DNA of 38,341 nucleotides, from IMG/VR virus record IMGVR_UViG_3300037585_003992, positions 1-38,341 of that record; one strand, given 5' to 3'. A program made the position numbers and the translations under genes. Position 1 is the stretch's first letter, and each line of letters begins with the position of its first letter. Below the pieces are notes generated by a model. That model saw only the letters and a list, made by a program, of their open reading frames with translations. It made no database searches and was not told the origin of the DNA. Source of the DNA: a virus. Shown piece after piece: positions 1 through 38,341 of this stretch.

Positions 1-180
1 CTTCCCACCCCATTTCCCACCCCATTTCCCTCCGTTCTTCCCACCGTTCTTCCCACCCCATTTCCCCCCGTTCTTCCCTCCCTTCTTCCCGCCGTTCTTC
101 CCCCCGTTCTTCCCTCCGTTCTTCCCTCCGTTCTTCCCCCCGTTCTTCCCTCCGTTCTTCCCACCGCACTTTCCTCCGGC
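1..180. repeat. 12-bp tandem repeat, about 15 units
   Basis: Units of the form NCCGTTCTTCCC, with variants NCCCCATTTCCC and TCCCTTCTTCCC, run head to tail from the window edge to about 168; the last unit, ACCGCACTTTCC, is degenerate. The period is exactly four codons and no unit shifts the frame, which fits selection for an encoded tetrapeptide. Differences fall in the third codon position (minus strand) or swap Asn for Trp, Lys or Cys. Confidence 0.9.
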
Positions 181-261
181 GTTCACGAAGTAGGGACCAA
201 GGTCCCAGGGGGAACTAGGTACACTTGAGGGGTGGAAACCTCCCTCGTAGAGCCAGGTCAT
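1..261 (-). CDS. Gly-Lys-Asn-Gly repeat protein, N-terminal part (C-terminus outside window)
   Basis: On the minus strand a frame is open from an ATG at 261 to the window edge. After about 30 non-repetitive residues (ending WDLGPYFVNAGGK) it becomes a tetrapeptide repeat, mostly G-K-N-G with some G-K-W-G and single GKCG and GKKG units, at least 14 units long. No family is recognised. Such low-complexity Gly/Lys/Asn tracts could be extended or surface-exposed. It overlaps the divergent oxygenase gene starting at 232 by 30 bases; an alternative start is the GTG at 194. The plus strand is also open here (a Pro-rich frame ending at 228), so the coding strand is not certain. I prefer minus because the segment before the repeat looks like ordinary protein. 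Its position beside nine oxygenases makes it a possible hydroxylation substrate (inference). Confidence 0.45.
   Translation of the reverse strand, partial: MTWLYEGGFHPSSVPSSPWDLGPYFVNAGGKCGGKNGGKNGGKNGGKNGGKNGGKNGGKKGGKNGGKWGGKNGGKNGGKWGGKWGGK
220..231 (+). promoter_or_regulatory. Leaderless promoter -10 for the oxygenase operon
   Basis: TACACT at 220-225 is followed by exactly six bases and then GTG at 232, so transcription would begin at or next to the start codon. There is no Shine-Dalgarno at a usable distance and no convincing -35. The same hexamer-N6-start arrangement recurs at five other genes in the window. Confidence 0.5.
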
Positions 262-855
262 TTCGGAGCGTCGACTGACAGCATCTCCATCCTGGAGGAC
301 TTCGTTACACCCCAGGACCTGGAGCACATGAGCGCGTTCCTGCCGACCATCTCCGAGTGGGACAACCCGAGGGAAACCGAGTACGACGAGACAGGCGTCT
401 GCATCTACGACGCCTCGTACTGGTGGGACCGCATGTGCTCTGGACCGATCATCCAGAGGATCAACCCCGTCGTGTATCAGATGATCGAGAAGTACATCGA
501 CAAGATGCAACGCCTCCTGGAGGCTAAGCACAACGTCACCCTCACCTGCCGGCCCCCGGTGCTCGTCCGTTGGCTACCCGGTTGCGAGCAATCGCCGCAC
601 GCCGATAAGCAACTCAACGACGGCAGCCCGAACCCATTCCCGACCTACGACTTGAACTCGATCATCTATTGGAACGAGGATTTCACGGGCGGCCAGTTCC
701 ATTACCCCGACTACGGCATCGAACTGCCTATCAAAAGCGGTTTAGCGGTCGCTCACCCTGGCGATGTCCACTATCTCCATGGTGTCAAGGCGGTGGAGAC
801 AGGTGTACGCTGGACCACACCTTCGTTCTACACGATCACTTCGTTAGGAGATTGA
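232..855 (+). CDS. 2OG-Fe(II) oxygenase, prolyl-4-hydroxylase type
   Basis: A 207-residue protein of the 2-oxoglutarate/Fe(II) dioxygenase superfamily, which couples decarboxylation of 2-oxoglutarate to hydroxylation of a substrate. The double-stranded beta-helix core is recognisable: metal ligands H123 and D125 (PHADKQ), distal ligand H183 (YLHGV), and R193 ten residues later (GVRWT), placed to bind the 2-oxoglutarate carboxylate. The segment YWNEDFTGGQFHYP is the usual strand before the distal His. The GTG start is chosen because a -10 hexamer lies six bases upstream. It is first in a run of nine tightly linked plus-strand genes. The substrate cannot be read from the sequence: protein side chains, DNA bases and small molecules are all possible. 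Confidence 0.85.
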   Translation: METSLVEPGHFGASTDSISILEDFVTPQDLEHMSAFLPTISEWDNPRETEYDETGVCIYDASYWWDRMCSGPIIQRINPVVYQMIEKYIDKMQRLLEAKHNVTLTCRPPVLVRWLPGCEQSPHADKQLNDGSPNPFPTYDLNSIIYWNEDFTGGQFHYPDYGIELPIKSGLAVAHPGDVHYLHGVKAVETGVRWTTPSFYTITSLGD

Positions 856-856
856 C

Positions 857-1558
857 ATGGATGTTGCCGGCCACCTCGGAAACAAGTCCTCAGGGATCAT
901 GCTGTACAAGAACGTATGGCCTAAGGACTCGAACTTCGTTGAGCGCCTAGAAGCGGCCATCGGGGGCTCCGACAACGAGTGGTTCCAGTGGCAGCCAGCA
1001 AGGGTCGGGGATCACGAAGAGATGCTCGATTACCGTGATTGCTGGGACTTCAAGGTCGCAGAGTCGATGCTTGAGACGGTCCCGGCCGAGTTCGAGGACA
1101 TTGTCCCCCTCTACGGAGAGGTCATGGACGGGGTGCGCGAGTGCGTCAAGCACTATTCGGGTCTTTACAACCTGACCCTCGATTACGAGGAAGCCACCAA
1201 CTTCGTCAAGTACGAGAAGGACCAGCATTTCGCTATTCACCCTGACCACGGGTTCTCCTACTCGTGTGTCGTATCAGCGATCGGGTACCTGAACGACGAC
1301 TACGAGGGCGGCACGTATCGGATGCCCTACCAAGACTTCGACTTCACTCCCGAAGCCGGCGATGTCATCATCCATCCGTCGACGTTCATCTACGCCCACG
1401 CCTCGTTGCCAGTTATCGAGGGCACGAAGTATTCTGCTGTCACGATGTATGACTACAACGACCGCAATCATCTAAACCACCAGGCCCAGGCCGACCCGTA
1501 TGCCCAGGCGCAGGCCGTTGGTGAAACGGTTGGCCAGGTAACCACCATCAGCGGCTGA
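857..1558 (+). CDS. 2OG-Fe(II) oxygenase, P4H-like
   Basis: A 233-residue dioxygenase with metal ligands H128 and D130 (AIHPDHG) and H181 (YAHAS). K191 sits where its neighbours carry Arg; Lys at this site is known in prolyl 4-hydroxylases. GYLNDDYEGGTYRMP is the typical turn before the C-terminal half of the barrel. The C-terminus (about residues 205-225) is rich in Gln and Ala, with short QA repeats, and is probably a flexible tail. The gene starts one base after the previous stop and its stop overlaps the next ATG by one base (TGATG), so translation is probably coupled. Substrate unknown. Confidence 0.85.
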   Translation: MDVAGHLGNKSSGIMLYKNVWPKDSNFVERLEAAIGGSDNEWFQWQPARVGDHEEMLDYRDCWDFKVAESMLETVPAEFEDIVPLYGEVMDGVRECVKHYSGLYNLTLDYEEATNFVKYEKDQHFAIHPDHGFSYSCVVSAIGYLNDDYEGGTYRMPYQDFDFTPEAGDVIIHPSTFIYAHASLPVIEGTKYSAVTMYDYNDRNHLNHQAQADPYAQAQAVGETVGQVTTISG

Positions 1559-2784
1559 TGAACCGTTCGTGGTATCCGGCGGTCAAGGAGGGGTATGACT
1601 TTGACGCCATCATGGAGACGCTTCCTGAGTGGAACAGCGACTACCAGGATGTTGGGTTAGTCGCTTTCAAGGGGGCCGACTTGACGAGTGCCCAACTCGT
1701 TGAGGTGTTCAAGGCGGTCGGGGAACGCAACAGGTTCGGCCACTCAGGGTCTCCTGACCATACGTCCGAAGAGTTGCCCGACTTCTCCACGGTGGAAGGC
1801 CACGGTGACTGGTCGGAAGGCGCCCAGTTGTATTACGACACGCATCACAACACGATGGGTGCCAACCTGCACACCGGCCATTCGCCGGTTGATTCCACGA
1901 CTCCAGTAGCCATCCAGTTCCACCTGGAGAACAGCCACCGTGTCTGGCCGCAAGTAGCGGGAGGGTGGACGATGCCTTTCAAGACCAGCCCCCCGCAAGA
2001 TGGGCGAACAGGGTTTCTCGACTGCCAGACGATCTTCAAGCAGTTCCCGACGGCTATCCAGGAGACTCTCCTGACGTTGCCGACCATCATCGAATACCCA
2101 AGTGCCGAGTTGGCTGTGCTGGAGGAGGGCAGCAACGACCTTTTGCCCTCCGTAGAGTTCACGGCTTTGATGAGAGAGTCCTGCACAGAGTTAGGCGACT
2201 GGGCATTCGACGGCAACGGTTACACCTGCGAAGTCCGCGCTGCGGCGTTACCGCACCCCGTTACCGGCATCCCTGTCCTTCGTACTATGCCGTTCTCGGT
2301 GCGCCAGGGGGCTCTCCACGAAGAGGACGAAGCCGAGTGGGCTGAGGCTCGCGTGTGGATCAGAAGGGCCTTCGACATGGAGTCACACACCCATGTGGAG
2401 GGCGGTGTCGAAACGACCCATGTCGGCCATCACAACTGCGTGGTCTGTGGGTGGGGTCGGGACCACCGCAGGGACGTTGAGGAAAACTTTGGGAATCTAC
2501 AGAACCTTGTTTGGTGGGAGTGGGACACAACAGACTTCCTCATGGTCGACCTGTTCAGAATGGCCCACGGCGTATCAGCATTCCCTGGGGGGACACGGAC
2601 GTTGCGTGGCATCTTCGGCTATGACTTGGATGTCGATTGGGACAACTTCTCAACATTTGCCCCGGCTATTGCGTCCCCCAACGAGGAGTATCCGTTGCCT
2701 GAGAAGGGAAAGGGCGCTGTCTTTGAGAACAACGACCCTGGTCCAGCGCCCACAGGCAACCTGGCATTTGAGTACGGCACGTGA
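1558..2784 (+). CDS. TauD/TfdA-like 2OG-Fe(II) dioxygenase
   Basis: A 408-residue protein with the layout of the TauD/TfdA family, which hydroxylates small molecules such as taurine or carnitine precursors. The N-terminus (DVGLVAFKGADLT) matches the family's opening strand. H122-x-E124 (FHLENSH) supplies two metal ligands. Near the C-terminus H337 (MAHGVSAFPGG) is the distal ligand and R347/R350 (TRTLRGIFG) the 2-oxoglutarate-binding arginines. It is longer than typical TauD (about 280-300 residues); the extra material lies between the HxE motif and H337 and includes a His/Cys-rich patch (HVGHHNCVVCGWGRDH) that might bind a second metal. Its start overlaps the previous stop and its stop overlaps the next start. 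Confidence 0.72.
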   Translation: MNRSWYPAVKEGYDFDAIMETLPEWNSDYQDVGLVAFKGADLTSAQLVEVFKAVGERNRFGHSGSPDHTSEELPDFSTVEGHGDWSEGAQLYYDTHHNTMGANLHTGHSPVDSTTPVAIQFHLENSHRVWPQVAGGWTMPFKTSPPQDGRTGFLDCQTIFKQFPTAIQETLLTLPTIIEYPSAELAVLEEGSNDLLPSVEFTALMRESCTELGDWAFDGNGYTCEVRAAALPHPVTGIPVLRTMPFSVRQGALHEEDEAEWAEARVWIRRAFDMESHTHVEGGVETTHVGHHNCVVCGWGRDHRRDVEENFGNLQNLVWWEWDTTDFLMVDLFRMAHGVSAFPGGTRTLRGIFGYDLDVDWDNFSTFAPAIASPNEEYPLPEKGKGAVFENNDPGPAPTGNLAFEYGT

Positions 2785-3497
2785 AGGTGACTCTCACTAA
2801 AAGCCACCAGAACCCGCCCGAGATCAGGCAGTGCCGTCCTCGCCGCGACTGGATGGACGGCACCCACCGAAAGCACGCCTACAAGTGCCTACCCATGACA
2901 GCGGCCAACACTTACGGGTGGGAACTGGTGCTACCCCAGGAAGTCAAGGTCATTTGGGACGGCGGCAATACTGTCCCCAGGGTTCTGTCAGGGGAGAAGA
3001 TCACCTGGGACACCGACGGCCACGAGTACGAACGAGACGTTGTCGTCCAGTCGATTATCGGGATGGTGTCGTTCGCCACTGGGTGGGCGATAAACCCACC
3101 CGAGGGGTATTCCGTGTGGTTGTCAGGCGCCCCGAACCACTACATCAAGCATGCCCACCCGCTGACAGCGATGATGCCCGGTTGGTGGCCTGACGAGCCC
3201 AACATGAACTGGATAATCGACACCCCGAACGTGGAGATCACGTTCCCTGAGGGGATGCCGTTCATGTTCTTCCAGATCATCCCCGATCACGCTCTGGAGG
3301 ATGTCAGGTTCCAGACGCGTGGCATGTGGGAAGAGGCCGCTTTGATGGAGCAGAGGTCCAACTACGGGAACGCTAAGGCTAAGAAGATGATCGACGAGCC
3401 GTGGACGTGGATGGGTGGTATCCGCACTGGCCTGGACGAGAAGGGCGAGCAGATAGGCCCTAAGCATGATGGCCACCCGGTGCTCGATGTCCCCTGA
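2781..3497 (+). CDS. DUF6065-like protein
   Basis: A 238-residue protein beginning at GTG 2781, overlapping the previous stop (GTGA). The N-terminal signature CRPRRDWMDGT followed by LPMTAANTYGWEL, and the later aromatic stretch WSGAPNHYI / MPFMFFQIIPD, resemble the DUF6065 family as I remember it; that family has no assigned reaction, and the assignment should be confirmed by profile search. No signal peptide or membrane span is seen. Its position inside an unbroken run of oxygenase genes suggests it acts on, or helps present, the same substrate (inference). Confidence 0.6.
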   Translation: MKVTLTKSHQNPPEIRQCRPRRDWMDGTHRKHAYKCLPMTAANTYGWELVLPQEVKVIWDGGNTVPRVLSGEKITWDTDGHEYERDVVVQSIIGMVSFATGWAINPPEGYSVWLSGAPNHYIKHAHPLTAMMPGWWPDEPNMNWIIDTPNVEITFPEGMPFMFFQIIPDHALEDVRFQTRGMWEEAALMEQRSNYGNAKAKKMIDEPWTWMGGIRTGLDEKGEQIGPKHDGHPVLDVP

Positions 3498-3690
3498 GTG
3501 GGCGGTGTTGGCCGCCGTGACAGCCTTTTACGCTTTCCAGGAAGGACCGTGTTACAGCGTTCGTCAGCCCCAGGTCGGCTTGTATTACGAACAGTTCTTT
3601 AGAAACGGAATAGCATGGGACATCAGTGCCCCGTTCAACCGGTCCAGGGGACCGATGAGCCAGGATTGGACAATCCATGAAGATCATTGA
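3466..3690 (+). CDS. Small unknown protein in the oxygenase operon
   Basis: A 74-residue frame overlapping the previous gene by 32 bases and the next by 14. A later ATG at 3487 would give 67 residues. The N-terminal part (EWAVLAAVTAFYAF) is hydrophobic, too short and weak for a confident membrane span; the rest is aromatic and polar and contains one Cys. No family recognised. It is kept as a gene because it fills the gap in an operon with no other intergenic space. Confidence 0.5.
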   Translation: MMATRCSMSPEWAVLAAVTAFYAFQEGPCYSVRQPQVGLYYEQFFRNGIAWDISAPFNRSRGPMSQDWTIHEDH

Positions 3691-4651
3691 ACTTGACGAC
3701 ACGCTGGAACAGGTCCAGTCCGACCCTGACCACTATCGGGACCTGTTCTTCGAGAACAAGGTGCTGGTATTCAAGAACCTAGACCCAGGTGCTCTGGCTT
3801 CTTTCTCAAAGGCGATCACGGGGTACGCCCCGTCCACAATGGGGCAGGGTGCGAATGTGGGCAGCGGTCACAGCCAGTTCCTCGGCGGGCATTCCTATTA
3901 CCAAACAGGTGAAGACCACAAGGTCCGTTTCGAGCAGTTCTGGACTGGGGACGGGACCGGCGGCGAAGAGCCAGACAACGAGCCTCGGGTGTACACCGCC
4001 CAAACCGAAGAAGGCGAGTTCTATGAGATGGAACCAGTGCGTTCCACGTTCATGTTCTGGCATTTGGAGGACGCCTACAAGGAGTTCCCACCCACGGCCA
4101 TCATCATGTCGTTCGCCACGTTTACAGCCCATCCGGGCACGGGGGGCTCCGGGTTTGTTGACATGGCAGAGGCTTACGAAGCGATGAGGCCAGAGTGGCA
4201 ACACGGCCTACGTGAAGCCACTAAGGCGGCGGTCCAGGTCCCATTCATGCCTGATGGTGTTGTCCAATACCCTCATAAGGTCGTTAGCCGGCATTGGCAT
4301 ACCGGCGAGTCATTTCTGCCGCTCCAGGGGCATTGGCGGGACTGCGAGGAACTGCCGTACAGCATCGACATCGACACCTGCGATGGGCTAACCGAAGAGG
4401 ACCTGCTCGACATCAACGAATGGGTGTACCAGTTCCAGGTCAGCCCCGAGAACCAGCACTGGGTCGATCACGAAGAGGGTGATCTCGTCATGTACGACGG
4501 CCAGTCGCTGTCTTACGCCATCGGCGCCGGCTTCTCCCACGGGGAACGTGTGTTCGATCGGGTGTCGTATCATGAAGGGGAACCGTCTGTGCGGTTACCA
4601 CCGAGGCATTCCTCTTATACCGTTCCCGAGGGGCACGTTTACCATGGCTGA
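3677..4651 (+). CDS. TauD-like protein, distal His apparently replaced by Ser
   Basis: A 324-residue protein with TauD/TfdA features: opening strand FFENKVLVFKNLD, the H129-x-E131 motif (FWHLEDAY) followed by FATFTAHPGTGGSGFVDM, where TauD proteins read TxHxx..GGTxFxdm. The C-terminal strand MYDGQSLSYA aligns with the TauD pattern DNRxxxHxA, but the position of the third metal ligand is S279. If that alignment is right the iron site is incomplete and the protein may be inactive, use another ligand, or act as a partner of its neighbours. The C-terminal ERVFDRV still offers arginines. It overlaps the flanking genes by 14 and 8 bases. Confidence 0.65.
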   Translation: MKIIELDDTLEQVQSDPDHYRDLFFENKVLVFKNLDPGALASFSKAITGYAPSTMGQGANVGSGHSQFLGGHSYYQTGEDHKVRFEQFWTGDGTGGEEPDNEPRVYTAQTEEGEFYEMEPVRSTFMFWHLEDAYKEFPPTAIIMSFATFTAHPGTGGSGFVDMAEAYEAMRPEWQHGLREATKAAVQVPFMPDGVVQYPHKVVSRHWHTGESFLPLQGHWRDCEELPYSIDIDTCDGLTEEDLLDINEWVYQFQVSPENQHWVDHEEGDLVMYDGQSLSYAIGAGFSHGERVFDRVSYHEGEPSVRLPPRHSSYTVPEGHVYHG

Positions 4652-5534
4652 AATCGAACATCTCCCGATGGGGCTGGCTATCATCAGGGACGCCATGGAA
4701 ATACCTGATTGGCTCCATGGAGAAATCCTCGAAAGAAGCCAACGAGAGTTTGACATCCAATACCAGGTTGCTGACGATGGGACCGTTTACCAGCGAGGGA
4801 ACGACAACCCGAACTCGAATGAGTTCCGCTCGTTGGAACACCAATCAACGGTTCCGACACGCTTCCAGCCGCATGACGAACGGGTCGAATCGTCGGGGAG
4901 GTGGAAGGAGTTTTGGCGGGAAGCATGCGATGCCCAATACCAGGGACTTCTCACCTACTGCGAGAGATACACCATGTTGCTGTCGCAGATTTGGTGGTCC
5001 AACAGGGGCCACGTCCTTTGCTACGGCAAGGGTGGTTTCCTGGGCGGGCACCACGACAACGACATCGGGTACTCCTACGAAACGAGAGACGATGTCATGG
5101 GGTTTGCAGAAGCGGCGACCAGGAACGTCGTTTCGACCACGTTGCATCTGTGCGATACCGACGGTGGGAATCTCGTCTTCCCGTATGTGGATGAAGAGAT
5201 CGAAACGCAGGCAGGGGATTTGCTGATCTTCCCCGCCAACTACATCGGTGCCCATTGGGTGACGACAGTGCAGTCGGGGCACAGGATGTCGTATCTCACC
5301 TGGTATGGGCAGGGGTCTTCTCTCGGGTTGAACGCCGGCACGGACAAGCCTCATGTCATCCATAACGAGGAACGCCTGGACGGTAACCAGTTCGTCTGGT
5401 GCGAATCACCCGTTGAGGACTTCATGGAGCACTCTGGGTGGTCCCATGAACAGATGAAAGCGGCCTTCCCGTCGTTCGACTCGCGAGGAACGCCAGAGTT
5501 TTGGCAAGGCCCCACTGACGACAACCCGTACTAA
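4644..5534 (+). CDS. 2OG-Fe(II) oxygenase, paralogue group B
   Basis: The ATG at 4644 gives 296 residues. It is preferred over the longer frame from 4479 because that extension lies wholly inside the previous gene and reads as non-protein; a GAGGGG sits about ten bases upstream. Motifs: H136-x-D138 (GGHHDND), H204 (GAHWV), R214 (GHRMSYLTW). The strands around GDLLIFPANYIGAH closely match the genes at 5534, 6318 and the minus-strand gene at the right edge, so these four look like duplicates of one ancestor. An N-terminal helical region of about 100 residues precedes the barrel. The stop overlaps the next ATG by one base. Confidence 0.83.
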   Translation: MAEIEHLPMGLAIIRDAMEIPDWLHGEILERSQREFDIQYQVADDGTVYQRGNDNPNSNEFRSLEHQSTVPTRFQPHDERVESSGRWKEFWREACDAQYQGLLTYCERYTMLLSQIWWSNRGHVLCYGKGGFLGGHHDNDIGYSYETRDDVMGFAEAATRNVVSTTLHLCDTDGGNLVFPYVDEEIETQAGDLLIFPANYIGAHWVTTVQSGHRMSYLTWYGQGSSLGLNAGTDKPHVIHNEERLDGNQFVWCESPVEDFMEHSGWSHEQMKAAFPSFDSRGTPEFWQGPTDDNPY

Positions 5535-6328
5535 TGGAGCACTTGGGGAGTGGGGTGGTTCTCTTTGAGGACAGATTCACGCTTGACTGGGGGTGGATGC
5601 GTGCATTCTGCAAAGAAACGCTCGCTAGCGAACGCGACGACATGTACACGCCAGGTGTTGACCCTATTACTGGCGTAGACGGCTACATCAACAAGTCTGG
5701 TTACTTCTTCGGCAAGGACGAGGTCGATGTGATGCCGTGGCGGGGTTCTGCCGTCCACCAGGACACCAGGCAGGACGTTATCGACGCCCTAACCCTCATC
5801 GAGGAAGCCCGCGACGCCTGCTTCGCCGAATACTGCGACCTCTTCCCCCTGGTCCTCAAGTGTGTTTGGTGGAAGATCAAGTCTCACATCGTCGCCTACC
5901 CCCCTGGTTCCTTCCTGGGGATGCACTCAGACATCTCCACCGATTACAAGTACGGCCGGCCCGAGCCGATAGACCAGTTGGCGACCAGGAACATCGTTTC
6001 TGTCGTCGCCTACCTCAACGATGGTGTCGATACCGAGGATGAACTCGATGGCACGAACTTCACTGATGGCCACCACAACTTCGCCTATTTGGACATCTCC
6101 TACAAGCCAAAGAAGGGCGACATCCTGTTCTTTCCGTCGAACTACATGGCCGCCCACGAGGTCCAGCCTGTCGGCGCTGGGATGCGGTACACCTACTTAG
6201 GGTGGTATTGCCAGGGGACCCCGAATAGTGCTGTTAGGGAGAACGTCGTTGACCCTGCTATCAACCCTGAACTAGCGGAGTGGGCGACGAACGTCTACAT
6301 CCAGGAGGGGCCTGGCAGTGGAGGTTGA
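5534..6328 (+). CDS. 2OG-Fe(II) oxygenase, paralogue group B
   Basis: 264 residues. Metal ligands H131-x-D133 (GMHSDIS) and H208 (AAHEV); R218 (MRYTYLGWY) binds 2-oxoglutarate. ATRNIVSVVAYLND and GDILFFPSNYMAAHE parallel the gene at 4644 nearly strand for strand, showing paralogy. An inserted loop (about residues 165-185, rich in Asp, Gly and His) lies between the barrel strands and could shape substrate choice. It overlaps the next gene by 11 bases. The substrate is unknown. Confidence 0.83.
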   Translation: MEHLGSGVVLFEDRFTLDWGWMRAFCKETLASERDDMYTPGVDPITGVDGYINKSGYFFGKDEVDVMPWRGSAVHQDTRQDVIDALTLIEEARDACFAEYCDLFPLVLKCVWWKIKSHIVAYPPGSFLGMHSDISTDYKYGRPEPIDQLATRNIVSVVAYLNDGVDTEDELDGTNFTDGHHNFAYLDISYKPKKGDILFFPSNYMAAHEVQPVGAGMRYTYLGWYCQGTPNSAVRENVVDPAINPELAEWATNVYIQEGPGSGG

Positions 6329-7070
6329 GGAGTGCGGAGGGGGTGTTGTCGCCTTCCACAACGTCGTGGACATTGACAGGGAGTTCCTGGCGGACTGGAT
6401 AGCGAAGCGCAGGGAGACAGAGCCGCCACAGTTCACCGACAACGGAGACGGCACCTACACAAACCTCGGTGGGTACACCATCGACGCCGAGCAGGCGCTG
6501 AGTCAACCCGGCCGGCTGGTCCAGATTTGGGATGACGACCCCGAGTTCGCCCGAACCCTCAGCGATGCACTTTTGGAGTGCCTGAAGGGCTATATGTACG
6601 TTTACCCGGCGGCCAGGCAGGCCGTGTGGGCACGGATGCCGGCCCACGTGGTCACCTACACGGAGGGGCAGAGCATCGGCGAGCACACCGACACCAGCGT
6701 CGAGGTCTCAGATGTCAAATACTGGGAAGGGGAGATACCTAAAGCGACGATCTCCAGCCTCAACGTCATCAGTGGGTCGCTGCTTCTAAACGACGACTTT
6801 GAGGGAGGCGAAATACGGTTCAGACACGCCGCCAAGCAGCCTTTGATGAAGGCTGGGAGCGCGGTCTTGTATCCGTCTAACTACATTGGGATGCACGAGG
6901 TGCGACCAATAACGAAGGGGGAGAGGTATTCCTATCTCCAGTTTGTTGGCACAGGCCCACTGACACCCAGCGAGATCGAAACCTACAAGCAGTGGGATCG
7001 TGAGGGTAAAAGCGTGTGGCTTCCCCCCGACATCCTCTATGAAAGAACTCCTAGGCGTCCTTACGGATGA
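6318..7070 (+). CDS. 2OG-Fe(II) oxygenase, paralogue group B
   Basis: 250 residues from GTG 6318, just inside the end of the previous gene. Ligands H123-x-D125 (GEHTDTS), H193 (GMHEV) and R203 (GERYSYLQF). The strand SLLLNDDFEGGEIRF and SAVLYPSNYIGMHEV place it with the genes at 4644 and 5534. It is the last gene of the plus-strand oxygenase run; its 3' end overlaps by 20 bases the end of a convergent minus-strand gene, leaving no room for a conventional terminator between them. Confidence 0.83.
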   Translation: MEVEECGGGVVAFHNVVDIDREFLADWIAKRRETEPPQFTDNGDGTYTNLGGYTIDAEQALSQPGRLVQIWDDDPEFARTLSDALLECLKGYMYVYPAARQAVWARMPAHVVTYTEGQSIGEHTDTSVEVSDVKYWEGEIPKATISSLNVISGSLLLNDDFEGGEIRFRHAAKQPLMKAGSAVLYPSNYIGMHEVRPITKGERYSYLQFVGTGPLTPSEIETYKQWDREGKSVWLPPDILYERTPRRPYG

Positions 7071-7812
7071 TGGTGTAGCCCAGGTCGATGGGAATGTGGA
7101 ACACGCTTATCCCGGCCTGGTTCTGGAGGTACTTCTGGTGCCGCACGTAGTGGTGTAGTGAGTAGTACCGCTCCGTGTAAATCTTCCGGTAGCCAGAGGT
7201 GTTGGTAATCATCCAAGTCCCGCCTGGGGCAAGAGCGTCTAGGTAACCGTCGACGAACGCCATGGTCGGTGACAGCAGATTCCCGATGCTGCATTCGATG
7301 AAGTCGTATTCACCCGAGTGTGAGCCATCGAGAACGTCCTGGGTGTCGATCACTGAGTACGACAAGTCCTGGGCGTCGATTTCGGCGTCGCTCTTGATGA
7401 ACCGCTCGAATACAGCAAAATCCAGGTTGTTGACGTAGGTGACAGTCTTCGCTGGATCGGCTAGATGGTCTAGGAGCGACTGGGAAGGGTCGCAGTACGC
7501 CGAAAGCATTGTTGCCCAGGGTGTGGTAGCCAGCATCATCCGGCGCATCAAACCGTGGCTCCACAGCCACGCCGCCCATTCTGGGTGGGGGTTGTCATAT
7601 GAGTCCCACAGTTCCAGGTAGGGGTCAACGCCGATAGCGATTGCTCGCCTATCGAAGTTGAAGGTGTCTAGCAGGGCCTTTGTTTGGCTGGTGGAGTCCT
7701 GCCTCCTGGCATTGGAGTGAAAGTCGATGTCCTCATGCTCGACCTTGGACAGGTTGACGGCCGCCAGGTCCTTCTTGAACATGTCGGTAACGGCGAAGTG
7801 CGGAGCAGCCAT
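7051..7812 (-). CDS. Class I methyltransferase-like protein
   Basis: 253 residues. The C-terminal half has the shape of a Rossmann methyltransferase: YDFIECSIGN (strand 4), LDALAPGGTWMITNTSG (strand 5 region), then a hydrophobic final strand GYTIIR. A clear glycine-rich SAM loop is not seen; the segment around FDRRAIAIGVDPYLELW may take that place. It lacks the D/N-PPY/F motif of DNA amino-methylases. It is the last gene of a five-gene minus-strand operon, overlapping its upstream neighbour by one base and converging on the oxygenase operon. The role might be modification of a phage product, but this is a guess. Confidence 0.5.
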   Translation of the reverse strand: MAAPHFAVTDMFKKDLAAVNLSKVEHEDIDFHSNARRQDSTSQTKALLDTFNFDRRAIAIGVDPYLELWDSYDNPHPEWAAWLWSHGLMRRMMLATTPWATMLSAYCDPSQSLLDHLADPAKTVTYVNNLDFAVFERFIKSDAEIDAQDLSYSVIDTQDVLDGSHSGEYDFIECSIGNLLSPTMAFVDGYLDALAPGGTWMITNTSGYRKIYTERYYSLHHYVRHQKYLQNQAGISVFHIPIDLGYTIIRKDA

Positions 7813-8138
7813 TACAGGGCCTGGAATCCTTTAGCGGCATTTCGCCAGTACCAGGCGTGACGTAGATGCTCGTCGAGTAGCCGTGATTCGACAGTCATGA
7901 ACTCGTCTGCGGCCGGTCGGTACCGCCGCTTATCGCCTGACCAGGATGCCCGCTCATCCATCGGGGTGTATGTGTGCATGGCCCGTGACGCTGCGATGAT
8001 GTCGTCGATAGTGGTCGTATCGACGTTGGGGGTCATGCCGAGGATGTTCATGGTGGTAGCGATCTCTACCTCAGCGAACGCCAGGTCTTCTACTGGGTCG
8101 TAGATGTAGCCGGCGGCGCTTGATTCACGCTTAGACAT
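7812..8138 (-). CDS. Unknown small protein
   Basis: 108 residues from the ATG at 8138; a longer start at 8177 would lie further inside the upstream gene (which ends at 8131). No family recognised. It is acidic in the middle (DPVEDLAFAEVEIA) and ends with a helix rich in Arg and Trp (LLDEHLRHAWYWRN). No signal or membrane segment. It overlaps the next gene by one base, implying co-translation in the minus-strand operon. Confidence 0.6.
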   Translation of the reverse strand: MSKRESSAAGYIYDPVEDLAFAEVEIATTMNILGMTPNVDTTTIDDIIAASRAMHTYTPMDERASWSGDKRRYRPAADEFMTVESRLLDEHLRHAWYWRNAAKGFQAL

Positions 8139-8445
8139 CTTCGTAGTCCCGGTTGAATGGGGTGTCCGATTCGACAATGGCGACGCCGGTACCCCGAATC
8201 CCCTCTTGGAAGTTCATACAGAAGTTCGCTGCTCGGTCGCTGACGAACTCGTGGATCATGAGTTCAGGGTTCCAGATGACGAGGTCCTGGTCGCGGGTTG
8301 CGTCGTCCCAGGGGCGTGGTCCGATCCGGTTCTTAGGGTCCGATTCCTCGACCGTGGCACCATCGGCCATAGCGAGAGTGAAAGTCTTAGGGTCAGCCTG
8401 CTGCCCCCCGGTGCCGTGATGCCCGTCAGTGACGCCGTGAGGCAT
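8131..8445 (-). CDS. Unknown small protein
   Basis: 104 residues, no recognised family. The N-terminus is Gly/His-rich (GVTDGHHGTGGQQ) and the remainder is mixed alpha/beta, with IWNPELMIHEFV as a likely core. It begins two bases after the stop of the upstream gene and overlaps the downstream start by eight bases. Its small size and position before the tail module would suit a head-tail joining protein, but those are normally co-directional with tail genes, so this is not favoured. Confidence 0.6.
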   Translation of the reverse strand: MPHGVTDGHHGTGGQQADPKTFTLAMADGATVEESDPKNRIGPRPWDDATRDQDLVIWNPELMIHEFVSDRAANFCMNFQEGIRGTGVAIVESDTPFNRDYEDV

Positions 8446-8447
8446 GA

Positions 8448-8660
8448 CTACGCCTTCAATGCAGTTAGGACAACTACCTGCTTCTTGAGACAGTCGTGGG
8501 CGTTGTACTCGTCGTGGTCAGCGGCGACTGGGATCACCCAGGAGCCACTGACCTCTGCGAGGTCCACCCCGAGCATGAGAGATAGCGAGTATGTGGAATA
8601 CTCCAGATACTCGATCGCCCGAGCCTTCGCTTCGGCGGTCTGCGCCGCGGAAAGAGCCAT
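8448..8660 (-). CDS. Unknown small protein with leaderless start
   Basis: 70 residues, largely helical (AAQTAEAKARAIEYLEYS), no recognised family. The ATG at 8660 lies exactly six bases from a TAGAGT hexamer on the same strand, so it may have its own leaderless transcript as well as being read from upstream. It lies 12 bases downstream of the end of the previous minus-strand gene. Confidence 0.6.
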   Translation of the reverse strand: MALSAAQTAEAKARAIEYLEYSTYSLSLMLGVDLAEVSGSWVIPVAADHDEYNAHDCLKKQVVVLTALKA

Positions 8661-8672
8661 GAACTGACTCTA
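8661..8672 (-). promoter_or_regulatory. Leaderless promoter -10 (minus strand)
   Basis: Minus-strand TAGAGT (8672-8667) then six bases, then ATG at 8660. Same geometry as at 9732 and 25228. No clear -35 seen. Confidence 0.45.
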
Positions 8673-9017
8673 CTATGCGGGCAGAGCGTCGTAAGCAGCA
8701 GTGGTTGTGTTGAGCCTGGCCTGCTGTGCCTCAATGTGGGTGAGGCCAGCCCGTTCCGAGTCGGCAGGCGCTGTGTACGGGTTCGCTAGATCGGCGGGGT
8801 CAATACCCTCGCTCCAGCAGAGGTCCCAGAGTTCTTCCTCCAGGCCTCCGATAGCCCGCAGCAGGATCGACCGCTTCGTGGCGTTAGTCATTGTGACGGT
8901 GAAGTCCATTGCTATGTCACTCCATTGGGTGAGGGTGGGTACCTGGCTCCAGCGTACCGAAGGGCCTGATGCGACGGTGTGAGGGGCCTCGTATAGGTCA
9001 CGAATACCCTCTCTCAC
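8673..9017 (-). CDS. Unknown protein, first gene of the minus-strand operon
   Basis: 114 residues from GTG 9017; a later ATG at 8906 would give 77 residues. The segment WSQVPTLTQWSDIAMDF reads as folded protein, supporting the longer form. The middle is a predicted helix with an acidic face (IGGLEEELWDLCW). No family recognised. Divergent from the major tail protein gene across a 66-base gap. Confidence 0.55.
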   Translation of the reverse strand: MREGIRDLYEAPHTVASGPSVRWSQVPTLTQWSDIAMDFTVTMTNATKRSILLRAIGGLEEELWDLCWSEGIDPADLANPYTAPADSERAGLTHIEAQQARLNTTTAAYDALPA

Positions 9018-9083
9018 CCGTTACACGGCGTGGGGGAGACTGGTAAAGACGAACCAGGCCTAGACCCGCTAAGGAGATTCCCA

Positions 9084-9656
9084 ATGCCTGTAGCAAGTAG
9101 TGTTATCACCTTCGATGTCAAGGACTGCAAGGTGTACGCCTTGGAGACCGACCCTGCGGCGGCCCCCTCCACGTATACGAGTCCTGGCATCGACGTACCC
9201 GGTATCCAGGAAGTATCTCTGGAGCCGAACTTCATCACCTCAGAGTTGAAGGGTGATGGCGGTGCCGTTCTTGCCAAGAAGGGCAAGATCGACCGTCTCA
9301 ACTTCTCCTGTACGTACAGTGAACTTTCGCTGAAAGTGTTGGAGGTCCTCCTGGGCCAGACCAACACTGGTGCCGGTTCTTCCGGTACCTTCACACAGAC
9401 CATGAAGGTCGACGACACTTCGCTGCCGTACTTCATGATCGCCGTCCTCATGGACGACCTCCAGCACTCGGCTGACGATGAGCCGGCCACGGTTGTTATG
9501 ACACTCCAGAAGTGCCAGTTGACCGGCGGTACGCTGCTGGGTGGTTCGACGGACTCGTTCAGCAACCCGACGTTCACTGCTGAGGCGATTATGCCTTACG
9601 GCACCCCGACCCAGATGGGCGACATCGAGATCGCCGAGACTGCGGCAACTCTCTAA
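9084..9656 (+). CDS. Major tail (tube) protein
   Basis: 190 residues from the ATG at 9084, chosen because AAGGAG stands about seven bases upstream (9071-9076) and the in-frame extension to 9030 runs through that site. The protein is beta-rich and Gly/Thr/Ser-rich, with the N-terminal strand VITFDVKDCKVYAL and a C-terminal ending typical of siphovirus tail tube subunits, which stack as rings around the tape measure. Function is mainly assigned from position: immediately before the tail chaperone and tape measure genes. It is followed by a strong hairpin, which fits a highly expressed structural gene. Confidence 0.72.
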   Translation: MPVASSVITFDVKDCKVYALETDPAAAPSTYTSPGIDVPGIQEVSLEPNFITSELKGDGGAVLAKKGKIDRLNFSCTYSELSLKVLEVLLGQTNTGAGSSGTFTQTMKVDDTSLPYFMIAVLMDDLQHSADDEPATVVMTLQKCQLTGGTLLGGSTDSFSNPTFTAEAIMPYGTPTQMGDIEIAETAATL

Positions 9657-9675
9657 ATAACACCTAGCGGGCAGC

Positions 9676-9707
9676 GAGGGACGGCGGCTGTGAGGTCGCC
9701 GTCCCTC
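9676..9707 (+). terminator. Strong hairpin after the major tail protein gene
   Basis: A perfect 11-bp stem (GAGGGACGGCG paired with CGCCGTCCCTC) with a 10-base loop. No T-tract follows, so it may be a factor-dependent or weak terminator, or protect the mRNA 3' end. It sits just before a new -10 element at 9720, separating the tail tube transcript from the next one. Confidence 0.6.
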
Positions 9708-9719
9708 CGCGCGTAGGTG

Positions 9720-9731
9720 TAGGCTCCCCGT
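9720..9731 (+). promoter_or_regulatory. Leaderless promoter -10 for the tail chaperone
   Basis: TAGGCT at 9720-9725 followed by six bases and ATG at 9732. The hexamer is identical to those at 28151 and 36964. Confidence 0.5.
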
Positions 9732-10289
9732 ATGGATTACACACCAGCGGTGCTCCGCAACAAGGGTGTCCCTGTTCGGATGGCTGCCCTTCGTAACGAA
9801 GACGGTGCGTGGGTGCAGATTTACGACTCTGCGGGGAACATCGAAACCGAAGAGTTCCATGTCCGTTTCACCCACAACACAATCGCCGACATTGAAGAAG
9901 TGTGGGACGGCCTCCCTGATTGGCAAGAGGCAATGGCCGCTAAGCCTGTGTCTACCCTGCGTCGCACATACGGGTTGATCTTGACGGAGCCGGTCGAAAA
10001 GGTCGGCATGAGGCTCCTTGAGGGCCAGTTGGGCTCCTACAACAACGCAATCGGGACGGCTTGGGCGTTGGCCAACGGCGTGGACCCTACCGTGGCGAGT
10101 CGGCTCCTGGCAGAGGCAGAAGTGGCGACAGACTCGCAGGTAAAGATGCTGAACGACGAACTGCTGGAGACTCTGGACGAGGTCGAGGAGGAGAAGAAGG
10201 CTACCCGTGGCAAGCAGCCCTCTCAGCCTGGTGCCAAGGGGCAAACCAAAGGTACGAAGACTTCTGGAACAAAAGCCCAGGGCAAGTAA
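9732..10289 (+). CDS. Tail assembly chaperone, short form (gpG-like)
   Basis: 185 residues. The acidic, helical body (IADIEEVWDGLPDWQ; EVEEEKKATRG) followed by a Lys/Gly/Thr-rich tail, and its place between tail tube and tape measure genes, match the lambda G / mycobacteriophage chaperone that binds the tape measure during tail assembly. A second frame overlapping its end encodes the T-like extension, reached by a -1 frameshift (see next entry). Start fixed by the -10 element six bases upstream. Family sequence identity is low throughout phages, so the call leans on gene order and the overlapping frame. Confidence 0.75.
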   Translation: MDYTPAVLRNKGVPVRMAALRNEDGAWVQIYDSAGNIETEEFHVRFTHNTIADIEEVWDGLPDWQEAMAAKPVSTLRRTYGLILTEPVEKVGMRLLEGQLGSYNNAIGTAWALANGVDPTVASRLLAEAEVATDSQVKMLNDELLETLDEVEEEKKATRGKQPSQPGAKGQTKGTKTSGTKAQGK

Positions 10290-10450
10290 TCGCTGCGGTT
10301 ACCATGGCCAAACCTGGGAAAGAGAAGGCTAAGTCTCTGGCTCAAGTCCAGGCGTTTGCCGCTGGTGCGGGTGGCTCTATCGTTGGCGAAAAGGTGGCGA
10401 AATCACGCCACGATTTCGCTAGTCAACGACCAGCAGACTCGGCTGGTTGA
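10241..10450 (+). CDS. Frameshift extension of the tail chaperone (gpGT-like)
   Basis: The -1 frame relative to the chaperone is open through 10450 and reads RYEDFWNKSPGQVIAAV and further, clearly protein-like, with no start of its own in a sensible place. The best slip site I see is AAG-GGG-CAA at 10236-10244: a Gly tRNA on GGG can re-pair one base back on the GGGG run 10238-10241. The fused product would be about 239 residues (170 + 69). The site is not a canonical XXXYYYZ heptamer, so the exact slip position is uncertain although the frame relation is clear. The fusion C-terminus is basic and ends 32 bases before the tape measure start. Confidence 0.65.
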   Translation, partial: ANQRYEDFWNKSPGQVIAAVTMAKPGKEKAKSLAQVQAFAAGAGGSIVGEKVAKSRHDFASQRPADSAG

Positions 10451-10482
10451 GCCTGCTCTCTCTATGCGGGAGAATGGTGTAA

Positions 10483-13400
10483 ATGGCCGGTATCCCGCTT
10501 CCACCCCTCGTACAGCGAATCGTCTTAGACCCTTCGGGTCTTATGGCGGGTTCAACCGCGGCCGCTGGCGCGACGGGCAAGGTTGCCAAAGCCTCGACGA
10601 AGGCCGCCCAGGCCGTCACGCACATGAGCACGAGTCTGAACACTTTGTCGTTCCGTGCTCAGACGACAGGCCGGTTGCTCTTTAGGAACATCGGCCTGCC
10701 CCTGCTCGCTATCGGTGGCTTTGCCCTCAAGACGTTCGTGTCCTTCGAGAAGTCGATGGTCAAGATTGAAGCGTTGGTGGGTATCTCCTCTGGTGCTGTG
10801 GCCCAGTTCACCGAAAGGGTAAAAGAGGTCTCCGAGGTCACCGGCCGTGGACCCCAGGAACTCGCAGACGCCATGTTCTTCGTGTCATCGGCTGGTTTGC
10901 GTGGCGCCACCGCTATGGAGGTCATGGAGGCCTCCGCCAAGGGTGCCGCTATCGGCCTGGGTGAAACCTCCGTTGTGGCCGACGCCGCTACCTCCGCCGT
11001 CAACGCATACGGCTCAGAGAACCTGTCCGGCGCCGCTGCCGTCGACATTCTCACCGCTGCCGTTAGGGAAGGCAAGGTCGAAGCGACCAGATTGACGCCT
11101 GCTATCGGCAAGGCGATTCCAGTGGCCTCGGCCATGGGTATCGAGTTCCATGAGGTGGCCGCTGCTATTGCCGCCATGACCCGTACTGGTACTGACGCCA
11201 GGACCTCGGCTATCCAGTTGCGTCAGATCATGCAGTCCATCCTCGACCCGTCGCGTCAAACAACCAAAGCGTTGAAGGAGATGGGTGTCGCTGAGGGTGA
11301 ACTTGCCGACATGGCCCGCAATAAAGGCCTTTTGGCGGTTTTGGTGAAACTGCGGGACCTCTCCAAAGACAACGCTGAGGCGTTCGCTGACGTGTTCCCC
11401 AACGTGCGTGCTCTCGCAGGCGCTATGGACATCACTGGTGAGAACCTCGACGAGAACACCCAGATTTTCGCTCAGTTGGCGAACTCTGTCGGCGACACCG
11501 ACGACGCTTTCCAGAAGATTCAGAAGACCGGTGCCCACAAGTTGGCCGTCGCGATGGCCAAGTTGAAAGTCGGATTCACGAACTTTGGTGAGTCCCTGGC
11601 CCCACTGGTTGGGGTAATGGCTGGCCTGCTGGAATCCATGGGCAAGTTCTTCAACTTCCTGTCTAAGCACGGGGTCCTGATCGGGATTATCGCTGGTATC
11701 GGGATGCTGACAACAGTGTCAGGCCTTTTGCTGATAATGGTCGGTCGCCTTACCCAGGCGTATGTCTTCCTCCAGGCATCACTTGTGAAATACTCGGCCT
11801 CAGCGGCCATGGCCACCAGGGCAACCCAAGGTTTGATGCTCGTTTCTGGTGCCGGCGTCTTCATGGCCGTCGCCGCCGTTGTTGGTGTGTTGACTACTAT
11901 GACCCTTGGCCTGGGGAGGAAATCGGAAACGTCTGCTAAGAAACTGGCGAACCTGAAAGAGGCGCTTGGTGACGTTAGAACGGCCGGCGAAGAGGTAATC
12001 AAGCCCATCGAGGGCATGACCGCTGCCCTTAGGGAACTCAACGACGTAACAGACGAGGGGAAACTCGCGTCCCGGTTCGAGGAAGCATTCGCGGAAGGCA
12101 TCGAAGACGCTTTCGACGAGGGCACCGGCGCGGGTGGTCTCCAGGCGGAAGAGGCGATCGCCAGGTTCTTCTTTGGGCGTGGCGACACCCCCGCTGTTCG
12201 TAAGGCCTTGCTCGCCATCATGGACGACATCAACAGGACCATTGGCGGTGGCTCGGATGTGTTCCTACGGCTGTTCGGCCCTACGACCTCGGATAGGGGC
12301 GAGGCCATAACCAACTTCTTGCTGGGCGACGAAACAGGGCTGAGGCAAGGCATCAAACTGAGGGCACAGTTGGCGGCAGACGCGATCGACCACGAGTTTG
12401 TGAAGGTTATTGACAAGAGTTTCGACCAACTGAGTAACAACCTGGCTCATAAGGAGGGCGCTGGGGGGCTCGGGACAGCCCTTTGGGAACTGTTCGCGGA
12501 GGGGGAAATCGACGAGACGGCGTTCTTGGATTGGCTTACCACCCAAGAGGGTGACATCACCGACATTATGAACGGGTACACGTTTGATGACTCAACAACG
12601 CTTGAGGACTGGGTCGAACGGGCTGTCGGGAACACGCAGAATCTTCTTGACGGCTTGAAACCGTTCGCAATCGAGATCGACTCGTTTATGCGGCAGCACC
12701 AGTTCCGAGATTTCGGCACCATGTGGAACGACTTCCTGGAGTCGGTCACTGCGGGCGAGACAGACCCAGGGAAAATAGCCCGTGAAATCGAGGTGTACAG
12801 CGCAGCGTTTATGAACCTCCTCGACGACATTTCGCTGTTTGAGGATGAGATCACTGACGCCAAGAACATGGACGAGTTCATGCAGAACATCGTCAGCGCC
12901 ATGGACATCGAAGAGGGCGAAGAGGGTCGGGATATGTTCTCGGGTCGGAAGATGATGGAAGCGTTCGCTACGGACTATGTGAACGCCCTCGTCTTGGTGG
13001 AGAACGAGATCGAGCAGTACGGCCTGACGGTGACGGAGGCTGAACGGCGCACCATGGTTATGGAGCGGGCCATGAACTCGATCGAAAACGAGATCGAAAG
13101 CATGGGCGGTGGTTTCTCCACTCTGGTGGAGAACGTCAAAGGCGTTTTCGAGGAGTTCGACGTTGCCTTCTCTAGCGCAGACGAAAACGCTAAGAGGCTC
13201 GCCAAGCGGTACGACAATCTCATTGGTCGCACTATGAGTGTGACCGAATCCCAGGACGACTTCAACTCCAGCCTGTTCGACATGATCGAGGCTCTCGAAG
13301 AGGGCGGGGGTTCGCTCGACGCCTACACCGCGGCGGGGCGAGACAACCGAAGCGCTATAAGGGAGCAGATCGACTCCGCTGTCGACTACGGGAAGGCGAT

Positions 13401-14892
13401 CTTCGAGGCCGGCGGTTCCGCTGAGGAAGCCGAAGCCGCTGTTCTGTCTGCCTTGGGGACGATTCACTCGAATGCTCTCAAGGCCAAGGTCAACCCTGCT
13501 GAACTGGACAAGTTCTACAGAGACATGGGGGTAACCCCAGAGCGCATCGAGATGATGTTCCTGGACGACAACGAAGAAATCGGGGCTGCCCTCCAGGAGA
13601 CGATGCGCCAGGTCGCACAGGGCGAAAGGGGCTTTATCGGCCCGTTGTTCTCCGGCTTGGGTCGAGAGGTCCCGGCTGGGATGATCCAAGGCATCAGGGT
13701 CGGCACCGTCGATGTCTTGGACGCTGTTGAGGCGATGATCCAGAGCATGGTCGACACGGCTATCTCCACCGCTGAAATCGGGTCACCCTCCAAACTGTTC
13801 AAGGTTGAGGTCGGTGAGCCGATCATCGACGGCATTTACGAAGGTATTTGGGAGGGTGTCCCGAGGATCACGAACGCTCTCCGCCTGCTCATTGACTCTT
13901 CGATCAGTACGGTTCGGAGCCGCATGGGGACGGTCACTGGTGCTCTTACGTCGATGCTGAACCTGGAACAGGCTGAGGCTGACCTGGATCGGATCAGAAC
14001 CAAGCACGGTGGGGAGGGTGTAGACACCGACTTCGAGAGGTGGACCGAACAGAGGCTAAAGGCGGACGTGGACGAGGCTAAACGTGCTTTGCGTCTCGGC
14101 CAGGGGAACATGTACGACCTCAAACTTGCTCTCCAGGAGGCGGAGTTCGCCCTTGAAGACTTCGACTCAGCGGCCCAAAACGAGTCGACGTTGGAGAAGG
14201 CCGAAATCAAGGTCGCTGACGCTGGTTTGAGGGTTGTGGAGGCTCAAGTCCAGTTGCAGATGCAGGGCGAGGCGGCGGCCACTGCTTTCAACGACATCGC
14301 TACCGCTGCTGGGTTGACAGAGGAATCTATCGACAGATTGTTGGGTCAGACAGGCGACGGTAACTCCATTCTGGAGAAGTTCGCGGACCCAGCGACCCTG
14401 GAGATCATCCGGCAGGTCGCTGCTGGTATCGGTGTGATTGTCGATTCGGACGAGGCCGAAGACGCGGAGCAGAAGAGGCGAGAAGAGTACTATGACCAGT
14501 TGTACGGTCCTGAGATTCTGGCTGGTGGGCACTTGGGGACATCATCCCGGTACGACGCCCAGTTGAGGGTCAACTTCGACCCTACTGCCCAAGCCGACTA
14601 TGTACGGACCGGCGGGATACCTGGTTTGCCTGGCTTGGGAGAGATGCCGTCTGGTGACTCCTACAGCGATGGGTCTGCTCAGAACATGGTTATCGCCAAC
14701 GTGCACGTGTACCCGACAGGGACTATAGGCATTGAACATTGGGAAGCGCTCACAACCGAGTCCATCTCAGCGGCGGTCAGGGTGGGGGCGGACGCAGGGC
14801 TCATCGGCTCCTGGACGAGCCAGTACGGCGGTTCAACGACCGATGGTCCTAAATACGGCCAGAACACCGCTGACGGCAACGTAGGAAGGTAA
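10483..14892 (+). CDS. Tape measure protein
   Basis: 1469 residues, the second longest gene here. It sets tail length and spans the tail lumen. The N-terminal 300 residues match the TP901-type tape measure core (SFEKSMVKIEALVG, EVTGRGPQELADAMFFV, GTDARTSAIQLRQI). Two hydrophobic stretches (about residues 395-425 and 448-475) would help membrane insertion on DNA entry. A long acidic helical region follows, then a conserved-looking segment ending AEIGSPSKLF, common in tape measures. Coiled-coil sequence lies at about 1165-1300. No lysozyme or peptidase domain is evident. At the usual 1.5 angstroms per residue the tail would be about 220 nm. GGGAG about ten bases upstream can serve as ribosome site. 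Confidence 0.95.
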   Translation: MAGIPLPPLVQRIVLDPSGLMAGSTAAAGATGKVAKASTKAAQAVTHMSTSLNTLSFRAQTTGRLLFRNIGLPLLAIGGFALKTFVSFEKSMVKIEALVGISSGAVAQFTERVKEVSEVTGRGPQELADAMFFVSSAGLRGATAMEVMEASAKGAAIGLGETSVVADAATSAVNAYGSENLSGAAAVDILTAAVREGKVEATRLTPAIGKAIPVASAMGIEFHEVAAAIAAMTRTGTDARTSAIQLRQIMQSILDPSRQTTKALKEMGVAEGELADMARNKGLLAVLVKLRDLSKDNAEAFADVFPNVRALAGAMDITGENLDENTQIFAQLANSVGDTDDAFQKIQKTGAHKLAVAMAKLKVGFTNFGESLAPLVGVMAGLLESMGKFFNFLSKHGVLIGIIAGIGMLTTVSGLLLIMVGRLTQAYVFLQASLVKYSASAAMATRATQGLMLVSGAGVFMAVAAVVGVLTTMTLGLGRKSETSAKKLANLKEALGDVRTAGEEVIKPIEGMTAALRELNDVTDEGKLASRFEEAFAEGIEDAFDEGTGAGGLQAEEAIARFFFGRGDTPAVRKALLAIMDDINRTIGGGSDVFLRLFGPTTSDRGEAITNFLLGDETGLRQGIKLRAQLAADAIDHEFVKVIDKSFDQLSNNLAHKEGAGGLGTALWELFAEGEIDETAFLDWLTTQEGDITDIMNGYTFDDSTTLEDWVERAVGNTQNLLDGLKPFAIEIDSFMRQHQFRDFGTMWNDFLESVTAGETDPGKIAREIEVYSAAFMNLLDDISLFEDEITDAKNMDEFMQNIVSAMDIEEGEEGRDMFSGRKMMEAFATDYVNALVLVENEIEQYGLTVTEAERRTMVMERAMNSIENEIESMGGGFSTLVENVKGVFEEFDVAFSSADENAKRLAKRYDNLIGRTMSVTESQDDFNSSLFDMIEALEEGGGSLDAYTAAGRDNRSAIREQIDSAVDYGKAIFEAGGSAEEAEAAVLSALGTIHSNALKAKVNPAELDKFYRDMGVTPERIEMMFLDDNEEIGAALQETMRQVAQGERGFIGPLFSGLGREVPAGMIQGIRVGTVDVLDAVEAMIQSMVDTAISTAEIGSPSKLFKVEVGEPIIDGIYEGIWEGVPRITNALRLLIDSSISTVRSRMGTVTGALTSMLNLEQAEADLDRIRTKHGGEGVDTDFERWTEQRLKADVDEAKRALRLGQGNMYDLKLALQEAEFALEDFDSAAQNESTLEKAEIKVADAGLRVVEAQVQLQMQGEAAATAFNDIATAAGLTEESIDRLLGQTGDGNSILEKFADPATLEIIRQVAAGIGVIVDSDEAEDAEQKRREEYYDQLYGPEILAGGHLGTSSRYDAQLRVNFDPTAQADYVRTGGIPGLPGLGEMPSGDSYSDGSAQNMVIANVHVYPTGTIGIEHWEALTTESISAAVRVGADAGLIGSWTSQYGGSTTDGPKYGQNTADGNVGR

Positions 14893-14895
14893 ACC

Positions 14896-15750
14896 ATGGC
14901 AGCAGTGGAGAGTTATTCAGTCCAATCGGCGGCCCTGGGGTCTACCACGCTGTCGCTTGACCAGCAGGGGTTCTGGATCATGGAGGTTACGCAGTCAACG
15001 TCCCAGCAGAGGGGAGAGAACCTGATTCCGGCGATGGATCACGGTCTTCGGTGGCGTGAGAAGCGCATGGGTGGCCGACAGGAAACATGGAGCCTGTGTA
15101 TTTCCGGCGAATACTCCTCGGCTGGGGCCCCGCTCACGGACGTTGGCGCCAGGGAAGCGCAGTTCAACGCCCACTGGGACACCGTGATGAACGCGCTCAC
15201 GACGATCAAGAAGAAGGCCGGTTTTGACGCTCCGTTGAAGGTCATAAGGACGATGAAAAAGACGCCAGGTAGCCCGGCGAACGAATACAGGATGAACTAC
15301 GGCGAGGTCAACGGGCCGATCTCCGCTGGGGACCACGGCACGTGGAATCACACGAACCTCCAGATACCGATTCTGTATGTTGATCCTCGTTGGTATGAGT
15401 GCACCTCGGCTGGGGTCAAAATCGCCGCAACGCCGATTACCGGTAACGCCACTCCTGGCGGGTCGGCTCTAATGACCGACATGACAATCACCCTTACCAC
15501 CACCGGTGCCGGCAGGTACATCGAGAACGAGACAACGGGTAGCAGACTGGAGTTCTCGGGCACCAACAGCGGGAACATCGTGTTCAACACGAAGGACTAC
15601 ACGGTCACAGACAATGGGACTAACGCCATCGGGTCTCTGACCCGTTCAGGGTCGTCAACGACCGACTGGTTCCAGTTGCTCCCAGGTGTCTCTAACACCA
15701 TCACTTCCAACTCGGCGTTCTCGATTGCGTATACCAGGGCGTATGTCTGA
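14896..15750 (+). CDS. Distal tail (Dit-like) minor tail protein
   Basis: 284 residues beginning three bases after the tape measure stop. The N-terminal half is mixed alpha/beta (RWREKRMGGRQETWSL; NAHWDTVMNALTTIKK) and the C-terminal half is a Gly/Thr-rich beta domain (GGSALMTDMTITLTTTG). Gene order (tape measure, this, long tail protein) fits the distal tail protein forming the ring that joins tube to tip. No motif is decisive. Its stop overlaps the next start by one base (TGATG). Confidence 0.65.
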   Translation: MAAVESYSVQSAALGSTTLSLDQQGFWIMEVTQSTSQQRGENLIPAMDHGLRWREKRMGGRQETWSLCISGEYSSAGAPLTDVGAREAQFNAHWDTVMNALTTIKKKAGFDAPLKVIRTMKKTPGSPANEYRMNYGEVNGPISAGDHGTWNHTNLQIPILYVDPRWYECTSAGVKIAATPITGNATPGGSALMTDMTITLTTTGAGRYIENETTGSRLEFSGTNSGNIVFNTKDYTVTDNGTNAIGSLTRSGSSTTDWFQLLPGVSNTITSNSAFSIAYTRAYV

Positions 15751-18700
15751 TGCCAGATGTCACCCCGTGGGACATTTGGGTTGTCAGCGCCACCACCCTG
15801 GCGAAGGTCGCCTATGTCTCGAACTGGAATAGTTGCCAGTTCGGTGACCAGGTCAACGACCCTGGTCATGGTGCAGTCAACTTCGATTATGACGAAGCCT
15901 GGCTGACTTCCTTCTACAACGACAACAGCGAGTTCCCATGGGAGGGGAACTACGCCGTCCAGGTTTACCGCGATGGGTCTCTGGTCTTCACGTTCCTGGT
16001 TGAAGAGGCCGAAATCGAGTATGCGGGGCCGAGGCGACGCGCCATCATGGGCGGTCGCGGGTTGGCTGCTTGCCTGGAATGGGCGATTGTCATTCCCGAG
16101 AAGTACGACGAAGGCTATGTCGATAGCAACGGCAACCCCGATCCAGACGGTCTGGTCACTGTTATGGGGAGGGCGTTTGGCTCCACTCACACGGTCACCA
16201 CGCAGTTGGAGACGCAGGCTGGGGACGACAAGCCCAGGCACGGCACAATGGGCCTCCCAGAGTCGTATCACGGGCCGAAATACCAGGGTTACGGTGGCGG
16301 AGCGTTCGTCCACCTCTTCAAGGAAGCGAACCTTGGGGTGCCGGCGACCGCTGCCAGGTGGCTAGATACCGACTCGACCCCAGGCGGCACCCGTGGGGTC
16401 AAAGCCTGGACGAATGTCAATGTGACAACGCTCCCTGGCGGGGGCGGTTACGGCGACCGCAACGGCGACCCGGTTGATTGGCCCCTGAGCCTGTCGTCAA
16501 ACCTGACCGAGCAGTACGACTCAAACGGCCAGACCACAGATTACGAATGGAGTAACGAAACTGTCTACCCCGTTGATGACGTTCAGTGGCTGTTCTCCCT
16601 GCCGACAGGGCAGAACTACCTCCAAACGCTCACGGATTGTGCCGCTAAGACCGCCAACGCACAATGGAGGGTCGCCCCTAACGGCGAGATTTCGATAGCG
16701 AAGACCCTGGGGGCTGACCTGTCTACGGGCAGCAGCGCTGTGGTGCTCACCGTCCCGCAGGCGCGGCGTGCAGCGAACTCGCTTCGCCGCACCGACTTGC
16801 GGACCTCCATGTTCATCTCTAATGACTACATCTTCGAGAGGGCAGTCGACGCCACCGCCGAGACCACGTATGGCCGGCGGGAGGGGTACGTCAAGTACGA
16901 CAACCTCCACGGCCAGTCAAACATCGACTCAGCGAACCAGGCCCTGAACGAGGTCAAGGATGTCCTCGACGAGTTCACATTCCAATACATCGAAACAGAC
17001 ACGACGCGGGCGTGGGCCGACTTTGACATTTCTGACACCGTCAAGATCGAGTACGAACCTGGCGTCTTTTCGTCCCGCCAGGTTGTCGGGCTCTCAGCGA
17101 ACGTCACCCCAACATCGTTCGCTGTCGAGGTGACAATCGGCGAGGCCGTCGACAACATCATCGCTCGTCTCAGGAAGGTCGAGCAGACCGAGCAGTATTC
17201 CCCGCAGATCACCCAGGCGAACGCTTCGACCAGTGCGGTGCCTGCGCCTCCACTAAACATCGTCGCTACCCCCCAGTCGGAAGGCCGTGACCGGCGTGCG
17301 TTGGTAACTTTCGATCAGCCGAAGGGGTGGGAGAACGAAGCGGCTCAATACGAGATTGAGGTCAACCCTGTGGCCTCCGGCACGAGGCGGTATACCAGGT
17401 TCCGGTCGCCGGTGCGTGGCGAAACCTCCCAGGAGATCGTGATTCACGGCTTGCCGTCAGGGGCTACTGATGAGGAGTACGAGGTTAGGGGCCGCACGGT
17501 AACGCACACCGGTCACCGAAGCGAGTTCAACACCGGTGCCAACTTCGATTTGGCCGCCGACGAGCAGTTCGGGACTGACCTGGACGGCACCATTATTGAC
17601 ACCTCTCCTAGCGCCCCTGGGGATGTGTCAAACCTCGTAGTACGCGGGATGTTGAACGCTGTTCTTGTCTCGTTCACCGACCTGAATGACGGCACCAACC
17701 TGGCGATGCAGGCCAACCGTGGCCATTACGAAATCGAAATCTCGAACGCCACGTCGTTCCATTCGACACTCGGTAACGCGTGGGAAACCACGGTCGGTTC
17801 CGACACCTCCGGTGTGCCTGGGACGGCTTCCCAGACGTTCGTCGTTCCCAGCGGTAAGGGGTTCCTCTGCGCTGGCCTGTTGTCCGTAAGCGGAGGCAGG
17901 GACCACTGGATCAGGGTCCGAGCCGTTGACTGGAACAAAGAGGTTGGTAACTGGGTTTATGCCTCTGACGATGGGACTTCCAGCGGTGGTAACACGGCGG
18001 AACAGTGGCCGGTGGTTCTGGACACGACGGACCGGTCCCAGACCGGTGTGATAATCGGCACAGAGACCATCTGGGCCAGCCACATCAAGGCTGGGACCAT
18101 CGACACCACGCGTATCGACACCGGCACGCTGACAGCGTCTAACGCTGACATAGGCCAGATTTTCACCTCTGCGATCAGGATGCCGCAGCCTGCCACCGCC
18201 AATCATGCCGGCCTGGTGAACGACGGCACAACCGGCAACGAGATGACGTTCAACATCAACCATGACGGTGACATGTGGTGGGGGAACTACGCCACCATTA
18301 CCACCGCTAAGGCGGGTACGAACGCCGACACATCCAACGGCACTGACGCTTCAACCTCTTGGATCGACAAGACCGGCAACGCCCAGTTCGTCGGCACCAT
18401 CTCCACTGGCGCTGGGGCCCCGAACAACATCCTGGCGACAGGGAACAGTGGCGAGCCTCGGATGGTCTTCGGGGACAACGCTGGTTCGTTGTTCTCTGGT
18501 GGTGATTCGGATGGCGGGTACGGCTACCTGCTTGGTTTCACTGGGGATGGGTCTGAGTATCTCCCCGGTCACGGCGTCTTCACGACGGAAACGACAGGGG
18601 TCCAGAAGTATGGCGCCGCCTACTTTGTTGCTCCCCGTTACCACGGCACTAGCCCAGACACGTTCAAGTATGCGGGGGTCAGGCTCCGCGACCCGAAAGC

Positions 18701-20762
18701 CGTGTACCACTCGGGTACGGCGCAGGGGGGCACTACCAGCACGATCATTTTGGCATCTGGGGCGTCGGACGCCGACAGCATTTACAACGACCACGAGGTG
18801 ACGATCACCAGCGGTCAAGGGAGTGTTCAGACTCGGACGATCTCCGGCTATGTCGGCAACACCAGGACGGCGACTGTTTCCGCTGTTTGGAGCGTCATTG
18901 ACGGCGACGACGCTCCGAATGGCACTTCGATCTATTCGGTGACAGCCAGTGACCTTGGTGAGGCGATCCTGGTTCACCCGGCGGACATGAACTATCTGGG
19001 CATCGTCAGGGGAACGAGGCCAGATGGTGGCACCGCCTACGCCGAGGTTACGGGTGCCGTTACTGCTCCTGGCGGATTCCGAATCACGAACCATACTGGC
19101 CTCTCTACGCCCGGTGGGCTCACGTTGGACTCCGGTACCCCGGCTACTGGTTCAACGGACACCGGTGTTAGCAGGGACAAGTTGTGGAACAGCGGTGGCA
19201 GCCTCATGTGGGGCGCTACCGACATCTCCACTGGCGGCAGCGGAGACCTCACCGCCATAACTGCCGGTTTGACGAGCGGGCTTTCTGTCACCAGCGGCAC
19301 TGGTCCCATCCCAGACCTTTCCTTGAACTTGGGGAAACTCGCTGATGGACAGGCGGATGTAGTCGTCGCCGACTATGTGGGCTTCTATGACGTGGGAGCC
19401 GGCACAACGAAATACTGCACCGTCCAGGACATTCTCGATCTGGTCTCCACTGCTGGTGATCTCACTGAGATAACGGTTGGTGCTTCAAGCGGCCTTACCG
19501 TCACCAGCGGCACTGGCCCTATCCCAGACCTGTACGTGAACGCTCAGAAACTAACGAACGTCGCATCGCCGACCACGAGCGACACACTCATCGTCTACGA
19601 CATAGATGCCTTGGGGCCCACCACCGGCGCTACGAGAAAAACCTCGGTCTCTAACATTCTCGCTCTAGCCCCCCAGGGCACCGTGGAATCTGTCACGGCC
19701 GTCGGTAACGGTGGCCTTTCTGTTAGCGGCACCGCCGTTGATCCGACTCTGTCGATAGACATAACCAACCTGGTGGATGGGTCAGGCCTGACTCTCGCCA
19801 GCACCGATGACTTCATTTGGCTAGACGGCGACGGGGTCGCCAAGAAGGGCAACCTCAGCCAGATCACCACCCTGGTGGGTGGGGGCGGTGGCGGTATGGA
19901 CGCCTGGTATCTCAGCGCCCAGGGAGGCGCCACAGCGGCTGTCACTGATGACGAGATCATCGACTTCTACGGTGCTGGCGCCACGACAGTAACCAAGGGC
20001 GCTTATGGGACAGGTCAGCGCGTCACCATTACGTCGACTGACAACAACACCACATACAGCGGTGGGACCAACTGCCAACTCTCCGGCACGACCTTCCAGT
20101 CACCTCAGGCTTACCAGGCCGCTACTGGCTACTACACCGCTTGGTCACAGTGGCACTCGTTCGCTGGGGGGCTGGCTACACAGGGGTGGGCGCCCTACTC
20201 CTACTCCATTTCCCACATTTTCGGTGGTAACGGTTTCTTCAACGGGGCGGTCCTGTTCAACGGTGACATCAAGTCCTGGGCTAGCGGCGGTCCCAACTGC
20301 GGTACCAGCGGCAACAAGTGGAACACCGTTTATGCGACGAACGGGACAATCAACACCTCGGACGTGAACACAAAGACCGACATCCAGAACACCGACCTTG
20401 GGTTGGATTTCGTCAATGCCCTACGTCCCGTGTCATACAAGATGCTCGACCGTGACGGACAGGGGGGCGCTGGGGTCAGGGACCATTACGGGTTCATCTC
20501 TCAGGAAGTCGAGACCCTCCTGGGTGGCGCAGCAGCCACAACGGGACTATGGACGAACTCTCTCATTGAGGCGGCGGATGCCAAAGACGCGGTGTACGAC
20601 GAAGACGAAAACCTGCTTATGGCAGCGGTACCCGCTATGGAAGAGCGCTACGAGCAGGGGCTCCGCTACCACGAGTTCATCGCGCCGATGGCTAAGGCCA
20701 TCCAGGAACTCTCAACGAAACTGGATGCGGCAGAAGCCCGCATAGCGGTCCTGGAGGCATAG
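15750..20762 (+). CDS. Long tail tip/fibre protein with S74 self-cleaving C-terminus
   Basis: 1670 residues. The N-terminal ~480 residues resemble tail hub proteins of actinophages (beta-rich, VSNWNSCQFGDQVNDPG). Two fibronectin-III-like domains follow (about 505-600 and 620-730). Then comes Gly/Thr/Ser-rich fibre, with three repeats of about 70 residues starting near 1165, 1236 and 1310, the first two sharing SGTGPIPDL. The C-terminus is a peptidase S74 intramolecular chaperone: S1537-D1538 and K1542 match the SDxxxK catalytic pattern, followed by LRPVSYK and YGFISQEVE, and a final coiled coil (AEARIAVLEA). In this family the domain directs trimerisation and cuts itself off before the Ser. 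This is the likely receptor-binding protein. Confidence 0.88.
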   Translation: MPDVTPWDIWVVSATTLAKVAYVSNWNSCQFGDQVNDPGHGAVNFDYDEAWLTSFYNDNSEFPWEGNYAVQVYRDGSLVFTFLVEEAEIEYAGPRRRAIMGGRGLAACLEWAIVIPEKYDEGYVDSNGNPDPDGLVTVMGRAFGSTHTVTTQLETQAGDDKPRHGTMGLPESYHGPKYQGYGGGAFVHLFKEANLGVPATAARWLDTDSTPGGTRGVKAWTNVNVTTLPGGGGYGDRNGDPVDWPLSLSSNLTEQYDSNGQTTDYEWSNETVYPVDDVQWLFSLPTGQNYLQTLTDCAAKTANAQWRVAPNGEISIAKTLGADLSTGSSAVVLTVPQARRAANSLRRTDLRTSMFISNDYIFERAVDATAETTYGRREGYVKYDNLHGQSNIDSANQALNEVKDVLDEFTFQYIETDTTRAWADFDISDTVKIEYEPGVFSSRQVVGLSANVTPTSFAVEVTIGEAVDNIIARLRKVEQTEQYSPQITQANASTSAVPAPPLNIVATPQSEGRDRRALVTFDQPKGWENEAAQYEIEVNPVASGTRRYTRFRSPVRGETSQEIVIHGLPSGATDEEYEVRGRTVTHTGHRSEFNTGANFDLAADEQFGTDLDGTIIDTSPSAPGDVSNLVVRGMLNAVLVSFTDLNDGTNLAMQANRGHYEIEISNATSFHSTLGNAWETTVGSDTSGVPGTASQTFVVPSGKGFLCAGLLSVSGGRDHWIRVRAVDWNKEVGNWVYASDDGTSSGGNTAEQWPVVLDTTDRSQTGVIIGTETIWASHIKAGTIDTTRIDTGTLTASNADIGQIFTSAIRMPQPATANHAGLVNDGTTGNEMTFNINHDGDMWWGNYATITTAKAGTNADTSNGTDASTSWIDKTGNAQFVGTISTGAGAPNNILATGNSGEPRMVFGDNAGSLFSGGDSDGGYGYLLGFTGDGSEYLPGHGVFTTETTGVQKYGAAYFVAPRYHGTSPDTFKYAGVRLRDPKAVYHSGTAQGGTTSTIILASGASDADSIYNDHEVTITSGQGSVQTRTISGYVGNTRTATVSAVWSVIDGDDAPNGTSIYSVTASDLGEAILVHPADMNYLGIVRGTRPDGGTAYAEVTGAVTAPGGFRITNHTGLSTPGGLTLDSGTPATGSTDTGVSRDKLWNSGGSLMWGATDISTGGSGDLTAITAGLTSGLSVTSGTGPIPDLSLNLGKLADGQADVVVADYVGFYDVGAGTTKYCTVQDILDLVSTAGDLTEITVGASSGLTVTSGTGPIPDLYVNAQKLTNVASPTTSDTLIVYDIDALGPTTGATRKTSVSNILALAPQGTVESVTAVGNGGLSVSGTAVDPTLSIDITNLVDGSGLTLASTDDFIWLDGDGVAKKGNLSQITTLVGGGGGGMDAWYLSAQGGATAAVTDDEIIDFYGAGATTVTKGAYGTGQRVTITSTDNNTTYSGGTNCQLSGTTFQSPQAYQAATGYYTAWSQWHSFAGGLATQGWAPYSYSISHIFGGNGFFNGAVLFNGDIKSWASGGPNCGTSGNKWNTVYATNGTINTSDVNTKTDIQNTDLGLDFVNALRPVSYKMLDRDGQGGAGVRDHYGFISQEVETLLGGAAATTGLWTNSLIEAADAKDAVYDEDENLLMAAVPAMEERYEQGLRYHEFIAPMAKAIQELSTKLDAAEARIAVLEA

Positions 20763-20772
20763 ACTCCCTGTT
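20760..20772 (+). promoter_or_regulatory. Leaderless promoter -10
   Basis: TAGACT at 20760-20765, overlapping the previous stop codon, followed by seven bases and ATG at 20773. TAGACT is close to the actinobacterial -10 consensus. No -35 seen. Confidence 0.4.
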
Positions 20773-20943
20773 ATGGCTGACCCAGAAATCGACGTTCAGA
20801 ACGTCATCAACCGACTCACCAACCAGATCGCTCAGATGACAGCGGAGATCGCTGTCAAGGATGCCCTGATCGAGGCTTACAAGGCCCAGGTCAGCATCGT
20901 CGCTGAACCGGTGCTGGAGGCTGTGAACGACGAAGAAGACTGA
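20773..20943 (+). CDS. Small coiled-coil protein
   Basis: 56 residues. Hydrophobic positions recur every 3-4 residues (VINRLTNQIAQMTAEIAVKDAL), a coiled coil, then an acidic tail (EAVNDEED). No family recognised. It sits right after the tail fibre and overlaps the next start by one base, so it may be a minor structural or assembly component. Confidence 0.65.
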   Translation: MADPEIDVQNVINRLTNQIAQMTAEIAVKDALIEAYKAQVSIVAEPVLEAVNDEED

Positions 20944-21191
20944 TGTCTTCGGCCGCGTACCGGTATCGGCTCGGGTGTGCGGTCCCTCTCCTTGAGACAG
21001 CCCAGGACCTCGCTCTGGGTATTCGGCTGTTTGATAAAGAGGCCCATGTCCACATCAAGGAGTCCGCTGAGGACGACTTCTGGGACATCGTCGCCCTGTT
21101 CAACCTGGACGGTGGCAAAGCCGCGTTCGGGATGCTGTCTTTACTGTTCACGAACGCTGTCGAGCAGGTAGGCGGTCGGGAACTTTCCTAG
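20943..21191 (+). CDS. Unknown small protein
   Basis: 82 residues, no family recognised. The N-terminus YRYRLGCAVPLLETAQDLALGIRLFDKEAH and C-terminus DIVALFNLDGGKAAFGMLSLLF are moderately hydrophobic, with one possible amphipathic helix; not a clear holin. Coupled to the preceding gene by a TGATG overlap. It is the last gene of the tail transcript; a new promoter follows. Confidence 0.6.
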   Translation: MSSAAYRYRLGCAVPLLETAQDLALGIRLFDKEAHVHIKESAEDDFWDIVALFNLDGGKAAFGMLSLLFTNAVEQVGGRELS

Positions 21192-21194
21192 GTG

Positions 21195-21223
21195 TTGTGT
21201 CCACTGCCAAGCGGCGGTATAGT
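21195..21223 (+). promoter_or_regulatory. Sigma-70-type promoter for the replication block
   Basis: TTGTGT (21195-21200), a 17-base spacer, and TATAGT (21218-21223). Transcription would begin near 21230, leaving about 30 bases of leader containing AGGAGGAG (21245-21252) seven bases before ATG 21259. This is the best full-length promoter plus ribosome site in the window. Confidence 0.7.
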
Positions 21224-21258
21224 TCCCCTACTCGATCCCTAAGTAGGAGGAGAAAGAC

Positions 21259-21963
21259 ATGGCACAGATTGCCGAAGACTACGTATCACCCTCTGTCCGC
21301 TGGGGGGTCCTCAAACAGGACTACCCCGAAGCGGTCGCTGAGTTCTCCGAGATGACGGGGGTCGAACTCGGTATCCCTGCCAAGTTCGGAGGCGACGACC
21401 ACTACTGCGTCGCGCAGATTCTTCTCCGCCCAACGGACGAGTCCCCCATTGTCGGGTACAAGCCGTTCTCCGACGCCAAGTCCAACAAGAACGACCACCC
21501 GTCTGACGCGTGGAACATCTTGTGCACCAAGGCTCTGGGGCGCGCCCTCAAGAGGGCCGGTTACGCCGACACCGCTGGGGAGATGAAACTCATCGTTCAG
21601 TACAAGCAGCGCAACGCTGAACACGACGCCATCCGTGGTGGCAGTTCACCCGATGCCGACCACGAACACATTGTGGAGGGGCTCACCGAGAAGATCGGGT
21701 CTCCCGAGTTCGCCGTCACCATCGAGAACCACGAGGTCGTTGCCTCCGATGAGTGGGAGAGCGACGAGAGAATGAACGAAGCCCACACTGAACTCAAGGA
21801 GATGGTCAACAAACTGCCTCCCGGCTATGCGGACTCAGCCCGTGAAGCCCACCAAAAACTCAACGGCCGGCAGTGGCCGATCATGAAGGTCAGCCAGTGG
21901 AACTCCATTTTCAACACCGTCACGCACCTCCACGCTGAGGCTGTAGCGGAGATGGGCGAGTGA
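21259..21963 (+). CDS. Possible single-strand annealing protein (Erf/Rad52-like)
   Basis: 234 residues with a strong Shine-Dalgarno. The stretch SDAWNILCTKALGRALKRAGY resembles the TxAxGRALxxxGY pattern found in phage Erf/Rad52-type annealing proteins, and the surrounding segment (HYCVAQILLRP, EMKLIVQYKQRN) could form the matching beta sheet. The C-terminal half is acidic and helical. Neighbours (HIRAN protein, initiator, RusA resolvase) support a recombination or replication role. The family assignment is tentative because the resemblance is one motif; no Walker motif or nuclease motif is seen. Confidence 0.45.
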   Translation: MAQIAEDYVSPSVRWGVLKQDYPEAVAEFSEMTGVELGIPAKFGGDDHYCVAQILLRPTDESPIVGYKPFSDAKSNKNDHPSDAWNILCTKALGRALKRAGYADTAGEMKLIVQYKQRNAEHDAIRGGSSPDADHEHIVEGLTEKIGSPEFAVTIENHEVVASDEWESDERMNEAHTELKEMVNKLPPGYADSAREAHQKLNGRQWPIMKVSQWNSIFNTVTHLHAEAVAEMGE

Positions 21964-22304
21964 AGTCCCCGTTTGAGGTCCCGGTTGCCGGTGTGACATT
22001 CCGTCCCGGCTACCCCAAGAACCTTTGGGACATCGCCGGTGCCATGGTCGAAGTGTTTGGCAAGACGCCGAGGGTCATAGCGACTCTCGTCAGGGAGCCC
22101 CAGAACGAACACGACCCGAACGCCATCAAGGTGCTCGTCGCCGCCGAGCATGTTGGTTACATCCCGTCACGCGAGGCCGGTGGGTTGGCTCCCCTAATGG
22201 ACGCTGGCGAACGGTGGTGTGGTCTGGTAGACCGGCTGGTCATTTCCCCCGAGAACCCAGAGCAGCCTGGGCTGAGAGTGAAGGTGGTCAAGGATGAATC
22301 TTGA
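21960..22304 (+). CDS. HIRAN-domain protein
   Basis: 114 residues, GTG start overlapping the previous stop by four bases. Nearly the whole protein is a HIRAN domain, a fold that binds DNA 3' ends and is often fused to SNF2 helicases: VAGVTFRPGY, then LVREPQNEHDPNAIKVLV and VGYIPSREAGGLAPLMDAG are the classic family segments. Here it is free-standing, and a SNF2 helicase lies 3 kb downstream, so the two may act together at stalled forks (inference). Confidence 0.85.
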   Translation: MKSPFEVPVAGVTFRPGYPKNLWDIAGAMVEVFGKTPRVIATLVREPQNEHDPNAIKVLVAAEHVGYIPSREAGGLAPLMDAGERWCGLVDRLVISPENPEQPGLRVKVVKDES

Positions 22305-22881
22305 CGAACGGATAGCCGAGATTGACGCGATGGCAGGGGACCTCCGCAGGTCTCTCGACGCGGCGATTACCGAAGCCAAAGAGAGCGCTGAGGACCTTGT
22401 CTACGGCCCAGAGAACGACCTCCAGGGCACTGCGAACTCGATGGTGGACCTCTTGGAAGTCATCAAGGCTCACAAGGCGGTGATGCGCGACGTTGACAAC
22501 GAGGCCAACCCGACGCTGGTGACCATCATGGATCACCTAGGGACCCGCAAGTTCGAGAAGGGCGGGCTTCTCGTCGAAAAGAAGCAGTCTTCCTATCGCT
22601 CGAACTGGCAGAACAACGTCCTCATCCGGTCAGTGGTGAACACGGCCATGGACGAGATCGCTGACCGTGAGTACGTCGATCAGGAGACTGGGGAACCGAT
22701 CAGCGAGCGCGCGATTCTGGCTCCGTGGATCGAAGCCATCGTGGAACGCCTGTTGGAGTGCGCCGCATTCCGCGACTGGCGTGTCACAGCGCTACGTGCC
22801 CGCGTCCCCGGCTTGGACCCCGACAACTTCTGCGATGTGAAGCGGTCGAGTAAGGCCACCATCTCCAGGGCTAAGAACTGA
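22294..22881 (+). CDS. Unknown protein of the replication block
   Basis: 195 residues, unknown family. The N-terminal third is a long helix (DERIAEIDAMAGDLRRSLDAAITEAKES), probably coiled coil; the middle KFEKGGLLVEKKQSS contains a Lys-rich strand; the C-terminus is basic. It overlaps neighbours by 11 bases upstream and one base downstream. Placement between a HIRAN protein and an initiator suggests a DNA transaction role. Confidence 0.55.
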   Translation: MNLDERIAEIDAMAGDLRRSLDAAITEAKESAEDLVYGPENDLQGTANSMVDLLEVIKAHKAVMRDVDNEANPTLVTIMDHLGTRKFEKGGLLVEKKQSSYRSNWQNNVLIRSVVNTAMDEIADREYVDQETGEPISERAILAPWIEAIVERLLECAAFRDWRVTALRARVPGLDPDNFCDVKRSSKATISRAKN

Positions 22882-23642
22882 TGGCGATTGAGGTCATGGT
22901 CTGGGTCCTAGAGCAGGACGAGGGCATTACAACAAACGAAAAGTTCGTTCTCCTGGGGATCGCTAACCACAGCCGACCCGACGGCTCGAACGCGTTTCCT
23001 TCGCTGGACACCCTCGCCCGGTACACGCTGCTGTCTCGCTCGACGGTGCAAAGGTGCATCAAGGAGTTGTTGAAGAAGGGTTTCCTGACCTATGAACCAG
23101 GCGGGGGCAGGAAGTCAAACACGTACATAGTTACGATGAACTACCCGAAAGTGGCCCGTTTAGAGGTTATTGAGGGGGGTCAGAGTGACACCCCTGGGGG
23201 GTCAGGCTCTGACCTGGCAGCAGAGTCAAGCCCTGACCCGGCAGCAGAGTCAGGCTCTGACCAAGGAACCGTAATAGAACCGTTATCTACCGTAATAGAA
23301 CCTCGCGCCAGGAAACGCGACGAGGTGTGGGACGCAGTTTTGGACGCGTGTGGGGTGAACGCGTCGAAGATCAACTCCAATGAGCGTGGCCGTTACAACA
23401 AGGCCGTGAAACTGCTCAAGGAGTCTGGTGCCACCGGCGCTGAGATTTACTCCAGGGTTGAGGTTTACCGCCGCAAGTTCAAGGGCGCTGCGGTTACTCC
23501 GGTGGCCATCGCTAACCACTGGTCTGAGTTGGACCCGGCGACCGTCAAGGTTGAAGATGTAGTGGCGACACCTAAGGGGTGGGACGCCATCAAAGAAGTG
23601 CGAGAAGGACGGAACAAGGAGAGCGGCAGCCCATGGGAATAA
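22881..23642 (+). CDS. Replication initiator-like protein with winged HTH
   Basis: 253 residues. Residues about 18-75 form an HTH_36-type winged helix as in phage replication initiators (TNEKFVLLGIANH, FPSLDTLARYTLLSRSTVQR, LLKKGFLTY). A low-complexity linker at about 100-141 (repeats of GSD/AAES/DP and TVIEP) is encoded by DNA carrying iteron-like repeats (next entry), as in lambda O, where the origin lies inside the initiator gene. The C-terminal domain (about 142-235) is helical (ERGRYNKAVKLLKESG) and may contact the helicase loader. The next genes include a loader candidate, as O precedes P in lambda. One-base overlap with the gene before. Confidence 0.72.
   Translation: MAIEVMVWVLEQDEGITTNEKFVLLGIANHSRPDGSNAFPSLDTLARYTLLSRSTVQRCIKELLKKGFLTYEPGGGRKSNTYIVTMNYPKVARLEVIEGGQSDTPGGSGSDLAAESSPDPAAESGSDQGTVIEPLSTVIEPRARKRDEVWDAVLDACGVNASKINSNERGRYNKAVKLLKESGATGAEIYSRVEVYRRKFKGAAVTPVAIANHWSELDPATVKVEDVVATPKGWDAIKEVREGRNKESGSPWE
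23179..23302. repeat. Iteron-like cluster, candidate replication origin
   Basis: Inside the initiator gene stand four related inverted-repeat elements: GTCAGAGTGAC (23179), GTCAGGCTCTGACC (23201), GTCAAGCCCTGACC (23225) and GTCAGGCTCTGACC (23249), spaced 22, 24 and 24 bases; the last three are linked by the repeat GGCAGCAGA. They are followed at once by a more AT-rich stretch with two copies of ACCGTAATAGAACC (23268-23281 and 23289-23302). Iterons beside an AT-rich region within the initiator gene is the lambda ori layout. Function is inferred. Confidence 0.6.
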
Positions 23643-23755
23643 GCAGACAGGGCGATGACACATTCACACTAGGTGAACTTCGTAAGATTCGCGGCCAGGA
23701 CTTGAAGCCGGTGCCTCCGACTAAGAAAAAGAAGGCGAAGGCGAAGAAGCAGTGA
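23633..23755 (+). CDS. Small basic protein
   Basis: 40 residues, ending in a strongly basic tail (TKKKKAKAKKQ) that would bind nucleic acid non-specifically. Overlaps the initiator's end by 10 bases and the next GTG by four (GTGA), so it is embedded in the operon. No family recognised. Confidence 0.55.
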   Translation: MGISRQGDDTFTLGELRKIRGQDLKPVPPTKKKKAKAKKQ

Positions 23756-24069
23756 CTGAGGACCACGCCGACTACGTCCTAGCCAAGTTGAGCGTCGTGT
23801 TCCCGAACAAGACGCTTACGGTGGAAGAGGTCAAGTTCTGGATTGAGAAACTGGTCCCTTACGACTTCGACCATGGGATAGAGGCCGTCGGGATGATTGC
23901 CGATTCCTCAAGGTTCTGGCCGTCGTGGTCCGAGTTCCTTGAGTGCTTGAAAGCCATCGGTCGCCGCCAGCCCGTGCTGGCTTTGCCTGCACCATCTACT
24001 GACCCCGTCACAAAGGAAGAGGCTAGGGCTTACATGGCTGAGATCAGGGAGACGATGCGCCGTGGATGA
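23752..24069 (+). CDS. Possible helicase loader (G39P-like)
   Basis: 105 residues from GTG 23752. The order of features, AKLSVVFPNKTLTVEEVKFWIEKL then YDFDHGIEAVGMIADSSRFWPSWSEFLE, resembles the N-terminal helical domain of phage helicase loaders such as SPP1 G39P (xxLxxxxP xxxSxxEF pattern). The following Pro-rich segment and C-terminal helix would be the flexible loader tail. Position immediately after the initiator supports it. The helicase itself is not in the window apart from the SNF2 protein, so the host helicase may be recruited. Confidence 0.5.
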   Translation: MTEDHADYVLAKLSVVFPNKTLTVEEVKFWIEKLVPYDFDHGIEAVGMIADSSRFWPSWSEFLECLKAIGRRQPVLALPAPSTDPVTKEEARAYMAEIRETMRRG

Positions 24070-24241
24070 GGAATGCCCCTACTGCGAGGGGACCGGCCTG
24101 GCACCTGGCGACGGTAGAACCAAATGCGGCTTCTGCGACAAGGGCAAGGCGTTGCAATCGAACACCGAGCGTGTGGCAACCCTCCTTGCGGCCGGCAGGC
24201 GGTTGAGGCCATCTCGGGGCGCACACAAGAGAGGGGTATAA
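24062..24241 (+). CDS. Small zinc-finger protein
   Basis: 59 residues from GTG 24062. Two CxxC knuckles, CPYCEG and CGFCDKG, match a single DnaJ-type or rubredoxin-like zinc site. The C-terminus is basic (AAGRRLRPSRGAHKRGV). It overlaps the previous gene by eight bases. Role unknown; a nucleic-acid or protein-binding adaptor is likely. Confidence 0.65.
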   Translation: MDEECPYCEGTGLAPGDGRTKCGFCDKGKALQSNTERVATLLAAGRRLRPSRGAHKRGV

Positions 24242-24250
24242 GGTGTCTAT

Positions 24251-24625
24251 GTGGCCAACTACTGGACTCTGGTTATCCCAGGGCCGCTGTTTACCCTCAA
24301 CAGCGAAAGGGGCATGCACTATCACAAGAGGGCGAAACTCACTAAGACATGGCGAGAGACGGCCTACGCTGCTGCCCTGGAAGCCAAGGTCCCGAAGATG
24401 AAGAGCATCGGCATCATGTGCATTCCTCACAGGAAGAACCGGCGGAACATGGCCGATACAGGTGGACACTTCCCGGTGGCGAAGGCGTGCATCGACGGCC
24501 TGGTCGATGCTGGGGTGATCCCTGACGACGGCCCCGAGTTTGTCAAGTCGCTAGAGTTCAAGGCCCCAGTAGTCGATGGTGGGGAAGACAGACTGATGCT
24601 TTACATTACGGAGCATTCCAGATGA
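24251..24625 (+). CDS. rusA: RusA-family Holliday junction resolvase
   Basis: 124 residues from GTG 24251. RusA proteins are dimeric endonucleases that cut Holliday junctions. Signature segments: the N-terminal strand WTLVIPGPLFTLNSERG, the motif DTGGHFPVAKACIDGL with VIPDDGPEFVKSL, corresponding to the family's D..N..K..lDGL..aGv..DD. Catalytic aspartates are D62 region and the DD pair near residue 90. It would resolve replication or packaging intermediates. Overlaps the next ATG by four bases. Confidence 0.85.
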   Translation: MANYWTLVIPGPLFTLNSERGMHYHKRAKLTKTWRETAYAAALEAKVPKMKSIGIMCIPHRKNRRNMADTGGHFPVAKACIDGLVDAGVIPDDGPEFVKSLEFKAPVVDGGEDRLMLYITEHSR

Positions 24626-24921
24626 GCGTTGAGCACCTGCTCCAGGTCGCCCTGGAGTCGGACGACCCGCTGGAGCGGGCCCGCATCCTCAACAATGAGG
24701 TTCTGCCGGCTGTCGCTGAACTCCGCCAGTCGATCATCAAAGAGCGCGCCCTGTCGGTCAAAGAGGCATGCGATTTCGGCAACGGTGGTGATGGGTTTAC
24801 CTACTCTGAGGTAGCGAACGCCATGACCGTTTCCAAGCCCCTGGTGCAACAGATGGTTGCTTTGGCCAGGGAGATACACACCCTCAGGATGGTGTCGTCC
24901 ACCAATGGGAGTCTCCGGTAA
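24622..24921 (+). CDS. Helix-turn-helix protein
   Basis: 99 residues. The N-terminal half is helical (ERARILNNEVLPAVAELRQSII). Residues about 58-80 (GFTYSEVANAMTVSKPLVQQMVAL) fit an HTH with the second helix starting at SKPLV. The architecture, one long helix then an HTH, parallels the 85-residue protein at 29810. It might be a small transcription regulator or a sigma region-4 mimic. Confidence 0.6.
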   Translation: MSVEHLLQVALESDDPLERARILNNEVLPAVAELRQSIIKERALSVKEACDFGNGGDGFTYSEVANAMTVSKPLVQQMVALAREIHTLRMVSSTNGSLR

Positions 24922-25014
24922 GTGTGGGAGTGGGTTGGCTACTTCGGGCTGTTCATCTCAGCGGTGCTGGCGATGGCCCTCTATTTGGCGATGGTCAATG
25001 ACCGCAGGGACTGA
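24922..25014 (+). CDS. Very small single-span membrane protein
   Basis: 30 residues from GTG 24922, directly after the previous stop. Residues 4-25 (WVGYFGLFISAVLAMALYLAM) form one membrane span, with a charged C-terminus NDRRD placing that end in the cytoplasm. Could be a holin-like or membrane-anchoring peptide; it is too short to assign. Overlaps the next start by 17 bases. Confidence 0.5.
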   Translation: MWEWVGYFGLFISAVLAMALYLAMVNDRRD

Positions 25015-25198
25015 CCCCCTGGTTCGGGTAGACGACTCCGGTAAGGAGTGGAAGGTCACCAGGCTGCCTACAGAGATGCCCGAAGGACGCGACGAAAAAG
25101 GCCACCCGGTGAAGCCACAGCATGGTTCTTCGTACAAAGCCCGTATCAAAAAGCGCCTGGGGAGGAACCCCAAGAAGCGCGACAGGAGAAGGTTGTAG
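24998..25198 (+). CDS. Small basic protein
   Basis: 66 residues from ATG 24998. Strongly basic C-terminal half (SSYKARIKKRLGRNPKKRDRRRL), probably nucleic acid-binding. No family recognised. Its 3' end overlaps the -35 of the following promoter (TTGTAG at 25193-25198). Confidence 0.5.
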   Translation: MTAGTDPLVRVDDSGKEWKVTRLPTEMPEGRDEKGHPVKPQHGSSYKARIKKRLGRNPKKRDRRRL

Positions 25199-25227
25199 GT
25201 CTAGTCACCTAACGGTAGAGTGTGGGC
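25193..25227 (+). promoter_or_regulatory. Promoter with leaderless start
   Basis: TTGTAG (25193-25198), a 17-base spacer, TAGAGT (25216-25221), then six bases to ATG at 25228. Both hexamers and the spacing fit a sigma-70-type promoter, and the predicted start of transcription is the ATG itself. Confidence 0.65.
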
Positions 25228-25398
25228 ATGACAGACACCAAGACAGACACCAAGACATACATACTCGAACTCACCAAAACCGAACTGGACACGATGGAGA
25301 CGGCGCTCCTGATAGCGCAAGAATCTCGGGGTGACTTCACCATGGGCGCCTACCACCGACTTGATGGTCTCATCGAAAAAGTCCAGAAGGCCCGCTAG
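25228..25398 (+). CDS. Small acidic unknown protein
   Basis: 56 residues. Opens with a short repeat (TDTKTDTKT), then helical sequence (LELTKTELDTMETALLIAQES; YHRLDGLIEKVQKAR). No family recognised. It is the first gene of the transcript that carries the helicase; start fixed by the -10 six bases upstream. Confidence 0.65.
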   Translation: MTDTKTDTKTYILELTKTELDTMETALLIAQESRGDFTMGAYHRLDGLIEKVQKAR

Positions 25399-25400
25399 CG

Positions 25401-27629
25401 ATGACTGACACCATGACTCAAGACGAAACCAAAGAAGCCATCTGGATAGCCGTCGTCGCCCTTTCGGCGAACTGCGACGGGGCTCACGCCGAAGACGGCG
25501 TGGGGTTCAACGGAACGGATGCCCCGTTCGGTAACCGCGCCGCCGACATGATGCCCTCCCAATGGTCCGACGCACTCACCTACGAGGCGTACACCATGCT
25601 CGCCAAGTACCGCAAACAGTTGGAGGGCTACGGCTACGTCTATGACGAACTCCCTGTTCCGAAGAAGGTTCTAGGCGACGGCCGCGATGACGCTCGCCAG
25701 GCCGAGTACAAGCGCAAGGCAGCCGACTCCCGTGTCATCGACAAGATCGTCGATGGCCACTTCGTCGTCACAGCCACCTACGACGCCGCGCTGGTTGCCC
25801 AGTTGCGAAAGATCACCGGCGCCCACTGGGTGCCCGACGAGCAGAAGTGGCACGCCCCCGTCGAACAGGGGGCCAGGGTCCGCACGTTCGTTGAGACCAA
25901 CGGCTTCCGCACCACCCCTGAGGTCCAGGAACAACTCGACAAGTTCACCCCCGCCTCCAGCGAGGAACTGACCAAGGTCAAGCGGGAACTGTATTTCGAG
26001 GACGGGAAGTTCACCATGGACTTCGACTACGACCAGCACCTTGTCGCAGCCGTCAAAGACCTTGCTGGCCGACGGTGGGATACGAAGCGCAAGGTGTGGA
26101 CCCTGCCGGCCACGATGGCCCAGTCGGTGGTTGCCCTCGCCGTGAACTTTGACTTCAACTTCGACCCGACGATCCAGGCGCAGGCCATCGAGATGAACTC
26201 CAAGGCTGAGCGTCGCGCTGTCGCTTCTGAGGCCGACGCGTCGACTCTGCACATCCCAGGGATCGGCGATAGGCACCCCTTGACTGGTGCGAAGTTGACC
26301 ATGCACCCCTATCAGGTCGCAGGCGTCGCTTACGCCGTCGATACAAAGCGGTGCTTCATCGCTGACGAAATGGGCCTAGGGAAGTCATGTCAGTCGCTGG
26401 CCTCGGTCCAATACGAGCAGGCGTACCCCCTGCTGGTCGTGTGCCCTGCCACGTTGAAGAACAACTGGGAGCGCGAGGTCCGCATGTGGCTCCCAGGCAA
26501 GACCGTCCACATCGTCGACAACAAGGTCGGTGTGAAGAACTCGGACGTGGTGATTATCAACTACGACATCCTTGACAAGCAGAAGGACGCTCTCAACGCT
26601 GTCGGCTTCCAGTCGCTGGTGTTCGACGAGAGCCACTATGCCAAGAATGCCGCGGCGAAGCGCACGAAGGCGCTCAAGGAGATCGCTGAGGGCATCCCGT
26701 CGATGGTGCTGGCCCTCACCGGTACGCCCGTCCTGAATCGCCCTGTTGAGTTGGTCTCTCAGTTGGAGATTCTGGGGCGGATCGACGAGTTCGGTGGCCC
26801 GTGGAACTTCAAGAAGCGCTACTGCGACGCCCGCAGGAACGGCTATGGCTGGGACTTCGCTGGCGCTTCCAACACTGAGGAACTCAACGCTCTCCTGCGC
26901 CGCACCTGCTATGTGCGTCGCCAGAAGGAGGACGTGTTGAAGGAACTTCCGCCCAAGGCCAAGTACACCATTGAGGCTGACCTCTCGACTGCGAAGGCCA
27001 AGGAGTACAGGGCTATCGAGTCTGACACGATCGTGTGGCTCGCAGAAGAGGGCCGCAACTCCGAGTACGCCGACGCTCTGGCGAAGATCATGATTCTCAA
27101 GCGTCTCGCCGGCGAGGGCAAGGTCGATGCGGCGTGTGAGTGGATCGACACGTTCCTCGACAGCACCGACCGCAAACTGGTCGTGTTCGCCCATCACAAG
27201 GCGGTGGTGAACGCTCTGGCCGACAAGTACGGCGGGCTGAGGGTCGCCGGCGACGATTCGATGAAGGCCCGTCAGGAAGCGATCGACAAGTTCCAGGGCG
27301 ACGACGACGCCCGTGTGATCGTCCTGAATATGAAGGCCGGCGGTGTGGGCATTACGCTTACGGCCGCATCCGACGTGCTGTTCGTTGAGCAGGGCTGGAC
27401 CCCTGCCGAACATGACCAGGCCACTGATCGCTGTCACCGCATCGGGCAGGACGCCTCGGTGGTGTCATCGTGGTATCTGCTGGCTGACGGCACGATCGAC
27501 GACGACATCTTCGAGTTGATCGAGGCTAAGAGGTTGGTGGTGGACGCCGTGACCGACGGCGAGGACGATCTCGCCGTGTCAGTGATGAACGGCCTCATCG
27601 ACAAGTTGGTGAAGCGGGCCAATGACTGA
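25401..27629 (+). CDS. SNF2-family helicase, SMARCAL1-like
   Basis: 742 residues. The SF2 ATPase core is complete: Walker A DEMGLGKS (K328), motif Ia VVCPATLKNNW, Walker B DESH (D409), motif III LTGTP, motif V MKAGGVGITLT, and motif VI DQATDRCHRIGQ. N-terminal residues about 112-160 and 198-240 are two copies of a HARP-like module (HFVVTATYDAALVAQL / HWVPDEQKWHAP; DFDYDQHLVAAVK / WDTKRKVWTLP), the arrangement that makes SMARCAL1 an annealing helicase rewinding single strands. In a phage this may remodel forks or recombination intermediates. The stop overlaps the next gene by eight bases. Confidence 0.9.
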   Translation: MTDTMTQDETKEAIWIAVVALSANCDGAHAEDGVGFNGTDAPFGNRAADMMPSQWSDALTYEAYTMLAKYRKQLEGYGYVYDELPVPKKVLGDGRDDARQAEYKRKAADSRVIDKIVDGHFVVTATYDAALVAQLRKITGAHWVPDEQKWHAPVEQGARVRTFVETNGFRTTPEVQEQLDKFTPASSEELTKVKRELYFEDGKFTMDFDYDQHLVAAVKDLAGRRWDTKRKVWTLPATMAQSVVALAVNFDFNFDPTIQAQAIEMNSKAERRAVASEADASTLHIPGIGDRHPLTGAKLTMHPYQVAGVAYAVDTKRCFIADEMGLGKSCQSLASVQYEQAYPLLVVCPATLKNNWEREVRMWLPGKTVHIVDNKVGVKNSDVVIINYDILDKQKDALNAVGFQSLVFDESHYAKNAAAKRTKALKEIAEGIPSMVLALTGTPVLNRPVELVSQLEILGRIDEFGGPWNFKKRYCDARRNGYGWDFAGASNTEELNALLRRTCYVRRQKEDVLKELPPKAKYTIEADLSTAKAKEYRAIESDTIVWLAEEGRNSEYADALAKIMILKRLAGEGKVDAACEWIDTFLDSTDRKLVVFAHHKAVVNALADKYGGLRVAGDDSMKARQEAIDKFQGDDDARVIVLNMKAGGVGITLTAASDVLFVEQGWTPAEHDQATDRCHRIGQDASVVSSWYLLADGTIDDDIFELIEAKRLVVDAVTDGEDDLAVSVMNGLIDKLVKRAND

Positions 27630-28110
27630 CATCCCGAAGTGGCAACTAGCCATCACCGAACGGCAGCACCAGGTCAACGAAGAGGCCACTGCCTTGAGCC
27701 TCATGCTGGAGCACACCGACGATCACTGGGCAGCGACCATGGCCCTGGCCGAAGCGCAGTTCGGCAGCGAAGGCAACGATCCCGCCTTGACCGCGTCTAT
27801 GGCCCATCACGTGGCTGTGTCGATGCTGGCTTCGCTGTCGATGCAACTCAACAAGCGCCTCCAGGTCTTCTACGGCTGGGAGATGATGGACGAGTCGTCT
27901 GTCATCACCGTCGGCGACGAGGGCTTTGTGGCGCTCCATGGGGTGCTCCTGGACGACTCCAGGGACGCCGGCCTGGTCCTAATCACCGAGAAGCACCTGG
28001 ACGAGCCTGAGACTTATCCGCCGACGGTCCTCAGGTACTGCTCGATCTACAAGGCCAGGATCAACATGGAGCCTTGCGACTGGGAGGGGATGACCTCGTG
28101 TCGGCCATAA
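27622..28110 (+). CDS. Unknown protein
   Basis: 162 residues, no family recognised. The first 90 residues are helical (ITERQHQVNEEATALSLMLEH; HHVAVSMLASLSMQLNKRLQVF); the rest is mixed strand. No zinc or catalytic motif stands out. It overlaps the helicase end and closes the transcript. Its TAA stop is the first triplet of the 49-bp repeated promoter element. Confidence 0.6.
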   Translation: MTDIPKWQLAITERQHQVNEEATALSLMLEHTDDHWAATMALAEAQFGSEGNDPALTASMAHHVAVSMLASLSMQLNKRLQVFYGWEMMDESSVITVGDEGFVALHGVLLDDSRDAGLVLITEKHLDEPETYPPTVLRYCSIYKARINMEPCDWEGMTSCRP

Positions 28111-28162
28111 ATCCCCCAGTTTTGGGTGAGTTTGTAATGTCAACTGCCGGTAGGCTGTAGTC
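28108..28162 (+). promoter_or_regulatory. Repeated 49-bp promoter element, copy 1, leaderless
   Basis: From the stop codon TAA to TAGGCT (28151-28156) this element matches 39 of 49 positions with 36921-36969. Invariant blocks are TAAATCCCCCAGTTTT, TGTCAACTG and GGTAGGCT. Here TAGGCT is six bases from ATG 28163, so the transcript would be leaderless. The two outer blocks could be activator or repressor sites. Confidence 0.6.
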
Positions 28163-29365
28163 ATGGCTAGACCCATCGAACCTCACAACATTGGACCTTG
28201 TAAGGCAGCAGACGACCCTGGTGGATGCTCAGACGGCAAACTCCGCGCTGGGTATTGTCAGAGGCACTACACACGGCAATGGAGAACAGGCTCTCCCTAC
28301 CAAGCCCCAAAAGAGCCACCCGAGTCTGTGATGCTGGCAGCAGGGGTAACGCCACTGGTTCCGTACCCCGGTAACGGCGAACCCTGGTTGTGTCGCTGTG
28401 ATACTTGCAACCGTGAGGTCAGGCCGCGCCGGTCAAATGTCTACACACGGGGGGTCGCCTGCGCCTTGTGCACCGGCAAGACCGTTGACCCTAACGAATG
28501 CCTAGAAGTCATACGAGCAGCAGGGTTCACACCCCTAGAGCCATTCACCAACTCAGAGACACGCTGGGAATGTAGGTGTGATCGTTGCGGTCACCAAGTT
28601 GGGCTTCTAGTCCGAAACATCAGGAACGGTGGGGGGTGTGCCTACTGTGTTGGATGCCGAGTTGATCCAAATGAAGCGACGGAACACATGGAGGCAGCAG
28701 GGTTGACACCACTGGTTCCATACACGAACGCTCACACGCTTTGGTTGTGTCATTGCAACACTTGCGGCAGAGAAGTCGATCCGACCTACGCCGCAGTACG
28801 TCACCAGGGCGTGGGTTGTAGGTACTGCGCTGGATGCTGCGTTGTCCCAGAAGAAGCATTTGCGCTTATGGAGGCAGCAGGGTTCACCCCGCTAGAGCCG
28901 TACACCAGCACCAGCACCCCGTGGCCGTGTCGCTGCGAGGGCTGTGGCAAAACGTCTACACCGGCGTATGCCCACATCCGCACGGGTGGTGGGTGTAGGT
29001 ACTGCGCTAACTACGGGATTGACTGGGACCAACCGACCATCCTGTATCTGATACGCAACAAAGCCCAACGAGCGTTCAAGATCGGGATTACCAACGTCCA
29101 CAATACCGACCCATGCTATTCACGGCTTCGCCAACACGAGAAGTACGGGTGGGTGACAGTCAAGCAATGGGTCTTCGACCGTGGTGACACCGCCCTGGAG
29201 ACAGAGCAGGCCCTGTTGCGCTACTGGCGTAAGGACCTGGGGGCTCCAGAGGCGCTCTCCCGAGAGGACATGCCACAGGGAGGGTGGACTGAGACAGCGT
29301 CCACCCGCAAGGTCGGGCTCCAGCGAACAATCGACTACATCGAGGGACTAAGGGAGAAGGTCTGA
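28163..29365 (+). CDS. Four zinc-module GIY-YIG-type nuclease
   Basis: 400 residues. An N-terminal treble-clef-like unit (CKAADDPGGCSD ... GYCQRHYTRQW) is followed by four repeats of about 59 residues (about 55 to 290), each with AAGxTPLxPxT, then WxCxCxxCG, then GxxCxYC. The C-terminus (about 291-400) resembles a GIY-YIG nuclease: ILYLIRN, AFKIGIT, RLRQHEKYGW, and a Glu in ETEQALL. Zinc-ribbon arrays fused to such nucleases occur in actinobacterial and phage proteins and in mobile endonucleases. With its own promoter it may be a selfish endonuclease or a host-targeting nuclease. Confidence 0.7.
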   Translation: MARPIEPHNIGPCKAADDPGGCSDGKLRAGYCQRHYTRQWRTGSPYQAPKEPPESVMLAAGVTPLVPYPGNGEPWLCRCDTCNREVRPRRSNVYTRGVACALCTGKTVDPNECLEVIRAAGFTPLEPFTNSETRWECRCDRCGHQVGLLVRNIRNGGGCAYCVGCRVDPNEATEHMEAAGLTPLVPYTNAHTLWLCHCNTCGREVDPTYAAVRHQGVGCRYCAGCCVVPEEAFALMEAAGFTPLEPYTSTSTPWPCRCEGCGKTSTPAYAHIRTGGGCRYCANYGIDWDQPTILYLIRNKAQRAFKIGITNVHNTDPCYSRLRQHEKYGWVTVKQWVFDRGDTALETEQALLRYWRKDLGAPEALSREDMPQGGWTETASTRKVGLQRTIDYIEGLREKV

Positions 29366-29817
29366 TGGCGTCCGTTATCCGAGGTTTCCGCAACTGGGAG
29401 CGTTACAGCAAGATCAGCAACGCTTATCCATGGGGCGACTGGTTCGACGGCCAGCAATGGCGTCTAACCGAGGTCGATCTCCGAAACATGCCGTTTGACG
29501 ACCTGGCGCGGTACGCCCACAAGAAAGCCGCGCAGTTTGGCATCAAAGTGAAGTGCAAACGCATCGAATACTCGATGGAGGCCAAAAAGTACGTCGCGAT
29601 GGTCATGGAGGCCACTTGCCCGATGTGCAAAGCCATCCACAGCGATTTAGAGGCGAAAGGCAAGGGGAAACACGACTGCTTCCTCAATGGCTTCTCGCCG
29701 AAGTTCGATTCTGCCGCTTTTAGGCGGTCTAGGAGCGAATACCTGGGTCAGCGTCCCGCTGGCTTCGGTTACATAACAGTGGACGATGTCCACGGGAAGG
29801 AAGGCGAAAATGCCTAA
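29365..29817 (+). CDS. Unknown protein with a CxxC pair
   Basis: 150 residues starting one base before the previous gene's end. The opening WGDWFDGQQWRLTEVDL and following helical region (ARYAHKKAAQFGIKVKCKR) suggest a small folded domain; a CPMC pair lies near residue 95 and another Cys follows. No family recognised. Overlaps the next ATG by eight bases. Confidence 0.55.
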   Translation: MASVIRGFRNWERYSKISNAYPWGDWFDGQQWRLTEVDLRNMPFDDLARYAHKKAAQFGIKVKCKRIEYSMEAKKYVAMVMEATCPMCKAIHSDLEAKGKGKHDCFLNGFSPKFDSAAFRRSRSEYLGQRPAGFGYITVDDVHGKEGENA

Positions 29818-30067
29818 GAAACGAGCGACTGCTCAAGCCGACATCATAGAAAGGGTCCAGGAGAGCCACCGCGACGTAGTCCAGGCTCGAAACGACTACC
29901 ACGCGGCTCAGGACAACTACCTGCTGGTCTTGCGTGAAGCGAGGGAGGACGGGGAAACCCTAGAGAACCTCGCGGACGCCGTTGGGTGCTCCAAGCAGTG
30001 GGTCCACAAGTGGACAACCTTCGGGCGGGACCACAACAAGGTATACAGTGGGCAGGCTGTCGCCTAA
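29810..30067 (+). CDS. Small helix-turn-helix protein
   Basis: 85 residues from the ATG at 29810, chosen over 29786 for the AAGGAAGG just upstream. A long N-terminal helix (IIERVQESHRDVVQARNDYHAAQ) is followed by an HTH (DGETLENLADAVGCSKQWVHKW) like sigma region 4. Same two-part build as the protein at 24622. It precedes the ParB-type genes and may regulate them. Confidence 0.65.
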   Translation: MPKKRATAQADIIERVQESHRDVVQARNDYHAAQDNYLLVLREAREDGETLENLADAVGCSKQWVHKWTTFGRDHNKVYSGQAVA

Positions 30068-30075
30068 GGGGTCTT

Positions 30076-31383
30076 GTGTCGAAAATCGCTGTTGATCTGG
30101 AAGGGAATGCTGTCCCGATTGGCTCTATTCAGTCGCATCCGGCCAATCCTCGAAAAGGGGACATCCAGGGCATCGCTGAGAGCCTGAGAGTCAACGGGCA
30201 GTATTCCCCGGTCATCGTTGATGGTGAAGGCAACATTCTGGCAGGCAATCACACCTGGAGGGCCGCGAAGTTCCTCGGTTGGGACGAAATCGCGGTTCTC
30301 CAGGTGGATGTCGACGCCCAACAGGCCAAACGCATCCTTTTGTCCGATAATCGGACTTCCGATTTGGCGACTTATGACCGTCAGAGCCTCATTGAGTTGA
30401 TTGAGGCCATGAAACCCGATTTGGAGGGTTCCGGTTGGGATGAGAGGTCGTTGGAACGTCTTTACCAACTCGAAGAAGACCCCGAAGACCTCTTTTCGGG
30501 CGAAAAAGGCAAAACGAGCAAGTTGGGCGAGACAACGCGCAAAATCCATGTTGGGAAGAACCTCCTGATCGTCGATTCGGACCATTTCAAGGAGTGGTTC
30601 GAGGGTTTAGGCGAAAAAAGCGTCGCGGTGCTTACCATTCGGGAGCGTTTGGGTCTTACAGACGATCCAGAGCCAAAACCGGTCAAAACCGGCAAACGCT
30701 GGAGCAACATTTCGGGTCCGACACCCGTCCACGAGGCCCTAAACGGCTGTGTCCAGGTTCCGACGGATTCTTTGACCCCTCACCCCGAAAATGCCCGCCA
30801 GGGCGACGTAGGGGCCATTTCTGAGTCTCTAAGAGTGTCTGGGATGTACCGACCTCTCATTGTCCAGGAGTCTTCCAACTTGATTCTCAAGGGAAACAAC
30901 ACTTGGCAGGCTGTTAGGTCCCTGGGGTGGGAAACAGTGCCCGTCGTCTTCCTCGATGTCGATGACGAACAGGCAAAGAGGGTCATGCTGGCCGACAACC
31001 GCCTAGCGGACAAGGCCGGCTACTACAACACCGCTCTGGCGGAGGTCCTGATGGACCTTGACAGTCTCGACGGGACAGGATTCGCGCCTGGGGACATCGA
31101 CGACATCTTGAAAGACCTCCCGCAGGAGCGCGACCCGGCAGCAACCATCCACGCGCCGGCGAATGTGCGTAGGGTGGCGTCTGTCAAGATCGGAGCGATC
31201 GGTATTTCAGTTTGTGGCAAGCAATACGCCGATTGGGAACAGGACCTGATCGCTGAGGGTTACATGGGGAAAGAAGAACGCGGCCTTCGCATTGGGGAAC
31301 TACTCCAACTCGACCCTTCCTTGTTCGAGGTTTGGGCGTCGGTCGCTGACCCAACCACAGGCAATAAGGAGTTCGTGAAATGA
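30076..31383 (+). CDS. Protein with two tandem ParB-type units
   Basis: 435 residues from GTG 30076, with AAGGGG just upstream. Two ParB/Spo0J N-terminal-like domains: residues about 9-110 (HPANPRKGD, SLRVNGQYSPVIV, ILAGNHTWRA, QAKRILLSDNR) and about 226-335 (HPENARQGD, SLRVSGMYRPLIV, ILKGNNTWQA, QAKRVMLADNR). Each is followed by a similar tail of about 75 residues (HVGKNLLIVDSDHFKEWF / KIGAIGISVCGKQYADWE, both ending I..RL.L or I.ELL.L), so a whole unit of about 210 residues was duplicated. Free ParB domains in phages may bind DNA or hydrolyse CTP; phage ones also sit in DNA-modification loci. The second copy has Asn for His in GN(H/N)TW. Confidence 0.78.
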   Translation: MSKIAVDLEGNAVPIGSIQSHPANPRKGDIQGIAESLRVNGQYSPVIVDGEGNILAGNHTWRAAKFLGWDEIAVLQVDVDAQQAKRILLSDNRTSDLATYDRQSLIELIEAMKPDLEGSGWDERSLERLYQLEEDPEDLFSGEKGKTSKLGETTRKIHVGKNLLIVDSDHFKEWFEGLGEKSVAVLTIRERLGLTDDPEPKPVKTGKRWSNISGPTPVHEALNGCVQVPTDSLTPHPENARQGDVGAISESLRVSGMYRPLIVQESSNLILKGNNTWQAVRSLGWETVPVVFLDVDDEQAKRVMLADNRLADKAGYYNTALAEVLMDLDSLDGTGFAPGDIDDILKDLPQERDPAATIHAPANVRRVASVKIGAIGISVCGKQYADWEQDLIAEGYMGKEERGLRIGELLQLDPSLFEVWASVADPTTGNKEFVK

Positions 31384-31817
31384 GAGGTTTGATTCAGTCG
31401 ATCGTCCGAGTGTTCGACAACCTGTTGATGTACTTCTGCGCCATCATGCTCGGGGGTCTGCTCGCCCTGCTGGTGTACTTGATCCTGTTCGCCAGCCCTG
31501 CTGGGGCGCTCATCAACACGCCTGGGCAGGACGACGGCGGTTACATCCACATGACCCCCCAGGAGGTCGCCGTCAGGGTCAAGGACCTGTTCGCCGATCC
31601 GAACCGGCGGGGCTCTGAGACGCCAACCTTCTCCGATGACGGGACGATCGTCTTGTCGGGGACGCCGTACTGGCTTCTGATCGAGGCGGGCTTCTCCGAG
31701 TATTTCGTGTCCAGGTTTGACACGGTGCTCCGTTACGACGACCCGTTTTGGGCAGTGCAGGTCGCTGAGCACCCGACGTTCTCGGAGTGGCAGTATTCGT
31801 ATTCGCTAACGCGATGA
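31380..31817 (+). CDS. Membrane-anchored unknown protein
   Basis: 145 residues. Residues about 14-43 (LLMYFCAIMLGGLLALLVYLILF) are one strong membrane span or uncleaved signal, followed by ASPAGALI, where a signal peptidase could cut. The rest, about 100 residues, is soluble and mostly polar and would lie outside the membrane. No lysin motif. Overlaps flanking genes by four bases each (ATGA). Confidence 0.65.
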   Translation: MRGLIQSIVRVFDNLLMYFCAIMLGGLLALLVYLILFASPAGALINTPGQDDGGYIHMTPQEVAVRVKDLFADPNRRGSETPTFSDDGTIVLSGTPYWLLIEAGFSEYFVSRFDTVLRYDDPFWAVQVAEHPTFSEWQYSYSLTR

Positions 31818-33397
31818 GCGCTAGGCCAACGAAGTTTGTTCATGTCGAACTGGTCGACATCAACTCGTTGGCTAAGGCCCCGTACAACCCGAGGCGCACC
31901 GATCCGCACCGGTACGAACTTGTAAAGACATCACTCAAGAAACTTGGGTGGCTGCTGCCCATGTACGTGACCCCAGAAGGGGTCGTCCTCTCCGGTCATC
32001 AACGCCTTGATGCAGCCCGCGAACTCGGCGCCAACAAGGTTCCAGTCGTGGTGCTCCACGGCCTGGACCACGAACGTCGGCGTGGCGTGAACATCGTGTT
32101 CAACAGGGCCACGAACGACATGCACAAACACGATTCTGGGGAGAGCCTCGCCGAACGCCTCCCCAGGACAGTCATCGAGGAAGCCATCTCAGGTTTACCT
32201 GACATCAAGGTTGATTCTGATGCCTGGTACCCGTGCCTGAACATTGAGGTCGCCGACACCAGGGAAGTGATGGCTAAGAACATCACTCACTTCATTCCGC
32301 ATGCCATCCGCCAGGCCGAGAGTCTCTTTCACTGGGCTAAGACCTCGATCCCGCTAGTGGCCACCAGGAAGAGGAGGGTCGTCAACGGCCTGGGTCGTCT
32401 TCAACATGCTGCCGAGACTGGCATACCTGACGTGCAGATCATCACCGTTAGGGACAAGGCAGCCGACCTCGCCAGGATCATGCTGAACCACCTGTCGATG
32501 GACTTCGACCTGGAGGACAAGTACGCCGACGTTCTTCGCTACAACTCGTTCCGGCGGGCCTCGAACCGTCAGGCGCACCTCATGCCGGCCATGGTGTGCG
32601 ACATGATGACCGCCATGTCTAAGACGGGGACGACACAGCGGGCTTCGTCAGTTTTCGATGTCAATAACGAGAAGCACGTCAAGGCGTGGAAACGCTGGTA
32701 CGGAGAAACCGTCCTGGACTTCGGTGCGGGCCTCCTCGACAAGTCCCTGCTGTTGCAAGACAACATGGGTGTGGACTGCGTGGCGTTCGAGCCGTATTAC
32801 ACAGGCGGCAAGGACTCAGGGTTCGACATTGACGCCGCCAGGTACATCACCGACTGCTTCCTCGCCAGGGTCGCGGATGGGACAGAGTTTGATTCGATCT
32901 TCCTGGCGTCGGTGCTCAATAGCGTGCCTTTCAAGTCAGACAGGGACCACATCGTCACCCTGGTGGCCGCTCTATCCACACCAGGAACAACCGTTTACGC
33001 GGGTGCCATCTCCAGGTCAGCGGACCGTTACTTCGCGGCCATGGGGATGAAGGACAACGTGTCGAACCATGAGACCCAGTTCGATTCGTCGTTCGCTGCC
33101 GGTTACGAAGAGGGCGTGGTCGTGTCTGACCTGGTCAAGCACCCAAAGGTACAGAAATACTTCACCGTGGACGAGTGGCGGGACCAGTGGCTCCAGGGAT
33201 TCTCGGATGTGCACGCGTATGCGTACAAGCCGAACAAACTTGTACATGCCCAATGTCGAGATGCCAAACCTGTCGACCCGAGGGCCCTAGCGCAGGCGAT
33301 CCGGTTCGAGTTCGATCTCCCCTACCCAGAAGGGGCCCTGAACCGTGTTGAGGAGGCCTTTGACGCCTTCTCCCGGCGGTTGAAGATGGCGTTGTAA
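31814..33397 (+). CDS. ParB domain fused to a SAM methyltransferase-like domain
   Basis: 527 residues from ATG 31814 (ATGA overlap). The N-terminal ~95 residues are a ParB domain (VDINSLAKAPYNPRRTD; KLGWLLPMYV; LSGHQRLDAARELG). Residues about 295-450 are a class I methyltransferase: motif I VLDFGAG at 300, acidic ribose-binding turn AFEPY, and motif IV region EFDSIFLASVLNSVPF (D360). No NPPY-type motif, so it is not a standard amino-methylase. The region between is helical and may bind DNA. The domain pair suggests a sequence- or site-directed modifying enzyme; the base or group transferred is unknown. A CmoA homologue 0.5 kb downstream could supply an unusual cofactor. Confidence 0.75.
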   Translation: MSARPTKFVHVELVDINSLAKAPYNPRRTDPHRYELVKTSLKKLGWLLPMYVTPEGVVLSGHQRLDAARELGANKVPVVVLHGLDHERRRGVNIVFNRATNDMHKHDSGESLAERLPRTVIEEAISGLPDIKVDSDAWYPCLNIEVADTREVMAKNITHFIPHAIRQAESLFHWAKTSIPLVATRKRRVVNGLGRLQHAAETGIPDVQIITVRDKAADLARIMLNHLSMDFDLEDKYADVLRYNSFRRASNRQAHLMPAMVCDMMTAMSKTGTTQRASSVFDVNNEKHVKAWKRWYGETVLDFGAGLLDKSLLLQDNMGVDCVAFEPYYTGGKDSGFDIDAARYITDCFLARVADGTEFDSIFLASVLNSVPFKSDRDHIVTLVAALSTPGTTVYAGAISRSADRYFAAMGMKDNVSNHETQFDSSFAAGYEEGVVVSDLVKHPKVQKYFTVDEWRDQWLQGFSDVHAYAYKPNKLVHAQCRDAKPVDPRALAQAIRFEFDLPYPEGALNRVEEAFDAFSRRLKMAL

Positions 33398-33406
33398 CCT
33401 GGGCTT
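33395..33406 (+). promoter_or_regulatory. Possible leaderless -10
   Basis: TAACCT, which includes the TAA stop of the previous gene, is six bases before ATG 33407. The geometry matches the other sites but TAACCT is a weaker hexamer and no -35 is seen. Confidence 0.3.
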
Positions 33407-33889
33407 ATGTCTGATGCAGTGTTCGGCCCGTCAGGTCGTATCATCCTCCAGGACCTGAACGTGGCCCTGTCCAGCAACTTCGCCGAGTTGTCGAAGAACC
33501 GTCCCATGTCAAAGTTCGTCCAGGAGGTCGAGGAATACCGCTCTTGGATGGTGGAACTCCTCAAACATGAGTACGTGATCCTTGTGACAGCACGCTCGGT
33601 CGCCTATGAGGACATGACCCTGGAGCGCATCAAGAGCCAAACAGGGTGGATGCCTAACGACTGGTGCTTCAATCCCTGGATAGAAGACGAAAAAGCCGCC
33701 ATGCGCCCTCATCGGGCCAAAGCCAGGTACCTGAAAGAGATCATCATGCCCAGGTATGGGAATGACCCGAGCCTGTACTTCGCTATCGAGTCCAACAAGT
33801 TCTCACGGTCGATGTACAAGGCGAACGACATTGAATGTCGCGACGCCAACAGGGATGATTCTCAGCCCTGGAAGTCTTTGCTCCCGTAA
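33407..33889 (+). CDS. HAD-superfamily-like protein, atypical active site
   Basis: 160 residues. The order matches a small HAD phosphatase: motif I region RIILQDLNVAL (D16, but Asn at 18 where a second Asp is usual), motif II ILVTARS (T61, R63), motif III Lys in HRAKARYLK (K105), and FAIESNKFSRSMY where the metal-binding Asp is E128. T4 polynucleotide kinase phosphatase and related phage enzymes have similar TxR motifs. Loss of D18 may mean altered chemistry. It stands between the ParB-methyltransferase and CmoA genes. Confidence 0.6.
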   Translation: MSDAVFGPSGRIILQDLNVALSSNFAELSKNRPMSKFVQEVEEYRSWMVELLKHEYVILVTARSVAYEDMTLERIKSQTGWMPNDWCFNPWIEDEKAAMRPHRAKARYLKEIIMPRYGNDPSLYFAIESNKFSRSMYKANDIECRDANRDDSQPWKSLLP

Positions 33890-33909
33890 GGCAAGTAGTG
33901 TCTGGCGTC

Positions 33910-34671
33910 ATGGAAGACACAATCATTCCCGAGGGGGCATGGGAGTTCGACGAGGGCGTCGCCGCTGTTTTCGAGGACATGCTCCAACGCTCCATTCCTG
34001 ATTACGAGATCATGCGCCAGGCAGTAAACGGGTTGGCGTTCAAGTCCCTGGATCAGCAGAGGACCACCCGCGTGCTCGATGCCGGTTGTTCAGACGGCTT
34101 GGCTTTGGCTTCCCTGGATGAGTATTGCCAGGAACGTGGCCACAGGATTGGCCAACTCGCTGGCCTGGACGTGTCGGGGCCCATGCTCGCTGGAGCACTC
34201 GACAGGTCAGATTGGCGCTGGAACCTCCAAATGGGAGACCTCCAGGAGCACCTCCCGTATGACACGGACCAGTTTGATGTGGTGCTCTGCGTTCTTACTC
34301 TCCAGTTCACCCCCAGGGCGCATCGTCAACGCATCGTCGACGAACTAACCCGGTGCTTGCGTTGGGGCGGACGCCTCATCCTTGTGGAGAAGATCATGGG
34401 GGCGACCTCTGAACTCGATGACGACATGGTCTCGGTGTATTACGACCACAAACGCAGCATGGGGTATACGGAAGAGCAGATAGAGAGAAAGAGACTCAGT
34501 CTCGATGGGGTGCTCGAACCCCTGACAGCGATGGAGAATGAACGCTTACTCCTGGACGCCGGTTACTACCAAACGGACTGCTTCTGGCGCTGGATGAACT
34601 TCGCCGGTTGGGTTGGGGTGAAGACCTGGGAAGGCTCTCTTCGACAGCGGTTCGAGGACCGACCAGCGTGA
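33910..34671 (+). CDS. cmoA: CmoA-like carboxy-S-adenosylmethionine synthase
   Basis: 253 residues from ATG 33910 (or 257 from GTG 33898). CmoA converts SAM and prephenate to carboxy-SAM, used by CmoB to make wobble uridine-5-oxyacetic acid in tRNA. Matches to bacterial CmoA recalled from memory: FEDMLQRSIPDY (E. coli FPDMLQRSVPGY), SAM loop VLDAGCSDG, CVLTLQFTPRAHRQ, GGRLILVEK, YYDHKRSMGYTEEQIERKR, and the ending WRWMNFAGWVGVK. The Arg in IERKR aligns with E. coli Arg199, which holds the carboxylate of carboxy-SAM and separates CmoA from ordinary methyltransferases. No CmoB is seen. Stop overlaps the terminase small subunit start. Confidence 0.82.
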   Translation: MEDTIIPEGAWEFDEGVAAVFEDMLQRSIPDYEIMRQAVNGLAFKSLDQQRTTRVLDAGCSDGLALASLDEYCQERGHRIGQLAGLDVSGPMLAGALDRSDWRWNLQMGDLQEHLPYDTDQFDVVLCVLTLQFTPRAHRQRIVDELTRCLRWGGRLILVEKIMGATSELDDDMVSVYYDHKRSMGYTEEQIERKRLSLDGVLEPLTAMENERLLLDAGYYQTDCFWRWMNFAGWVGVKTWEGSLRQRFEDRPA

Positions 34672-35291
34672 CTCTCGCTATCCCGAGGGAGAAACGGGAG
34701 ACCCTGCTCAAGTTGATCTCTGCCGGCAACTACCAGAGAACAGCCTGTCGCGCCGCCGGCGTCTCCGAGTGGGCGTTTTACGACTGGAAGAAGAGGGGCG
34801 AAGCGGCCATTGACGATAGGAGCCAGGGGATAGCCCTTACCGAAGACCAGGAGGAGTGCATTTGGTTTGTTGAAGCGCTCGATGAAGCACGTGCCAAAGC
34901 GGAAGCCGCCCTTGTCGCCAGGTGGTACACCGAGGCCGCTGACGGCGACTGGCGGGCGGCAGAACGCTTCCTGGCTAAGGCATTCCCAGAGCGGTGGTCT
35001 GATCCAGCGACCCGTCTGGAGATCACAGGCAAGAACGGCGGGCCGGTTGCCCAGTTGTCAGCCCACATGCACGTCCTGCAAGAGGCCGACGGCGACAGAC
35101 AGCGTAAAGTGTTGGAAGCGCTGGTTGAATCCGGCGACTTGCCAGAGAACGTCCTGGAGGCATGGGATGGCGACAGCGGAGATCAGGGACCAGTTATCGA
35201 CACTGATGTCGTGGAGGACCCCGTGCAATCTGGCGATTCCTCACCTCCCGCACCCGAAACAACAAGCGTTCCTGACCTGGAACACGACTAA
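34668..35291 (+). CDS. terS: Terminase small subunit
   Basis: 207 residues from GTG 34668 (GTGA overlap). An N-terminal HTH (ISAGNYQRTACRAAGVSEWAFYDW) that would recognise the packaging site, then a helical region with the AEAALVARWYTEAADGDWRAAERFL segment common to actinophage small terminases, for oligomerisation, and an acidic C-terminus (residues 170-207), likely the contact with the large subunit. Its 3' part overlaps the large subunit gene by about 125 bases in another frame. Confidence 0.8.
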   Translation: MTLAIPREKRETLLKLISAGNYQRTACRAAGVSEWAFYDWKKRGEAAIDDRSQGIALTEDQEECIWFVEALDEARAKAEAALVARWYTEAADGDWRAAERFLAKAFPERWSDPATRLEITGKNGGPVAQLSAHMHVLQEADGDRQRKVLEALVESGDLPENVLEAWDGDSGDQGPVIDTDVVEDPVQSGDSSPPAPETTSVPDLEHD

Positions 35292-36498
35292 GGAAGCGCT
35301 CTTCGGCGGCGCTGCCGGCGGCGGTAAATCAGACACCCTGCTCATGGCGGCGCTCCAGTACGCGTGTGTGCCCGGCTACTCGGCCCTTCTCCTACGCCAG
35401 ACGTTCCCTCAGTTGTCGGGCCCTGACGGTTTCATCGACCGCACCACTGAGTGGCTGAACGAAACCGGCGCTCATTACAACGTCACGAACAAGCGGTGGA
35501 CGTTCCCTAGCGGTGCCACGTTGACACTTGGTCACTGTGAACGGGACGAGGACCGGTACAACTTCCAGTCGTTTGCCTATCAGTTCGTCGGCGCCGACGA
35601 GTTGACACAGTGGCCCACCGACAGGGTTTATCTGTACGTCGGGTTCTCTAGGGTTCGTAAACCAGCCCCCGATCCGTCGCTGAAGGCGTGCCCCCACTGT
35701 GGGCTGACTCTCGCTGACGTGCCGCTACGGATCAGGGCAGCAACCAACCCTGGTGGGCGAGGCAACGACTGGGTCTATGAGAGGTTCGTCCTGAACCCGT
35801 CGGACGACCGTAAGTTCATGCCGGCCAGGATCGCCGACAACCCGTCCCTGGATCGTTTCGCTTACGAGGAGTCGCTCCAGGAGTTGGACGCTGTAGAACG
35901 GGCACGCCTCTTGGACGGGAACTGGGAGGTCACCGAGAAGGGCGGCATGTTCGAGGCGGATTGGTTCGACCTTGTTGACACCCCGCCAGAGAACTCAAAG
36001 AAGGTCAGGTTCTGGGACCTTGCTGCCACAGCCGAAGCGAAGGGCAAGGACCCTGACTGGACCGTCGGGGCACTGGTGGCAGTCAGCGACGGCCGCTACT
36101 ACATCCTCGACATCCAGCGGATGAGGGGGACGCCCGGCGAGGTCGAGCGACTGATCCGCATGACAGCAGAGATGGACCCTCCAGGCACCCAGGTGATGAT
36201 GGAGCAGGAACCAGGAGCCTCGGGGGTCAACACGATCGACCATTACGCACGTGGGGTGCTAGTCGGCTATCCATTCAAGGGCGTCCGGTCCACAGGGTCG
36301 AAGGAGGAGCGGGCGCGCGTGTTCTCGTCTGCGGCCGAGATGGGTAACGTGAAACTTGTGAGGGGTCGTTGGAACAAGGCGCTCGTTGATGAGTGTGTCC
36401 AGTTCCCGAAGGCCAGCCACGACGACCAGGTGGACGCTGTTTCTGGTGCTATCAACTCGATCTCGAAACGTAAGGCGAAGGTTCGGCTGATCCTGTGA
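35167..36498 (+). CDS. terL: Terminase large subunit
   Basis: 443 residues from ATG 35167, chosen because GGAGG lies six bases upstream; ATG 35206 is the alternative. ATPase: Walker A GGAAGGGKS (K54), Walker B FVGADE (D144, E145), coupling motif AATNPGG. A CPHCG zinc knuckle precedes the coupling motif. Nuclease domain, RNase H fold: D284 (RFWDLAA), E-containing MMEQEPGASG, and D419/D420 (SHDDQVDA). It cuts the concatemer and drives DNA into the procapsid. Chemical signature resembles the Terminase_6 group. Confidence 0.93.
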   Translation: MATAEIRDQLSTLMSWRTPCNLAIPHLPHPKQQAFLTWNTTKEALFGGAAGGGKSDTLLMAALQYACVPGYSALLLRQTFPQLSGPDGFIDRTTEWLNETGAHYNVTNKRWTFPSGATLTLGHCERDEDRYNFQSFAYQFVGADELTQWPTDRVYLYVGFSRVRKPAPDPSLKACPHCGLTLADVPLRIRAATNPGGRGNDWVYERFVLNPSDDRKFMPARIADNPSLDRFAYEESLQELDAVERARLLDGNWEVTEKGGMFEADWFDLVDTPPENSKKVRFWDLAATAEAKGKDPDWTVGALVAVSDGRYYILDIQRMRGTPGEVERLIRMTAEMDPPGTQVMMEQEPGASGVNTIDHYARGVLVGYPFKGVRSTGSKEERARVFSSAAEMGNVKLVRGRWNKALVDECVQFPKASHDDQVDAVSGAINSISKRKAKVRLIL

Positions 36499-36923
36499 AT
36501 CCTTATGAGGTGCAGTATCGGATGGTGAAAGCCGTCAAGATCGCCGATAAGGCTGAGCAACTCGGGTTCACGGTCGAAGAGTTTGAGTTGGAGAGGAACC
36601 TGGACTCCTGGGCGGCGATCGCTGGGGTCAACAAGCCTTCCAGGGAGACATGGGACATGGCTCTTTCTCTGCTGAGGTCCAGGCTTGAATATGATGGGCC
36701 CGGTGGGGTGGATAGTCCGAGGTTTATCCAGCATTTGGGCTCGATGGCCGTTCAGATCGCGGACACCCTCGCAAAACACGATGTTGATTCTGGCGAGGCT
36801 GACCGGCTCTCTAAATCCGAGAAACGTGCAGTTGAGAGGCTCTCTGGTGCCGAGAAGGACTCGTTCGACATAGGGAAGGTGTTCCTGGAAGCAAGGGAGA
36901 GGTTTAGGTGGCAGTCAAAATAA
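36495..36923 (+). CDS. Unknown helical protein after the terminase
   Basis: 142 residues from GTG 36495, overlapping the terminase stop. Predominantly helical (VKIADKAEQLGFTVEEFELERN; IADTLAKHDVD; EKRAVERLSGAEK). No family recognised. Its TAA stop begins the second copy of the 49-bp promoter element, so it ends the terminase transcript. Confidence 0.6.
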   Translation: MNPYEVQYRMVKAVKIADKAEQLGFTVEEFELERNLDSWAAIAGVNKPSRETWDMALSLLRSRLEYDGPGGVDSPRFIQHLGSMAVQIADTLAKHDVDSGEADRLSKSEKRAVERLSGAEKDSFDIGKVFLEARERFRWQSK

Positions 36924-36969
36924 ATCCCCCAGTTTTCGGTTGTGTTGAGGTGTCAACTGATGGTAGGCT
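36921..36969 (+). promoter_or_regulatory. Repeated 49-bp promoter element, copy 2
   Basis: Same element as 28108-28156 (39 of 49 identical). TTGTGT at 36940-36945, an 18-base spacer and TAGGCT at 36964-36969 form a usable promoter. Unlike copy 1, the next gene has a leader of about 27 bases with GAGGAG before ATG 37002. Confidence 0.6.
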
Positions 36970-37001
36970 CCGTATGTCAACAACCGACAGAGGAGCACAC
37001 C

Positions 37002-37430
37002 ATGACTTTCACCCACCGCAAGACCTACGAGTCCATCGGCCACTTCGCCGAGACGCACGACAGGTGCACCGCCAACGTCGTCTGGGACGAGGCAACCGAG
37101 CGCTACACCCGGTGCGGCAAGCCCGCTGTTCACTCGCTCGCACCCGTCGTCGAGTGGAACTCGTGGTACCACGAGTGCGCCGAGCACAAGGTGTGCACTC
37201 CGTCATGCAGGTGCAAGGGCAACTCCCATCACGTCTACACGGTCCACACGACGCTGGGTGGGACGACCACCATCACGATCTCAGCGACCGGCGAGACCAT
37301 CAAGACCCGGTCGGGAGCCCCCTACCTTCTCATCGAGGGTGGCAAGGTCACCGCCCGTGCCTGGAGCCTGAACACCGTGGCCCTGTGGAACATGGGCGGG
37401 AAGTTCTCAGGCCTCATCGTCAAGACGTGA
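37002..37430 (+). CDS. Cys/His-rich unknown protein
   Basis: 142 residues from ATG 37002, preceded by GAGGAG at eight bases; a longer frame from 36942 starts inside the promoter and is rejected. The first 75 residues hold Cys and His placed for zinc binding (DRCTANVV, TRCGKPAVHS, HECAEHKVCTPSCRCKGNSHH). The C-terminal half is a Thr-rich beta region (TLGGTTTITISATGETIK). No family recognised. Confidence 0.65.
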   Translation: MTFTHRKTYESIGHFAETHDRCTANVVWDEATERYTRCGKPAVHSLAPVVEWNSWYHECAEHKVCTPSCRCKGNSHHVYTVHTTLGGTTTITISATGETIKTRSGAPYLLIEGGKVTARAWSLNTVALWNMGGKFSGLIVKT

Positions 37431-37434
37431 CCTC

Positions 37435-37983
37435 ATGAATACCTTCTCTGAGGGGGAGGCGTTCGACCCCGGCATGTGCGACCACATCATCGAGATCGCT
37501 CGGAAGTGTGGTGGCCGGCCTCAAACGTCGGAGCACAGGGGCGAGCAGAACGTCCACGACTACGCCCTGCGATCCTGCACGGCGCACTTCCTTGACCGCC
37601 GGCACCACCCTCAGATCGTCATGGCCGTTCAGGAGTTCGCGGATAAGCACAACATCTGGGACTTCACCACCGACTGGGGTGGGGTGGGGATGCCCTCGGT
37701 CGAGGTCCTCAAGTATGTCGAGGGGGACCACCAGGCCCGGCACTCAGACTGGGGAGGGACGAACTCCAAGAGGAAACTCTCGGTGTCGATTCAACTCTCA
37801 GACCCTGACGATTACGAGGGCGGCGACATCCACCTCTACGACGGCCCAGGGACCTGGGAGTGCAAACGCGATCAGGGGTGGGGGACCGTGTTCCCGTCCT
37901 GGATGCTCCACGGGGTAGAGCCGGTCACGTCTGGCGAACGGTGGGTCCTGATTGGGTGGAATCTGGGTCCGCTCTGGACATGA
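37435..37983 (+). CDS. 2OG-Fe(II) oxygenase, P4H type
   Basis: 182 residues. Ligands H103-x-D105 (ARHSDWG) and H159 (MLHGV), with R169 (GERWVLIGW). DDYEGGDIHLYDG is the core turn and FPSWMLHGVEPVTSGERW the PKHD-type hydroxylase signature. Compact, with no extra domain. Four bases after the previous gene. Its 3' end overlaps the 3' end of the convergent oxygenase by 59 bases. Confidence 0.85.
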   Translation: MNTFSEGEAFDPGMCDHIIEIARKCGGRPQTSEHRGEQNVHDYALRSCTAHFLDRRHHPQIVMAVQEFADKHNIWDFTTDWGGVGMPSVEVLKYVEGDHQARHSDWGGTNSKRKLSVSIQLSDPDDYEGGDIHLYDGPGTWECKRDQGWGTVFPSWMLHGVEPVTSGERWVLIGWNLGPLWT

Positions 37984-38341
37984 GTTCAATGGCTTCTTCG
38001 TCGGTGAACCTGTCGCCGCCAGCCTGGTCCAAGCCCTCGCCCTCTAGCGGCCGGTTCTGAGCGATCGGGTTGTAGTACGCCTGCTTGATGTCCCACCTGG
38101 GAGACCGGTGGAACACGTGTGCATAGTCGTCGTGGAGGTCGTTTAGGAACGTCGGCGGTGTCCACATCGAGCACTGTTCGGGCTCCTTGACATCCAACTC
38201 TCCGTCCTGTGTCCGAGGGTCAGTGCCCTGCCCAAACGCGACCAGGTAGGCGTGCCGTGTGCCGCTCTCGACATTACGGACCTCGTGGAGGCCCATGAAG
38301 TTCGCAGGGAAGATACAGACATCACCCTGCTTGCAGGACAG
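37925..38341 (-). CDS. 2OG-Fe(II) oxygenase, C-terminal part (start outside window)
   Basis: On the minus strand the frame is open to the window edge; the internal ATG at 38296 is not the true start, because the 15 codons upstream encode GDVCIFPANF, the strand that precedes the distal His. Visible: the distal ligand in MGLHEV and, ten residues on, the 2-oxoglutarate Arg in GTRHAYL. About 139 residues are present; the HxD motif must lie outside. Closest to the group B paralogues at 4644, 5534 and 6318. A C-terminal extension of about 95 residues (YNPIAQNRPLEGEGLDQ) is not found in those. Confidence 0.75.
   Translation of the reverse strand: MSCKQGDVCIFPANFMGLHEVRNVESGTRHAYLVAFGQGTDPRTQDGELDVKEPEQCSMWTPPTFLNDLHDDYAHVFHRSPRWDIKQAYYNPIAQNRPLEGEGLDQAGGDRFTDEEAIELMSRADPDSTQSGPTVRQT

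Follow-up and report, generated by a model that had tools for sequence, protein, structure and literature searches.

A candidate replication origin of palindromic iterons and an 11-nt array inside a phage initiator gene

Results

The stretch of DNA analysed here, which we call the window, is an entire IMG/VR virus record of 38,341 bases (IMGVR_UViG_3300037585_003992) in which tail tape-measure and large-terminase genes are present. The large terminase is nearest to those of phages of methanogens (psiM2, psiM100), Gordonia and Brevibacterium at about 40-46% identity, and a DNA similarity search against annotated phages returned short matches only. Three genes spanning the contig ends (37435-37983, 232-855 and 857-1558) share a match to one C-terminal region of phrog_61, which suggests a circularly permuted, near-complete genome. 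At 1-531 on the minus strand, tandem 12-nt repeats at 2-178, also detected at period 24, encode GGKN-type repeats, or Pro/Phe repeats when read on the plus strand, and similar repeats were seen near the ends of the records of two relatives (L024 and L007). ParB-like N domains were found in two genes (29986-31383 and 31787-33397), the second of which matches phrog_5475 over its whole length. The window was searched for DnaB_C and DNA_pol_A domains and neither was found, so the phage probably uses host enzymes.

The gene at 22881..23642 on the plus strand encodes a 253-aa protein that we assign as a replication initiator. It carries a PF13730 (HTH_36) domain at its N terminus (E 2.9e-13, 49.8 bits against a gathering cut-off of 25) and matches the replication initiation families PHROG 270, 1032, 678, 8540 and 391 with E values of 7e-15 to 2e-13. 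AlphaFold2 modelling divided the product into a winged-helix DNA-binding domain (aa 1-86, codons 22881..23138, plus strand, block pLDDT 65-92), a disordered linker (aa 89-144, 23145..23312, plus strand, pLDDT <50) and a C-terminal helical domain (aa 147-220, 23319..23540, plus strand, pLDDT ~85-93) whose role is proposed from the model. Structural neighbours of the winged helix included the DnaD N domain, the pSK41 RepA N domain and RctB domain 1. Chains 4pql, 4pt7 and 5kbj, which are titled as initiator or Rep structures and which we take to be RepA_N proteins, were also among the structural matches of the N domain. With Foldseek E values of 0.03 or more the PDB matches reflect a common fold, and because many regulators (MarR, Fur, LexA) are also in the fold-search list they support the fold and not a family. 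Pfam searches of the initiator at E up to 0.1 gave no match to Phage_rep_O or to RepA_N (PF06970), the likeness to the latter being one of fold only.

Downstream of the initiator, as the earlier note had claimed, lies a helicase-loader-like gene (23752..24069, plus strand). Its 105-aa product matched phrog_2289 (helicase loader, E 2e-4) and has a homologue in all relatives. SPP1 G39P (1no1) was its top profile match (E 0.007), its best Foldseek match (prob 1.00, TMt 0.78) and its best VIA-align match (Z 8.3 with the next at 6.4, rmsd 1.7 over 64 residues), each of the three being moderate alone. Between the initiator and loader genes there is a short reading frame of ~40 aa (23633-23755, plus strand) that is lysine-rich. 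Further 3' of the loader-like gene is an SNF2-type helicase gene (25401-27629) with a weak HARP match. HIRAN domains are usually fused to SNF2-type helicases; in the window a HIRAN-domain gene stands alone at 21960-22304, near the SNF2-type gene.

Four related inverted repeats (23179-23261) lie in the linker codons of the initiator gene. Iteron 1 (GTCAGAGTGAC, 23179-23189) has the form GTCA-N3-TGAC, and iteron 2 (GTCAGGCTCTGAC, 23201-23213), iteron 3 (GTCAAGCCCTGAC, 23225-23237) and iteron 4 (GTCAGGCTCTGAC again, 23249-23261) have the form GTCA-N5-TGAC, so that the centre of the dyad is 3 nt in the first and 5 nt in the other three. Their start-to-start distances are 22, 24 and 24 nt. Of the 10 matches to GTCAN{3,5}TGAC across all 38,341 bases, four fall within 83 bp. 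When synonymous codons were shuffled with the protein fixed, 0/2000 shuffles reached four dyads in 150 bp, and therefore the protein does not account for the iterons.

Iteron 4 is followed after 5 nt by an AT-richer array of ~11-nt units, AACCGTAATAG / AACCGTTATCT / ACCGTAATAG / AACC (23267..23302, plus strand), which is the sole array of this kind within the window and a candidate unwinding element. The stretch 23262-23302 is 59% AT compared to 41% for the window, a value reached by only 0.3% of 41-nt windows. Two copies of ACCGTAATAGAACC are present at 23268-23281 and 23289-23302, and ACC at 23268, 23279, 23289 and 23300 assigns both of these 14-mers to the array of ~11-nt units. The earlier note had described the four inverted repeats at 22-24 nt spacing, the AT-richer stretch with its two ACCGTAATAGAACC copies and their placement in the linker-coding part of an HTH initiator gene, and all of this was borne out. 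The array sequence TTATCTACC was considered as a DnaA box and rejected, since relatives do not retain it.

Predicted disorder at residues 89-144 coincides precisely with the repeat-bearing codons. As the linker is disordered, its protein sequence is free to vary, which leaves room in its codons for signals at the DNA level. The linker also contains short repeated peptides, and a low-complexity linker selected as protein could in principle leave DNA repeats as an incidental by-product; we give this explanation almost no weight, as synonymous shuffles that keep the protein abolish the signal, the 11-nt period is read in three frames and fixed residues keep fixed codons.

Conservation was assessed in 14 further distinct initiators, 57-92% identical, from viral contigs and one genome contig. 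One homologue is on a Gemmatimonadetes MAG contig, a placement that may be a binning accident. Across the 14 homologues the linker protein diverges while its DNA signals stay, the reverse of the pattern that the earlier note had named as speaking against an origin. Codon identity at positions encoding the same residue was 0.29-0.49 in the two folded flanking domains whereas most repeat-region blocks gave 0.53-1.00, with one block at 0.36, values up to 81% outside the array block and 100% within it. In nine representatives a single codon was used at 9/10 conserved degenerate positions of the array whereas beyond the linker region this held for 2/142 (with columns treated as independent, Fisher p 6e-12). 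The repeats are under selection at the DNA level. The relatives have 1 to 5 iterons, with dyads mostly at fixed slots 18, about 41, 65 and 84-88 nt 5' of the array; the slot of iteron 1 is kept in most relatives and one half of iteron 3 is degraded in L003. The gap between the last dyad and the array is 4-5 nt in all relatives except L018, where that slot is degenerate, and weak or degenerate iterons were observed in L018, L019 and L023-L026.

The 11-nt unit structure is plainer in the relatives than in the window, their array being AACCGTTATAT AACCGTAATAC AACCGAAATAG AACC with a period of 11, read in three frames. In 9/14 relatives 0/1000 synonymous shuffles reached this array, and the dyads of L005, L007, L008, L016 and L028 also beat nearly all shuffles; as the dyad motif was taken from the window, the relatives are only partly independent in this test. 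L031 (2035-2715) and L032 (2035-2712) each encode a homologue of the initiator too, with the loader present and the gene order unchanged. These homologues have a short linker, and a search of the two initiator genes for iterons and array found none present. We consider L031 and L032 to be a natural case of an origin that moved or was lost, with the origin elsewhere or of another form.

Constraint of this kind could also be imposed by an RNA structure or an overlapping gene, as the region can fold (window z -1.7) and antisense ORFs overlap in the window. We regard this as very improbable. Folding is weakly better than in shuffles and the energy per base falls to -0.16 kcal/mol in relatives, conservation falls on the repeat letters themselves and not on pairing alone, and stops are found in the antisense and alternative frames in almost all relatives.

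The earlier note had also proposed GC skew as a check and took a minimum lying elsewhere as evidence against the origin. The minimum is at 1505 (2297 detrended) and not at the initiator. It follows coding-strand changes, and it is also off the initiator in the records of two relatives. Because skew tracks the coding strand in an almost one-strand phage genome it is weak evidence on the origin, and we did not retain it as an origin marker.

The occurrence of the array outside this family was evaluated with the pattern GAACCGTNATANAACCGTNAT, which in 2.9 million contigs detected 16 stretches, one per contig, 13 of them within the window's initiator family. In L051 and L054 the initiators are different ones and their palindromic iterons are unrelated, but the same array comes after them. 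The L056 match, an AACCGT array at position 3660 on the reverse complement with further ACCGTTAT/CCGTAAT-like units, lies in no long reading frame and is possibly an intergenic origin. A strict three-unit pattern gave nine stretches, four of them in initiator-like genes (L054, L065, L068 and L071), and L065, L068 and L071 carry iterons of their own together with the array. The remaining five were other low-complexity repeats (L067, L070, L072) or lay outside long frames (L066, L069), so the motif alone is no proof of an origin. Using the array alone as the query in a similarity search gave weak or unrelated matches only.

So that the array would not guide the choice, initiators were next gathered by protein homology alone, giving 136 genes of which 56 were at <70% identity. 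Chains of at least three AACC spaced 10-13 nt were detected in 18/56 genes compared to about 2 (2.0-2.1) expected with the protein fixed. Among the 256 tetramers AACC came top, both over the full set and in the 43 genes that had not been seen earlier (9/43 vs 1.3 expected). The 10-13 nt range was picked after the first cases, and the unseen genes and a lag test over 5-30 nt served as controls. Distances between AACC motifs peaked at 11 and 22 nt and GGTT showed nothing comparable, indicating that the orientation of the array is fixed. Of 19 genes, namely the 18 with AACC chains and that of Lactococcus phage Tuc2009, 13 have a 12-mer repeated in at least three copies upstream of the array and 2 have one downstream. 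AACC chains in 346 kb of phage DNA were confined to initiator genes.

The window contains one TACC unit, leaving an AACC chain of two that is missed by plain AACC counting, and the lag test was added for this reason. This motif-free test was run on 31 initiator genes of diverse phages, each with three or more iterons, and covered the 75 nt that follow these; the gene set includes some that had been inspected earlier. The pooled z was 11.1 at lag 11 and 6.7 at lag 22, which the protein does not explain, and every other lag in the 5-30 nt range had a z of -3.3 to 2.1. The usual form of the 11-nt array in phage initiators is AACC-N7, and genes without an AACC chain often show, by eye, variants such as AATCCGTCCTTT AACCATCCTTT AACC. 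Iteron sequences vary between phages and the array recurs at the same place beside them in phages of many unrelated hosts.

Discussion

The dyads could be operators, with the winged-helix protein regulating its own operon through intragenic sites and no origin involved. Palindromes and a winged helix would fit a repressor too, and MarR, Fur and LexA appear in the fold search. We consider this unlikely. The sites are ~300 nt inside the gene and beside an equally constrained AT-rich array that no operator needs, the PHROG families and the adjoining G39P-like loader indicate replication, and the layout recurs in phage initiator genes, with the array also found in a Tuc2009 gene annotated with an origin.

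We therefore favor the reading that the locus is an origin of theta-type replication lying within the gene that encodes its initiator, a candidate from the sequence to which we give a probability of about 0.88. From the arrangement of the repeats and the protein matches we infer how such an origin may operate. Dimers of the initiator would use the N-terminal winged helix to bind the four palindromes, which are spaced about two helical turns apart. The assembled complex would then strain the AT-richer 11-nt array on the 3' side, and the array would melt and perhaps be held single-stranded. The C-terminal domain and the 105-aa G39P-like loader would recruit the host replicative helicase. The array itself is part of a widespread module, since many phage initiator genes have iterons of unrelated sequence and, behind them, AACC-type units at 11-nt intervals.

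Origins within a gene are already known as a plan, and what was unexpected here is the common 11-nt array beside exchangeable iterons. We found no description of such an array in the open-licence literature, where sequences are hard to search as words. The chances seem to us evenly balanced that HTH_36-type origins share a modular code, in which iterons at ~22-nt spacing change with the DNA-binding domain and are followed by an 11-nt AACC-type array in fixed phase that persists where the iterons and the C-terminal part of the initiator differ. If so, the array would be read by a shared reader, either the winged helix or linker acting on single-stranded DNA or a host protein that widely different bacteria have in common. 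This raises the question of what reads a putative strand-opening element that stays constant while the adjacent iterons are replaced. The rule of iterons at ~22-nt spacing followed by 11-nt AACC-type units on the coding strand, within linker codons, could serve to locate origins in uncultivated phages by sequence alone.

The earlier note had likened the locus to the lambda O/P/ori plan in a phage of a different host group; judged by nearest hits, the host group may indeed differ. In lambda, the origin lies inside the initiator gene (PMC6022878, PMC7466680), with four hyphenated-dyad iterons and then an AT-rich region mid gene, and the loader gene downstream (PMC6022878). Lambda ori served as a positive control and scored in the same repeat test, with iteron starts 20, 24 and 23 nt apart. 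The window is alike in its four iterons, AT-rich stretch, mid-initiator position and downstream loader, and this order upholds the comparison. It fails for the loader, which is SPP1 G39P-like and not lambda P-like, and the window's initiator has no Phage_rep_O match. Lambda O, as well as P22 gene 18 and TP901-1 rep, is without the AACC array with its 11-nt spacing, so the array is not universal.

Given the resemblance of the loader to SPP1 G39P, the layout is as SPP1 38/39-like as it is lambda O/P-like. SPP1 genes 38/39 and oriL place origin repeats and an AT-rich unwinding element inside the initiator gene, with a small loader, gp39, and SPP1 encodes its own DnaB-type helicase, gp40 (PMC6316719). 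The loader is alike in profile and fold, whereas no DnaB-type helicase was found in the window; the comparison with SPP1 covers the proteins and the published layout. RepA_N plasmids of the pSK41 type have a winged-helix N domain, an origin-coding linker and a C domain, and their Rep boxes lie in the middle of rep (PMC5703833). The hybrid initiator of pPR9 has a pfam13730 (HTH_36) N domain and a rep region that supports autonomous replication (PMC5703833). The window's initiator follows the same domain plan as the pSK41-type proteins, but RepA_N is another DNA-binding family and the match is one of common fold only.

The rep gene of Tuc2009 (orf16), which its record describes as 'contains origin of replication', carries AACC four times exactly 11 nt apart, a pattern reached by 10/5000 synonymous shuffles. 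This protein is without an HTH_36 match and has a Rep_Org_C C-terminal domain, the array being what it has in common with the window. Iterons were sought upstream of the Tuc2009 array with the repeat test and none was clear. After the array in Tuc2009 rep (L197 7438-7550) there is a run of GGATAG/GGTTAG repeats, reminiscent of DnaA-trio-like TAG repeats.

The initiators of KHumphrey, LittleTokyo, vB_Pae_U2, TurkishDelight and Pavtok, from phages of Arthrobacter, Pseudomonas, Streptomyces and Erwinia, are like that of the window in having an HTH_36 N domain (tested in all but LittleTokyo) and linker iterons mostly 22-24 nt apart. Their iterons are unrelated in sequence to those of the window, and are followed by AACC every 10-13 nt.
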